A stretch of DNA of 64,000 nucleotides, taken from Exobasidium rhododendri (taxonomy: Eukaryota; Basidiomycota; Exobasidiomycetes; Exobasidiales; Exobasidiaceae). A program made the translations under genes and the position numbers. The stretch is taken from assembly GCA_026210745.1 (NCBI GenBank), contig CP110630.1, positions 2,790,001-2,854,000 on the forward strand. The letters are read 5' to 3'. Positions 1 to 64,000 of the stretch are shown in pieces (within the stretch, counting starts at the first letter, position 1; the number at the start of each line of letters is the position of its first letter). A model generated the notes under the pieces. The model ran no database searches, was not told where the DNA came from, and worked only from the letters and a program-made list of their open reading frames with translations.

Positions 1-901
1 ACGACCTCAAAGCAGTCGCTTGTAGTCTGTCGGACGAGAAGGAGGGTACTGTAGCGCAAGAGATTGTCGGAAAAGTCGTGGGCTTGTACAAAAAGAAGAA
101 GGAGCGGCACAAGAATGCATCAAGCCCGTTGCTGTCGAATGGCGACTTGGAAGGCGGTGATGACGGTGAAGCGCTGAGAACGATGCAGATACCGCTGCAC
201 GAGAGAGAGATCCACCTCAATATAGAAGAATTGGCTCAAGGATTCACCAAAAATAGAGCGGCAGATGCCAATTACTTAGACCCGAATTACAGCGAAGAAG
301 ACAGATCACCCAAACAGCCCCAGCAGACACAACCGCAGAGTGGAGGAAAGAGCGACAGCAGTAGTAGCAAAGACGAAGACGACGAACAAGATCTCAACGA
401 CTGGTTTTGGAGTCTGATAAAAACGATGCGAGCTAGTATGGATCATGACAAGCTGTACCCGCCCGGCGAAGTCTACCTGATGGAGATGCAGCAAGTTCAC
501 GTCACGGCCGAAATGTCAGGTGATCAACACGATATGTTCATGAAAGCAGGCAAGAAGCAAGGAATGTCGAGTAACGATCGAGTGGAGGCAGCTAGGGTGA
601 TTGTGCGCCTGGTCGAAGATGTCACTAGTCGATTCCGAGAGCCCATCTTTGCCAGATCACTGTTTCGGGATCATCTCCCCACGAATTGTGAGTTTCGATT
701 TCTAAGAGGCCCCACATGTACAGGAAGGGTAAAGCAGGGGATGATATGCTAATCCTGTGATGGGGAAATCTCTCACTCTCTTTCCCGCGTTCTCCTCTAG
801 ATGAACTCGTCACTCAACTTCTGTGGGAAGCCATCGTGCCAAAGGAAGAGCAGGAGCGAGTGAAAGAAGACGAAACTCAGGCCGCCTCTTCTAATGGTTG
901 A
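1..901 (+). CDS. Class 3 lipase, sn-1 diacylglycerol-lipase-like, C-terminal part (5' truncated)
   Basis: The frame is open from base 3 with no start codon, so the gene begins left of the window. Two exons, 3-687 and 801-901, join at a GT-AG intron (688-800) to give about 261 residues. The fragment has an acidic, Ser-rich linker followed by a segment with LYPPGEVYLMEMQQVHVTAE and, across the splice, DHLPTNYELVTQLLWEAIV. This resembles the region after the alpha/beta-hydrolase core in fungal DAGL-like class 3 lipases, where a 'LYPPGR' strand and a 'DHxPxxYE' end motif occur. The catalytic GxSxG motif would lie outside the window, so activity cannot be judged. Such enzymes are expected to be membrane-associated lipases acting on diacylglycerol (family knowledge). 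The assignment rests on the tail motifs only. Confidence 0.55.
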
Positions 902-974
902 CACATATCACCACCGCCGCAACTATGTATAAAGCAGATCTCTGCGTCGCACCGAATGTATGTATACTATTGCA

Positions 975-2459
975 TCACGAGATGTTGTAATCCATCTTAC
1001 TCTCATGTTGCTTGCTTTCCATCACCTTTCGCGCCGCCTTGATCAGATCATCCTGTGTCACGTAATCCCGATCGTCTCGAATCGCATGCATTCCTCCTTC
1101 TGTGATGACGTTTCGAAGATCAGCGGCATTGGCTCCATCGGTCAGCTTGACAACAGCTTCGTAATCACTGCAGGGAGTAAGTCATAAGCGTGTGTCAGTT
1201 CTTCTTCTCTTCTTCTTCTCCTTTCCTGGCTTCGCGTATTTCAGCGTCTCTTTGCTCACAGTTCGTCCCTCTTCGCTACTGGCTTCGCATGGATTTTGAT
1301 AATCTCTAGTCGGGCAGCATCGTTGGGAAGGGGGATCTCAATCTTTCGATCGATACGACCAGGTCGCATCAAGGCCGGGTCTAGCGTGTCAGGCCTATTA
1401 GTAGCAAAGATGATCTTCGTCTTTCCCAAGTAATCGAATCCGTCCATCTGATTCAAAAGTTCCATTAGAGTTCGCTGAATCTCTCGATCCGCACTTGTTC
1501 CTTCGCTGAACCGTCTTCCACCGATTGCATCAATTTCGTCCATGAAAATAATCGTAGGTTCATGCTCCTTGGCATACGCAAACATCTCTCGAACCAATCT
1601 TGCACTTTCTCCGATATACTTGTCTACAATCGCACTACTGACGACCTTGAGGAAATTAGTGTCTAGTGTTGCTGCAACCGCTCTGGCCAGCAGAGTCTTG
1701 CCTGTACCGGGAGGACCATACAGTAAGACTCCCTTGGGAGGCTTGATCCCAACACGCAAGAACAATTCTGGATTCAACAAAGGCAGCTCGATTACTTCTC
1801 GTAATTCTCGAATTTGTTCACTTAGCCCACCGATACCTGCGAAACTGGCTCCTGCCGGATCTTCCATACTCATGTTGTACACCAGCGGGTCAACTTCTCG
1901 GGGTAGAATTCTCATGATTGTCAGTGTCGTCATGTCCAGCGAAACTCGTATGCCTGCCTTGAGCTTGTGCTTTGGGACTGTGTTCCGAATTCCGACTAGA
2001 TATCTGGGACCAGAGGATGCTTTGACGATGACTGTGAGGGGTTTGGAATTATGTTTAGGAGTCCAATTCCTTGTTCTTTTGACTTTCGAAAAGCAAATAT
2101 CACACTTACATCGCTCCTCGTCTAGCTGCTTTAGAACCTCGCCAATGATCTGGCCCACCGACTGAAGTGCTTTGATGTCATCTTCCGTCTTGTTGAAGTT
2201 CAACTCCAAATCCTTCAGATCAAATCGCACTACCCAAGGTGAGAATTCATTTTGTAGAGCGGTAAGCTTCCCGCCATGAGCACCCTCATCGTCGCATTAA
2301 AAGGAATCACTCACACTTCTTCACATTCGACGAGAGGTCTTCGTGGTTTTTGAGTGCCTTCTTGTATCCTTCTAGAGCTAGGTTTTTCCTAGACTCTTCC
2401 GGGCTTAGTGATGCTCCTGCATCTGCTGATGTCGAAGCTATCTGCGCTTGATCAGCCAT
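975..2459 (-). CDS. RPT4: 26S proteasome regulatory subunit Rpt4 (PSMC6-like AAA ATPase)
   Basis: Four exons (2315-2459, 2110-2229, 1260-2031, 975-1167) encode about 409 residues. This is one of six AAA ATPases of the 19S base that unfold ubiquitinated substrates and thread them into the 20S core. Visible motifs are Walker A GPPGTGKT, Walker B IIFMDEID, the ATNRPD second region of homology and the OB-domain strand GPRYLVGIR. The stretches [16 protein letters not shown] and [20 protein letters not shown] single out Rpt4 among the Rpt paralogues. A helical N-terminus precedes the OB fold, as usual. The protein ends MDYNIS, which is not a classical HbYX tail; Rpt4 normally lacks one. It is divergent from ATP11 with 233 bp between the start codons, so the two probably share a promoter. 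Confidence 0.95.
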
Positions 2460-2692
2460 TGTTATCGATGCCGGAGTGGAGTGCTAAAGGAGGCAAAGAT
2501 TTAATGAGTGCGTCGGTCCAGGCGCCAGGCCGCGCGTCAAGAAATGCCTGTAGCTTCAGCTCACAAGCACGCGAGTGTGTTGGTAAGGTGCCGCCTTTCA
2601 TTCGCACGGTCTGGAAGGACGGATTGTCCGTCTAAAATTTGGATACGTCGCTTCTCTCCTTTCATAGATCAACTTGAAAAGCGACCTTGAAG

Positions 2693-4161
2693 ATGTCCTT
2701 TACACGCCCTCGCTCGATAGTGACGTTCGGCTCAAGCAAGTTCTTAAGGAGAGGTCTGGCCAACAGTTCGCAGCGACCGGCATCAGTAATTGACCATCCG
2801 ATTGCTTCCTCTTCCACCACGACATCATCGACGTCAGCCGATGCCACAGCCAACGAGCCAGCCCCCCTGCGCCAAAGCGTCCACGCTTCAAAGGAAACAC
2901 TGGAGGCAAAGAAGAAACTCAAGTTTGCCGAATATGAGCTCCTACTCAATGAAAAAGCAAAGCGGTACGTTGACTCGGGTGTCCGATTTACCAGATATTC
3001 TATGTTCATATTTTGATGTTTGATGATGTTGTGCAGCGAGGGGTTTCAATCTGTCGCTGAAATGAGAGCTAAGCAAGAAGAGCTCAGATTGGCTAAAGCG
3101 AAAGTCAATGATGCCAATAAGAGCACTGCATCAGAAGCATTCAATCACTCTCAGCACTCTGGCATGACGGCAGCAGATTCGAAAATTGCAGCAGAAATTC
3201 GAAGGAGGGCAGAGATTGAGGCCGAGAAGAAAATAAAGTCGGGCAATTTCACAAGTGGGCCGGGCATCAAGGTGAGTCAACCACAGTAATTTTCTGTCGT
3301 CGACTTATCTGCGAAACGTGAAGTCTGACATGCCTCCTTCCCTTTCAGTCTCTCGCAGATATCATTGACATCAGCCGAGTAGAGTCCGACTCTCCTGCCA
3401 AGATCAGCCAGCTTTGGACTCAGTATCACACGTTGAAGAACAAGATCTCGGCCGTCATCCCAGCCAAGCAATATGCAGAGATGACTCAGAAGGCTCGGCA
3501 ATACCCGCAATTCCTTTTACCTCTACCTAGAACCATTGTTGGGTCCTTGCATGAGAGCGACACGGCAAATGTAGCACCAGGTGAACGAAAACAAGGATAC
3601 GAGATGCAATACATGCAGTGGTCGTTCCTTCCACCACCACCGCAAGAAGCGATCCCGTTGACGCAAGATGAGACTGTCAAATTAACCTCGGAAGAGAGGC
3701 AACTAGTGGAGAAAGCGGCGCCAACTACAGTCTTATTCACACCACTGGCTGAATACAAGCTAAGACAGGAGTATGCTCAACCGGTCCTGGTCTTGACTCA
3801 CTACACCGACCTGGCCCTCTCCAAAGGTATTGTCCTTCTGCGAGGGGAAGTGACGGGTGCAGAAGAAGCAGCAGCGGCTACTACTGGAATCGTTGCCGCT
3901 CAGATCGCTGCTCAAGGCGGAGAAACTTCCTCGGAGAAGCTAGACAAATTGAAGAAGCCATTACAGAGCCAGGGCAAGTTATCACCACAAGATGCGCAAC
4001 TTTTGACAGTCACACTACAACGATACTACATGCCCAAAGTAGGACAGACGACGAGCTCCGTGCCAGGTGAAAAGGAGAGACAAGAGCTCTTGCATGCCTT
4101 CCACAACGATCAAGAAAAATTTGACCTCGATCAATTGTGCACATTCTCACTCCTGACTTGA
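2693..4161 (+). CDS. ATP11: Mitochondrial F1-ATPase assembly factor Atp11 (ATPAF1 family)
   Basis: Three exons (2693-2964, 3037-3271, 3349-4161) encode 439 residues. Atp11 is a matrix chaperone that binds F1 beta subunits and stops them aggregating before the alpha3beta3 hexamer forms. The family signature is in exon 3: SLADIIDISRV, an IWxxYH-like QLWTQYHTLKNKISAVI, then YPQFLLPLPRTIVG and, near the end, PVLVLTHYTDLA followed by GIVLLRGEV. The first 35 residues (FTRPRSIVTFGSSKFLRRGLA) are Arg/Ser-rich without acids, as in a matrix presequence. A Lys/Glu-rich coiled coil lies at about residues 70-165. An Ala-rich segment (about 335-380) interrupts the C-terminal domain and looks lineage-specific. 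The ATG at 2693 gives the presequence. Confidence 0.9.
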
Positions 4162-4255
4162 GATTGTATGCTTTAATGATGCAATCATATTATTGTCTTT
4201 AGATCAATAGATACACTCTGTGAGGATTTCGCAGGAAAGTCGAATTTGAGCACGC

Positions 4256-6226
4256 CTATTCCTTGACCCATAGCTAAGAGAGAGGGAGAAAGAACTGTCA
4301 GTGAGGATGTCAAAGTCTTGGAGCCAATTCCCGATCTGTACTTACATCAATGAATTCGTGAGCAGGCATCGAAGTAAGCTTCTTGTGATCTGTGATAAGT
4401 TCCAAAAGCTGCTCCTTCTTGGCATCGTCAAAGTGACCGTCCAAGTGTTTTGCCAATTTGGCCGAGATGAGAGGAATGGCCTCTTCACGACGCCTGGCGT
4501 GTCCGACAGGATAGTCCATGGCCACCTCATCCAACTTGGATCCGTCGTTGAATTCGATGGTGACTCCGTTTCCAATCGATCGCTTGTCTGCTTCCATGTA
4601 TTCCTTGGTGTATCGCTTGTCTTCTACACAGTATGTCTTTTCACGAAGGGCATCGATGCGAGGATCAGCTGCAAAGTCATCGTTGTACATTTGTGGTTCA
4701 AGCTTTCCGTGAATCAGGGGCACGGCAACCATGTATTGAATGCAGTGATCTCGGTCAGCCTGGGAAAGGGGGGGGGGGAGAAAGACACAAGTGTGAGTGT
4801 CAGGATGCGGAGGTACTGTAAGCAAGCTCAGACGAAGGTGAGAATGCTACGTACATAATTGTTAAGCTTTCCTTGCTTGCTGATGATTCGAATGGCGGCC
4901 TCTTGTGTTCGAATGGTGATCTTTTTGATGTCATCTGACGTCTTTCCGGCTTCAGTCATGGTCTTGTGCAGGATGACAGCGGCTTCGACGGCGGTCTGAG
5001 AGTGGAACTCGGCAGGCACCAACTTGAAAAGAACATTTTCCATGACATAGCTGGTGTAAGGTCGTTGGAATTTGAATGGCTTTCCCTTGAAGAGAACGTC
5101 GTAGAATCCCCACGTCTTTGCAGTCAAGACGGATGGGTATCCCATTTCACCTTTCTGGACAAGCAAAGCCAGGTTGACAGCTCGAGAGCAGGCATCACCG
5201 GCAGCCCACGATTTCCTGGAACCAGCGTTAGGAGCGTGTCTGTAGGTTCGCAGACTCTGACCATCAACAAAGGCTTGAGAAATGGCGTCCACAGTTTGAT
5301 CGCGAGAGTTGCCGATCATCTTTGATACGACTGCGGTACTGGCTACCTTGACCAGGACAACGTGATCCAGACCAACTCTGTTGAAGCTGTTTTCGATGGC
5401 AATATTTCCCTGGATCTCATGAGCCTTGATGGCAGCAGTGAGCACATCTTGAATAGTCAAAGGAGACTTTCCATTCGCAACGTTCGTTCGAGAGAGCCAA
5501 TCAGCAACAGCTAGGATTGATCCCAAATTGTCGGAAGGGTGGCCCCATTCTTCGGCGAGCCAAGTGTCGTTAAAGTCCAACCATCGAATGAGAGCTCCGT
5601 TGTTGAACGCAGCTCGGATTGGGTCTAGTTGGTAGTTGGTACCGGGCACCTACAATTGCGTCTGTGAGCTCCAGGTCTCTTCACCCGCCTTGGTCGATTG
5701 CCTGTTTAGAACTCACCTTTGCTCCGTTTGGTACAATTGTTCCTTCGACGACGGGCCCGCATACCGCTGCAGCAGACGGGAATCGAAGAGCTTCCATATG
5801 ACATCCAAGGGAGTCCATCAAACAGAGTCGAGCGGTATTGTAGGCGACATCTGATGTGATGTCGTAGTCGTGCACATAGTCGGCGATATCTTGAATGACT
5901 CTGCGAAGAGGAAGGGGGGGTTTACAAGATATAAGACTTCACCAGTGTATGGACAGTGAATTGCGATCGTTCCGCACTCACTTGTCGAATGGGGGACGGA
6001 CATTGTCCTCCCCAAGACCTTCACCACCTCCCATGACTGCAGCAGAGATTGAGAAAGGGCGAGCAGTTACTCCTACTGAAGGACTGATGCGGGATGCGGT
6101 CGCTCGAGAAACTCCGATGCGGGTAACAAGCGAAGATGAGTTCCGAAGGCTAGAAAGGCAGCGAGTCGAGGATTGAGAGATTCTTAGAGCAGCAATGGAT
6201 GAGCGAGCGGCAACTGTGTACACCAT
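4256..6226 (-). CDS. 2-methylcitrate dehydratase, mitochondrial (PrpD/MmgE family)
   Basis: Five exons (5982-6226, 5717-5900, 4855-5649, 4346-4759, 4256-4273) encode 551 residues. The enzyme converts 2-methylcitrate to 2-methyl-cis-aconitate in the methylcitrate cycle that detoxifies propionyl-CoA (Pdh1 in yeast, PrpD in bacteria). PrpD hallmarks are [63 protein letters not shown] and [14 protein letters not shown]. The first 65 residues are rich in Arg, Ser and Ala without acids, which indicates mitochondrial import. The last exon is only 18 nt and adds LWVKE-stop after MPAHEFID, matching the 'MPVNEFMDL' tail I recall for the family. This supports the unusually short exon. Introns 1 and 3 carry poly-C tracts of 7 and 11 nt. 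The gene is divergent from the FAF1-like gene. Confidence 0.92.
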
Positions 6227-6721
6227 TCTATGTGCGTGACTGGGCAGGTAAAGACGGATCAGCTATCAGTCGACCGACACTACGATGATTCTCCACCCAC
6301 AATGAAGTCAATACGTCGTCGAGAAGGGAGAAGCAGTCAGTGGAGCACTTCTTCACTTTTCACGATGTCTAGGTGTGCCTTTCACTGCTTTTTAAGAAGG
6401 AAAATATGCACCAGATCGCTTGACACTTGTTGCACACCCTTTCCCCTCCGCGACTTAGTGCCTCCTCGCATTCTTCCTCTCCCCGGTCGTTCAGACTACC
6501 CCGCGTGCCGAAGCCGGACCCTCGCTTTTGATCTGCTTTTCTTCCCTCCAAATCCGCGCGCGTGTTCTTCCTATCTGACTTGTGTGACCCCTAGCTTACG
6601 TAACCAATGCTTCTGCCCTACCAAAATTTCGACTCGACGATCTTTGACCTGAGCAAGAAGCAGATAGCGGCAATACCCTCTTGTTTTGAGTCAAAGCTGA
6701 CTGCATACACCGCTACCGAGA
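6227..6721. other. Divergent intergenic region, prpD / FAF1-like
   Basis: This 495-bp gap lies between two start codons and presumably holds both promoters. Short open frames cross it, but their sequences are Arg/Ser/Cys-rich without domains. I see no RNA gene or repeat. Confidence 0.5.
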
Positions 6722-7771
6722 ATGAGCAGAAGGGGAAAGGAAGGATCGAGTCGGGAGGAGAGGAGGAGCAGCTCTGTAGATGATGATACTAGTGATGAAG
6801 AGTACAACGATGAGGACACGCTGGCGGCATTGGAGGCACACTTCGCCGAGAGCTATGAAGTGCCCGCAGTGAGACCCACGAAGGCCTCAAGAGAAAAGAA
6901 GAAGCATGGACCGAGCCAGATCAAGGAGGCAGGCAGCTCTGTCGATGGTGCTGTTGATGTCCTTGTGGCAAAGGAAGAGAAGAGTGCCAAAGCAAAACAA
7001 TCGACAGTGCAAGCTCTCCAGAAGAGGGAGCCACAAACTGTGGTGTTTGGAGGCGGCATTGACGGTGGGTCTTTGTCGAATCGTGGCGAGACGAAGGGCG
7101 ATTGGAGAAAATTCATGTCTTCTAAGGTCAGAACGAAGACAGAAGAGGAGAGACAAGTGGAACTAGCAAAGAATCAAAAGATTCCAAAGACAAAGAAAGC
7201 AAGGCCGGAGGGTGAATCAGCACAAGATCAAGAAGACGAGAGGCAAGCAGAAACCAACGATCGAGCCCTTTCCACGCTGCTCAGTACAACCCTGTTCGCT
7301 CCTGGAGGCTCTGGTGCCTCCACGACAAGATCAAACGGCAGACCAAATCTCGGGTCAAACGACACTCTGGCGAGACTACTAGAGTTGACAGCACCAAGTG
7401 TGACTGGGAATGGAAAATCGCAGGGAAGAGGTCTAGGAGCGGCCATGCTGAAAAGTCAGGACATGTCAAAGATGCCGGCGACGATTCGACACGGCATGAG
7501 ACGAGTCGAAATGGAGAATCAGGAGAAAGAATTACAACGGCAGAAAGAATTGGGAAATTACCATCACACGATAAAGGGCTTGATCGGAAAGAGAGACGGC
7601 TTGGACCTGATCATGGGAACGAAGGAGAAAGATCGAAAGAAGAGAACGAGAGAGAAAGGGCTTGCGATGGGGGTGGGCAAATTCTCTGGTGGTACATTAA
7701 AATTGAGCGACGGAGATGTCCAACGTATCAACAGTTCCAGTGCTTCCGGTAGCAAGAGGAGAAAACCATAA
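6722..7771 (+). CDS. FAF1: Faf1/C1orf131-like 40S ribosome biogenesis factor (DUF4602 type)
   Basis: A single exon encodes 349 residues of a charged, largely disordered protein. The N-terminus is Ser/Asp/Glu-rich (DDDTSDEEYNDEDTLAALEA). Two family blocks are visible: GDWRKFMSSKV at about residues 125-135 and the C-terminal GLAMGVGKFSGGTLKLSDGD, which matches the 'GxFxGGxLxLSxxDI' end of Faf1/C1orf131 proteins (DUF4602). It ends in a basic SGSKRRKP tail that may be a nuclear or nucleolar signal. Yeast Faf1 is an SSU-processome component needed for early cleavages of 18S pre-rRNA (family knowledge). The gene is convergent with the DUF1479 gene, with 98 bp between the stop codons. Confidence 0.72.
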   Translation: MSRRGKEGSSREERRSSSVDDDTSDEEYNDEDTLAALEAHFAESYEVPAVRPTKASREKKKHGPSQIKEAGSSVDGAVDVLVAKEEKSAKAKQSTVQALQKREPQTVVFGGGIDGGSLSNRGETKGDWRKFMSSKVRTKTEEERQVELAKNQKIPKTKKARPEGESAQDQEDERQAETNDRALSTLLSTTLFAPGGSGASTTRSNGRPNLGSNDTLARLLELTAPSVTGNGKSQGRGLGAAMLKSQDMSKMPATIRHGMRRVEMENQEKELQRQKELGNYHHTIKGLIGKRDGLDLIMGTKEKDRKKRTREKGLAMGVGKFSGGTLKLSDGDVQRINSSSASGSKRRKP

Positions 7772-7869
7772 TAGTAGCAGGGGGCCGAGGTGGGTCTACC
7801 ACACCATTGTACAATACCATCATTCAGAGCGAAATTTCAGTTCCGACTCTTTATACATTGCTGCTCAGA

Positions 7870-9714
7870 TCAGACATGAGCATTACAGTATCGGAGAAGT
7901 TGCTTTTCTGCTTCGGGCATTCCGTCTTGAATCTCCAGCTTTTCAAGACCCATGGAACGCCGTCCAGCACTTGTGACAATGTCTCGCGCTGTTCCTCGTC
8001 CTACATGTCTGCTCTCACCTTCTCCGCCAGGGAAATCGTTGGGTGGTATACCTTCGATCAGACTCTCCCGTTGAGAAAGAATATAGTCAAAGTTGGCCAT
8101 GGTGAGCGGTATGATGGGTATGTAGAGGACGCTGCTGTCCTTTCCTGCTTTGCCTCGATGTTGACTCTCCACCGCGTGAACCACATCACAATGCCAGAAG
8201 GCGCAATCGCCCGGCTCTACCCTTGGAATGCTCGTCATTGTCTGGCTTAGTCTGAGGTGGGGATGAGTCTCGTCATTGAGCTCAATATTCCTTCCAAGTG
8301 AGCAGCCTTGAAAATGAGCGTCACTGACGTCGAATACCCAATTGTCTGCTTTCAGATATTCGGCTCCCTCTCCTCTACAATCCTCAAGACTCTTCTTTGC
8401 CTTGAACAACGGTCGAAGAATGATGTAGGCAGTAGCTGACTGTAGAGCGGATAGGACTCGCAGAGTGCCTTCACTTTCCCCAGTTGATGACATGCTCAGC
8501 CACCCCTGCAGTGGTCGAAACACAGAACAAGCTCCTGCACCACTGTACATGTCGGTATTCGCACCCAGTCGTTGCGCAAGAGGCCCCAAGCTCCAGCTAT
8601 CGTGACTCTTCCAGTCGACGGTCCCATTTGAATTCAATTCAAGAATGCTAGACCAGACCCCTCTGAAAGTCTCATCTTCCCACCTCTCGATGCCACCCCC
8701 GTCAATGTGTGGACCAAGAGCAAAAGCGCTGTCGCCCGGAAGTCGGATGCGCAATCGATCGCAATAGGTCAGCGGATTCGATAAGGAGACCGAAAGTGCT
8801 GTGGGAGGCACCGCTTCGAAGTCTGACTCGTGTTGTGATTGACTAGGTGCGTGAAAGAGTGAGAGCAGTAGCTCGGACACCTTGAGGAAAGAGGGATGAC
8901 CTGAGAGAGGGGTTATACGTGAGATTCCTGTTCCAATTCTATCGTAAGGTTGATCTACATACTTCTGGCAGCCAATTGGGCTTTGGACCAGTACAATTCA
9001 TAGACCTGTGGGTCATCTGCTGGGAAACCCTGCAAATTTCATGACGAGAAAGGGATTTGGAAGTCAGCCACAGATGAGCAGATGGTGTCCTCAGCAGACA
9101 TCGGCTACGTATGCACCTTTACTTTGTGGATTCGCTACCACATAATCTCTTATGACCTGCTTGTACTCAAGCGCTTCTTCTGCTGGTAATACGCCCTTGA
9201 CAATGACGGTACCGCGTCTCAAGATACTGTCCATCGTTTCCCTGCCAATCCAGTCCTCCGAGTTCTTGCCCTGAATCGCATCTAGGCCGGGATAATGAAT
9301 GACTGGTATCAATGCTGACCCCTTCTTTATGATCTCTTCTGTCTCCGCTTGCAGCGTAGCCAGTACCTCCTTCCATGCCTTTTCGAGAGCTATGGCGTGA
9401 TCTTCCGACGTCACCAGACTTGTCTTTAGCGCTCCAAATCGAGCTGGCAGTGAATTGCTCAAAGACTCTCCAGACAAGGTCGCAAAGACATTGGCAACTG
9501 TGCCACTTTCCTTTGCCGGCTTGCTCTTCGGGCGTCTAAGTGGTCGTGGCCCAAGACTAGTCGAATGATTGCCATCGACGTCAGCCACAGACGCAGCTGG
9601 CCTACAGACCGTCAGCGTGGTAGCGAATTGTCTAAGTTGATGAAAGGTGAGCATGCGCCGTGATTGTGGGCGACACTTTCGGGCTACAAGCATCTTGGGC
9701 CGATATGCAAGCAA
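7870..9714 (-). CDS. DUF1479 family 2-oxoglutarate/Fe(II) oxygenase-like protein
   Basis: Three exons (9109-9714, 8963-9029, 7870-8900) encode about 567 residues. The protein belongs to the DUF1479 (YbiU-like) family of double-stranded beta-helix enzymes, whose substrate is unknown. Family blocks include GTVIVKGVLPAEEAL, GFPADDPQVYELYWSKAQ and LAARSHPSFLK. A putative metal triad is visible as HxD in ALGPHIDGGGIERW and the distal His in CAFWHCDVVHAVE. The first 40 residues are Arg-rich without acids, so mitochondrial import is likely; methionines at residues 8 and 21 are alternative starts. The donor of intron 1 (GTAGCC at 9108 reading down) was chosen only because it restores the frame before GFPADDP. 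The first exon-exon join is therefore the weakest part. Confidence 0.78.
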
Positions 9715-10134
9715 GACAGCAAAGACCCAGCCAATTGTTGATGTACGTCAGTGATGGGCTCCAAGGACAAAGGCAGTTCACCAAGCTCGGCAGACCATTT
9801 CACAAAGCGACCGCACAAAATTGAAGTGCCCCCCACGCCCTCGATCGTTACAACTTGGGGGGTTCAGCGCATTCCCCCTTCCCCCAATCTTAGAGTGTCA
9901 GAGTCTAAATTTCATCTCGCAGTAAAGTGTAAGATTGCCCGATTACAAAGATTCACAGTACTGTACAGACTTGTCGAGGTAGAGAGGGTCAGGCCCAGAC
10001 ATTGAGATTCTCGCGTTGTTACACGCTACGCGTCAGCAGAAGGTCAAGATCAAAGTCGGTGGAGGGCCCTTTCTGCCACCCTGATTGATTAGATAACGAG
10101 ATCGAGGATTTCAGATCTTCTGGCTGACACATTT

Positions 10135-10146
10135 GTTGACGTCAAC
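10135..10146. promoter_or_regulatory. CRE-like bZIP site (GTTGACGTCAAC)
   Basis: A 12-bp perfect palindrome contains the full TGACGTCA core bound by ATF/CREB-type bZIP factors. It lies about 150 bp upstream of the HVA1-like start codon. A half-site TGACG follows at 10155-10159. Binding is inferred. Confidence 0.4.
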
Positions 10147-10215
10147 TGCTGACTTGACGTGTGTCTGGCAGTGTCGCTCTGACAAGTCTGAGGGCATAAA
10201 ATTGTCTAATCAATC

Positions 10216-10223
10216 GATATAAG
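10216..10223 (+). promoter_or_regulatory. TATA-like element
   Basis: GATATAAG lies 74 bp before the ATG at 10297 and is followed by a pyrimidine-rich leader. This spacing fits a TATA box for the HVA1-like gene. Confidence 0.4.
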
Positions 10224-10296
10224 TAGGAGGACATAGAAACTTACCCAACTTACTTTTCCTCCCTAAACAACATTTACTCCTCCTCCTCTGAACAGA

Positions 10297-10675
10297 ATGA
10301 CAGACGCTACAGACTTGAACAAGGGAGATGAGGTGACGTGGAAGTATGGCTCGGGTCGTGAGTCGTGATGCGGTGAGAAGACGAGGAGTGACTGTACCTT
10401 CTTACTGACTTTAGGGAACCGTACGTCCGGCAGACCCCAAAGGAAAGGTCATCGAAGTTGTCGAAGGTGAAGCAAAGACAACGACCAAGAGCGGCAAAGA
10501 GATGACTGTCAAAGGTGACGAAGACGATCCTGCTGTAGTCATCAAAGCAGACTCCGGAAGTAATGCCATCAAGAAGGTGAGATTCTTTTTGAAGATGGAA
10601 GAAGAGATACGAGTATCTGACGTTGCCCATTCTCACATCCTACAGGCTTCTAAGATCGACGGCGTCGACCCCTAA
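10297..10675 (+). CDS. HVA1-type TUDOR domain small protein (DUF2945)
   Basis: Three exons (10297-10357, 10434-10576, 10646-10675) encode 77 residues. After joining, the N-terminal strand reads GDEVTWKYGSGHPKGKVIEV, then TTTKSGKEMTVKGDEDDPAV. This is the pattern of the 'hypervirulence associated' TUDOR family (GDxVxWxxGxGxPxGxV...KGxxxNPAV). The family is widespread in fungi and bacteria and its molecular role is poorly known. The first 3' splice site is the CAG ending at 10433. An earlier TTTAG (ending 10414) would shift the frame or skip the WKYGSG strand. A CRE-like palindrome and a TATA-like box upstream suggest inducible expression. Confidence 0.75.
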
Positions 10676-10791
10676 GATGGGAAGCTCTCTTCTGTCCACA
10701 CTAAATATTATTCTGTCTTGATTCAGATATAGTACAGGATATAGTACAGTGCAGTGTGTTTCCTTGAGCGGATGCCCCTTCCCTCGACCTT

Positions 10792-12609
10792 TTAGACCTT
10801 CTTTTTCCGCTTAACACTCAGCGTATTTACAGTGGTAGACGGAACAGTAGCAGTCCCAACTTCGTCCTCTAGCTTTTCTTGAGACTCCTTATATCTCTGC
10901 TGCGCTGTGACAAGCTCCTCTTTCGTCGGGCCACAGAGTATGACATCGGCGTAAACGACGTCGCGACCAAGTTCCACCTTTTCTTCCACCTGACTTGCTC
11001 CTCCCTTTCGCTTTATTGCTCGCTCTACACCATCATCCCACGCCCTTGTCAGGTCTCGACTACCTTCCGCTTTTGACCAATCGCAAGCATCCTTCATCAG
11101 ATGCTTCCTGACGAGGTCTGGCAAGGTTGGATGAGGCAAGGCAAAAGCTTGGCTACGCATCAGGACCTTCTCCAGCTCTCCTTCCTTTGATGGTTCATTG
11201 ATCCATCCAGCTTCTTGCTCGTCATACCTCGTGAAGAGCGTCACAAACACTCCCACTGCATTTCCGGCGCAACATTCTTGCCTGAAACCCATCCTCGTCC
11301 AGAACTCATCGGCGCTCACCTTATTCAGAGCGCCCCTTTCTTTCATCGCTTTGTTGATGATCGAACTGACGACAAAGGTAGACTCTTTGCTCGCGGCGTC
11401 GCTAGAGGTCTTTTCCTCAGCAGAGTCTTCGATACGTGCCTTCTTCTTACCATCTTCCTCTTCTTCACCATCACTGCTTGGAAGGGCTTTTCGCTTGGTG
11501 ATTGCTGCATGCTCGTACGAATCTCGGGCTAATTCAGCAATGAAGCGACTCTTAGGATCATCTGGAAAGTGAGGTAGAAGCATGGCGATCTGCTCTGGAT
11601 CGAAAGCTGGGTTGTTCGTCGTCGAGAAGGACGGTCCAGAGAGAGGAAGAGGTGGTAAAGAAGATGTCTCTCTATCGAGATTTGCTCCCTTGTAAGAATA
11701 CGGATGTCCGTACACCCACCCTGCCTCTGCCAGTACTTGATCTCCTGCATGGAGCTTCTCGTTCGCTGAGGAGTGCGTGCTTGAGGATGGAGGGAGCGGC
11801 AGGAGTTCATGCGATTCTAGACGATCATAGCCAGGTATCAGATAGTACGGCCTCGCTTCTATCCTGAATGCGTTCTTCTCCCTCCTCTTCACCCCGCAGA
11901 CGACAGAGCTCATCAAAGACCTCCACCACTTGATGAGAGCCCCGTCAGACAATACGTGCTTGCCTTTATTATCGTTCGATGATGGAAATAGATAAGCTCC
12001 TTGTGATCTGGCTAAGATGTGTATTGAGATATGTCGAATGGCAGGTAGGTTTGTATCCGACCAATGCGACAAGCTCGCAAAGTACGACAGAAAGGCTCGG
12101 GTTATCATACGAGTGATGCTGGTGCTGCTATCCCACGAAGAATCTTCCTGTCGATGGGTCAGATAGGCCTGCAGATGCCTTGGTATGGAAGAAGGGCCCC
12201 AGCCGGATGAGTCCAATTTGGACACGTAAAGCAATGATGATCTTTGCCCTGGCAGCGTGTACAGAAAGCATTCCAGTGCATACATCATGCGGCCCTGCTT
12301 GATCTGATGATGCCTCTCTTCTGAGTCTTCTCCTTCCTCCCAGCTCGCTGTCATGATTACATGCTCAACAAATGCTTCCACGGGGTTCTCTTTCGTAGTC
12401 TTTGCTGCATCTTTGGCGTCGATGTGAGCGAAAGGATACAGGTCTTTTGCAATTCGAGGCGTGCTGAACAAGACGTGAAGTCGAATCTTCCCACGACTAG
12501 AGTATGCGGCAGCAGAGTTTGATAGAGAATCTTTCACAAAAGTGAGAAGTGACTGAGATTTGTAGGTGCTGTGGGGAAGTGTCGGAGCTGCTTGGATCTC
12601 GTCAGTCAT
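10792..12609 (-). CDS. RTT109: Histone H3-K56 acetyltransferase Rtt109 (KAT11 family)
   Basis: A single exon encodes 605 residues. Rtt109 acetylates new histone H3 on Lys56 (and Lys9) with Asf1/Vps75 during replication-coupled nucleosome assembly. The fungal KAT11 core is visible: HVLFSTPRIAKDLYPFAH near the N-terminus, then ILARSQGAYLFPSS and KHVLSDGALIKWWRSLMSSV. A later block, FWTRMGFRQECCAGNAVGVF, fits the conserved C-terminal lobe. A Glu/Lys-rich loop (about residues 375-410) is longer than in yeast (436 residues in total), which explains the extra length. The basic SVKRKKKV tail could be a nuclear signal. It is divergent from LSM3 with 264 bp between starts. The family is essentially fungal and distant from p300 in sequence. 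Confidence 0.93.
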   Translation of the reverse strand: MTDEIQAAPTLPHSTYKSQSLLTFVKDSLSNSAAAYSSRGKIRLHVLFSTPRIAKDLYPFAHIDAKDAAKTTKENPVEAFVEHVIMTASWEEGEDSEERHHQIKQGRMMYALECFLYTLPGQRSSLLYVSKLDSSGWGPSSIPRHLQAYLTHRQEDSSWDSSTSITRMITRAFLSYFASLSHWSDTNLPAIRHISIHILARSQGAYLFPSSNDNKGKHVLSDGALIKWWRSLMSSVVCGVKRREKNAFRIEARPYYLIPGYDRLESHELLPLPPSSSTHSSANEKLHAGDQVLAEAGWVYGHPYSYKGANLDRETSSLPPLPLSGPSFSTTNNPAFDPEQIAMLLPHFPDDPKSRFIAELARDSYEHAAITKRKALPSSDGEEEEDGKKKARIEDSAEEKTSSDAASKESTFVVSSIINKAMKERGALNKVSADEFWTRMGFRQECCAGNAVGVFVTLFTRYDEQEAGWINEPSKEGELEKVLMRSQAFALPHPTLPDLVRKHLMKDACDWSKAEGSRDLTRAWDDGVERAIKRKGGASQVEEKVELGRDVVYADVILCGPTKEELVTAQQRYKESQEKLEDEVGTATVPSTTVNTLSVKRKKKV

Positions 12610-12873
12610 GTCAGAGCAGAGCTCACAGAGCGATAGACAGGAACAGATCAGAAGGAACGCTGCCTGAATCTTAAATTGTGGCCCTTAAAAACACGGCCTT
12701 GGCCGAAGCGCGTCGTTCCTCTGCAGAGACCCAATCTTGCGACTGGAAAAGAAGACCGAATCCCGTTGAGACGACTGAGTGGGAATTTGAGTCGCTCTTT
12801 CGATCTTTTTACTCTTCCTCCCACCTCTCCCTTTTCCATTTGCATCGCAGAGGACCGGTGACATCGCCCCATC

Positions 12874-13345
12874 ATGACGACGACCGGAGCATCTACAAAG
12901 GCGGCGATCGGTGTCAATGAGCCTTTCGACTTGATGAGACTGTCAATAGCTGAAAGGGTCTACGTCAAATTACGTGGAGATCGAGAATTGAGGGGGACTT
13001 TACATGCATACGATGGACACATGAACCTCATCATGAGCGAAGTCGAGGAGACAATCTACGTCGTCGAAGAGGAAGACGATGTGGCAGGAAGTGGACTGGA
13101 TAATGTCAAGGTTAGTTTGCAGAGCAGGATGGGGATAGCTAGCTCCCCCTTGCCGCTAACTCACACTCTCCTATCGCTACTACGTCAGATTGTCAAAAAG
13201 AATAGCGAAATGATGTTTGTACGAGGTGACGGAGTCATCTTGGTGAGTGACGCTCTCGGAAGGCAATGACATTAAATTGTGGGGATACGACATGCTCAAT
13301 TTCCGCAACAATCTCTTACAGGTATCCCCGCCATCACGAAGCTGA
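12874..13345 (+). CDS. LSM3: U6 snRNA-associated Sm-like protein LSm3
   Basis: Three exons (12874-13110, 13189-13242, 13322-13345) encode 104 residues. LSm3 is shared by the nuclear LSm2-8 ring (U6 snRNA 3' end, splicing) and the cytoplasmic LSm1-7 ring (decapping, mRNA decay). Sm motif 1 is visible as [20 protein letters not shown] followed by DGHMNLIM, and Sm motif 2 as [34 protein letters not shown] at residues 18-36 is typical of LSm3. The acidic linker [13 protein letters not shown] separates the motifs. The last exon encodes only seven residues. Confidence 0.95.
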
Positions 13346-13434
13346 TATCTAGAAGCACTCAAGCAAATGTAATATTCTCATCATCTAATACGACAGCATT
13401 GATCCGTATTTCCTCCTTCTTTAGGGCACAATCT

Positions 13435-16299
13435 CTAGTAAATCTCTGCCATGATTAGAGCCACTGTCGAGGTCCAGCCAGTGAAAGGGTGGCTTCTTTG
13501 ACCTTTGCCTGTCTCAGGATCGTATTGCTCCCATGTGAAGCCAGTCTGCTGATATTCCTGTAGTTGGAAATTCGAGGGTGAAAGCGTCAGTGGGGGACGG
13601 TGAATGGCCACGCAGCCACTTTTGCAACCTACAGCGAAAGTGTTTTTGATGATGTTGTCGCGCAGTTCCTGATAGATTTGCGCAGCTCGGACTTGCTGAG
13701 GGCCGCTTTCTGCAGCGTATTTCTGTTCGGAGTGGAGAGAAGGGAGGGAAAAAGTTGTTAAAAGACTGACATTAGTCTATTGGAAGGGAGAAGAGGGAAA
13801 AGAGAAGAAAGGAACTCACCGTCTTGAGGGCTTTCAAAGCCAAGTAGTTGATTGGGATCCAGATCGGTCCTCGCCAATAGTTTTCACCCTTGCCGTACAG
13901 GGGGTGAGTTTTGCTCAACGATCGTATACCATAATCGGACCAGAGGTGATTGGGATCTCGCAATATGTCGAGTAGCTTTTCCAAATGAGGACTGTCGCTA
14001 GGCAACAAACCAAGTAAGAACGGGAAGAGGGAAATGTATCCTCGATGACAAACGTGGAACGACTCTTCGTTTTCGTCGATAGATGCATCACAGAACATCT
14101 GCTCTTCTTCGTTCCAGTGCAGATCATCGATGTTTTGGATGATGCCACGATGACTTCTTCCATACTCTTCCGCATCATCGTCTTCTCCTATAGCTCGGGC
14201 TAATTTAGTCATCGCTTCAGCAAATGCACCCATCCAGGACAGCAGGTCGATATGAAGCTCGCCCACATGCGGAGCGACTGCTCTTGGGTAGTCGTCCAAC
14301 CCTGAGGTCAAGACATGGTCTTTCGTTCTGCCTCTCCATCGGAAGCCTTCCCCTCTGGCTCGAGCAACTCGATCCCATTCACGAATCTGTCCTCGTTGTG
14401 TACGTCTCAGCCACAAGTAATGACGACGAAGTTTAGGGTAAATGCCGGTCAAGAATGATCGTGCTAAGAGTGGATCCTCGAGGTAACGTGAAGAGGTCGC
14501 GCCGTCGTTCTTAAAAGTAGTCTGACTAGTATCGAACGAGGCTTCCAGTGGGAAGATGCTTCCGTGTATCGCTTCAAGCCGATCAATGAAGCTTGTCACT
14601 GTCATGGCCAGAGTGGGTGGATTGGCATAGAGAGGATACTGCGTCTGAAATTCACTTGGGACTTTACTTCTTGCTTCCTCGCCTAGAATTTGCTCGCGAG
14701 CTACCCAACCGTCTTCGTCCACTAGGTCGATCCAGCTCTTTAGGATCTCCAGTGACAAATCATTGTCCCACACTCCAATGTGAGCAAGATGGAAGCCTTC
14801 ATCCCAGTAGAAGCCTCGTGGAAACTTGCTTCGACTTGGCGTTCCAGTGAGTAGCTGTTGCTCTTCTGTAAGCTGAGGATCTGGTTCACGGTCTCCAGAA
14901 TTGGCGTCCGTCACACCTCCGCCCATTGCTTCGTCATACTCGAAGTTGAAGGATCGATCAACGATTGACTGCCCAAAGTAGTACCCAATACTCCCGACTA
15001 TCTGACTTGTCAAATCACGAGCATACTCTATCATGCGCTCACTTTTCAGCTTCTCGACGGGCATGATTTGTTCGAAACGCTTCTCGTACGCTCTCTTGCT
15101 GGCCTCTAGCGCCATCGTCAGCCCTTGACCATCTAGTAAGGATCCCTTTGGAGTGTCGTCGGAATCGTAGTACACGTCGATGCTGAAATTCCCCTGAAAG
15201 GACCTTTGGAGTGCCACAAAATTCGGTGAGGATCGAACTTCATCTGGCAACGTGAGAAGGTCAGCGAAAGGAGGCAAATTCTCTTGACCGTACTCTTCCA
15301 CCGCCTTCTTGACAGAAGTCGAGATATCGGAAAGGACGACATCTGTGGTCGTTGGAGGAGATATGCTTGAGCAAGTCTGCCTTACGAATTTTGACAGATT
15401 CTGATACCGCTCACCTTTGCCACGCCAAATCAAAGCCGAAGGAATCCGTGCTGCAAAGTAGTGCCAATTGGGTCGACTTGCTGCGAATTCGTCTTCATGC
15501 TCTTCTCTAGCTACGTAGGGAGTCACTGGCTTGTTCTCGGCGCCGGGTGTATCTTTGAATCGCACGTTGAATGATGTCAAAGCCTCGCTGGGCTTTGTGC
15601 CGGCAAAGAAGCGGCCCGCCTTTATGTCATCGCTGTCGCTTGCATCTGGGGAAGAGGGAAGCCCTTCAGGATAGTCTTGATCTTCGAACAAGGGTTCAAA
15701 GCTGCCGTGTTCCGACTCTTGAGAGAAGTACCAGATGGGGGACAGGACAGCTGGGCGATCTGGGCGAGCGGAAACGGTCGTGAGTCTACCTTGTCCACCA
15801 TGTCACATCTCCGCTGTGAAGGCTTACCTGCGTCAATTACACTTCCTTTTATCCTTGCTGCCCAGCTACCAGATGATCCCTTCGATCTTTCTGAAGCTTC
15901 ATGGCCAGTCTTGAGCCAACTCGTCTCAATCATGTAGTTATTCTCTACGTCTTTGATTTCCTGTACAGCAAATGACCTTCCATCGTGGTACTTGTACCCA
16001 TATCCTTCAATTTTGTCTCCCTCGTTGCAGTCATGTCGAGCTTGCAGGAAAGTATCGAACCGTTGAGGTGAGAACCAGATCAGCCCGGAGAGGAAGGATT
16101 CTGGCAAGGCGGACCGAATCCCGAAATAAATCTGCGGTCGGTATGTTCCCCAGATCAAGGATGGATCGTCGAGTGGCTTGCCCTGTTCGTAGTTCACTTC
16201 ATCATCACCTGCAGCAGCCACAGTGAACCAGTTGAGTGCCGTAATAAAGAAGACTGACGAAGCCAGCAGCACTCTCAACAGTTTGTGAGAGCCTCTCAT
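13435..16299 (-). CDS. CWH41: Mannosyl-oligosaccharide glucosidase (ER glucosidase I, GH63)
   Basis: Four exons (15828-16299, 13820-15759, 13633-13722, 13435-13557) encode 874 residues. The enzyme removes the outermost alpha-1,2-glucose from Glc3Man9GlcNAc2 on nascent glycoproteins in the ER lumen, the first trimming step of N-glycans. A signal anchor (LLRVLLASSVFFITALNWFT) occupies residues 8-27. The N-domain has SLIWGTYRPQIYFGIRSALP, and the (alpha/alpha)6 domain has FPRGFYWDEGFH. The GH63 signature TSGLDDYPRA is followed by HIDLLSWMG. Other family blocks are NYWRGPIWIPINYLAL and the end segment TGFTWEQYDPETGKGQRS, then HPFTGWTS. The size fits the family (about 830 aa in yeast). It is divergent from CDC23, with 246 bp between starts. 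Confidence 0.94.
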
Positions 16300-16545
16300 G
16301 CTTATTTCTTAGTCTCCCTGACTGCCTGAAGATGAAATGTAGGGGCGACTGAGGTGCTTCAGTTCGTGGCTCTTGCTGCTCTTTTAAAGCTTCCTGGGAT
16401 GGCCAAAGCGTTTGTTCCCTTTTGCGTTTCTCGCGCTTTCGAAAGTCTTTGACGCGATTCCGAAGTCCACGCAAGAGCAACCAACACCTTTCCTTAGGTG
16501 TTTCAGGCGATCCACCAAAGAGCGACTTCGTTTGTACCTTTGGGC

Positions 16546-19035
16546 ATGACTTCCACACTGGATATCCGGAACAAGTATCCTGACTCAAGTCCTCATCATG
16601 CTCGTAGAGTGCTGCGGGATGCATCCCAGAGACTTTCAGAGCGAGGATTGGTGTCTGCTTCGAAGTGGTAAGTGGTGTGAACGAAATGTGAAAAGGTGGA
16701 CAGCAGGATATGAACTGACCTTCTCGGGGCTCCACCAGGGCGCTCGAGCTTCTCATCTGTGTGCAAAGGCCAGAACTAGATGAAATCAAATCACCAAAGG
16801 CAGTCAGCCTGGGACTACCAGGAGGGAAGTACAGCTCTACGCCATCACAAAAGCTGTACCCAACACAATCAACACCTGCTTTGAATTGGGATAAGAGCCA
16901 GACACCTGATCTCTCAGGCCGCTTTCACAGCATGAGAGTACCAGCAAGCCCGTATGCAGATCCTGCCAAGATAGATAGAGCAGATCAGAACGAGGCTTCT
17001 ACTTCTACTACATCTGCGCATGTACATTTTGCTTCTTCGGCTGATGTATCGATACTCAGCTCTGATGAAAGTTCCCGTTTCAAGCATGGAGGCGGTCTCA
17101 ACTATGAAGAGAACTGGGGTGAAGAGGATGAAGACGCATTTCTATTGGCTAAGAATCTTTTCGATCACCACCAGTGGGAGCGGTGTGCTTCCCTCTTGGA
17201 GAATCGCAAGGTACAAGGCCCAAAAGCTCTCTTCTTGAAGCTATATGCTCAATACCTTGTAGGTGAAGCTGGAATTTCTGTTGTGCGATATTCCTGATCT
17301 GATTTTCATCTTCTTTCAGATACTAGAGCGAAGGTCAGAGGAGGTCTACTTCCAAGTATCTAGTGAGTCAATCCTAAGCGATCGTGGCACTGCAAGTACG
17401 TTCTATCTCACGACTGTATTTGCTGCATCCTTCCCAGAGAAAGCAAAACAGAACAAAGTCTTGAGGAAAGAGCTCATACCTCTGCTACGAGACCTAATCG
17501 ATCCCAGCGATCCGTTCCTGCTTTTCTTGTCAGTGCCTGGAACGTCATGAGAGTTTAGCAAGGAAGTATTGACTGTAACCTTCTTCTCTTCTCCAGGAAG
17601 GGCATCTTATTTCGCAAATTGAACAAGAGAATCGAGGCAATGGACTGCATTCTGAGAAGTCTGGAAGTATTCCCTTACAATTGGAGCGCTTGGCAAGAGC
17701 TGAGCACCACACTCGAAGGGGGCCAAGCCGAGGTGTGTGGGGACCAGGCTCGGAAGAGTACGCATGCTTCATCTCACTCACGCCCCTCCTTAAAATTCTT
17801 CTCAGCTGCAAGAGATTGCACCGATGCTCCCAATTTCGTTCATGACTTCCTTCTTTTGCGAGCTTTTTGGCCGCAGCTCGGCAGGCAGGATGATAAACCA
17901 CGACTCTCTTGATCGGATCGATTCACTGATGCAAATATTCCCGAATGCACCTTACCTCTTCGTCTGTAAAGGGCAGAACCTTCACTTGATGCAGGAGCTC
18001 GAAGCATCAGAGGAAGCATACGAGGAAGCAAGAGCGATCGATCCCTTTCGACTGGAAGGGATGGCAGACTATTCCAACAGTCTGTTTGTGCAGAGCAAGG
18101 AGGAAAAATTGGCTCACCTGACACACTCTCTTGCCGAAGCGGGACGAGAAGATGCGGAAGTGTGCTGCGCCGTGGGGAACTATCATACCCTTCGAGGAGA
18201 CAACCATCGAGCTGTTGAAGTGTTTAAGAGAGGTGTAAGACTCGACCCAAGCTGTTCTTCTGCTTGGATTCTTCTTGGCCATGCTTACATCGAATTGAAA
18301 GATAGCATTGCTGCTTCTGAAATGTACAGAAAGGCGCTTGAACTTAACCCAAGAGACGTACGAGCTTGGACAGGACTGGGCAATACGTACGAATTGAATT
18401 CAGCATGGGCTTATGCACTTCACTATCACAAAAAGGCAGCAGCCAACAGTCCGTACGACTATCGATTCTGGGCTTCCATGGCCAATTGTTATGAAAAGTT
18501 GAGGCAGTACACCAACGCAATCGAATGCTACAAGAAGATCTTGACGCTGGAGGACAATTTGGAATCACAACTTGCCGTCATGGACAACATCACTCGATTG
18601 TTTGAAGACGGAGAGTTGGGAGACATAGTCAAGGCGTGTATCTGGCATCGAAGGATTGTAGAGCTGATTGAGAAGAACCGCTTGGAGGGTCACTCTGACA
18701 TCGAAGGGAATTCTTCTCTAGTGAAAGATCACGTACAAAGCTACGTGATCGCCGCTCGATGGGAGATGGGCGACATTTCCCTAAAAAGAGGGACAGTAAC
18801 GGCAGGAGAAGAAGAGGAAGGCGATGAGGAGGAAGACGACGACCTAATGCAAGTAAATGGCGAGGACTACTCGGATTTCCTTGCTTCGAAGCATCGACGA
18901 CGAGAACAGCAGCAGAGTCAGATTGGGAATTTAGACTTAGCAAATGATTATCTGAAGAGAGTCATACTAACGGGAACAGAGGCAGCTTTGGAAGCAGAGG
19001 AGCTACTGAGTCGTCTTGCTACTCGAAGAACGTGA
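16546..19035 (+). CDS. CDC23: Anaphase-promoting complex subunit Cdc23/Apc8
   Basis: Five exons (16546-16667, 16739-17258, 17320-17528, 17597-17732, 17806-19035) encode 738 residues. Apc8 is a TPR scaffold of the APC/C, the ubiquitin ligase that triggers anaphase and mitotic exit. The N-terminus reads RLSERGLVSASKWALELL, the usual Apc8 opening helix pair. It is followed by a disordered insert and then FLLAKNLFDHHQWERCASLL and KALFLKLYAQYL. TPRs in exon 5 include CCAVGNYHTLRGDNHRAVEV, AWILLGHAYIELKDSIAASE, AWTGLGNTYELNSAWAYALH and FWASMANCYEKLRQYTNAIE. An acidic GEEEEGDEEEDDD loop lies near the C-terminus. The first exon shows the conserved W only after splicing. Confidence 0.92.
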
Positions 19036-19113
19036 AAGGAAGAGAAATGGAAAGTCGAATTTGCCAAGTCTCCGTGGAGTGGATACAAGCACCGCTGTGA
19101 TAGTATCTCAAGG

Positions 19114-21029
19114 TCACAGGCCCAATTTGCCACCTTTCTTTTCGGCCAAGAGAGTCCTGTACGTGCTCCAAACGGCATCACCGTCAACGTAGCAGCCTGT
19201 GTGTGAGGAGAGAGTGAATTTTGAACACGATGGCAGAGAGATTGACCCAACTCTTTCCCTCATCAAACGCACCTTTGAGCCATCTTTTTACCTCCTGTCC
19301 TCCTGTCTCTTCCCTCCTGCTCCATTCAAATCCCCTCCTTGAGTGTAGCACTCTTCTATTGTCGAAGATGACGCACTCTCCTTCGCACAATTGTCTCTCG
19401 TATCGAAATCTGTCCTGGAGGGTGAGTTGAGAGAAGAGTTGTAGGGCACGATAGAATTGGGATTGCTTCTCAGCGCTCATAGATGGGTAGAGCGGCAAGG
19501 GTGATTGGAAGGGGGGCGAGTAGTTGACGGCAGTCAGACGAGGCATCTCACCTGCCTGACTCTCAGCAGCTGCATGCCCTGAAGTTGGTGATGTCAACTC
19601 GAACGTTGGGTGGGTGTAACGATAATGCCGATTATCGTTCTGATAGTGAAAGCCAACCGGCACATCTACCAGCGCTTGCCACAATTCACGATGATTTGCC
19701 CACATCTCTTCGGCTACCTTGAAGGAGTCAACAAAGATGCTTTCTCCTCCCAGTACTCTATTACGTAGCATATGTAAGAACTGAAATCGTGGAGGATTTT
19801 GAAAGTAGCATAGGTCCATGTGCAATCCCAAGTCAAGGTTGGTGTATGCGATATTCTTCGACTGCGAGCCGAGTGAACGGACGTTCCACAATGATCCGTA
19901 GAACGTATGACGAATTTCACCCAGCTGGAGGGGGATAAGTGAGGTAAGGGCATCGTTAGTGTCTCACTCCTACAGCCTTCTCCTTTTTATCCCCATTTCT
20001 TTTACACGCACCGATTCAGCTAGTCGTGCCAAAGATGGAGAGCTAGGGACGCTAGGATCCGGTGAATCTCCCACTTTATCCGTGGGCAGCTCCGTGACGA
20101 AAGCGATCCCGTCCCTCATGAGGCCATCAATCAAGGCGAAATTGGCCTTCTTAGCAGACTTTCCGTCACCCAGTAAAGCGCTCCAGGTAACGCGAGAAGG
20201 TCTGGCTAATGCCTGTTCTCTGTCCCAAGCTGTTCCGATAGTGACCTCTGAAGAGTGCGGTGGCTTGGAGCTTTCAGGAAAGGTGGTCAAGTCTGAAGCT
20301 TGCCAAGGTTGAGCGACACCCCCGATGTCGCCATGTGACGAAGCATATAGGCCGGGGAGTGCATGTTCTAGGAGGACCGATAGGGGAATGTTTGAGGTAT
20401 GTGGTTCAGTGCTTGGAGGTGGAGCTGAAGAGAAGGCGGCTGAGAAGGCGTTGGTGACAGCATGTATTGGTGAATATGCGAGCTGCAGTGTGGGCAGAGA
20501 GTCACTATTCTCTATCAGCTTGGCGGGACTCGAACTTGCGTATGCGAATGCAGAAAGAGGGATTTAACAAAAGTGAGCGATGGATCGCTCAGCCACCTAC
20601 TCACCCGTGCAACAGTCCGTCTTTTGATGTTGGGATGAAGATGTCCGAAGTATGAAAAAGCTTCTGCCTAGTATCTTTCTCAACGCTGTTTGCTTCTGGA
20701 CAAATGTCACGCAGCCAGACGTGATCAAAATGGAATTCCTCCTGTAGACCATGTGCAGGACATTGTAGGGAGAGTGAAGTTGCATACACCTTGATAGTAG
20801 TACCAGACTGCTGATGAGATAGCTCCTGGACGACATTCCCCCTTTCTTTCGAAGGAAAAGGAAGAGGCGAAGGGGTGTGTGAAGTTGAAGTGTCGTTGAC
20901 CAGAGCAGCCTGTGTGGACGGCCGTGACGGAGAATACAGGTGCCTTGCTAGAGCGTGAGACTGCCGTCCAGGTCTACAGGGAGCGAGAATCGTACCCAAT
21001 AGCCTCGCTTGTCCCCTTCTAACAGACAT
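19114..21029 (-). CDS. Gamma-butyrobetaine dioxygenase-like 2OG-Fe(II) oxygenase (TauD fold)
   Basis: Four exons (20605-21029, 20012-20534, 19273-19924, 19114-19196) encode 560 residues. Family members hydroxylate gamma-butyrobetaine to L-carnitine, or trimethyllysine in the TMLHE branch. The N-terminal zinc-binding-type domain has FDHVWLRDICPEANSVEKDT followed by RQKLFHTSDIF. The catalytic domain has the iron ligands HxD in DLGLHMDLCYFQNPP and a distal His in FDNRRVLHSRRGF, ending LKGCYVDGDAVWSTYRTLL. The first 50 residues are Arg/Ser-rich and probably a mitochondrial presequence. Exon 2 adds roughly 110 residues with APPPSTEPHTS and other low-complexity parts that known enzymes (about 400 aa) lack. 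Whether it acts on butyrobetaine or trimethyllysine is undecided. Confidence 0.8.
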
Positions 21030-21241
21030 CTTAATACGTTAAGGAGCCTTTCCAGGGTTCGAGAAAGTAGAGAGGAAGATCTGTGGAGTTCTGCAATGTG
21101 TAACATTCACGTATTCAATGTATCGCACATGAGCGCGCTTGGACCATCTTACGAAAGATGGAGTCGAAGTGGAATTGGATTTTGGCAGTCCTCCTCTCTC
21201 GACTACAGACGTTCCTTTGCTACAGAGCTACAAAGGCGGAC

Positions 21242-22242
21242 ATGAGACTGCTACTCGCCTCGTTGCTGTGCTGCTCGGTATTGTCATCGTCGGTGCACAG
21301 CTGGGGAGAAACGCCGGATGAAGGTGAGCCCATGGGCGTCCACTTCTCACCTCATTGACGCTTGACCTTTCTTCGAATTTACTGACTTCGTATCTCTTCA
21401 TCCCCTTTCCCTTCATCAGTCGCTCAGAGATCTCGATCACTACTCACTGATCCAACGACGTTTGGTGTCGGCATTCTCTCCACAATCTACCCTGACGACT
21501 ACTACATCAAAGATTTGAGGGGCTTTGTGACGAGTGGGTCAGATTACTACGGTCCCTGCTATGCCAATGGAGACTTGCTCGTTCTCGCGCTACCAGTGTA
21601 GGTGTGATGTCGACTGCGAAGACGAGCGAAAGGAGTCTGTTGATCGATGTCTGATGTCTTTTTCGTTTTGTGCTATGTCACAGGTCGCAAAACTGGAAGA
21701 ATGCACTAACATCACCCGGCAAGAACGCTACCATGACAATCGTTTCGAATGCCGATCCTAGCGTGCCCGACCCTCGACATGAGACTCCTGAAGGGGAATG
21801 GGAACCTTCGCGACCGGATTGGAGAAAAGGAATGTACAGCAAGCAAAGGTTGACCCTCTTTGGACACTTGGAAACGCTAGAAGATCTCGAGAAGGAAGAC
21901 ACCAAAGTACAAGGATGCTACTTGAACTATCATCCCGATGCAAGTCACTTTGCACCAGGGAGCAAAGACAGCCCACACTTGGCGGTATGGACCAGGTTTG
22001 TCATAGACAAGGTGTATCGGGTGGGCGGTTACGGGGATGAGAGTCAGATTGGTTGGCTAGATCTGACTAGGTGGCAGCAAGCTGTAAAGAGCCACAACAG
22101 CAAAGGCGGATGGCACAAGCCCACTTCTACTATTGCTCAAACGAACAGAGGGGAGCTCGAGGGTGATTTTGATCGTTACCTGACGCTCTTTGGCGATAAC
22201 TCGATGGAGAGAGTGAGCGGTGACCTCGTCTTTCAGGCTTGA
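21242..22242 (+). CDS. Secreted CREG-like FMN-binding split-barrel protein
   Basis: Three exons (21242-21323, 21420-21597, 21684-22242) encode 272 residues. The first 20 (MRLLLASLLCCSVLSSSVHS) form a clear signal peptide, so the product enters the secretory pathway. The rest resembles the CREG/pyridoxamine-oxidase-like split barrel: YYGPCYANGDLLVLALPVSQ and NATMTIVSN, then KQRLTLFGHLETLEDLE, and YLNYHPDASHFAP before FVIDKVYRVGGYGDESQIGW. CREG relatives generally lack oxidase activity; the fungal role is unknown. NAT and a second potential sequon could be glycosylated. It is divergent from the GBBH-like gene, with 212 bp between starts. Confidence 0.78.
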
Positions 22243-22513
22243 GAGAAGCCTCTCCACACCTGGGCACTCTATTTGATCTTTCTACCGCGTTGCACACATT
22301 TTGTACTTGACTGTAAGATCTTTCTGGGAATTTGAATGTGAGATCTATTGCCTTCATCTTCGAAAGCAACACTTGACCCTCGTTGCTCACCCTCGAATCT
22401 CCCGCTCCCTCTCCCCCACCCTGTTGATCCAATCAGAAAGACCACTATAACATCCCCTTCACGGATTTGGCTTGTCTTTTGGCCGAAGCTTCCGGAGAAG
22501 ATCGTCGACAGGG

Positions 22514-24587
22514 ATGGCGTCTCTTGTCCCTCGAGCCGGTCGACGAGCCATGATCCGCCAGTCGCCTTGCGACTTACGCTCCGCCTCTGTCTCGCCAAGT
22601 AGCAGTAGTGGGAGCATCATCTACACACCTTCTCGATGTGCTACTACTAGTAGCCAGACCAAGACAGAGCAGCCCGCGCTCCTAAAGAACAAAGTTGACA
22701 GTTCACGCAACACAGAAACGATCTCGTGGGCAAAGCTAGAAGCATCACCCCTTGTTGACGAAGCATGCTTCATTGACTATCCAAAAGTACAGCTCGGTAA
22801 GCAAAGAGATTGTGTAGGGCTCTAACTTTTTCTTCTTGTCTACGACCTGATGAATATGTCTGCTGTTTGCAGATTTCATCGCTATACTCCCTTCGGAGAT
22901 TGCAACGTACATATTATCGCTACTCCCACACCACACTGACGTACTCTCCTGCTCTCTTGTCTCCAAGAGCTGGAACACACTATCGTATGACTCACAAATA
23001 TGGTTTCGTCAATTTCTCAGTCGGAGGGAAGACGGCTGGCGCCTGGTCGATAGATTGGACGTTGCTTGGCGAACGATCTTGAAGAATGCTAGTTTGCGTG
23101 CTGGCGAAGAGCCTCATGAAGATGGTGAGAAGGAGGATCGCGGTGATATTGAGGTAGCCGACCTCATGTCACCTCGTCGAAGTAGATGTGTACGAGTGGA
23201 TGATGATCCCTTGTCTTCTAGATTTGCCTCCAGAATGGGAGATATCAGTATGGACAGTGCTGATCTTGACCTGACAAGAGCATCTATCCAGTCTGACGTG
23301 GATTACGTCGAAGGAATTGACTGGTACGCCCTCTATCAAGCCAGGTATCTTTTGACGAGACGCTGGTCACTGGAGGACGGACACCCTGATGCCTCAATAC
23401 TGGAAGCAGACGCCGGCTCAAGTGCTACCGCTACTTCCTCCCGCAGAGGGAGCGGGGCTGTCGATGATCCGGACGAAGATGACGTTGCCACTACCGAGCA
23501 ACACAACTTGCGATCAAAGCCCTTTGAATTAGTAGACAAGCACCTGACAGGCCACACCGATAGTGTATATTGCGTCCGGTTCGACAATCGCCCGTTCCAA
23601 CTGCCGCCGGACATGACGATGGCATTGTTGCAAGAACATTGTAACGGTGCTTTGTACGACTCCAAGACGTCGTTAGGACTGGGATCGTACGGAAAGATTC
23701 TCAGCGGTAGTCGAGATTGCACCATTCGAATCTGGGACGGAGACAGTGGCCTTTGTTTGTACACTCTCAAAGGGCATGAAGGCAGTGTTCTTTCTCTCGA
23801 GTACGACGACGAATATCTGTTCAGCGCTAGTTCAGATAAGACTTGCATTGTATGGGACTTGAAGTCTATCGAGAAGGGCAAGACGCCGGTAGCAGTCAAC
23901 CGCCTTCGAGGCCATGCAGCAGGAATTCTGGATCTTGCCATCAACAAGGAGTGGCTGATAACATGCTGCAAGGACAAGACGGTGCGAGTGTATGATCGCA
24001 CGAAGAATTGCCAGCTTACGCGCATATACACCCAGCATTGCGGTCCTATCAATGCCGGCACACTGAACTACAATCCGGCAGATGGCAAGACTAGAGCTGT
24101 CACTGCTAGTGGACAAGGTGGAGTGCAACTTTGGGACGTCGAAAGTGGTACGCTGATTCGCAACTTTGAAAGCCAGGCTACCGGACTTGCTTGCGTCAAA
24201 TTTATGGGCAACCGGATCGTCACCGGTAGCAGTGACACGACTGTGCGAGTTTGGGATGCAGAGGCCGGGGATTGCTTGTGCGTCTGCAAAGGTCATGAAG
24301 ATCTCGTCAGAGCAATTGGCTTTGATCCGAAGCGAAACGTGATCCTGTCCGGAGGATACGATGGCAAAGTGAAGCTGTTCTACGTCGGGAAAGAGTTGCA
24401 TAAAGATGCAAACCTGCCCACCGGTGGAAGCAGCGTTCGCGCCTTTTTGAACATCAACGCCGGTCATGAAGCAAGAGTGTTTGATGTTCAGATGGACCTG
24501 ACTCGAATTCTGTGTTGTGGAGAGGACAAGAGAGTCTGCGTTCGTGACTTTGGACGAGGGTCTCCCCTCATGAGACTCTTCACTTGA
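22514..24587 (+). CDS. F-box and WD40-repeat protein (SCF substrate receptor type)
   Basis: Two exons (22514-22796, 22873-24587) encode 665 residues. An F-box begins just after the splice: DFIAILPSEIATYILSLLPH, then HTDVLSCSLVSKSWNTLS. After a disordered linker, about seven WD40 blades follow, including HLTGHTDSVYCVRFDN, GSRDCTIRIWDGDSGLCLYT, SASSDKTCIVWDLKS, TCCKDKTVRVYDRT, ASGQGGVQLWDVESG and GSSDTTVRVWDAEAGDCLC. F-box/WD40 proteins (Cdc4, Met30, beta-TrCP types) bind Skp1 and present phosphorylated targets to Cullin-1 ligases. I cannot tell which subfamily this is. A potential phospho-regulatory Ser/Asp-rich region lies between F-box and blades. The start at 22514 is the first ATG in frame. 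Confidence 0.85.
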
Positions 24588-24922
24588 GTTCTACCTAATC
24601 GCCACACCACGACGAGTAAAGGCAGGAAAACTGCTTCCTCCATACTGTATATCAAGGCCGTCATTATTCCGTCATTATTCTTTCCCCCCCCCCTCTTCAA
24701 CAAAGCCTTTATCTCCTCGGGCCCCCTAAAGCACAATCTAAATCCAAGCTCCTCCGTTCATCAACTGCTTCCGTCTAGACGCACCGCATCTTATTTCCTC
24801 TAGAGAAACAATAATTATAATTTTAATCATGCTCTTTCTATTCATGGCAGCGCATGGGGTGTGGCGTTCACCGCCAGGCCAGACAGCACAGCGAAACACA
24901 ATCGTATAACACTGCGATGCTA
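24588..24922. other. Convergent 3' flanks (F-box gene / FAH gene)
   Basis: These 335 bp separate two stop codons. The stretch holds a short direct repeat, CGTCATTATTC, twice near 24660-24680, and a C-run of about 10. I see nothing coding. Confidence 0.5.
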
Positions 24923-26260
24923 TTATAAGCTTGCCTTGGAGGGCAGGGACATTTTTGTCTCGTCTACGACTGGGTTTGTCATGGAGCCGAGGCCATGCGA
25001 GCCAGAGATGGTACAGATGTCGCCGTGTTTAAAAAAGACTGGAGGATCTTGCTTGAATCCTTCGGTAGGTGGTGTTCCCCTGCGCAAGAAAGGAAAGGAA
25101 AGCCATTGTCTTCAAGGTTCAGTCAAGACGATTCCTCGTGCATTGCTTCTCTGACCCGGTCTGTTTCTCCCACTCACATCGAAATTATAGAACCTGCCTC
25201 TAGTGTGGTACTGGAAAATTGAGAGTGGCATGGTCGTTGTAAGTACTAAGCCCACCCACGCACAGCAAGCGCGAATGATGGTGGTATCAAATTGAACTCA
25301 CCCTTGACTGAGCCATTCGATCGTCTCTGCGCATCCATATAGCATGTCACGAGTGTTACCCACTTGCATCGTCTTCCCGTTGACAACCGTCTTCAAGTCG
25401 ACATTGTCAGGGTCAGGAATGATCTGCGACGCAGCACTGACGATGCAAGGTCCCAAAGGTAGGAATGTATCAAATGACTTCCCTACCGTACGTTCCGCAA
25501 GAACAGGTCAGAGAACAATGGGGGGGGGGCAAAGGACGAATCAGCATCAGGCCACCTCCCGATCTTATCGAAAGGAAAAAGGGGAAAAACGCACCGAGAC
25601 CCCACTGTGGAACGGCAAACATGCGCTTTCGAGAGCTGACGTCGTTGGACAAGGTATAGCCTAGAACGTAGTCCAACGCATTCTCCTTCTTGACGTTCTT
25701 GCAAGTCTTTCCAATGATGACGACCTGTTAAAAGCCACATCAACTCAAATTTATCAGTTTCAAGGAAGGAAACAATCTCAGCACCCCTTCAACTCTGCCC
25801 CTCTTCTCAGACTCACCAGCTCGACTTCCCAATCTGTCTCACCGACAGCTTCTTTTGGCAATCGGATGTCACCTCCGAAACCTGTGATTGCTGTGTTTGG
25901 TTTGTAGAACACGATGGGTAACTTCGGTCTCTTTCCAACGCTCTTTGCTTCTGCTGGATTTTGACCTGGCTGAGCAAAGTTGGCTCCTAATGCTCTGATG
26001 GAGGAAACATGACTACGAGCATCTAAGGGAGAAAGCAGTCTTTGCACAGTCTTGATGGTGCTTGTGAGTCGCAAGGTGGTGTCTAATGGATCATCTCGCG
26101 CTAGAATGCGTGCTTGAAGTGGAGGGGAACCCTTGAGAAAGGCAGCACCAACGTCAGCGGTCGGTGGCAGGAGCGGTTCACCACTGTATGTGAGACCGTC
26201 TTCGATGGCAATGAATCGAATCAATCGAGACCAAGCAGGAGATCCGAGTGCGGCTGCCAT
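24923..26260 (-). CDS. Fumarylacetoacetate hydrolase (FAH) family protein
   Basis: Five exons (25817-26260, 25595-25724, 25302-25482, 25178-25210, 24923-25079) encode 314 residues. The FAH fold cleaves C-C bonds of acylpyruvates or decarboxylates oxaloacetate. Visible blocks are LPIVFYKPNTAITGFGGDI, the metal ligand region ETDWEVELVVIIGKTCKNV, GYTLSNDVSSRKRMF, SFDTFLPLGPCIVSAAQI, MLYGCAETIEWLSQGTTLEA and GSIISMGTPPTEGF. These define the bacterial/fungal acylpyruvase-like FAHD branch rather than full-length fumarylacetoacetase, which is about 420 aa. The true substrate is unknown. Exon 4 is only 33 nt and is supported by the continuous GTPP motif. Its upstream region was invaded by the mobile element described below. 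Confidence 0.88.
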
Positions 26261-26604
26261 TTTTCAGGGAAAGTGCTAGCGAGCGGTTGAGGTGTGAAGA
26301 TCGTATTTCACCTTTTCAACACGAGAAGCTGGTCAGTCCAGGAAATGCATCTCGCTCCTCTGCGTTCTGTCCTTCCGGTGGAGGTGGGGTAAGGCATATT
26401 CACTCACACGGGGTTTAGGAAGACATCCAATCGGGCTTCGAATTCTTAATTTTTCATGCCAGGCTAAGTAGACAAGACACGTGCTTTTGAGAAGTAGAAT
26501 ATATTTCCCATCGTTTGACTTTTCGTTTTGACTGGCGCGCGCCTCGATCTTGGCCCTGGATTTAGACTTTGAAATCACGAAGATTCTCGTGTTCTCGTGA
26601 CTTC
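26261..26604. other. FAH promoter region and left flank of the insertion
   Basis: No gene is visible. The segment should contain the FAH promoter. Its right part has an imperfect CACGAAGATTCTCGTG hairpin at about 26574-26589 that resembles the perfect palindrome starting at 26605. TTTGACTGG occurs here and again just inside the element. Confidence 0.4.
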
Positions 26605-26632
26605 CAAAATCACGAAGATCTTCGTGATTTTG
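26605..26632. repeat. 28-bp perfect palindrome at the left edge of the insertion
   Basis: The sequence reads CAAAATCACGAAGA followed directly by its exact reverse complement. It overlaps the left copy of the 14-bp direct repeat by seven bases. It could form a cruciform or be a dimeric protein-binding site. Confidence 0.9.
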
Positions 26633-26639
26633 CAAATTT
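26626..26639 (+). repeat. Left copy of 14-bp flanking direct repeat
   Basis: GATTTTGCAAATTT is identical to 30685-30698, and the two copies enclose the two-gene insertion. Crypton insertions are typically bounded by short direct repeats made by site-specific recombination, so this is a candidate left end. Confidence 0.5.
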
Positions 26640-26759
26640 TTATTTTTTGACTGGTTGTGCGCGCGTTGAACCCCTTTTTTAGATTGGGCTTTTCCCCCCT
26701 ACAGAAGATCTCATCTCACCCCCCCCACCACCACCCTGGCATTGGTATACCATAATACT

Positions 26760-27668
26760 ATGCCTTTCAGACCTAAGAGACTTGACACAGATGCTGCTAG
26801 GAAGAGGAGGGAAAGGGTAGAGGTGCAGAGCCGCAAAATTGCCCATCATCATGAGCATCCACACGCCTACATTGATCTGGAAGACAGGACTAACATTACC
26901 ATCAGTGCTGGCCATAAGACCATTATGCAGCGCTTCTCTCCTACCTCAACAAGGTCAGCTGCCCGTCTCAACGAGATGTACAGGGAGGGATGGGAGCTGA
27001 AGGAGTCTCTTTACAAGTCAGCGCTGGAGAATTTAGATGATCCTGATCGTCACGGAGCACTGGTGGTTCATTTGGGGATATGGTACAATTTTGGTCGGCA
27101 GATAGGTTGGACACGGGAACACATCAGATGCAAGCCTGCTTCAGACAAGATGCTTGACTGGATTCATTCATTCTTTATGTCATTTGTCATCATCTTGGAC
27201 TCCCTACTTGCAGAAGACTTCAGAGAGGAACTGGACACTCGGGAAGAAGGTTTTGAATGGATGGAATCTCTCTTCCCCGCTGGTGATTGTAGTCTTCTAC
27301 ATCCATGGTATGCACTGGCTGCCGTCATACAAGGCTTCTCGACAGAGAGTCATAGAGACAGCAGGGATTCAGATCCAACTATCCTCATCAATTTTGGGTG
27401 TAAGGTGGTCATAGAGGTGGAAGGGTCGGCCGTATGTCTCCACCCGGGAGATGTCCTCTTCTTCAGAGCTAATATGGAACACAAGGTCAGACCAACGGAT
27501 GGAACTTCAGAAGAAGACATGGCAAGGAGATATGCAGTAAGTCTGTCAATGAGACGGCTGATAGTGCTGAAAAAACAGCTCCCTTCCATGGAAGTCCGAG
27601 ATGTAGAAGGTGCTGGATCCTCAACAAGGATACCCCGTGTAAGAAGCAAGAAAGCTCATGTACCATAA
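26760..27668 (+). CDS. TET/JBP-like 2OG-Fe(II) dioxygenase (transposon-associated)
   Basis: A single exon encodes 302 residues. A basic N-terminus (PFRPKRLDTDAARKRRERVE) could bind DNA or act as a nuclear signal. The C-terminal half has the double-stranded beta-helix signature of fungal TET/JBP-type oxygenases: STESHRDSRDSDPTILINFG with the iron ligands His198 and Asp200, then VCLHPGDVLFFRANMEHKV with the distal His241, and ARRYAVSLSM with the 2OG-binding Arg (256 or 257). In animals and trypanosomes these enzymes oxidise 5-methylcytosine or thymine in DNA. In basidiomycetes they are known to be expanded with KDZ transposons. This copy instead sits beside a tyrosine recombinase. The substrate is inferred. 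The ATG at 26760 is the first in frame. Confidence 0.72.
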   Translation: MPFRPKRLDTDAARKRRERVEVQSRKIAHHHEHPHAYIDLEDRTNITISAGHKTIMQRFSPTSTRSAARLNEMYREGWELKESLYKSALENLDDPDRHGALVVHLGIWYNFGRQIGWTREHIRCKPASDKMLDWIHSFFMSFVIILDSLLAEDFREELDTREEGFEWMESLFPAGDCSLLHPWYALAAVIQGFSTESHRDSRDSDPTILINFGCKVVIEVEGSAVCLHPGDVLFFRANMEHKVRPTDGTSEEDMARRYAVSLSMRRLIVLKKQLPSMEVRDVEGAGSSTRIPRVRSKKAHVP

Positions 27669-28364
27669 TTAGACCAATAGACACAATTTAGACCACCCCA
27701 AAGGATGTTCAACGGTGTGAGAAAAAAATTTCAAAAAAATCCTTACAGGCATCCGAATGGATGAAATGAATATTTTTCTGCCACACACTTTTTTGAAAAA
27801 AATCTCTTACAGGCATCCTAATTGTAAACACTTATTGTGAGCCACTGAGCCATGCTAGAGACATGTTTGATATCATTTTAGAAAGTTCAGAGGTAGCATA
27901 TTTTGTGGTTTGAAGCGTTTCAAGAGAAAAAGGTAGGTGTCTTGTACACAGTCTGTTGAACATTTGCGTTTTTTTTTTTTTCAAAATCCTTACACGCAAG
28001 GACAATCTAGAGCCTGACGGTGACTTGCTCAGACATGCTAGAGACATGGTTAAGGACACTATCAAGAGATCAGAAGGAGCATATTCTATGGTCTTAATAT
28101 TGTGTCAATTGCATGATACAAATTCATCTCATAATCTGTCAAAGAAGTGTTGCTTCAAGAAAATTAGGGCATACGTGAGCAAATATTATTGCTTAGTTAG
28201 AGCCATGTAAAATAGGGAATGGGAGCCAAATGCTTGCATCTCAAGGTAGGACTACGCTTGATGATGTTTTGGGAAGTTCATAAGGAGCATATTATGTGGG
28301 TTAAACAGTTTGTCAATTACATGTCATGTCACTGCTCAGTTGTACGTTGGAAGATACAGATAAT
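27669..28364. repeat. AT-rich spacer with three diverged tandem repeat copies
   Basis: This 696-bp spacer between the convergent genes is AT-rich and non-coding. CATGCTAGAGACATG occurs at 27851-27865 and 28034-28048, 183 bp apart. AGCATATT-type blocks follow each copy, and a third, weaker block recurs near 28282. TCCTTACA(G/C)GCA-like sequences repeat near 27739, 27800 and 27985. The units are degenerate, so the duplication is old. Confidence 0.6.
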
Positions 28365-30356
28365 TCAGCCTTTTTGCACTACTCGTATATCTTTTTCTTC
28401 AGCCTTTATTGCATCAATGTATCTACGCAATGTCAAGCCAGGACCACCATATGCCTCATAGAATGCCTTTAGATCCTTATTACGCTTGAGATACCCATCA
28501 TAGATCTTCTTGCGTAGACTGTACACTTGAGCATTTCCCCCTTTGTCCTTCTTGCGCATAGCGGGGGTCCAACGGCACAAAGCCAGAAGGTTCTGACTTG
28601 CATTGCCCAATTCCCATTGCTTAACAACCTCCTCTACTGTCTTTACAGATGGTATTCTCAGTGGCAGCGGCCTGCCAGGAGCTATGTGCGGCGTCCCACT
28701 TGCCAGAGCAGAAGCAGCGTTGGCACCAATAGCAACTGCTGCAGAGGTGCCGGCAAGGTGTTCCAGTTGACTGTTGACGCTGTTGACTACACTGGGTGTT
28801 GCTGCTGTGTTTGCGGTGCCAGCCTGTGCCTGCACTCTCTGTGAACCCTGCAACAGTGCTTCTACAAGGCTGACGTTGGTCTGCTGCATTATACTGAGTT
28901 GTTTCTCGAGCTTTCCAAGGGCGTACTGGAAAGACTCTATCATGCGGTCCTGTCCTGACATTTGTGCACCTGCAAAGTAGCTACCTCGGACGTTGTCTCC
29001 ACCTGGATCCTCCATATCTCCATGATACTCTTCTTGCGTAGCAACCTCTTCTAAGAGGTAGTGAGCCAACATGTTGGTACGCTCCCCTTTAGACCAGCCA
29101 CCCCACCACAGGGCACGCGTAATGGACTGCCTCTGTTCTCCATACAGGTGTGCGTGTAATACCGCGTCTTGTGCTCCGCCGCGTCGGAAACAGTGAGACG
29201 TAAATTTGCCCTGCTGATTCTTCAGCATACTGTTGATATTCTCTATCTGACCCAACATTAAATTGATCTGTGCTGCTTCCATCCTTGTGCCAGTCTGCAG
29301 ACGGCCCACCTTCTTGTCTGGTGCAGGAAAGATGTGATCGGTTGGCCTTGGCTCATGTCCGCAAACAAGTTTCCAGTAAGCATGCCACCGTTGATATGAT
29401 GAGACAGCATCTACCAATGGCCGTCCAGGCAGGAAGTAGAGCTGGTATACGTTGGCTTTGTTCAGTTCATACTGATTTGTTTTGCGGAATGCAATTGTCA
29501 CTTCCAGATAGGGATTGTTTCCCGGAGAAGAGAATTTGATTGTTGAATGTATGTGACGCCATAGCATTGAGCAGATCTCATCACAACGTGCCCAAAGCCT
29601 GTAAGCCAGGATCATGTAGAAATGCATGAACTCTAATTGTGTACGCTCACTTGTGATGAGATGTGGTGTTGCGTCAAAGGCAAGTAGCTTTGTCTTGATG
29701 TCCTTTAGGATGACGGACAGATACTGATAAAGCATTGGTAGAGAGCTTTTGCTTGCAACCAGAGAGCGCTTCACTTCACGCATCTTGCTTCTGAATAGGT
29801 TCAGATACCTCTTACTGAAGACAGGATTGCCCGTCCATTCTCCTTCTGTGGTCTTGTGCCAGCCAGTTTGCGGAGCACTATCACAGTTGTGTACAGTAAG
29901 GAAGTGCCATTTGAGCGCTGCGTGCATACTTTGCAGTGTGCTTGAGTTGGCATCGGCCAGTCTCACACGCTCTTGTAACCAGGCGCGGCAGAGCCTTTCA
30001 CTGTGCTCACCAAGCATGTCTAGGCCGTCTTTAAATGTACAAGAGCTGCCTAATGTTGCAATCCATTTCCTGAAGCGTACAATATTCTGCTTGTATGATT
30101 TAATTGTTCCACTCGACAACAAATGATCTTGAACGTACTGATCACCAAATGCATCATCCCATTCATCTGCAATCTCTGCGTTGGGCATTGCTTCTGTTGT
30201 ATTATTGATCTCTGCTGACTCAATGTTGCCAACGGTCTCTTTTGTGCTAGACGGTGCAACATCATCTTCCATATCAATGACCATTCCCAGCTGCAGATTA
30301 GCTTCTGCCAAGAAGTGCTCAGCGGCACGAGTAATCCTTCCTCTATGATTGGACAT
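28365..30356 (-). CDS. Crypton-type tyrosine recombinase with GCR1_C-like DNA-binding domain
   Basis: A single exon encodes 663 residues. Residues 70-220 form a SAM-like core-binding domain (SSGTIKSYKQNIVRFRKWIA). The catalytic domain shows box I in AYRLWARCDEICSMLW (Arg257), a beta-hairpin Lys candidate in FRKTNQYE, the His-x-x-Arg motif in FTSHCFRRGGAQDAV (His388, Arg391) and the nucleophile in GERTNMLAHYLLEE (Tyr433). After a Gln/Ala-rich linker, the end (VEEVVKQWELGN through LRRYIDAIKAEEKD) resembles the GCR1_C/Myb-like domain seen in fungal Cryptons. Such enzymes excise and integrate their element as a circle without transposase-like strand transfer. All catalytic positions look present. 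The start at 30356 is the first ATG. Confidence 0.85.
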   Translation of the reverse strand: MSNHRGRITRAAEHFLAEANLQLGMVIDMEDDVAPSSTKETVGNIESAEINNTTEAMPNAEIADEWDDAFGDQYVQDHLLSSGTIKSYKQNIVRFRKWIATLGSSCTFKDGLDMLGEHSERLCRAWLQERVRLADANSSTLQSMHAALKWHFLTVHNCDSAPQTGWHKTTEGEWTGNPVFSKRYLNLFRSKMREVKRSLVASKSSLPMLYQYLSVILKDIKTKLLAFDATPHLITSERTQLEFMHFYMILAYRLWARCDEICSMLWRHIHSTIKFSSPGNNPYLEVTIAFRKTNQYELNKANVYQLYFLPGRPLVDAVSSYQRWHAYWKLVCGHEPRPTDHIFPAPDKKVGRLQTGTRMEAAQINLMLGQIENINSMLKNQQGKFTSHCFRRGGAQDAVLHAHLYGEQRQSITRALWWGGWSKGERTNMLAHYLLEEVATQEEYHGDMEDPGGDNVRGSYFAGAQMSGQDRMIESFQYALGKLEKQLSIMQQTNVSLVEALLQGSQRVQAQAGTANTAATPSVVNSVNSQLEHLAGTSAAVAIGANAASALASGTPHIAPGRPLPLRIPSVKTVEEVVKQWELGNASQNLLALCRWTPAMRKKDKGGNAQVYSLRKKIYDGYLKRNKDLKAFYEAYGGPGLTLRRYIDAIKAEEKDIRVVQKG

Positions 30357-30524
30357 GTTCTGGTGTGACGCTTCAGCTGATTGCGTTGATTTCCCTGCCT
30401 TCTACCAGCTATGGTCTTGCTTATTATTGTGATTTGTGAGACGGTGGAGTTCCTCAGGGCGCACAAAGTCAGGTCAATCCAGTCAAGTAGTGAAATGAGA
30501 CGGGTCAATCCAGTTTCTGCATTA

Positions 30525-30617
30525 AAAGTCAATCCTGGAGGCATATGCAGCATATTTTTTGGCCTGCTACGCAGGCATTTTGGGAAATAAGCACATATGC
30601 CCTGTTGGATTGACTTT
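30525..30617. repeat. Nested inverted repeat around GCCTGC-TAC-GCAGGC
   Basis: The outer arms are AAAGTCAATCC (30525-30535) and GGATTGACTTT (30607-30617). The middle arms are GGCATATG (30540-30547) and CATATGCC (30594-30601). A perfect six-bp hairpin GCCTGC-TAC-GCAGGC (30562-30576) sits between them. The arms are symmetrical except for short spacers of 4 and 5 nt. Confidence 0.8.
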
Positions 30618-30684
30618 GCATTTTGAAGTGGCAAACATCTCCCAAACACTCTGACGCGTTCAACATGGCCCTTTTGGCAGGGAA

Positions 30685-30698
30685 GATTTTGCAAATTT
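30685..30698 (+). repeat. Right copy of 14-bp flanking direct repeat
   Basis: GATTTTGCAAATTT is identical to 26626-26639 and marks the candidate right end of the Crypton-like element. Confidence 0.5.
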
Positions 30699-30827
30699 GC
30701 GGGCTCGGCTCGGATTGACTCACGCGTCAATTGCATCGGATAAGTTGCCCAAGGCGGGAAAGCACTTGTGTGGTGACGGCTAATCTCCTCTCCCCCTCGC
30801 ATCATTACATTCGCACATACATCAAGT

Positions 30828-31226
30828 ATGAATTCAGTAAGTCGGTGAGAAGAGAGCATTCAGGTGAGCGATGACTAAAGAGTCGTCACCCTTGCACAGT
30901 GTCAACCAATTCGTAACGACTTAGCGGCATGTTTGATGCAGACTGATTGTGTCCAAAAAGATGGAAAGACTGGTCAAGAGTGCTTACGGGATCATTTGGC
31001 TGAATTACCATCCGATTGTCAATTGATCTACAAAAGCTACGTCAGCTGTAGGAGAGGACTGTTGGATATGAGGAAGCGCTTCCGAGGTAATGCACCAACT
31101 GCTTCTCGGGAGAATAATCCACCAGGAGGGACCACGATAATCGATTCAAGTGTTTCTGTTGACGCAGCCTCAAGCAGGCCCCTCGATCCCTCGAGCGGTC
31201 TCGGTCCTGATCAGTCCGACATATGA
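30828..31226 (+). CDS. PET191: Cytochrome c oxidase assembly protein Pet191/COA5
   Basis: Two exons (30828-30836 and 30900-31226) encode 111 residues. Pet191 is a small intermembrane-space protein with twin Cys motifs, imported by Mia40 and needed for complex IV assembly. After splicing the start reads MNS-CQPIRNDLAACLMQTDC, then GQECLRDHL, LPSDCQLIYKSYVSCRRGLL and DMRKRFRGN. This reproduces the family spacing of paired cysteines and its RRxLLDMRxRFRG end. The first exon has only nine coding bases; it is supported because the in-frame extension begins with the conserved Cys and follows a clean CAG. A 40-residue Ser/Pro-rich tail is extra. The mobile element lies just upstream of its promoter. 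Confidence 0.88.
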
Positions 31227-31650
31227 ACGTCTTGCACCGAAAGCCAGTAATCCCTTCAACTAGACCTAAAGGGACGGGCAGCCCTCGAGAGTGGAGGTGG
31301 AGCGTTGTGCAGACGAGGCACTGGCAATTCCTTGTCTTGCGTTATTGCATTATCAGTGGGACGGCGTACCTCAAGGAATATGACACTCGGCTCTTCCTTT
31401 CCTTACTACACCTGCTGTCTACAGCCATACCTTTCATACTTTCTCCACAACCATCGGAACCTCAGTGGCATTCATTGTACAGTACTACCATCTGCACATC
31501 TTCACCGTCAAAGCAACACATCGCTCTTCTGACCTGCATAGCTACACACGTGAATTAAAATTTTGATTCGAAGATCTTGATTCCAATGGTGTACTGACTA
31601 TGTTTTGTTACAATCCCTGCCTGTCGTCGTCTTGGCCATCCCAAGCTGGA
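31227..31650. other. Intergenic region PET191-SGD1
   Basis: The 424 bp contain the PET191 3' end and the SGD1 promoter. Open frames here lack domains. An in-frame ATG at 31600 would add 17 residues to SGD1. Confidence 0.45.
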
Positions 31651-34590
31651 ATGTCGTTTCGATCTTACACAAACAGAAAGAAGACATCGACTACCAATCT
31701 TCCTGCCACACTAAGGGAAGAGCTCGGCATCGGTGAGAATGGTCGCACAGTGGCTAGTGATCGAGATGGGCAAAGTGACACTAGAGTAGGAAAGAGAGGC
31801 GGAGGGGACTATCGAAGGGGCCGCGTAGAGGGAAGAAAAGAGGCGAGAAAGGCCGAAAGAAAAGACCGCAAGGCATCAAAGGTTCGAACCGTTCCCAGGA
31901 AACAGTCCCAAGGATCTTTTCGTACCGTGATCTCTGCTACACAAGAAGGGTCACTACCAGATGCACGAAGACCGACCCCACCTGTGCGAGTTCATAAAGG
32001 CAAGGAAAGAGCTGTCGACAACCATCACGCAGCAGCTGAAAGACCAGCTCATTCGAGTTCTAGCAATAAGCAAAAGAAGCATGTCGATGATAATGTACTC
32101 ACGCCTTTGCAGCGTCTGATGTCTCGTGGAGGAGACGCATCGGATTCGAGCAAAGCGGCAACAAATCGAGGTCAAGTTACTAAGAGGCGTAGAATAGAGG
32201 CACCTCTGACTACTATTGAGAAGCAAGAGGAGGACGAGATAGCCTGGCTCGAGGCACACCTTGGCGGTGAGATATCGAAAGAGAAGAAGAAGCCAAAAGT
32301 ATCTTCTTCTAAGCGGGCGAAGGTGGAGGAAGAGGAGGGTGGAGAAGACGATGGAATCGACGGAGGGGAAGATGGGCTGGACGACCTTCTCGACGATCTG
32401 GATCGCTTTTACCCAGGCATGTATGATGGATCGGAGGGGTCAAAATCGGAGGGGTCAGGATCTGAAGATTCAGAAGGACAGGGTAGCTCCGAGCACGGAG
32501 AAGATGAGGAGGAAGGGGAAGAAGAGATCTCAGATGCAGAATTGGAGGGAGAGGAAGAGGTGGAGGAGGAGGTGGTGGATGATGAAGAAGGTGTAAGTGA
32601 CTTCATGGTAGAAGGGGATGACGAAATTAGTGATACAGACACGAAGACGGAAGAGAAAGGGCCAGCCAAATCCGAAATGATCGAGCAAGGGATTGCTGAA
32701 CGTTATGTGCCACCTGCTCTGCGGAGAAGAGCTGCCGAGACAGGGGCTGACGAATCAGAAGAGATGCAGAAGCTTCGACGACAAGCAAAAGGATTGTTGA
32801 ATCGTCTAGGCGAAGGCAACATCGAGACGATAGTCATGGAGATCGCCGAGGGTCTCTACCGACAGCACAGCAGAGCCAACGTGACCAAGGCTCTCACCGA
32901 CATAGTCATCCAAACTATCAACTCTAGTAGCAACCTGGTGGAGACATTCGTAGTCTTGCATGCTGCATTTGTTGCCTCTCTTCATCGGTTGATTGGCGTC
33001 GAATTTGGTGCGTACTTTCTTCAGAACGTTGTCGAAAGCTGGCTCCGGCATTACAATGAAGCGAGAGGAAGGCAGGAGAACGATATTGAAGGAATGGAAG
33101 ACATTGGAAAAGAAAGCAAAAATCTCGTCGTCCTGATCGCGGACTTGTACAATCTGGGAATGTTGGCTTGTCCCCTGGTGTTTGACATCGTAAGACTGAC
33201 TCTGGGTATAGAGGAAGGTAGGAAAGTGAGAGCTATGACAGAACTCGATGTGGAGCTACTGCTCAAGGTTGTCAAGACGTGCGGACCTCAACTACGACAT
33301 GATGACCCTACATCTCTTAAGACGATAATCCAATTAGCACAAGAGCAGCAATCGGATGATATCGGCGGCCAGATGTCAAGTCGGGCCAAGTTCATGCTGG
33401 AGGCTCTGGACAACCTGAAGAATAATCGAACAAAGTCACTTCACGCGCGAGATTTAGAACAGCAGAGCATCGCTCGTATGAAGAAATACCTAGCTGGCCT
33501 CGGACGAAAAAGGACGGTGCGGAACAACGAGCCACTGCGGGTAGGTCTGAAGGACCTTCGAGAAGTCGACAAGAGAGGAAAATGGTGGTTGGTCGGAGCT
33601 GCTTGGGCAGGCTACGACTTTGGCACGAAAGCGACAGCTGACAGCGCTGAGACTGTACAAGAAGAGCGAAAGGTCGATGTCGTCAAAGAAGACGCAAAGG
33701 AAGAGAAGCTACTCCAGATTGCTCGTCAGCATGGTATGAACACCACGATTCGCCAAAGCATCTTCGTCATCCTGATCAGTAGTCAGGACTATTTGGAAGC
33801 ATTGGAGAAGCTCCAATTGCTCAAATTCAAAAAGGACAACCAGAGGAGAGAAATCATTCGAGTATTGTTGCATTGCATTGGAAGTGAAGCCAATTATAAT
33901 CCTTACTACGTCATCTTGGCGACCAGACTGGCTGTTCAAGACGTTGGGACTCGCTTTACGCTGCAGTACTGCCTCTGGGACTATCTACGTAATCTTGGTG
34001 AAAGGAAGGTGGGAGGTCGATCGGTGGTCGAGAGAGACGACGACGAAGAGGATAGCGAAGGAGATGCTGTCGATGATGAACTCTTCTCGAAGGACATCAG
34101 CGACAGACAGATTGCAAACGTAGCTCGAGCTTATGGTTGGTGGTTCGCCAAAGGTGCTATAAATTTGTCCGCTATGAAGGTAATCGACTTTACGAGCCTC
34201 AAGAGGAGAGGGGTGGCGTTTCTACAGCAAATTACGATTCATCTTCTGCTGTCTTGCCAGACAAGTTCGCCTGCCTTGAATTTAGCGTTCAGGGCTGCAA
34301 GCTCAGACGGCAACGGCAAGATGTTTCATGGACAAGCAAAAGAGGTGGATCAAGCTGCCAAAGAGTCGATCGAGAGTGTTTTCGTCAAGGGAACACTCAA
34401 CAACGTCGCCTTAGCTCAAGGTCTTCTCTTCTTCTTTGAGCGCAATCTGAAGGCAAAGGAGTGTTCATATATCGCTACACAGCTTGGGGCAAATGTGCAG
34501 ACGCAGAAGCAGCTCGTGTGGGCGCAAGGGATTGCAAAGCAGATTCTAAAAGTAGGATCTCACTCAAGTAACGTTGACAAGCTGCTTTGA
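31651..34590 (+). CDS. SGD1: Sgd1/NOM1-type nucleolar MIF4G-MA3 protein
   Basis: A single exon encodes 979 residues. Sgd1 (NOM1 in animals) is a nucleolar SSU-processome factor that works with the helicase Fal1. The N-terminal third is basic and disordered. A strongly acidic tract follows (GEDEEEGEEEISDAELEGEE and neighbours). The motif ERYVPPALRRRAAE introduces the MIF4G domain, with LNRLGEGNIETIVMEIAEGL, then VETFVVLHAAFVASLHRLIG and EFGAYFLQNVVES. The MA3 domain includes NTTIRQSIFVILISSQDYLE, YYVILATRLAVQDVGTRFTL and, after an acidic loop, RQIANVARAYGWWFAKGAIN. I prefer the ATG at 31651 because the following TTNLPATLREELG resembles the family start. The ATG at 31600 is possible. Confidence 0.9.
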   Translation: MSFRSYTNRKKTSTTNLPATLREELGIGENGRTVASDRDGQSDTRVGKRGGGDYRRGRVEGRKEARKAERKDRKASKVRTVPRKQSQGSFRTVISATQEGSLPDARRPTPPVRVHKGKERAVDNHHAAAERPAHSSSSNKQKKHVDDNVLTPLQRLMSRGGDASDSSKAATNRGQVTKRRRIEAPLTTIEKQEEDEIAWLEAHLGGEISKEKKKPKVSSSKRAKVEEEEGGEDDGIDGGEDGLDDLLDDLDRFYPGMYDGSEGSKSEGSGSEDSEGQGSSEHGEDEEEGEEEISDAELEGEEEVEEEVVDDEEGVSDFMVEGDDEISDTDTKTEEKGPAKSEMIEQGIAERYVPPALRRRAAETGADESEEMQKLRRQAKGLLNRLGEGNIETIVMEIAEGLYRQHSRANVTKALTDIVIQTINSSSNLVETFVVLHAAFVASLHRLIGVEFGAYFLQNVVESWLRHYNEARGRQENDIEGMEDIGKESKNLVVLIADLYNLGMLACPLVFDIVRLTLGIEEGRKVRAMTELDVELLLKVVKTCGPQLRHDDPTSLKTIIQLAQEQQSDDIGGQMSSRAKFMLEALDNLKNNRTKSLHARDLEQQSIARMKKYLAGLGRKRTVRNNEPLRVGLKDLREVDKRGKWWLVGAAWAGYDFGTKATADSAETVQEERKVDVVKEDAKEEKLLQIARQHGMNTTIRQSIFVILISSQDYLEALEKLQLLKFKKDNQRREIIRVLLHCIGSEANYNPYYVILATRLAVQDVGTRFTLQYCLWDYLRNLGERKVGGRSVVERDDDEEDSEGDAVDDELFSKDISDRQIANVARAYGWWFAKGAINLSAMKVIDFTSLKRRGVAFLQQITIHLLLSCQTSSPALNLAFRAASSDGNGKMFHGQAKEVDQAAKESIESVFVKGTLNNVALAQGLLFFFERNLKAKECSYIATQLGANVQTQKQLVWAQGIAKQILKVGSHSSNVDKLL

Positions 34591-34694
34591 AAGGAAAAAT
34601 GTACTGTAAGAGGCGACCAAGAGTGATCATGATTTTAAAGAGGACAATGAGGCTTGGTTTCTCTAGTTCAGTCTGTGCTTCCTATCTTACAATT

Positions 34695-36374
34695 TTACAC
34701 TACCTTCCTCTTTGTATCCCCTTCCTCCCTCCTCTTCTTGCTGGCTTGAATCATGTCTCTCCTCTTGTTCGCTTCTTTCCTACCAAATGTACTTCCCGCC
34801 ACGACTTTGATATCTTGCCTTTCTGGCGCCTTCCTCTTCAGCGATTTCTTCTGTTTGTGATTGGCAGTCTTCATCTTTGCCATCCATTCAGGTACCTCGC
34901 AACCCGACTGACGCATGACGTTGACGACACTTTTAAGGTACACGGCATCCTCCTTTGTGAAGAAAGTGATTGCTTTGCCTTTCCTGCCTGCTCGACCTGT
35001 TCTTCCGATTCGATGAATGTAGCTTTCTCTGCTTTGCGGGAAGTCGTAGTTGACAACCACTTCCACTCCTTTGAAGTCGATTCCTCTCGCTAAGACTTCT
35101 GTGCATATCAGAAGCCATACGTCCCCTCGTTTAAAAGCATTGATGACGCCTTCTCTTTGCACCTTTGGTCTCTCGCTGTGAATGACGTCTACATGCAAAT
35201 CGTCGTATATCAGCTCCTTGAATAATTCTTGTGCACGTTGGATACTTTGAACGAACAGCAATATCGGTGGCTTGAGTGCGCCTTTCTTAAGATAATTACG
35301 AAGACCGAGCAATTTACCATCTTCGCTACTGACGTACAATAATTCTTGTGTAATGCTCTCGACTGCTGCATCCTTTGCTCCTACTAGAATTCGAACTTCA
35401 TCAATCATGAAAGTCTTGCAAAGCTCTTCAATGGAAGACGGCAGGGTAGCACTAAACATGGCTTTTCGAAGTGAAGAGTGGGTGCAGGCAGCGAGAATGG
35501 CATCAGTCTGTTCTAGGAAGCCCTCCTCTAACAATCGATCCGCTTCGTCGAGTACCAAGTTACGAACATTCGATAGGTCTAATTCGTTTTGCTCAATGGC
35601 ATGGACGAGCCTGAGCGGTGTCGTGATAAGTACATCGTACCTTTTCCTGAACCGAGGATCTTGCAACTTTGATCCGTCTGAACTCCGCGTGAGAAGATTG
35701 AATCTCCATTTCTTGCCTTGCCCTAATTTGTCGAGCTGTTCATATATCTGTAACGCTAGCTCTTTTGTTGGACACACTATCACTGCCCTCAGCCCTCCAC
35801 CGTCTTTCTGTGGTCCTTTCAGGTGGTGTAAAAGTGGCAAAAGGTAGGTCAAGGTTTTCCCTGATCCAGTGGGTGCACCTACAAGACAATCTCGATTGTC
35901 TAGTAGCACAGGCATTGCTCCACGTTGCACACTCGTTGGATTTGACCATCCTCCTTTGCTCAAATTCTTCAGAAGCTGTCCTTCCACTTTCCACCTCGTC
36001 TCGAGCTCTGACCACGATGCTAATGGCAAAGAAACGTCTGTCCCGGTCTGTTTGATCTTATGTTTCTTGAGGTAAGAAGACAGTCCTTGTGGTGTGACTG
36101 GCGATACTTCCTTTTCATCTTCTTCATCCATAGATGTAGTCTCCTCCCTCACCTCTAGTGGTCTCACAGGCAAATGTATGTCCCTCTGTCTTGATTCGCC
36201 AAAGAAGTCAAGCTCTTTAGGTAAGGCCTTTGTAGTCCCTGTAGAACGTTGATCAAGAGAATCTCTTGACGTAGACGCTTTCTGTGACTTCGACTGAAAC
36301 AGCTGCATGTCATCTTGAAATCGCTTCCTATCGAAGTGGGCTCCCCCACCTGACAACGTCTGAAATATGTCCAT
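34695..36374 (-). CDS. ROK1: DEAD-box ATP-dependent RNA helicase Rok1 (DDX52)
   Basis: A single exon encodes 559 residues. Rok1 is an SSU-processome helicase that releases snR30 and acts with Rrp5 in 18S rRNA maturation. Helicase motifs in order: Q-motif region SNPTSVQRGAMPVLL, Walker A GAPTGSGKT, PTKELALQIYEQL, TTPLRL, DEAD in NLVLDEADRLLEEGF, SAT in AMFSATLPSS, then CTEVLARGIDFKGVEVVVN and HRIGRTGRAG. The start MDIFQTLSGGGAHFDRKRF matches the Rok1 N-terminus MDIFRxLxxGA, so I reject an upstream in-frame ATG at 36464. The C-terminus is Lys/Arg-rich. It is convergent with SGD1 (104 bp between stops) and divergent from ICE2. Confidence 0.93.
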   Translation of the reverse strand: MDIFQTLSGGGAHFDRKRFQDDMQLFQSKSQKASTSRDSLDQRSTGTTKALPKELDFFGESRQRDIHLPVRPLEVREETTSMDEEDEKEVSPVTPQGLSSYLKKHKIKQTGTDVSLPLASWSELETRWKVEGQLLKNLSKGGWSNPTSVQRGAMPVLLDNRDCLVGAPTGSGKTLTYLLPLLHHLKGPQKDGGGLRAVIVCPTKELALQIYEQLDKLGQGKKWRFNLLTRSSDGSKLQDPRFRKRYDVLITTPLRLVHAIEQNELDLSNVRNLVLDEADRLLEEGFLEQTDAILAACTHSSLRKAMFSATLPSSIEELCKTFMIDEVRILVGAKDAAVESITQELLYVSSEDGKLLGLRNYLKKGALKPPILLFVQSIQRAQELFKELIYDDLHVDVIHSERPKVQREGVINAFKRGDVWLLICTEVLARGIDFKGVEVVVNYDFPQSRESYIHRIGRTGRAGRKGKAITFFTKEDAVYLKSVVNVMRQSGCEVPEWMAKMKTANHKQKKSLKRKAPERQDIKVVAGSTFGRKEANKRRDMIQASKKRREEGDTKRKVV

Positions 36375-36692
36375 CCTGAGTGAAGCAAGAGTGTGAGTGA
36401 GAGTGATGTTGAGTAAATCAGCTTCTTCCAAGGACTCCAATTCAAGGTCGACCAAAAATTTCAATTCACGTGAGTCTTCTCTCTCGCAGGGGCGGAAGAA
36501 GAATGGCTCGCCCTGAAAGTTGGTAAATTAAGCCTTGGCGATTCCGAAGGTGGGCAGAGGAAGAAGACGTTCTGAATTCTCCAGTGACTGCTACACCACT
36601 AGCTCCTTTTCGGGCCTCTCCAGCTTTGCAGGTGTGCCTCACTCTTCCACCTACTGTTCCCAATCCCGGGCGGCTTGCAGCCTCTTGCTGGC
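36375..36692. other. Divergent promoter region ROK1/ICE2
   Basis: The 318 bp lie between two start codons. No RNA gene or repeat is seen. Confidence 0.45.
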
Positions 36693-38558
36693 ATGTCAAT
36701 GCTATCGTCGATTGCCGTCACATTTGGTCGAATAACAACATTGCTCCAAGTCATTCTCTATCTACCACTCACGCTGGATGTCGCCGGACAAGACGCTTTC
36801 CTCGCTCTGAGCGCTTCTTTAGCAGTCTACTATGCTCTCCTCTCGACGCTTCGAATAGCGACGAAAAGGACTCAATTGGCATGGTTTGGGGACCTGGTAG
36901 CCGTCTTCCAATTCGTAGTCGTACCAGCATGTCTTTTGATCGTCTTTAACGTCTACAGCCCGCCTAGCGAAAGCTACTTCAACCGAAAAACCTCGGAATT
37001 GAATGCGAACATGACGGCTACGTCGTCGACTCTTCGACCAGGCTTCTTCTCTTCTCGCTTATCAGATGCGACAAACACTACAACAAGTACCATTGACAGC
37101 TTAAGTACGGAGCCATACTTAGGAGACACAGCACAGATGATACTGCAACGACTTGTTTCGATCACATACTTCTTGGCAAGGAATGTTCCACCCTGGTGGC
37201 ATATGTTCTTACGCTACTCCTCACCCGTTTTTAGTCTACTAGAAGGCATTGCCACTCTGCTCGTCATACAAGTCGTCGGGAGCTTCTCCAGATGGCTCAT
37301 TGCGCGGAGTCTGAGTCGGAGACCACCAACGCCTCGCTTGTCTTACTTTTCTTGGATTCCCGCCTTGCTCTCTTCGCTTACCTCTGCTGAATTCTTGCAG
37401 CTCTTCTTCCTCTTGATCGCCGCTCTCATCTATGTTTTCTCTGCTTTGGCTCTCTATGTCAGCTTTGAGGGCGCTACCCGCGATCGACCAGGCACGGCAG
37501 CGGCAACAGGAGTGGCAGTCAGCTCAGCACTTTGGCTAACAGCGATTGCTTTTGCCGTTCGACGAGGTAATGTAGTAGAGACCTCTCTTATGTTCGCCTA
37601 TGTCGTTTGGAATGTGTATCAATTGAGTGACTCTCTCTCCTTTGGTAGCGATCCGCTGTCACTTATCCGATCGTTCAAGGTATTGGATAAGAGTACTGGA
37701 TCGACTTTGATGAGTCTCTCACCACTCTTGGATCAATTACCGCCGGTCATTGTGGCTCTTGTTCATCTACTGTCCAACGCTCTTGGTCAAAGTGCTCGGT
37801 TCATCGCAGCGGCGACTGCTGCTCTGCCGAAGAGTGTCATTGTCTCCTTGATATATCGACTTATGGTCCTCTATTCCGCCAGTCGCATCCTGCCGCTCTT
37901 GAAACGAGGAGGTGGACCCAAGGGTTGGGAAGGAGACGGATCAAGCTGGGGAAGTGCAAGCAACACAAGTAGCAGCAGCAGCAGCGACGATTCCAGCGTG
38001 TTCACGGAGAGTGAGAGCGAAGATGAGGCGGAAAAGGATAAAAGGAAGCGGTCACCGAAGAAAGGCAAGGACAATACAAAGGGATGGCAATCCCATCAAT
38101 TAAACGTCAAAGCAGATAGCAAGGGAAAGGCAAGGGTCCCTACAGAGGAAGAGAGACAACGTGCTAAGCGTAGGAAGAGAGAAGAATTGAGGCTGCGAGA
38201 GGAAGAGCCCTTTGGTGCCTGTAAGTGGATGAATGAAGGAGTGGAGCATGCTCTCTGACTTGCGCTGATTTCTTTGTCCTTTGAGGGCAGTCATTTCACT
38301 CATCGTCTCCTACTCCCGCCTCATCCTGATAGCCGTTTACAGTCATCTGTTGTGTACGTGTGCGAAAAGGTGTTTTTTTTTAACTTGTTCGTCGAGTTGC
38401 GAAGCTGACTCTCTCTGTACCTCGCCATCGATCAAACAGTGCTAGATCAGTCACACATGGTATACTGGAGGTTCCTTACCGTCGGCATTACCCTCTTTGT
38501 CTGGGCATTGGAACTGATACTCGGCAAAGATGAAAACCCAGACGCAGCGCTATGGTAG
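36693..38558 (+). CDS. ICE2: Ice2-like ER membrane protein
   Basis: Three exons (36693-38220, 38291-38353, 38440-38558) encode 569 residues. Ice2 is a polytopic ER protein that supports cortical ER inheritance and links lipid droplets or neutral-lipid turnover to ER membrane growth. About ten hydrophobic segments are visible. Family matches include SITYFLARNVPPWWHMFLRY, SPVFSLLEGIATLLVIQVVG, VVETSLMFAYVVWNVYQLS and SLIYRLMVLYSASRILPLLK. A Ser/Lys-rich cytosolic loop (about residues 410-510) precedes the last two membrane segments, which exist only after splicing: ISLIVSYSRLILIAVYSHLL and WRFLTVGITLFVWALELILG. These support the last two exons. Confidence 0.88.
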
Positions 38559-38847
38559 TGGACGGTAGAGTCAGGCTCTCTCTCACTCTGCAAATAATGG
38601 AAATACCCTACAGGAGAATCACACCAATGGTCACATGGGAGCATGAGAATCGATGACAGATTTCATCACTTGAGAATTTGGTACAAGACGATCACAAGAA
38701 GTACAACATGAGCGGTGAAGAGAAGATACAACTGGAAGGAAAAGCGGATCATCGTCGGTGGTCTGATCTTCTCATAAAGACAATCTCGCTCTTTGTTCTC
38801 ACCCTTTTCGGTGGCACAACATCATAGAGAGCATGGCAGAAAGACAA

Positions 38848-39373
38848 TCACTTGGCATTCTTGGGGTTCTTTGAGCTCTTGGCCCAGGTGGAGGCGACGA
38901 GCTTGAACTTTTCCTGTTGGCAAGCATTGCGTTCAGCCACGTAGATTTACCGGCAAGCTCCTTCTCAACAAGAGAGCGACTTACCTTGTGAGGTCGAGGG
39001 TCAGACTTCAACTTGGCGAGCTCCTCCTTCATGTACTCGTTGTAAGCGGAACTGAGGTAGTGGAAGAGGAGGACGGAGTATCAGTAACCTACAACACAAA
39101 CACAAAAGGTAGGCTCATCACATCCTTCATGCTTGTTGCCGCCATCACCCAAGAGCAGCACGTAATGCAACGTTCTCATCAGGCTACGGGTGTTTGTGTT
39201 GGTACACGCGTGTCAAAGAAGAACAGAGAGACGCGCCGCGTTTCCTCCCTAGCTTCTTGCTCTACGTTGGTGACGACGACGACTAGTGTGAAAGATGGAA
39301 AATAGGCAACAGGTACTCACCCTTTCTTCTTTGTTCCTGCACCGGCGGCAGCGGCAGCTTTCTTGGGAGCCAT
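38848..39373 (-). CDS. Small YABBY/HMG-box-like protein
   Basis: Three exons (39321-39373, 38985-39051, 38848-38913) encode 61 residues. The product is a basic Ala-rich N-terminus (MAPKKAAAAAGAGTKKKG) followed by SAYNEYMKEELAKLKSDPRP, then KEKFKLVASTWAKSSKNPKN. This matches the short fungal family related to the plant YABBY/HMG-box helix set (xxYNxFMKxELxxLKxxxPxxxHKExFKxxAxxWxxSxxNPKN). It is probably a small nuclear DNA-binding protein (inference; the fungal role is unknown). All three exons are needed to recreate the motif. Confidence 0.75.
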
Positions 39374-40733
39374 TATGAAGATGGAAAGTGGTTGGGAGGG
39401 GGTAAGTTTTGGTGGTAAAGTAGACGGGTAGGTGAGAAAGAGTTCAATCTCAAAGGGAGGTAAAGGAAGTGGGGGGAGTCCTAATGAAGCGCAAAGAGGC
39501 TCTCTTATAGTACATTAGTAGAGCGCTTTGACAGACACGCGTTTCCCTTGTTGGACATATAGGACACGCATAGATCCTACCTCTTTCCTTAGTGACATAG
39601 CCTCTCTTGAACTCAACCTTAGTATGTATTAATGATACCATAGCGTACTAAGTAAAGTGGGATATTTTCACGATTCTATTAAGGGCAACCTAAGAGCTCA
39701 TTAATTGAGTCGCGTTGTCCACTGCTCCAGCGCCTAAAGTTGACTGGGATCCCTTGATCACTTAGTCGTTAGTAGAGATACAGTAGAGATAGATAGAGAA
39801 TTGCTTCCCTCTTATTACAACAACCCCTTTTGAGACCCGCCATTTCTTCGACGTTGAAAGTTTCACTGCTACTCAGCCGGAATGAAGGAAAAGGAAGGAC
39901 AATGAAGGTATTCATTCACACGGACCTTTTGTGTAGGATACAATGCAACAAGGTGAATGACTGAATTGCACTCACTACACCTCCCCCTTTTCCCCTTCCT
40001 CTTTCGGCCAAGACAATGCCCAAAGCTACACGGCTCTGTTGCCTTACGATTTCCTAACGCAGGACTAGGAGGAGACGGCTTACGGCTTTGTACGTACGTA
40101 CAGTACAGGTAGCCTACCTCACTTTTCCCCGTTGTGAGGATCCTCCCTACCTTGCACAAATCCATTATCTGCAATGCGGACACTGTAGGTGGGTGGCCCG
40201 CGCGCGCGCCTTGGGAAATGGAGGCTTGACTTTTGTGATCTCTAGCCAACGGACGCCATTTCCTCTGCGTGGCAGAAGCGTACCATAGTCTACAGAACGA
40301 CGGGACTTTGCCTAGGATAAAGAATTTGGGCGGCAGCACACACGGAGTAAAACGTTCGTGATGATCCGATCATATTTATTCGCCGTGCTCAATCGACCAC
40401 GCTGTACGTCGGGCAATTCTGAAGATCATTAACACTCTTAGCTCAGGCTTCTTCGTCGATGATTACACGGCTAGTCTTGTCCTTCCTATTGCAGTGATTC
40501 CTCGCAGCGATGCATCCCTAATTCTATCAATTTTTACTCACCCCGAGTGATACCAACTCAGTGGGAACACTCTGTGAGAGAGGAGCTGACGACAGTCTCG
40601 AGTCAAAGTGTCGCACTCGCGCTTTAGTCCACGTGGCCGCTCGCACAGACTCTTTATGCATGAGGAAGAATTGTCATGACCTCAACATGATATTATTTCC
40701 AGTTTCTTGACTACTTGAGCATTTTAGGTCGTT
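39374..40733. other. Long gene-free intergenic region
   Basis: These 1.36 kb hold no coding frame I can support on either strand and no recognisable tRNA, snRNA or rRNA. I note an alternating GC run, CGCGCGCGCGCC, near 40199 and TACGTACGTACAGTAC near 40091. It contains the promoters of the YABBY-like gene and COX18 and might hold a non-coding RNA. Confidence 0.4.
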
Positions 40734-42108
40734 ATGGCGAGTAGAGTTGCCATAAGGTCACTATGGATAAGCAGTGCAGCATCGAGTAGCTGGCTGAGAT
40801 CAAGCTCAGCTCTGCCTCGTCTAGAGCATGGCTCGGCTTCCTCGAGCAGAAGGCACTTCAGCTCGCAAGGGACGCCTTCTCTGCGGAATGCAGACCTTTC
40901 GACTTCATCTGATACAAGTGCTTCCACCTCAACCTCAACACTAGAGACGCTGGCAGAGAAAGGCAGCGAGAGTAGTTCAGCAATCATGGAACCGCTTGTA
41001 CCATTCATTGAACATCTACCGGAACTTCTCCATCTTCCACCATCAGCACACAACTACGCAATTTCCATTGTTCTGCTGACCGTTCTGCTTCGATCCGTCA
41101 TCACGCTCCCCGTCACACTGTGGCAGCGAAGAAGAACACAGCGGATGATCGAGCTAGTTGTACCAAAGTGGGACCTTTTGAAGAAATCACTTCCTGAGTC
41201 AGTAGCGAAGAGAAGTAGGAGGCAAGGGAAGAGTTATGAGGCATACGAGAAAGAGTTAGGAAAAGAGGTGAGTGCGAAGACTCTTCCTTGCTCAAGTCAC
41301 GCAAGCAGGGCTCATATATCATGCCCCCTCCTTTTCCCTTTGAATGTAGCTCAAGACGCAGCTACGTGCACTCACTACCAAATACAAGTGCAATCCTACG
41401 GCAACATTCGCCGTACCCCTCTTGGTCCACTTCCCCCTCTTCATCTCCGTCTCTCTCCTGATTCGAACATCGCTACTAGCAGCAGGCTCACCGCTCTCTT
41501 CCGAAATCATACCCTGGTGGTCGCCGCCAGCTGAATTGACGTCCAAGTTTGAAACGAGCGCAAAGATGCTACTAGATCGAGGCCTGGAAGGAGAGTCACT
41601 CAAGAAATTGACAATGATGCATGGCCCAACGTTGAGCGAGACAGACAAGACAATGCTAGGACCGATTGGAATGGGCGTTCTCACCACTGCCAATGTCGAA
41701 CTAGGGCAATGGCTACGAAGAGGCATGACGACTGAAAAGGAAGAAGAGAGAAGACACATTGAGAAACATGAAGTGCAAGCAGAGAAAGGAAAGCCTTTGT
41801 CAAAGAGGATCGAAGTCAACATAGCTCCGATCAAAGCCAATGTTCTTGGTAACATTCTAAGAGCGGCTGCCATTGGCTTTGTTGCTGTGTCGAGTCAAGC
41901 GCCTGCAGTGAGTATCACACTATGGGAGGATCTTTTTGTATCTGTCGCATACAATGACATTCGCTAAATCCGCTTCTCTTGCCTCTTTAAGGGTCTCGTG
42001 GTGTACTGGCTTACGTCTGCAAGCTACACCCTCGTCCAGAACTCCACCTTTGCCCTCATGGATCGTCAGCGAGCCATCAAGCTTAAACAATTGCGGGATG
42101 CAGACTAG
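40734..42108 (+). CDS. COX18: Mitochondrial inner membrane insertase Cox18 (Oxa1/YidC family)
   Basis: Three exons (40734-41267, 41350-41907, 41992-42108) encode 402 residues. Cox18 exports the C-terminal domain of Cox2 across the inner membrane. The first 45 residues are an Arg/Ser-rich presequence. Insertase segments are HNYAISIVLLTVLLRSVITL with the adjacent LPVTLWQRRRTQRM, TATFAVPLLVHFPLFISVSL, and after the last splice QAPAGLVVYWLTSASYTLVQ. The order and the P-x-G-L-V-x-Y-W motif are typical. It lacks the long C-terminal ribosome-binding coiled coil of Oxa1, hence Cox18. A soluble loop of about 110 residues with an acidic Lys/Glu stretch separates the second and third segments. It is convergent with SFI1, 88 bp apart. 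Confidence 0.88.
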
Positions 42109-42196
42109 TGTGTATCTCCAGTTGATCACGACCCTAAATTACACTGAGAGGAAAGGGGAAGAAGAAGGGGGGGGGCGGGGTACTAATACAATCTTC

Positions 42197-45100
42197 CTAT
42201 CCATCACTCATTCCCGCCTCATCAAATATCATGCTCCTCCGCCGTTGTCGCTTAAAGTGTAGTCTTACGTCCAATGACCTTTGTATAGTATTCGTATCCA
42301 ATGCTGCCTTTAGAGGTTTCTTGGACTTTCTTGGACTACTCCTGATCCTCATTGTCACTTCACTTTGCACCTGACTTGCTGTTGGACTAGGTGTACGGTT
42401 GATCTGCTCTCGTCGCTGTGCCCGTTTCTGATTTAAGAATGAGGAAGGCGGTTCGGAAGAAGCTTCCGCCTCTTCTGCATTCACCTCTTTTCGTGCAGAC
42501 TGATGTAATGTCTGCATCCAACGCTGTAATGCCGGTGTTGGTGCCGCTGCATCGTTGTGACGATCTAACTCCAACGGAACTCTCCTTTCCCTATTGTTGC
42601 TATTTCTGCTGCTGCCGCCGCCGCCGCCGCCGCCGCCGTCGATCATCACCAAGTCAGACTCTCGAAGCGATTCTTGCCCCTTTTCTGAATTGGACAAGCT
42701 CAATGGCATTCTCTTCAGCATAGTAGGTGTGACGTTTTGGGTCACTTTGTGACGAGACTGCTTGGTGGGAACAGGACTTGGACTGCTACTGCCGAACCCT
42801 CCATATGGGTTGCTCATTCCCCTCTGATAGAGGTAAGCTGTAGATCGTAATCTCGCTGCAGAAGGACCCCCAAATCTAGCCGCTGCACGAACAGCTTTCT
42901 TTGCCCTAGCTGCGGCGGACCAATGCTGAAAGCCCTTTCTTTGCATCGATTGCTTATCCCATCGAGTCGCTTGATTTTCTACTCGAACCAAAGGCAAACG
43001 TTCAAGCCAACGATAGAAGGTGTGAGACTTGCTCCGAACATGATCAAATCGAATGGCGGGCAGCGAAGTTGTGCGAGATTTCCATCGAGTAAAGATGAGT
43101 CTCTGTACGATCTTCTGTCGTTGTAGCAGCGCTTCATATTCCAGTGGCCGCAGACTCGACTCTACATAGCGATCGTACCATTGCGTCACCGATTTCTCCA
43201 GTGTGATCGTGCGTTTCTCTCGCAAGAACTGCTTTGCGAGTAGTTTCCTGTTGCTCTCTGCTCGAGCAAATTTGACCCATGCTAAGAATGTACGACGGAG
43301 CTGCTCTTCTTTCTTGACATCAATGAAGCTCTTGCTCAGATTCAGCATGTCTTCGTGTCGTAGACAGGCATCAATCCACTTGAGCCAGACACTTCGAACT
43401 ATGTATGCGTCCCTCTTTTCTCTTGCTTCCATCAGCACACTCTTTCGCTCAATCACGGCTGCAGTCCACTTTGACAGGCTCTCCCGGCGGATCCTGCCTT
43501 CAATCGTCTTTTGTATCGCGTCGATCTTCAGCTTCTCTTGCCTTCGTTCGGTGAATCTAGCTTTCCAGAAGGTCATTGTAGTACCCATCAAGGCTCGATT
43601 GCGACTGCGTCGTAAAAGCTCTACCTTTACCTCAGTATGCCTCGCCATCCATAAAGACCACATCTTACGTTGAAGTAGAAAGCCGTCTATCACCGTGGCA
43701 TGCTGCATATCTCCACGCTTTCCTTGCACAGCTTTCATCCAGCGAATAAATGTTTCCGTCTTGATCTTTCGACGGTCTCTCTCACCTGCCAATCGTTGAC
43801 TCATTACAATCTGCTCTGTCGTTTCTCTCCACATATGAAAGGCAACCCCTAAGGTCTTTCCTTCAATGCGACTTGTGAGAGTATCCTCCAGCTTTGTTAG
43901 ACGTAGGGTGAGCTGATCGTACCTCTTGGTCCACTTTGTAAATGCCGTCGACATTACCCTAAACACATCGACCTTTTGAAAGAGCACTTCTCGCCTTCGA
44001 GCTCTCCAAATTTTGAGTGTGCTTGTTAGTAGTACATCGACTTGTCTTGCTTGCAGGTCGTTGGCTTTATGCTCCTTTCTCCTCACACCAGCAAGACTAT
44101 GCTGCCACGACAGTAAAGCACTCCTCTTTGTCCTTCTCGCTCGCCATCGATCTGCTAGAGCTTCCCTTCGACGCAAAGTTGCCTTTTCCTCCCTCGTAAT
44201 CGTCCAATCGAGGAAGAACTTTTGCAACAGTCGGTGTCTGTGGAATGCTTCCGCAAGCCTGTTCATATTGTTCATACGACACGCTTCCGTCCACTTCTCC
44301 CAAGCACGAGAGATAAGTTCATCTTCAATTTTACCCTTTACCACGACCTCTTTCGCACTCAGGGTTATGCTACGCCACATGTGCAGCTTCCAAAGACTGA
44401 ATGCGCCTCGGACAAGATGCTGGGTTCGAAAGTGAGTCGTCCGATGTGTCATGAGCACCAGCTTCCAGTGCAGAAAGCCTTCTTTTACGATTCTCTGTTC
44501 CACAATCCTCCTAGTCAGGGTGTAAGCACCCTTCAGTCGAGATCTCTTTTCCTCTCTCCGCTGAGTGCTGGCTTCCTGTAGTGTACGCCTCCAGACCCTC
44601 CAAGCTCTCAATTTGCAACGAACATCATCGACTTTCGCTGCACCTCGTAATCTCGACTGCCTCTTCGTTGTACTTGATCGCCATGCTTTCAAGACCTTTC
44701 CTGCTATGACAACATCCCTTGCCTGTCTCGCTTCTTCCACTTTCTTGTTACGTTGCAATGATGACGTCTTCCACCAAAGGAAGCATTTGCACTTTAAATG
44801 GTAAGAGGACAGCTGGTCTGCCTTCTTGAGTAACGGAAAGAGTCTTGCTTCTTCTATCGCTTCTTGTTGGTCTTCTTGAGCACGCTTTTGAGCTTCTCTT
44901 TCGTTGCGGGATCGGGCTACTACTTCATCAAATTGTCTCTGTGCCGCCACTGGTCTCAAGTCGTCTACTGAAGGAAATTTGTACGGGCGTAGAGGGACAC
45001 GTTGCGTTCTAGCATTCTCCTCGTCACTCGCACTTTCCACCTTTGTTGCCTTCTCATCACGCTTGACTATTTCCTGCTCTGCAAATCTCAATTGGCGAGC

Positions 45101-45910
45101 ACTCCCTTTTACATTTCTAGACTTTGCTGACCTCCTTTCTTCGTTGCGGGTCACAAAACTCCTTTGTACAGCGTGAGAGACCTCGGGCTCTGTCCTTCTT
45201 TGAATCGTACCCACTAGGTTACCGGCTTCAGTTGTGAGAAGGGCCATCCTTCTTCTCAGTGCTTCGATCTCTGCTCTCGTTGTACTTGGTCGAGATTCTT
45301 GCATAGCAGGGCTGGAAGAATCCCTCCCACCCCCCTGCTCCTTAACAGTGTCGCTCTCTGACGTCTCCTCTTCTTCCACTTCCTCCTCTCCTTGTCCATC
45401 TACCCCATTGTCTCGCTCCCTCTCGCTTCCGCTGCTTACTCTCGGCTCAAGACCAATTGCCATCCGAACAGCATCCCATCTCTTCGCCCAGTCCTTTCCT
45501 CGAACTTGTATCAACTTGAGCAGGGTATCCCAAAGAAAAGCATCTTGTGTTTCGTTGATGTAGTACTCACTCTCGCCTCTTAGCTTGTTGTACGCCCTCT
45601 TCAAGGAAGCAAAATCATCGGCACCGGGTGGTAAGAGGTCGACAATTTGGTCGAAGAAGTCGATGTCATGCGCATTCAGGTTGACGAAGGAAGTAGAAAG
45701 GCTGAACTTCGAGGCACTCGTTGCGTAGGTCGATGCAGATGAAGCTACTGAAGGCGATCTGTTCATCGAAACATTGCTGTATTGTGTCGTTGTGGATGAG
45801 CCAAGGTCTGTCGAAGTCGGTCTGCGTTCTTGTCGTCTACTTGCCGCCGCCGACGAGATGATATTGCGAGGGCCGGCTGATCTATCTGACTTGGCATGAC
45901 TGCTCATCAT
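42197..45910 (-). CDS. SFI1: Sfi1-type centrin-binding repeat protein (spindle pole body)
   Basis: A single exon encodes 1237 residues. Sfi1 forms a long alpha-helix bearing centrin (Cdc31) repeats in the spindle-pole-body half-bridge and controls SPB duplication. More than a dozen repeats of the type hydrophobic-x-x-hydrophobic-W-(12-16)-hydrophobic are visible, such as LHWKLVLMTHRTTHFRTQ, LWKLHMWRS, FLDWTITREE, WRARRTKRSALLSWQHSL and FIRWMKAVQGKRGDM. The N-terminal 150 residues are Ser/Thr-rich, then FFDQIVDLLPPGADDF. The C-terminus has disordered Ser/Pro motifs (GFGSSSPSPVPTK, NRTPSPTASQV) suitable for CDK phosphorylation and a poly-Gly run encoded by (GCC)n at about 42608-42640. An in-frame ATG at 46075 would add 55 Cys/His-rich residues and seems less likely. 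Confidence 0.83.
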   Translation of the reverse strand: MMSSHAKSDRSAGPRNIISSAAASRRQERRPTSTDLGSSTTTQYSNVSMNRSPSVASSASTYATSASKFSLSTSFVNLNAHDIDFFDQIVDLLPPGADDFASLKRAYNKLRGESEYYINETQDAFLWDTLLKLIQVRGKDWAKRWDAVRMAIGLEPRVSSGSERERDNGVDGQGEEEVEEEETSESDTVKEQGGGRDSSSPAMQESRPSTTRAEIEALRRRMALLTTEAGNLVGTIQRRTEPEVSHAVQRSFVTRNEERRSAKSRNVKGSARQLRFAEQEIVKRDEKATKVESASDEENARTQRVPLRPYKFPSVDDLRPVAAQRQFDEVVARSRNEREAQKRAQEDQQEAIEEARLFPLLKKADQLSSYHLKCKCFLWWKTSSLQRNKKVEEARQARDVVIAGKVLKAWRSSTTKRQSRLRGAAKVDDVRCKLRAWRVWRRTLQEASTQRREEKRSRLKGAYTLTRRIVEQRIVKEGFLHWKLVLMTHRTTHFRTQHLVRGAFSLWKLHMWRSITLSAKEVVVKGKIEDELISRAWEKWTEACRMNNMNRLAEAFHRHRLLQKFFLDWTITREEKATLRRREALADRWRARRTKRSALLSWQHSLAGVRRKEHKANDLQARQVDVLLTSTLKIWRARRREVLFQKVDVFRVMSTAFTKWTKRYDQLTLRLTKLEDTLTSRIEGKTLGVAFHMWRETTEQIVMSQRLAGERDRRKIKTETFIRWMKAVQGKRGDMQHATVIDGFLLQRKMWSLWMARHTEVKVELLRRSRNRALMGTTMTFWKARFTERRQEKLKIDAIQKTIEGRIRRESLSKWTAAVIERKSVLMEAREKRDAYIVRSVWLKWIDACLRHEDMLNLSKSFIDVKKEEQLRRTFLAWVKFARAESNRKLLAKQFLREKRTITLEKSVTQWYDRYVESSLRPLEYEALLQRQKIVQRLIFTRWKSRTTSLPAIRFDHVRSKSHTFYRWLERLPLVRVENQATRWDKQSMQRKGFQHWSAAARAKKAVRAAARFGGPSAARLRSTAYLYQRGMSNPYGGFGSSSPSPVPTKQSRHKVTQNVTPTMLKRMPLSLSNSEKGQESLRESDLVMIDGGGGGGGGSSRNSNNRERRVPLELDRHNDAAAPTPALQRWMQTLHQSARKEVNAEEAEASSEPPSSFLNQKRAQRREQINRTPSPTASQVQSEVTMRIRSSPRKSKKPLKAALDTNTIQRSLDVRLHFKRQRRRSMIFDEAGMSDG
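42608..42640. repeat. GCC trinucleotide repeat within SFI1
   Basis: About ten (GCT/GCC) triplets, read as glycine codons on the minus strand. The length may vary between strains. Confidence 0.8.
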
Positions 45911-46172
45911 TTTGGAACGTAGTATATTGGCATGCCGGTGACAAGTGTGTTCAATCAGAGAGGGTGTCGCACAGTCATCCCTTTCCACCCAGCATGGGGC
46001 ACAAGCAGCTAAGCACTTATGATAGTCACAGGTAGAAAGAAGGAAGGCACGCCAAAAATTCCGTTCAACCAACACTCTTCCAAGTCGCGTAAATCACATC
46101 GTGGGCTACACGCCGAACTCTAACTATACACGGCACATAGATGAAGTAGACAAGAGAGAGAAGGTACACTGG

Positions 46173-48468
46173 TCAGCGAGCTGTCACTTTGCCTTCGCTC
46201 GGGGCGTTGATCAATGTTGATATCTGATCTTCCTCTCCCATCTCTGCTGTCTCCACCTTTGCATTTGTGTCAGATTCGGCATCCCTCGAAGCGTCTTGAT
46301 CACCCTGCGGGCTCGTAGGTTGCTGCTCCTTATTAGCGTCGTCTTCCACTCTTTTACTGACATCGGCGTGATAGTCGTGATGAACTTCAGTGCCCTCTTC
46401 ATCTCTAGAGCGATTCTGTCGTAGCTGGGAAGAGGACGATGCCGGATTCGATGGCCTCTCCTCAGCTTCCATCTCTGGTCTTTGTCCTTCGTCCTTTCCA
46501 TCACTTTCCCATTCCCTTCTGAAAATCCTTGTTCGTTGTCCAGCTCGCAGTGCCGGATCACCTCTTCTTCTTTCCCTCATTCTTTCTCGTTCTTCAGCTT
46601 TGCTGTCTTCTACAAGGATGTCGACTACACCAGCAGGCTTGCTAGATCCTTCTCCTTCCCCTCCTCCTCCCTCATCCCCTACCGTCTCACTCTGTCCACC
46701 ACCTCCCCTCTTCTTTTTCTTCTCCCTCTTCCCCATCGCTCTTCCCAGTCTTTGCTTCTGCCCTTTCCGCTGTTCGTGCCTCTTGAGCATATCCTCGTCA
46801 TCTTTCCATCGTTTAGATCGAGCCTCTTCTTGTTGAATGTCTACGTTTGGAAACGCATAATCACCATGCTTCAATTCCCGACTAGATTTGTACAATCGCT
46901 CGTCTTCTCCGGATTGATCCACGTCTGAAAAGTTGACCAAAGCATCCTCTTCATCTGAATCGAACTCTTCTGTGTCTCCTGCATTGAAGTATTCGAGCCC
47001 TGCTCTCGTTTGGTCTGAAGCCCAATTTCCTGCCTTGTTGACCAAAGCACCCGGCTTCTTCAATGTCTCCTTGTCCATGCCGATGTGTTTTAGTGGACCA
47101 AAGAAGGAGGAATCTTCGTCTTCTCCTGCTTCCAAATCCGGATCAACGTGCACCACATCTTGTGCTTCCGTGCGCAAGAGCGGCGCATAACCTTCCCTTT
47201 CCATCCGTTTCTTGTCCAGCCAACGTTCAAACGTCTTCCCGGGTCCTTGATGTCTGGCTCCCGCATCCCCGTCTCTAGACATACCCTCGGTCACCCGGAT
47301 AGGCAACCAGTACTTTGCCTTACCGCCCTTGGTGTACCTTAAGCCTGCTCTGCTTCTCCTTTCCCTCCCCAAGCCCTGATGCATCACTCCTTCACTTGGC
47401 TCAAAAGTCTGGTAGCCGTATCCTGTACCTCGGATCGTTGTCAGACTGTCGCTGATGACATCAAACATACCGATTGAGTCCCTGACGGCATAGTAGGCCG
47501 GTAGACGAGACTGAAAACTTGAGAAAGGGTCAATGTAGTCTTTGGAAGAGAATGCATATGCATGACCCAAGGCAAAGAACGGCATTTCCAAGCATATCAA
47601 CATGTCTTGAAGAGCAAGAGACATGTACTGCTCATCTCGTACAGGACCTATCTGGGTGATCCAATTCGCTGCGACTGCAACAGAGATAGCCAAGCCTTGC
47701 CAAAAGCTGAAAAAGATGATGCCCTTGATGCAGAGAAACTTGCTCGAGACTCTAAAAGGCGCCAGATCTTCGCTCAAGCCAGACCAAAACATGCCTAGAC
47801 AGTAGAGCGAGAGGAAAACGGAGATATTGTACGTCGCACTAATCCATGTGTATCCATTATTCACCGCAAGCTTTCCATCGTGGTACTTTCCAAAGCTTTT
47901 CAGGACAACAGTAAGGACGGCAAGGATGGGTTTGATCTGAACGTATTGCAGTACCCCTCTTTTTAGTCCAAGAAAGGTGTAAGGATCGGAGATGTCCAAT
48001 GGCGAGAAGAAGAGGCTGACCGGAAAAGGGTGAGGCACTGGCTTTCTGCCATGAACCAGGATTAATAGACTCCGCTCGCCACCCAAATATTCCACCAACA
48101 AGGAAAAGAAGGACAGAATGACAAAGGCCTCGTAGATGTCCCTTACCAGATCGATCACAAATGCTGCGTCCAGAGAAAAGAGGGATGCCAAGGAAGAAAG
48201 ACTGCCGGATGGGATCCTGTGAGCCTGCATGTAGACGTTAAGTTCGTGACAGATAGACTTACGAGTAGATGGGCACCATGACAAGAAGTCGAACGACGTA
48301 GCGCTGAAGGGCTGGTTTGCGGTAATTTCGCAATTGTAAATTGATAGAGTAAATCGATATTACGGTAGCGAACAGCGCACTAATAGTGGATGCAATCAAA
48401 AGACTGTTGGGCAAGGAGCGACCCGAGCCGCCTCCTATAGGACCCTCTTTCATCTGGTGAAGCGACAT
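46173..48468 (-). CDS. TMEM184/DUF300 organic-solute-transporter-like membrane protein
   Basis: Two exons (48263-48468, 46173-48216) encode 749 residues. The first half has seven hydrophobic segments of the DUF300 (Solute_trans_a, OST-alpha/TMEM184) family. These include LIASTISALFATVISIYSIN, the splice-spanning LLVMVPIYSIPSGSLSSLA, DAAFVIDLVRDIYEAFVILS, QYVQIKPILAVLTVVLKSFG, NISVFLSLYCLGMFWSGLSE and CIKGIIFFSFWQGLAISVAV. The conserved EYLGGERSLL and DMLICLEMPFFALGHAYAFS follow the family order. A 400-residue cytosolic tail is acidic and Lys/Arg-rich with many Ser/Asp clusters and has no domain. Fungal homologues act at the vacuole or plasma membrane with unknown substrates. The splice acceptor CACAG at 48217 was chosen over GCAG upstream because it keeps VPIYSIPSG in frame. 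Confidence 0.85.
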
Positions 48469-49019
48469 TGCCTTTTGCTGAATGAAAGAGTGTGTGCGCT
48501 CTTTGGTGATCGGAAACTGGTCCGGCCTGTCCAGCCCAGGCTTGAAAGGGTGTAGAATGAGGCACAATTCAATCCAGGTTTGCTTACCTGCTTCTCATGC
48601 TAGACAGCCCAGCTCCCGATGAGACGGTAATTGTGAGAAAGCAGGAGCAGACGACCAGACAAAGCGTTCGTACGTTGAGGGGAGCAGAAAGAAGCGCAAG
48701 AGCTGAGTTCCTGAAAGAAATTTGGAACAATAAGGGTGCATCTCATTAAAAAAGCCTTGCCCAAAAGCCACTGTGACGCGGTTTGCACACATCTACATAT
48801 GTACCTCTAGATCTTAAAATCGGGTCACTGTCTGTCTTTAAACTCGACAAGTCACACGCTCATACCAGGGTTCTCACGGTGCAGCAAGCTGCCAGTCCAC
48901 TTAGGGCGCATCGCTGAGCTCAGGCCGTTCAATGAGAAGCAGCAAACAGCAACAACCAAGGCTAAGTCATGTGCAGTAATGTTGGGAGCAGGGTATCAAA
49001 TATGTACAAGTAGCAGGGA
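48469..49019. other. Intergenic region TMEM184 / Con-6-like
   Basis: These 551 bp contain the TMEM184 promoter and the Con-6-like gene's 3' end. An in-frame ATG at 48567 would lengthen TMEM184 by 33 residues. No other gene is seen. Confidence 0.4.
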
Positions 49020-49461
49020 TCAATTGTGATGATGAGCACGGAGACCAAGCCATCGTCGGACTCGGGTGCTCACTGATGTCTGAGGAGATAGAAGAGGCAA
49101 GCCGGTTGTCAAGCCAAGGAAGCTGTAGAACGCCAAATTGGCATGTCGACTCACCGAAGTCAAAGCGTCCAATAGGTGACCTTTCTGTTTGCATAACAGA
49201 TAGAATTGCAGAACATGAGCTGAGACAGTGCCTTATTGAGCGTTTGTGAGCAACTGCAACTCACGAGAATGAGCTGCTTTCGAGCGTGCATTCTACCTTC
49301 GCTGCTGGTCGAGGGATTGTTCAGAGCAGCCTACATATGAGGAGTGCCCTGTCAATATTCCGCGGCCAGACTTCTCCACGCACACAACAATCTCTCACTT
49401 TGTAACCTGCTAGGATTCTTTCTTTGGGAACCTTCCTCTTGTGAGATCGATATTGCGCCAT
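49020..49461 (-). CDS. Small Con-6-like protein (conidiation-specific protein 6 family)
   Basis: I assembled four short exons (49399-49461, 49265-49330, 49155-49184, 49020-49079) for 72 residues. The joined start reads ERILAGYKAALNNPSTSSEG and then RMHARKQL. This matches the Con-6 repeat pattern GxKAxLxNPxxSxExxxHAxxxL found in small fungal proteins linked to conidiation or stress. The first two introns (49331-49398, 49185-49264) have good GTGAG/TAG-CAG ends. The third (49080-49154) is 75 nt and in frame, so it could be retained, giving 97 residues. Most of this gene would be missed by ORF-length filters. The function is unknown in this lineage. Confidence 0.5.
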
Positions 49462-49772
49462 GACTTCTCCAATGTGTCAGTGATGCTGAGATGGTGAATA
49501 AGAAGGCCGGACATTGTGCTGCGATCGCTGCCCTTTCCCCTTCCGACAACTCTATCCCACCTCAGATCACTTCCATACCTTCCCCTTTGGGAAGTGGAGA
49601 GCGTGTTTTCTTTGACACAGTGTCAGACACGTGTATCTGTCGAAGGACCCTCGCGTCAAAGCCAATGGACGAGAAACTACCTTAAAAGACAGCTGCCTGT
49701 TTCTTCTGGATTGCATTCACTTCTCAGAGAAAGGTCTCGGGAGTCCTTTCACTAGAGCGCTTCTTCATCGAG
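49462..49772. other. Divergent promoter region Con-6-like / RCC1
   Basis: The 311 bp have no credible ORF. TGACACAGTGTCA is an interrupted palindrome near 49613-49625. Confidence 0.35.
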
Positions 49773-51991
49773 ATGCCTCCTAAAGGTGAGCAGATCTTGT
49801 AGGGATGGTGATTGGTAGTATACGTCGCTGATTGAAGCCTCATAAACAAGATTCGACAAAGGTGAATGGGGCTAATTCCGCCTCAGAGTCAAAAAAGCCC
49901 CGGGCCTCGCAGATGATTGGAGCCAAGGTCGCTAGGAAGACACCAGAGCCAACTCAGAAAGCTGTGAAGAACACAACACCAAAAGCCAAGGAGAGATCGA
50001 CGCCAAGTGTCTCTGCAAGTGGAGGGGCCAAGCGTAAAGCACGAGCTTCGACATCGGAACCTCACAGCCAGGATACCATCAAAACGGAGGTCAAAGATGG
50101 GGCTCTTACCGATGCAGGTGGTTCAGCACGGGATTTGAAGAGAGCGCGAAGAGGAGGTACACCTGGAGTGGGTGGGTCTCGACCGGTAAAGAGAGAAGTT
50201 CCAGGCTACGTCATCAAGAAGGGTATCAATGCACTTACGACTCCTGTTCCGATCATCACAAAGTCGATCTTGGAGGCGGGATTGGCCTCAACAGCAACGG
50301 CTGCCATCTCAGCAGAGCCGATATCAAGTGTGACAGCACTGCTTGGTAAGGGAGAGACGCTGATGAGGGAAATGTTTGTCTTTGGCAACGGTGACATGGG
50401 GCAGCATGGTTTGGGAACGGAAGCGTTAGATGAGATCAAGCGACCGAGAAAGCATGTGTGGGTGACCAAAGCCAATGAAGACGGAAAGCTTGGCAGTGGT
50501 GGTTTAGAAATGGTAGCAGCAGGTGGTATGCATTCTTTGGCTATTGATTCCACTGGCAGGGTGAGTAGTGTTTTGAGGAAGACAGACAGACATTCCTCCA
50601 ATCGACGTACTCATCTCAAATTGACACAGATTCTATCCTGGGGCATCAACGACAACGCCGCCCTCGGTCGAAGGACTACTCGAGAGGCAGACATTGAAGC
50701 AGAGGTATTTGAAACAGAGCCAATGCCAGTCGAAGGTCTTTCACCATCTGGTGTCGGAATCGTGGGAGGACCTGCTCCAGCAGGCGGAAAGCAAGGTCAA
50801 GTGGAAAAATTCAGGGCGACGAGAGTGGCAGCTGGGGACAGCGTCAGCGTTGCTTTGAGTGATCGTGGCGAAGTACGAGTCTGGGGTAGCTTCAGGGTTA
50901 GTAATTGTATCAGAGACACAGTGCTTAAGCACCGACACTGACGTACTGTTGTCCCCCTCATGCAGTCGAACGACGGTCTGCTAGGTTTCGACGGCACAGT
51001 AGGTTCAGATCGAACACAATTCTTACCCGTCGCTCTGCCTGTCTTGACCAAGCATAGTTTTGTCCAAGTTGCTTGTGGAGACGACCATGTCGTCGCACTT
51101 TCGACGGATGGAATCGTCTTTACCTGGGGCAACGGCCAACAGGGTCAGCTGGGACGTCGAATCATTGAGAGACGCAAGATCAACGGTCTCACGCCAGAAA
51201 GACTCAGCATCAAGAACATAGTCACGATTGGCGCAGGCGCATACCACAGTTTCGCTGTCGACGTTGCGGGACATGTCTGGTCGTGGGGTCTCAATAGCCT
51301 GAAGCAGACTGGTATCGATACGGACGAAGACACGATTCCTGTGCCGAGAAAGGTGGTTGGACTGTCGCCTAGTGATCTGGGGGGTGCCCGAGTCGTTGAA
51401 ATTACTGCAGGACAACATCATAGTTTATTCTTATTAGACGATGGCAGGGTATTCGGAGCTGGTCGATGCGACGGTTTTGAATTGGGAATCGATGAAAGTC
51501 ATCCAAGTATGAAGAAAGTCATCGAAGCAAGGAACGCCTGGGCAGCCAAACGTGAAGCAGAATTGAAAATCGAAATTCCGGCGTGGGAAAAGAGAATGGA
51601 AGCAAAGAGGGCTTCACAGGCTAGTGCCAATGGGGGTCAGGCTGGCTCGATGGATATGGTCATCTCGGAAGAGGACATGGCACCAAGAAAGGGACCTCCT
51701 CCGGATGAGTATGTCTCAGAGCCAGTTCATATTCCTTTCCCTAACAGTGCAAAGATCGTCAGTCTCGCTTGCGGTGCAAGACATAATTTAGCAGTCGACA
51801 AGGCAGGGATCGTCTACTCCTGGGGATTTGGTGTAAGTAGTCAATTAGGTCAAGGTGATGAAGAGCAGATGGAGACGCCTACACCTGTCAAGAGCAAGCA
51901 ATTGTCGCCCTACAGTACCGTCGTGGCGACGGCAGGTGGACAACACTCTATCCTGTTGGCCGTTAGCAAAGGAGAGGAGGCTTCCACTTGA
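49773..51991 (+). CDS. RCC1: Ran guanine nucleotide exchange factor RCC1 (Prp20/Pim1)
   Basis: Four exons (49773-49785, 49851-50560, 50630-50896, 50966-51991) encode 671 residues. RCC1 loads Ran with GTP on chromatin and so sets up nuclear transport and spindle gradients. A basic N-terminal tail of about 170 residues (nuclear signal, DNA contact) precedes the seven-bladed propeller: MFVFGNGDMGQHGLGTEA, ILSWGINDNAALGR, VACGDDHVVALSTDGIVFTW, GNGQQGQLGRR, IGAGAYHSFAVDVAGHVWSW, ITAGQHHSLFLLDDGRVFGA, LACGARHNLAVDKAGIVYSW and GFGVSSQLGQGDEEQM. An insert of about 60 residues with charged helix and MVISEED lies in a late blade. The first coding exon has only 13 bases (MPPK). Confidence 0.93.
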
Positions 51992-52206
51992 TAGCATGGA
52001 AGGAAAGTAGGCGGTGATGTCGTCTCTTCTTGTACCTGCTTCTGCTTCTCACTATTCCCTAAAGTGATCGTTGCCATGAAATGAATGTTGAGAAGACCGA
52101 GTAAGATTCAATTTGGTCTGCTCCTTTATGAATGAGTGACATTGCGTGCTGTTACGAATACAAATGTAGAAGGAAAGATGTGACTTGCTATGCCGGTGAG
52201 CATTGA

Positions 52207-53044
52207 TCAATAGTAGTGAATGGAATGTAGCAGAGCGTGCGGAAATCTGTTCTGGTGATTCTCTATGATAGAAGAGATGTCGTCGTCTAGTGTGGTAGTC
52301 GCTTCGATCTGGCGCGGGGGAAGGCGAGATAACAATAGCGTCGGCTAAGCGCTCAAATGATACCTGAAAAGTAGAGCGAATCTGCACTCACTGATTTTGC
52401 CAATTCAAGTATCGCTTTACCTGCTGCTAGTGCGGATTGATGGTCGTCGCGAATCTCGACATTGATGACATGAACGGGACGATTCAATTCCCCGTTTCTT
52501 GCCAGGAGGTCTTCACAGACGGCGTCGAAACAGCGCTCTTCGCACGTAATGACGATGTCGGCAATATTCCTTCCCTCCTGGAATCGCTCTGGAGCAGACT
52601 TGACCCTTCGATTGCGGTCCAACATTGGTAGTAGCCCATTAGCCGAATATCTTTTCATATCCCCGAGGCAAGGATCAAAGTCAGCGTACATCTGGCATGA
52701 CTGCGTTCTCGCTCCTTCTTAGCTCCTCACAATCGTGTATCTTTCTCGGCGAGATCTTTATATATGGTGTCGTAAGGTGTTCCAAAGGTGTATATGTTAG
52801 GCTTGTCCACTGCTGGTCCTGGTAGACGTACAGCGCTCCCTGTGCCTGCGGATGTGACATTGTAACCAGCGTGTTGAAGAACGTTGTGGGCTTCCATACT
52901 ACGATTATTATTTGAGGCACAGACTACACAAAACATTGACCCGTTTGCTTGTTTCGCATACAAAGGATCGATTGTTGATCCAGCGATCGGCAGGGGAGGA
53001 AGAGGAGCCCCACTCTGCATCCTTGTCGCCATTGTCGCATCCAT
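52207..53044 (-). CDS. SSU72: RNA polymerase II CTD phosphatase Ssu72
   Basis: Three exons (52731-53044, 52392-52650, 52207-52308) encode 224 residues. Ssu72 dephosphorylates Ser5-P/Ser7-P of the Pol II CTD within the cleavage/polyadenylation factor. The low-molecular-weight tyrosine-phosphatase loop [15 protein letters not shown] holds the catalytic Cys and Arg. Other family blocks are [32 protein letters not shown], the splice-spanning [19 protein letters not shown] and [19 protein letters not shown]. The last exon supplies the SLLHxxxxY-type end ([10 protein letters not shown]) expected for the family, which supports the join at 52308. A 24-residue N-terminal extension is extra. It is divergent from UTP7, 230 bp between starts, with a 13-C run near 53134. 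Confidence 0.92.
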
Positions 53045-53274
53045 CCCGCTCAGATCGTGTTGTAATTGCTCCGTTGGACGTCGTACCCTTAGGAGCGCTT
53101 CCTACTGGGAGAGGGAAAGGCGGTCGCGCCAACCCCCCCCCCCCTCCCCCGTCACGAGATTTAGACTTCCCAAAAAAAACGATAATTCCAAAAGAATTTG
53201 CAAAACGCAGGGCGAATCGATAGGTGCTACACATTCTTCTTAAAGAGGAGCAACCTGCCACACAGCGCTCCAGC

Positions 53275-55218
53275 ATGGACAGCAAAGCAGGACCCTCACG
53301 GCCGCCGCAGAAGAAGCGGAAGAACACGATACACTCGGCAGAAGCACTAGAGAAGCAAAGCGTTAGCATCGATCGTGCCACTCGACTCCCAAAGTCATTG
53401 GAGCAAACGACGCCGTTGCCCGATGCCAAAGGACCAAAGTCACTTCGACGCATCAAAGACAAGAAGCTTCGATCACACCTCAATGACATTCATCTGAGCC
53501 AACGGCGAGCAGCCGAACATGCCAAAGATGTCGACGAATACCTTTACGCTCCTGCGCTAGGAGAGGAGTCAGGGATGCTCGAGACAGAAAACGCACTGGA
53601 GAGGACAGCTAGAGTGACACAAAAGGAAATACGTGACGGTATCTCTGTCGAAGCGGCCAAAAAGTCATTCAGCTTGGATCTTTCGGGTGGGAAGCGAAAT
53701 GTCGGAATGGGACCGTATCGATGTGATTATTCATCCAATGGGCGACACCTACTCTTAGGTGGTAAGAGAGGCCATTTAGCAGCAGTGGACTGGCAAACTG
53801 GTAAATTGATGTGTGAAGTGAATGTCAACGAGACGATTCGCGATGTCACTTGGCTTCATAATCAGAGCTTCTTTGCTGCAGCTCAGAAGAAGTACACGTA
53901 CATATACGATAGCCAAGGAACAGAAGTACATCAATTGAAATCTCACATTGAAGTACAAAGGCTGGAATTCCTTCGGTATCACTTTCTTCTCGCCACTGTA
54001 GGCAATGCAGGCTACCTCAAATACCAAGATACATCGACCGGTGCACTTGTTGCGGAGCATAGGTCTGGCTTGGGGCCATGTTCGACAATGGCTCAGAATC
54101 CTCTGACTGCTGTCATCCATCTTGGTCACTCCAATGGAACAGTGACACTTTGGACTCCCAATTTGTCCTCGCCTGCCCTCAAGATGCTAGCTCATCGAGG
54201 TCCGGTCAGCGGTATTAGCATTTCACGTTCCTCGGGAGGAAGGGAAATGGCGACAAGTAGTTTGGATGGTAGTGTGAAGATCTGGGACTCCAGAATGTTG
54301 GGAAAAGGTGCTGTTCGAGAGTGGCTAAGTCGTAGACCAGCCAACGATCTGTCCTTTAGTCAGAAGGGCTTGTTAGGTGTGGCTTGGGGAAATCACGTTA
54401 GCATCTACGATACAAAGAAAGCGCTTGGACGAGCACCTCCAGGGCCATACCTCAGCAACGGCTTCCCTAGATCGGAGCCAATCAGCATCAATTTTTGCCC
54501 CTTCGAGGATGTCCTGGGCGTTTCGCATGGCGGTGGATTTGACTCTATCATTGTTCCGGGTGCTGGAGAACCTCGCTTTGATTCAAGTGAAGCAGATCCC
54601 TTTGAAACAAAGAACAGTCGACGTGAGAGAGAAGTCCATTCGTTATTGGACAAAGTCCAATCAGACACGATCACGTTGGATCCAGAAATGTTGGGTCAAT
54701 TGGACGTTGCGCCTGCAGAATCTTTCGGAAGGGAGAACATCGATGATAGTCGCGGACTCCCTAGATCGGTGGATGGACGGCCGTTTGCTCGTCTGACTCG
54801 GATGGAGAGATTACGACTGCAAGGAAAGGCAGACGAGGGTGTGAATGCCGCTGTACAGGGCGCAGAAGAAGCAGACATGGTGGCTAGCAGTGATGATGGT
54901 AGTGACGATGACGATGACCATGATGCTAGTGCAAAAGATTGGAATCAAGCCACAGCCATCGGCAAGGGCAGCGTCAAAGAAAAGCACAAGATGAGAGGGC
55001 GAAACGCTGCAGGCAAAAAGTATACCGCCAAGCAGCGAACCAACGTTGATACCGGGAACATCGCCGCACTTCGGAGCAAGAACGAGGCCCAGCAACAAGC
55101 ACAGAAACTGGAGAACAACCTCTCTGTCAATGGAATCAATGATCAGCCTTCTGAGCCGCAGTCAGCCCTGGACTACTTTGGAAAGAGGTCGCGGAAGAGG
55201 GCAAAGCCTGCAGTGTAA
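53275..55218 (+). CDS. UTP7: U3 snoRNP protein Utp7 (WDR46/BING4)
   Basis: A single exon encodes 647 residues. Utp7 is a WD40 scaffold of the SSU processome. After a basic N-terminus, family blocks appear: KLRSHLNDIHLSQRRAAEHA, then VDEYLYAPALGEESGMLETE and SLDLSGGKRNVGMGPYRCDY. WD blades follow (LLLGGKRGHLAAVDWQTGKL, MATSSLDGSVKIWDSRMLGK). The BING4 C-terminal module has VSHGGGFDSIIVPGAGEPRF followed by DSSEADPFETKNSRREREVH and FARLTRMERLRLQGKADEG. The C-terminus is acidic then Lys-rich (DGSDDDDDHD, KKYTAKQR), typical of nucleolar proteins. I took the ATG at 53275; upstream in-frame sequence has no ATG. Confidence 0.93.
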   Translation: MDSKAGPSRPPQKKRKNTIHSAEALEKQSVSIDRATRLPKSLEQTTPLPDAKGPKSLRRIKDKKLRSHLNDIHLSQRRAAEHAKDVDEYLYAPALGEESGMLETENALERTARVTQKEIRDGISVEAAKKSFSLDLSGGKRNVGMGPYRCDYSSNGRHLLLGGKRGHLAAVDWQTGKLMCEVNVNETIRDVTWLHNQSFFAAAQKKYTYIYDSQGTEVHQLKSHIEVQRLEFLRYHFLLATVGNAGYLKYQDTSTGALVAEHRSGLGPCSTMAQNPLTAVIHLGHSNGTVTLWTPNLSSPALKMLAHRGPVSGISISRSSGGREMATSSLDGSVKIWDSRMLGKGAVREWLSRRPANDLSFSQKGLLGVAWGNHVSIYDTKKALGRAPPGPYLSNGFPRSEPISINFCPFEDVLGVSHGGGFDSIIVPGAGEPRFDSSEADPFETKNSRREREVHSLLDKVQSDTITLDPEMLGQLDVAPAESFGRENIDDSRGLPRSVDGRPFARLTRMERLRLQGKADEGVNAAVQGAEEADMVASSDDGSDDDDDHDASAKDWNQATAIGKGSVKEKHKMRGRNAAGKKYTAKQRTNVDTGNIAALRSKNEAQQQAQKLENNLSVNGINDQPSEPQSALDYFGKRSRKRAKPAV

Positions 55219-55237
55219 ATGTGATTCTAACTCATGA

Positions 55238-55282
55238 TTGTAATGATGATGATGCTGTTGATGATGATGATGATGATTACAA
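55238..55282. repeat. GAT/ATG microsatellite bounded by TTGTAAT/ATTACAA
   Basis: Interrupted (ATG)n triplets between the UTP7 and RBR ligase 3' ends are framed by a seven-base inverted repeat, TTGTAAT at 55238 and ATTACAA at 55276. The structure may act in transcript 3' ends or be simple slippage. Confidence 0.7.
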
Positions 55283-55335
55283 TGACACTGACGATGGTGA
55301 TTGATATACATGTATATGGAGTGACGTGGCGAGGG

Positions 55336-57069
55336 TTACAGTTGTTCTGCTTCCCATCGATCCATCTCGTCTTCATTGACTTCCGGCAGATTCCAGACAT
55401 CTTCGCCGTTCCCTCCCAAGAAGACATCGAAGAGCTTTTGATAGCAGGGCGTGCCTGGGGTGTTGAAGTGACGATACGGTTCATTTGGGTCCAGTCTCGT
55501 TCCGCAACGATAACAAAGATGAGTATGACAAGACCTGCAAGTCATGTGATTGCAGCCCATGCTCTTCTCGATTCGAACGGAACAACATGGACACCTCTGC
55601 GTGTGACTCTCGATGTACTCCTTATTTTGCACTTCTTCTTCGTGATTCTTGACCATCCTTTCTAGATTGGACTTGCCGTACTTGACTTCCATTTCCCTGC
55701 GAATGGTACTTCCTTCTTCTGCTCGTTGATACCTTTCGATGAGCGCAGTCGATGACATGAGGTTGCAGGGTGATTTACCATGCCAAGCTTTGTTGCAATA
55801 AAGGCAATACGTGAAGCCGCAATCGCACTCTCGCATTGATTCGTACATTGTTCCTACATCCGTCGGATTTCCCCGCACTAGTTTCTCGCAGCCAGGTCTT
55901 GGACAATACCCAGCAGTAGGGTCAGTGGAGGCAAGAGCTCTGTCACGTAAGTCAGACAACCGCTTCACCAATTCAGGTCCAACGAATAGAAGCAATTCTG
56001 CGGGTGTAATCGAGCCAACTTGTTCACTCTTTTTCTTCTCTGTCCCTCGAAGATGCTCTGCGTCGTCCATCTTTTCGGAAGCGACTCTTGTCTTGACACA
56101 TTCGGGATCCGGGCAGGCTGCTGCTTGGCGAATGTATCCTTCGCGTATCATGCTTGACAAGTAGCCAGACAGGCACTCTTGACAAAAGACATGACCACAT
56201 TCGGACACTTTCCAGCATTTGCCGCCTCTCTTCTCTTCCAAACAAATACCACATCCAAATCTCTCTCCTTCGAATTCTTTGCGCTTGCTAATAATGTCAT
56301 TTGATCGTAACAGTGTGGCCAAAGGAGACTCGAACTTTTTTCGACCAAAATCACTCTCCTCTTCTACGACGTACTCTTCAAAAATCAGTGTGCCAGGAGA
56401 GGCGACAAAGGGACATTTCTTCATTGTCGATATGTCTTGCCATAGACTTTCTTTTAGATAATCGTGCCATGTGAACAAGACTTCTTCACTTGACCAAAGC
56501 TGCATGAGCGCTTGTCGCAGCCATTGAATCAGGGTGGCACGTAGAGAAGCAGCCGCCGAGGAAGCTGCGCTCTGTGCTTTGCGACTGCGTTTGCTTGAGC
56601 TTCTTACATTGATACTGGTTGCACTGACATGTTCTCCAGCGATCTGAAGTATCTCAGGTGCAGAATAGGTAGGATAATCTGCGGGCAACCGTATCAGGAG
56701 TCGAAGAGGTGGCAAGAAAGTAATCCCCTCTAAGAGAATATCTTCGACTCGGACGTTTGTTGATTCCTTGCAGTCTTGCTGCGTCGCACCAGTCACTGTC
56801 TTCGATTGTCTTGCTTTACTTTCCAGACTACACCCCTCTCCACTTGTCTCCTCTATTGCCGAGTGGATGTGTGAGCGGACAATGATCCTTGTCGAGCCCG
56901 ACAGAATGGCCGGCACAACAAGTCGAACTAACGCTGGCGATGGAGATGCATCTGATGTAAGGGTCAGTTCGCTCGGGGGCAGAATTGCTTCCAAGGCCAT
57001 CAACTCGTCCTCTTGAAGTTGGGCCTGCTCCATACTATCCCCTTTGGAGCAAGCGTGAGATCGACTCAT
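55336..57069 (-). CDS. RWD-RBR E3 ubiquitin ligase (RNF14/Itt1-like)
   Basis: A single exon encodes 577 residues. It has an N-terminal RWD domain (about residues 15-175: QEDELMALEAILPPSE, FLPPLRLLIRLPADYPTYSA). Then RING1 (GCGICLEEKRGGKCWKVSEC, GHVFCQECLSGYL), IBR (YCPRPGCEKLV, ECDCGFTYCLYCNKAWHG) and RING2 (RCPCCSVRIEKSMGCNHMTC, LCYRCGTRLDP). The Cys in GCNHMTC is the expected catalytic thioester residue of RBR enzymes. RNF14/Itt1 relatives act on translation: Itt1 affects termination in yeast, and RNF14 marks stalled ribosomes in animals. The extra acidic insert between RING1 and IBR is long. Methionines at 1 and 13 are both possible starts. It is divergent from the CNNM gene. Confidence 0.88.
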   Translation of the reverse strand: MSRSHACSKGDSMEQAQLQEDELMALEAILPPSELTLTSDASPSPALVRLVVPAILSGSTRIIVRSHIHSAIEETSGEGCSLESKARQSKTVTGATQQDCKESTNVRVEDILLEGITFLPPLRLLIRLPADYPTYSAPEILQIAGEHVSATSINVRSSSKRSRKAQSAASSAAASLRATLIQWLRQALMQLWSSEEVLFTWHDYLKESLWQDISTMKKCPFVASPGTLIFEEYVVEEESDFGRKKFESPLATLLRSNDIISKRKEFEGERFGCGICLEEKRGGKCWKVSECGHVFCQECLSGYLSSMIREGYIRQAAACPDPECVKTRVASEKMDDAEHLRGTEKKKSEQVGSITPAELLLFVGPELVKRLSDLRDRALASTDPTAGYCPRPGCEKLVRGNPTDVGTMYESMRECDCGFTYCLYCNKAWHGKSPCNLMSSTALIERYQRAEEGSTIRREMEVKYGKSNLERMVKNHEEEVQNKEYIESHTQRCPCCSVRIEKSMGCNHMTCRSCHTHLCYRCGTRLDPNEPYRHFNTPGTPCYQKLFDVFLGGNGEDVWNLPEVNEDEMDRWEAEQL

Positions 57070-57700
57070 CTTGCCACCATGATCTTGGTCTTGGCCTTGA
57101 TTTGGAGAGTGCTCTAAATGCTACTTTGCTTGTTCCCGATTCTTACCATCTTTTTTCTAATTCAAAATTGAGAGACTCCACATCACAACCCACGTGGCGC
57201 GCTTCGTCTTATTCTCGGTACCAAGTGGACTACGATTGCCATTGCGACGCATGCCGTCGCAGCAAGGTGGACCAATATTAGTGCGAGCGATCTGCTACTT
57301 CGTGTGTGACAGAGCCTTCCGCCTGGTCGTGATGGATGTGCACGAGTGTCTATCAATGGGAAGTAGGAGCTGAACTCTCCGATATCCTTGCCTGGTCACA
57401 CGATCTTGGCGAGAAGCGGTGTTTAATGAAAGTTTCTTTAGTGTAAAGTTGAGCCGCGCACTACACCCTGGACTTATGGGAGACAGTCACGCTAATGTAA
57501 GATTCGGTTTCAGAATAATTGTATTCAGATTCGAATCTACAAAGTGCCAAGGAATCTGACGACTCCTCGCTCTCGTTACCATCATCCACTGAAGACCCTT
57601 CTTGGCCCTTCCCATACCATCGCAAGACTTGCTCAAGCACACGCACACCGCAACTCACCTTCACGATCCGTCCATCAGATTACACCACTGTATCCAACGC
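57070..57700. other. Divergent promoter region RBR ligase / CNNM
   Basis: The 631 bp have no supportable gene. The CNNM frame stays open upstream to about 57602 but without an ATG. Confidence 0.45.
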
Positions 57701-60700
57701 ATGGTCGATCCTCCTGGTATAGAAAGCGATCGTACACCCTCACTCAATGGCAGCAGTATCTTCTCCTCTCGCCCTACAAAGCCCTTGAAAAGCAAAGGCG
57801 GCCACTCGCTTCCATCGACTCGAAAGGAACACAAAAGGACTCGATTTCTTTGCCTGAACAAGTCACCTTTACTTCTACTACTCTTCTCCCTTGCTATCCT
57901 CATTACTGGCACGCTCAGTCATGTCTTACCAGTCGATGTTCACAGTGGCACCACCACCACCACCGCCGCGGTCCGCTCAGCCAGTAAGCACAGCCCAGAC
58001 CGCGTCTTCGATACATCCCTTTTGGAAGCAACGTCCGCCTTGAGCAATAGAAAAGATGAAAAAGATTTACAAGACTACATCCACTTTGCGCCTGCAACGC
58101 ATACTCGTTCATTCTCTTTGCTCAAGAAGAGACACTCTTTGCTTGGAAAGCGGGACTCTGAAAAGTCCAAAGGTGTCACGATCGGCTTTGCATTCATCAT
58201 CATCATCTTGGTGCTGTTGTCTGGTGTATTTGCCGGTCTGACCCTTGGATACATGAGCTTAGATGAGACGCAACTACAAGTCCTGATGACCACTGGTGAT
58301 GATGCGCAAAAAGCTCGAGCGGCAAAGATCATGCCTATTCGACAAGATGGACATCTGCTCTTGACTACGCTGTTGATAGCCAATATGATCACGAACGAGG
58401 TGAGTGAAGATGACGAGAGCAGGTGTCAAGACCATGCAGCTAACACGTTAGCCACACTACTCGACTCATGGAGACACTGCCAATCATTTTCGATCAACTT
58501 CTCCCTCAAGTTCCCTCCGTTGTCATCTCGACGGTGCTGATCGTCATCTTTGCCGAACTCATTCCGCAATCTACCTGCTCCCGCTATGGACTTCAAATTG
58601 GAGCCTACATGGCGCTTCCCACTCGTATCATTATCCTCATCCTTTGGCCTGTCGCTTTCCCTGTTTCTCGAATCCTTCATTGGGTTCTTGGACCGCATCA
58701 TGGTATCGTCTACCGTCGAGCAGAACTGAAAGAGCTCGTCAGCATGCATGCTGCTGCCGGAGGACGAGGAGGTGATTTGAAAAGAGATACTGTCATGATT
58801 GTTGGGGGTGCTCTTGATTTGCAAGAGAAGGTCGTGAAGCAAGCCATGACCCCGATCGATCAAGTCTTCATGTTGCCGTTCACTGCACAGTTGGACTATC
58901 CCACTCTAGAAAAGGTCGTTCGAAGTGGACACTCGAGAATTCCAATTTACCAGGAAATAGAAGTGCAAGTGAATCAAGCAAAAAGTGGGACGTCAACGCC
59001 AAAGAAGAAGCTACCTCTGCTGGCTTCCTTTACTCGTAAGATCAGTGACGACGCTAACGCCAAGAGCGGCTCTCCGAAGCTGGACGGCAAGGATACTTCG
59101 AACGGCGAAGGAGAGGGGTCAAAAACGGTCATTCGAAAGAAGATTGTAGGTACACTTTTGGTCAAGTCGTGCGTCTTGCTCGATCCAGACGATGCCGTTC
59201 CCGTTTCCTCGATGGTCATCAATGCCCTGCCCACTGTGCCTGGTGATGAGCCGTTGTTGAATGTCTTGAACGTCTTTCAAGAGGGTCGCAGTCATATCGC
59301 TATTGTCAGTCCACGGTCTAGAAGGGGTATGTTGAATTCTGTTACAGAGATAGGCAGCAAGACTAATCTCTGGCACAGCAATTTAGGACCTCCTCTGGCT
59401 CCAAGTGCAAGTATAGCTCCTCGAGTAGATGGACTTGGGAACATCGACGAAGAAAAGCAATTGGACGGTGCCCACGAGCCCTCCCGCACTGACTCAGCAG
59501 ATTCTCACTCCCATTCGGACGGCTCGACGAGATCGAGCAGCAAGACGCATCACAACGGAGCGTCTACCAAGCGGAAACACATTTGGAGCCGTGCTTTTGG
59601 GAAGCTTGAAAGCAAGGATAGCATGGAGCAGACTGTTCCGTCGGATGCTACCATCAACGAGAGGAAAGTGTCTGAATTTCACGATCTTCGCAAGTGGGAC
59701 TCGCAGCAAGCGACTGACGGGCAACCGGACGACGAGAGTGGTCTACCTATCGGTATTATCACGTTAGAAGACGTACTGGAAGAATTGCTAGGAGAAGAGA
59801 TCTTGGACGAGTATGATGACCGAGGCAACGAGGAACAGGATTTTCGGAATTTGATTCCACCGCCTAGTCCAGACCATGAAATGACAATCATGCAGGAGAA
59901 GCAAAGGTCAGAAGTCCAAGAACAGGTGGCTGAAAAGGAATTGCAGTTGCCCGCTCCGTACCTGGATCACCACCAGACGAGCGCTCCTCTTCCTCCTCCT
60001 CCTCCCCCACAAAGTGCTACACAAAATCTTTCTGCTGCTACTGCTGCTCCACATCCACAGAAAAAGACCATGCTTACACGCTTAGGACTTGCGAAGCAGA
60101 AATCTCAACGAGACTCCTCTGTCTCCTCCGTTCCTACACACGTCTCTGCTGACGAACCGAACAGCTTGGATCAAGACATGGGCGGCTTCTCCACACCTTC
60201 ACCAACCTTGGCGTCTCAACAAGGTGGCAGCTACTTTGACAACGATACGGCTGACGGTTTGCAAAGACCGCTTCGATCCTCGAGTGTACCCCCCGCTATG
60301 GACCGATTGATGGTGACGACTGAAGAAAGTAGAGGTAGAAGCCACTCTAGGCCCCAGACGCCAAGCGGTGCTGCTCTTGCGACCTCTAGTCCTCTGCTCT
60401 ATTCACCACAAGCCAACAGACCGGTCGTGATACGCACTCAAGCGCCAGGAGGAGGACAGATGATCAGTATTGCCAACGAGAGCCTCCTTCGTGGCAGGCA
60501 ACCGAGCTTGCCATCCAGCAGTGCTGCTGCTGCTGCTGCAGCCGCCGCCGCCGCCGCCACCCCCACACTACGCAGTCAAACACCTGCCGGTCCCGCAGCA
60601 TTTGCAAACGCAGCCAGTACCGGCGCAACCAAAGGCAATCGCTTCAAGAGTCAAGCGGCTGTCGGCGTGGGTAGTGTTGCAGTCGACTTACCTGCCAGAA

Positions 60701-60795
60701 GTCGCAGTCAAGTGACGCCTTCCACGCAAGATCTGTCTGCCAGCATCGGTAGTCTCATTGAAGGGCAGAGCAAGGACGACAATGCGGACAAATGA
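57701..60795 (+). CDS. MAM3: CNNM/Mam3-type transporter (DUF21 plus CBS pair)
   Basis: Two exons (57701-58399, 58474-60795) encode 1006 residues. Mam3/CNNM proteins are vacuolar or plasma-membrane metal transporters, mostly tied to Mg2+ homeostasis. An N-terminal hydrophobic helix (SPLLLLLFSLAILITGTLSH) is followed by the DUF21 domain: TIGFAFIIIILVLLSGVFAG, LTLGYMSLDETQLQVL, LLLTTLLIANMITNETLPII and VISTVLIVIFAELIPQSTCS. The CBS pair starts at AMTPIDQVFMLPFTA, with VVRSGHSRIPIYQE and later GIITLEDVLEELLGEEILDE. Between the CBS repeats lies a 150-residue Ser-rich insert. The C-terminal 320 residues are low complexity, with PLPPPPPPQ and a 13-residue poly-Ala run from (GCT/GCC)n at about 60522-60558. 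Confidence 0.9.
60520..60558. repeat. GCT/GCC repeat (poly-Ala) in the CNNM gene
   Basis: Thirteen alanine codons in a row, changing from GCT to GCC midway, in the disordered tail. Confidence 0.8.
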
Positions 60796-61063
60796 TTCTC
60801 CTTTCGGGCCTCCCCCCTAGTCTATCATCTTCATGTCATTACTACTCTCTTCTCTTGTCATCTGCTCCTCATGAACGGCCAGTAGCAGACTGTCAACTAT
60901 TTTTTTCAGTATTGAGTGAATTGTCGGGAGGGACGGGCGTGCTGTGACATGACAAGGAGGGGAGCGAGTAGCAGTCTATCACAGCGCTCAACGAGACGGG
61001 GCAGAACTAAGGCCTTTGAGGGAGAGAGAAGGGGGAAGGGAGGGGAAAAGGCGACTGGCCGCT

Positions 61064-62316
61064 TCAAACAAGTGCACTGGTCTCCTTGACTGCTTCGATC
61101 TTGATCTGAGTAGTCGTTGCTTGTCCTTCTTTGGCGCTCTCAATCTCAAACGTAGGACCCTGGGTCACCCTTTCCACTTCGGCATGGACTGTAGTCGATT
61201 TCTCTACGTGGCCTTTCTCCTCGTTTGACGTGCTCTTCTTTCCCGAATTCGGCCTACCAAAGTAGCCAGACACTCGCTTCTTCCAGCTGGGCAAAGTAGG
61301 AACCCTTGCGTCTGTCTGAACCTCCTCATGGAGATGTATTTTTTTCTCCATACCCTTTCGAATGGCATTGAACACAGCTTTGGTGGGCGACTCTGCCTTT
61401 CTTGGAACTTTCGAGCTAGTCTGGTGGTCCGTTGCCTCACCCGAAGTGAATTCTTCGCTTCGCTCCTCGACGGTCTCGTGTACGTCAGTAGCTTCGCCAG
61501 TGGGTTGATCAACCTCATGACTCGTCCTGCAGACGAGCTTTGTGATCGACTGCAAGAGATTCTTCGACTCCTTTGCTTTTCCCTCTTCTCCTCCAGACTT
61601 GAGGGCTGCGTCTTCCGCGTCATTTGCTGCTGATGTGACCACCTCCGTCTTTAAAGACTGCTCGCTGTTCTGCTCTCTAGGTGTAATAATTTTGCTGATA
61701 CTTTCCAATAGAGGTGTCGACAATTTCGAAGAGTGCGTTTCCTTTTGAGTCACCGTCTCGGTCGTACTTGTTGCTGTAGTCTCTGCGACCGTCTCAGCAG
61801 CTGGCGGTGCAGCATCACGATCGGGGATCTTGGAGGCATGACCAAGAGGCTTCTCTGATTTGAGAACTCGACTGACCAGCTTAGTCAACGGGCCCTTTGC
61901 CTTGCCTGATTGACAATCTCTCTGTGTAGAGCTGTCCTCTCTGATGGGAATTGGGGCCTCTTTCTCATTTGCAAATGTGGAAAGGCGGCGATAGATCTTG
62001 GAAATTACACTGAGACCGCCGTTGTTGCCTTTCTCGCCTGCTAGACCGTCTCCCGTACGCGGGTCTGCCTCTTTAGCTGTAGCATTCTCGTCGTGAAAAG
62101 AAAGCTCTGCCACAGTCAACACTTCCTGTCGCTCGTCTTTCGGTGGAACAGATGGTGCGACTTCCTTCACTTCGGACCTGGTTTGAGTAGCAGACGACAC
62201 TTCTGCTACCGCTATGGGGGGGGGGGGTTCTTCATCTACATCAACGAGGCGACGATTCAGCTCACCCAAACCGATCACTCACATCCAATACTATCCTTGA
62301 GGTTGACAATTGACAT
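61064..62316 (-). CDS. Hypothetical acidic low-complexity protein
   Basis: Two exons (62283-62316, 61064-62211) encode 393 residues. I do not recognise a family. The start reads MSIVNLKDSIGSVAEVSSAT after splicing. The rest is rich in Glu, Lys, Ser and Thr without hydrophobic segments. A loose repeat is visible: VISKIYRRLSTFANE, LTKLVSRVLKSEKPLG, LLESISKIITPREQ, LLQSITKLVCRTS and AVFNAIRKGMEKKI each hold a short amphipathic helix spaced by 40-60 disordered residues. KKRVSGYFGRPNSGKKS is a basic motif near the end. The intron's 3' splice site is preceded by a 12-nt poly-C run. It could be a scaffold or membrane-contact protein; this is speculation. Confidence 0.6.
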
Positions 62317-62489
62317 TGCAGGTACGGTGCGTGCTATAATTTCGATAATGAGTGAAGGAAATCGTCGAGAAATGGATAGAAGTGAAGGTGTGTCTGAAGG
62401 AGGCAGTGGGAGACAGAAGGGTAATTCTGTGTCACAGGACACCGATAATGTCCGGCTGCAGGGGAGGAAAAACTGTATTCAAGCGAGTG

Positions 62490-63108
62490 AAGTCGAATAA
62501 GGGGCGATCGAAGTGACACACTCCAGGAGAGGGAAGATTGGGGAGAAAGCTTTTAAGGGGAGATCGAAAGTCATCTCTGCCAAATAATCGATCAAGGCGT
62601 TCATCTGCATTCTCCACCAGCGATGAGGAGAATTTAGCGACAGCAGGAGTATAGAGGTATCCGAGCAAGAGCGGAGAGGCGCGGTGCCGCCCTGGTAGCC
62701 ATCCAAGGTCGTTTTTGTGCAGCAGACACACTCCAAAGACACGTCATGACCGTGGCGGGCCTCAAATTTACGGTCCTGCTCCTTCGATGCACGGCAACTT
62801 ACGTCTTCGCGCGAAAAGGGAGCACTTCTCAGAAGCTTTCCTCTCTCCTCCAATGTGTGACCCGTCCACTTGCCATCTACAGAAGAGTTCGACGAGGATA
62901 GAAGGAGTCGTTCTACCCATCCCTCCGGAACAGACTCTTGGGTTCTTCGGGACAGATGTATATTGCAAGTTTGAAACTTGACAGCAATGATTCGAAAACA
63001 GTCTCTCCACACTGACACCCTAACCAACTTATTCATGGCAATACAGATCATGACGTGTCTGCAGTCACGCCGCATCATCGCACGATGGGAGTCGTTGCTC
63101 GCCATCAA
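62490..63108 (-). CDS. Possible small spliced gene of unknown function
   Basis: Open minus-strand frames can be joined by a good donor (GTAAGT at about 62808, reading down) and acceptor (ACCAG at about 62697). In the phase-compatible frame the exons read through CSGGMGRTTPSILVELFCRW and then GYLYTPAVAKFSSSLVENAD. No start codon, domain or hydrophobic segment is convincing, and other frames are also open. The alternative is that this is non-coding. Confidence 0.2.
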
Positions 63109-64000
63109 AAGTTCAGCATCGCTACTACTAGCCCGGAAGGGCTCCCGAAGTCCCCGTCAAATATCTACGCACGCCCACGCTTGATCGGGTCCTCTGATTT
63201 CTTCTAGATCTATTTTCATGCTATTCATTTTCCCCCCCTCGCATCCACCCTTAATCCATTGAAGGCCGCGGTATTCAATCCAAATATTCTCTAGCAAGCC
63301 ACAAGTTTTCTTGGAAATAAAGATTTTATACTAAACCCATCAAAGACAATTCTAAACCAAGTTGTAGCGCACCTGTGCAAATAAGAAGCAGGTATAACCT
63401 TCCCAGACTTTAAAAGCAATTTTTTTCTTGTTTATTTATGTTTATCCTCTCATAAAAGTAGGGAGAAAAGGTTTCAAATGGTCGGCTTTTAATGCGGAGT
63501 TCGAACCTTTACGATTAAGAAGTAATAGACCCATGCCTGAAAGTAAAAAAAATGGTAAGCAAATACCCACAGGTACAGACAGCAACTTAGAGATTTTTTT
63601 GGGACGACGTGAAGGAGATCGATCGGTCTAGAAAGGCCGGGCATACGGGAGACGAGGGACCCCTGCTCTTTGCCCTTGATTATCAGCATTTCCTTTCACT
63701 GCCATCCTAGCTTTCACTGCTCGCCATCCCCCCTTCCCCTTTACCTACAGATCATCGCGTTGCTCATACAGGGTCCATTAAGATCCAGCGCTGCTCTCTG
63801 TCCTGCCCTCTCACGCCTGGTTGCATTCCGGATCTCAACGGCATACGACGGCAGATTCCGACGTGGTGGGTTGCGCGCCACTCGAATAGCTGCGTCCTTT
63901 TTCGCATCACCACGTCCCGCACAACATCGCGATAGAGAAGACTTTGCTTGTCGAAATCTTTTTCTAAGAATCGCACGCCATGCCGAATTCACAAGTGGAC
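63109..64000. other. Unresolved right end with AT-rich island
   Basis: 63220-63620 is AT-rich compared with the rest of the window. On the minus strand it contains a short hydrophobic frame (LLSVPVGICLPFFLLSGMGL). From about 63740 a plus-strand frame rich in Arg, Ser and Ala is open to the window end. A separate ATG with a good context (CGCCATGCC) lies at 63980. I cannot assign a gene. Confidence 0.3.

Follow-up and report, generated by a model that had tools for sequence, protein, structure and literature searches.

CryptonF elements were reportedly described by Goodwin in 2003. In the excerpted text of Kojima and Jurka 2011 (PMC3212892), these small transposons of fungi encode one tyrosine recombinase and lack terminal inverted repeats, carrying short terminal direct repeats that are the likely recombination substrate; the additions named there, a C48 peptidase and a fusion with a mariner transposase, do not include an oxygenase. 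TET genes are carried by eleven other lineages of fungal transposons in the part of the catalogue of Kojima 2025 (PMC12730594) drawn on here, namely Kyakuja, Dileera, Zisupton, hAT7, IS3EU, PHISTA/Harbinger, EnSpm, ESTA, Plavaka and Helitron1/2, and these lineages move by DDE transposases or Helitron enzymes, none by a tyrosine recombinase.

The element described here shares features with both groups. It lies in a window of 64,000 nucleotides, the whole stretch of DNA that was analysed, from the plant-gall fungus Exobasidium rhododendri, and the coordinates of its features are collected in Table 1. Like the transposons of the catalogue excerpt (PMC12730594), it holds a TET/JBP-like gene within a complete, multicopy transposon, and that gene has been exchanged between elements; it differs in its tyrosine recombinase and in its host class, the Exobasidiomycetes, which stands outside the three host lineages reported there. 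The resemblance to CryptonF as excerpted from PMC3212892 lies in the small size, the single tyrosine recombinase, the absence of terminal inverted repeats, the short terminal direct repeats and the fungal host, with a weak, sub-cut-off match to a GCR1_C-like tail, whereas the core has 4 bp, two fewer than is usual, and the element carries a TET-like oxygenase.

Table 1. Positions, in window numbering, of the element and its parts.
Feature	Position	Strand	Remarks
Whole element	26492..30745, 4254 bp	.	C1:2816492-2820745; from alignment of copies
AAGT left terminal direct repeat	26492..26495	+	putative recombination core; both ends, 7/7 copies
Near-perfect palindrome	26602..26635	.	arms of 17, 94%; near left end; candidate recombinase/regulatory site
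Left subterminal direct repeat	26626..26639	+	GATTTTGCAAATTT; left border in the preliminary description
TET/JBP-like 2OG-Fe(II) oxygenase gene	26760..27668	+	302 aa; HxD 198/200, H241, R257
AT-rich stretch between convergent genes	27669..28364	.	carries short imperfect repeats
Tyrosine recombinase gene	28365..30356	-	663 aa; catalytic R-K-H-R-W-Y; residues 568-625 weakly match GCR1_C
Right subterminal direct repeat	30685..30698	+	GATTTTGCAAATTT; right border in the preliminary description
AAGT right terminal direct repeat	30742..30745	+	both ends, 7/7 copies

A mobile unit of two genes

The preliminary description had two intact, convergent genes in one compact insertion spanning 26626-30698 and suggested recent movement. 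The genes are indeed convergent and both frames are uninterrupted; the proposed borders, however, correspond to an internal 14-bp repeat, and alignment of copies moves the ends to 26492 and 30745. The window copy is flanked by FAH (25781-26263, - strand) and PET191 (30879-31223, + strand). The other copies that the preliminary description had proposed looking for exist: the element occupies at least seven places in the 17.65-Mb genome, the place counts for recombinase and oxygenase being lower bounds, and both genes are present in all seven copies. Because every one of the seven recombinase places found has an oxygenase, its position and orientation relative to the recombinase unchanged, the pairing is beyond chance. 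Four copies show no difference from the window copy across 4254 bases, and of the remaining two, one has a single-base difference and one is a mosaic. Searching the genome with both element ends yielded no element beyond these seven, and end searches for solo ends or deleted copies yielded none except a duplicated left end of the copy at L022. Thus, the two genes are one mobile unit that has recently spread.

Among the 18 inverted-repeat pairs listed, none of at least 12 bp has arms at both ends of the element. How the AAGT ends relate to the target is seen at L020, where a copy interrupts a sorting-nexin (MVP1-like) gene; one AAGT at the junction restores the reading frame of that gene, revealing the empty site. 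With one AAGT, the joined flanks form a 540-codon frame that continues 214 nt beyond the junction, whereas with zero or two the frame reaches just 17 or 30 nt past it, and the protein of the joined site aligns with yeast MVP1 across the junction (E=5.9e-25). The empty site therefore keeps one copy of the core, as in CryptonF, a result that belongs to L020 alone of the seven copies, the other six having an uninformative frame or lying between genes. At L018 the joined site reads 735 codons with one AAGT versus 686 with two, and joined sites are longer with no AAGT than with one at L019 (609 versus 598 codons) and L021 (156 versus 116); these crossing frames are uninformative, as they extend through sequence that lies upstream of genes or separates them. 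Joined with one AAGT, L017, L022 and L023 have no crossing frame of 90 codons.

The recombinase

Numbered without the first Met, the catalytic R/K/H/R/W/Y residues of the recombinase are 256/291/387/390/416/432, one less than the numbers first assigned to them, and no fewer than 18 of the 20 aligned proteins keep each of them. An AlphaFold2 model of the protein matches Cre in a fold search (E=2.6e-9), and the recombinase profile gave three matches among PDB sequences at E<=10, the best at E=1.1. This complete catalytic set and the predicted Cre-like fold support the proposal that the partner of the oxygenase is of the tyrosine recombinase rather than the DDE type. The protein is Crypton-like, and for the name Crypton the recombinase, the ends and the empty site speak in favour; the GCR1_C tail, which is diagnostic for Crypton, gives weak support, its match falling below the Pfam cut-off (E=0.024, 15.3 bits versus 23). 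A GCR1_C match occurs in five of the 20 aligned proteins at E<=3, and the C-terminal helices are modelled with good confidence by AlphaFold2.

Membership in the Starships was considered and rejected, since the window recombinase has no listed match to the captain domain DUF3435 and the element, at 4.25 kb, is not giant; DUF3435 was seen in two of the 20 aligned proteins (best E=0.0025). Two scans of viral contigs, made with the oxygenase and recombinase alignments, turned up no relatives, and NCBIfam and PHROGs gave no useful match.

The oxygenase

TET enzymes oxidise methylated DNA, and sequence comparisons support a divergent TET/JBP-like assignment for the oxygenase. The top Pfam match of the window protein is Tet_JBP (E=4.7e-4), at 19.8 bits below the cut-off of 34.9; no other 2OG family outscored it, with the generic Cupin_2 a close second (E=1.2e-3). 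Searched against the whole genome, the Tet_JBP model gave seven matches at E<=1, none above cut-off, six of them in Crypton-like elements and one in a MULE-like element. An oxygenase profile matched only two Naegleria Tet sequences in the PDB (E=0.005 and 0.0065), the alignment with NgTet1 spanning some 50 residues.

The oxygenase residues of the preliminary description were confirmed at H198, D200, H241 and R257, the last being the invariant member of its Arg256/257 pair. HxD is found in five of six family sequences and H241 and R257 in all six; in the L022 protein (P0003) an N replaces the HxD aspartate, giving HxN, and at least this copy may be inactive. D203, invariant in all six, aligns with NgTet1 Asp234, which bonds N4 of 5-methylcytosine according to PMC4224472 and PMC11040006, and position 207, S or T in all six, corresponds to NgTet1 Ser238. 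These are the two 5-methylcytosine contacts that were matched, Asn147 and His297 not being located in the oxygenase. The HxD...H motif, a PGD and a distal His are likewise in register with Naegleria Tet, from which the oxygenase is nevertheless very distant. Coprinopsis CcTet was compared through the residues given in published excerpts. In a comparison with the PE and AG types of TET, the oxygenase has HxD versus HxE in PE, and Asp at HxD+5 versus Gly or Ser in AG, as the types are given in the excerpt of PMC12730594. AlphaFold2, given the six sequences, returned a model with pLDDT of 42.8, and since the Tet_JBP match is also sub-cut-off, the fold assignment is a sequence-based one.

The longest contig holding P0001, a relative of the oxygenase, is 4188 bp, close to the length of the element. 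A distant member of the same oxygenase family, 27-30% identical, is carried at L024, within this genome, by a MULE-like/SWIM transposon. As in the Crypton-like element, the oxygenase is convergent with the gene for the movement enzyme; in contrast, that enzyme is a DDE-type transposase with a SWIM finger, and the element has inverted ends and a 12-bp flanking direct repeat.

Exchange, selection and CpG depletion

In one element the recombinase half is 98% identical to its counterpart and the oxygenase only 53% identical, which argues that the oxygenase has been exchanged as a cassette; the segment that was swapped ends on its right near 27986, between the genes. Between two copies, dN/dS is 0.088 for the recombinase, a ratio indicative of purifying selection, and 0.22 for the oxygenase, where dS of 1.8 is near saturation.

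The host encodes a 2287-aa frame that combines a C5-MTase with SNF2, plus a second C5-MTase. The CpG observed/expected ratio of the element is 0.54, compared with 0.70-0.92 in 103 overlapping slices of the window, and its TCG count on both strands is 31, compared with 104-197. Two elements are separated by 45 transitions, of which 22 affect CpG, against an expectation of 12.8%. Such depletion fits a methylated target, and any protection by the oxygenase would be incomplete, because the decay of CpG and TCG indicates that the element lineage mutated despite its oxygenase. Depletion as proof of protection was rejected: it shows targeting, and another MULE-like element, in which no oxygenase was detected, is equally depleted of CpG and TCG.

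Function of the oxygenase

The element is probably an autonomous, recently active Crypton-type DNA transposon equipped with an anti-methylation TET/JBP-like oxygenase. The tyrosine recombinase would cut and rejoin the 4-bp AAGT core common to the element ends and the target, with movement presumably proceeding via an excised circle, as the biology of the family suggests. For the oxygenase we infer an anti-methylation function that would benefit the element: the enzyme would most likely oxidise 5-methylcytosine in or near it, bringing relief from CpG-methylation silencing and from the accompanying mutation imposed by host C5-methylases.

That the pair is only apparent, arising from two independent insertions or from a host gene beside a recombinase, has a negligible chance of being correct, and no observation was found in its favour. 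The copy alignment, with borders outside both genes alike in seven copies at seven places, rejects separate entry of the genes, and the whole block is missing at once in the L020 empty site. A view of the oxygenase as passenger cargo, picked up by accident and dispensable for spread, is rather unlikely to be right. The HxN copy would suit such cargo, as would the wholesale swap between elements with near-identical recombinase halves, and related recombinases occur in Ceraceosorus and Parajaminaea, where no oxygenase was found by a search that misses relatives sharing no 5-residue words. Yet the oxygenase frame is open in all seven copies, the swapped gene gave way to another full-length one rather than being lost, the oxygenase dN/dS (near-saturated dS included) tells against dispensability, and diverse transposons have such genes in the excerpted catalogue (PMC12730594).

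A quite improbable reading places the oxygenase in another 2OG or cupin-fold family acting on a substrate other than 5-methylcytosine, such as 6mA, thymine, RNA or protein. Cupin_2 is nearly level with Tet_JBP and matches more family members (five of six versus four of six), and the predicted structure is poor; against this stand the PDB search, with Naegleria Tet its sole yield, the catalytic and contact residues in register, and an Asp at the place of position 203, which is said in PMC11040006 to clash with 6mA. Very doubtful, finally, is a role in recombination itself, whereby oxidised bases at or near the ends would regulate excision, the choice of target or the binding of the recombinase. 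The two genes do share a compact unit at all seven places, and the palindrome and subterminal repeats are possible protein sites, but the AAGT core is without CpG, and with a relative in the MULE-like DDE element, and TET genes in DDE and Helitron elements elsewhere (PMC12730594, as excerpted), the oxygenase is not tied to one recombination chemistry.

Implications

The tyrosine recombinase adds a third movement chemistry to the DDE and Helitron types of the TET/JBP transposons in the excerpted catalogue (PMC12730594), which argues that the oxygenase meets a need shared by all these transposons, namely methylation escape, and not a single step of their movement. Because the element is small and has two genes, its ends and one empty site are known, recent copies of it are identical and the host has C5-methylase genes, the anti-methylation hypothesis is directly testable, and the element that is nearly identical but bears another oxygenase constitutes a natural swap experiment. 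More tentatively, the TET-like oxygenase may be an exchangeable anti-methylation cassette in mechanistically unrelated transposons of one genome, swapped in place and enabling a CpG-targeted family to burst into identical copies in a methylating host, and may represent a fourth transposon-borne TET type besides PU, AG and PE.

Genomic copies of the two-gene element

The preliminary description placed two intact convergent genes in one insertion between FAH and PET191 homologues; both frames are present, open and convergent, and are flanked by FAH and PET191. The host belongs to the Exobasidiomycetes (Ustilaginomycotina), and its assembly consists of four contigs (17.65 Mb), with the window at C1:2790001-2854000. 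Searching the whole genome with the recombinase returned eight rows that represent seven places, of which five are identical at the protein level, one is 99% identical, and one is split by a frameshift into two rows (99 and 97%). The oxygenase occurs at eight places. Seven of these adjoin the recombinases, six as identical matches and one at 53%, and the eighth, a distant member (30%), lies elsewhere; the counts from both searches are lower bounds. Alignment of the loci delimits a common block of 4254 bp, identical in five of the seven copies, while a single-base difference in the L023 copy is the recombinase frameshift, and the L022 copy is a mosaic. When the element's terminal 268 (left) and 392 (right) bases are used as queries, matches are confined to the seven elements, with the 15 matches of the left-end search raised by a palindrome and a second left end of L022. 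Each of the seven places pairs recombinase and oxygenase within the common block, as expected of one insertion carrying both genes; a search for further copies had been proposed as a check. The borders originally suggested, 26626 and 30698, are instead an internal 14-bp direct repeat. The two-gene element is real and recently active. At L022, a tandem duplication with a period of 100 bp, apparently later than the insertion, takes in the element's first bases and the flank to their left.

Coordinates of the elements, their genes and associated features
Feature	Position	Strand	Description
Element, window copy	window 26492-30745		common block
Oxygenase gene	window 26760-27668	+	302 aa, open frame
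Tyrosine recombinase gene	window 28365-30356	-	663 aa, open frame
Element, L018 copy	C1:5098022-5102275		
DNMT5-like methylase frame, L061	C1:5102492-5109355		beside L018 copy
Element, L020 copy	C1:6667256-6671509		in MVP1-like gene
Tandem duplication, L022	C1:992404-992503		period 100 bp
MULE-like/SWIM transposon	L024:3958-7565 (C1:4228957-4232564)		encloses oxygenase and transposase
Distant oxygenase, P0040 (L024)	C1:4229385-4230215		convergent with transposase
12-mer direct repeats, L024	C1:4228941 and 4232570		outside element ends

Ends and insertion sites

Every one of the seven copies has AAGT at either end, the bases just outside vary between copies, and no inverted repeat of at least 12 bp joins the two ends among the 18 pairs listed. 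The empty site can be read at one of the seven places, L020, where an identical copy interrupts an MVP1-like sorting-nexin gene near its 3' end; the joined flanks of the other six hold nothing informative on this point. Joined at one AAGT, the L020 flanks encode a 540-codon frame extending 214 nt beyond the junction; joined with none or two, the frame ends 17 or 30 nt beyond it. Counted from its first Met, the joined protein has 529 aa; it matches MVP1, the yeast sorting nexin (6q0x; E=5.9e-25), over residues 108-504, in an alignment that crosses the junction at about residue 457 and has a single-residue gap a few positions earlier. Before insertion, therefore, the L020 site had one AAGT. Such a site would result if a circular form recombined with a target sharing its 4-bp core, and is equally expected if a fixed target sequence of 4 bp is duplicated on insertion. 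Recombination of a circle at a shared core is preferred because the sole recombination enzyme encoded by the element is a tyrosine recombinase.

The L018 copy ends 216 bp beyond the stop codon of a DNMT5-like methylase frame, an adjacency noted post hoc that may be due to chance. Several insertions (L017, L018, L019, L021 and L022) lie near the 5' side of coding frames, namely FAH/PET191, DUF1365, Dus, a SANTA-domain frame and a mitochondrial carrier, seven copies being too few for a test of preference.

The recombinase and the oxygenase

Among the best 8000 candidates scored, recombinase relatives comprise 35 rows at E<=0.001, the window's own included; some of these proteins carry the labels Ceraceosorus, Parajaminaea, or Mortierella and its relatives, and others come from mushrooms. 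The window protein carries R256, K291, H387, R390, W416 and Y432. In an alignment of 20 proteins (the window's and 19 of the 34 others), K291, R390 and W416 are kept throughout, R256 is replaced or missing in two, H387 is replaced in two, and Y432 is missing in one. In a fold search, an AlphaFold2 model (mean pLDDT 74.7, pTM 0.47) has Cre as top match, at E=2.6e-9 with a TM by target of 0.59; Cre, Xer, lambda and further phage-type integrases make up the best 50 of 169 matches. Residues and fold uphold the proposed tyrosine recombinase. Its Crypton class is less firm: GCR1_C matches below its cut-off (E=0.024) and, at E<=3, in five of the 20 aligned proteins. The enzyme is therefore named Crypton-like and may belong to CryptonF.

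The proposed TET/JBP affinity of the oxygenase is supported in part. Tet_JBP is the best Pfam family (E=4.7e-4) but scores 19.8 bits against a cut-off of 34.9, with Cupin_2 close behind (E=1.2e-3); among six family members, Tet_JBP matches four and Cupin_2 five at E<=0.1. Run against the six-frame genome at E<=1, the Tet_JBP model finds seven matches, all below cut-off: one adjoins a MULE-like transposase, and the other six are among the seven Crypton-borne genes. One of 14 control genomes, E. coli, also matches below cut-off. A profile of the six oxygenases, searched against 177,635 PDB sequences at E<=10, returns two matches (E=0.005 and 0.0065), each a Tet sequence from Naegleria, with HxD, an Asp five residues past its His, PGD and the distal His in register. 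Counted from the aligned chain, this Asp corresponds by position to NgTet1 Asp234, which bonds to 5mC and has Gly331 as CcTet counterpart (PMC4224472, PMC11040006), and whose D234A change serves as an inactive control (PMC11404850). D203 is invariant in all six oxygenases, position 207 is S or T in all six, and HxD is kept in five, the L022 gene (P0003) having HxN and PGN. The oxygenase is probably a divergent TET/JBP-like enzyme, for which 5mC is a more likely substrate than 6mA.

Probable exchange of the oxygenase gene, and a second, MULE-like element

The window element and L022 match at 198 of the first 200 bases, plus a 12-base length difference, and are 98.1% identical over the 2760 bases of the recombinase half (52 differences); between about 300 and 1200, 100-base blocks match at 54-67%. 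L022 lacks about 250 bases of the stretch between the two genes. For the recombinase, dS is 0.059 (25 synonymous and 8 nonsynonymous differences, dN/dS 0.088); for the oxygenase it is 1.83, near saturation, with dN/dS 0.22. Because synonymous distance differs 31-fold within one element, the comparison points to exchange of the oxygenase gene between elements rather than fast evolution.

The distant oxygenase (30% identity) and a 706-aa MULE-like transposase with a SWIM finger both lie between 17-bp inverted ends with one mismatch at L024. The 12-mer CGACCAGGATGG, which occurs four times in the genome, is directly repeated 4 and 5 bases outside these ends. This transposase has a relative on C2 (44%), also bounded by inverted ends of that style, beside which the genome oxygenase search gave no match.

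The methylation setting

The host encodes C5-methylase, SNF2 and helicase domains in one 2287-aa frame, DNMT5-like in layout although a RING finger is not among the domains listed, and a second C5-methylase carrying GPPCQPFS, which we take to be DNMT1-like. According to a review, DNMT1 and DNMT5 are the main methylase set of basidiomycetes, with CG preference (PMC7862722). CpG o/e is 0.54 in the element versus 0.70-0.92 in 103 overlapping equal-length window slices, and the strongest depletion is that of TCG, with 31 over the two strands versus 104-197. Between the recombinase halves of the window element and L022, the C or G belongs to a CpG in 22 of 45 transitions, against an expected 12.8% (binomial 4.5e-9, treating sites as independent), and TCG shows the most changes per site (5 changes, 13.0 sites). 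By these measures, CpG-directed mutation seems to have targeted the elements, MULE-like ones included, as would fit methylation. The two MULE-like transposase genes are equally depleted (CpG o/e 0.47 and 0.45, TCG o/e 0.24 and 0.23), alike with and without an adjoining oxygenase, so that depletion is no sign of oxygenase protection. In the oxygenase gene of the first MULE-like element, CpG o/e is low (0.47) but TCG o/e, at 1.05 given TC and CG content, is not.

TCG hypermutation is reported from Pucciniomycotina (PMC12730594), and the strong TCG depletion of the elements and MULE-like transposase genes relative to surrounding genes resembles it. From base composition, this depletion suggests that CpG-directed hypermutation acts in this member of the Exobasidiomycetes.

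Relation to known TET-bearing transposons

Kojima (2025; PMC12730594) describes eleven TET+ transposon lineages, in Pucciniomycotina, Agaricomycotina and Pezizomycotina. In the main text, Crypton, tyrosine recombinase and Exobasid are absent, and MuDR appears in the introduction only, not among TET+ lineages. No report combining Crypton or tyrosine recombinase with TET, dioxygenase or JBP was found by title or passage, although Iyer 2014 (PNAS) may hold an earlier mention; in the passages of the Crypton papers, JBP is named solely in the title of a reference. Unlike the lineages of Kojima's main text, the element has another recombinase class and another host class. It is a TET+ fungal transposon with an additional class of recombinase, in an additional host class, and, by analogy, an anti-silencing function would be a likely one for this kind of transposon.
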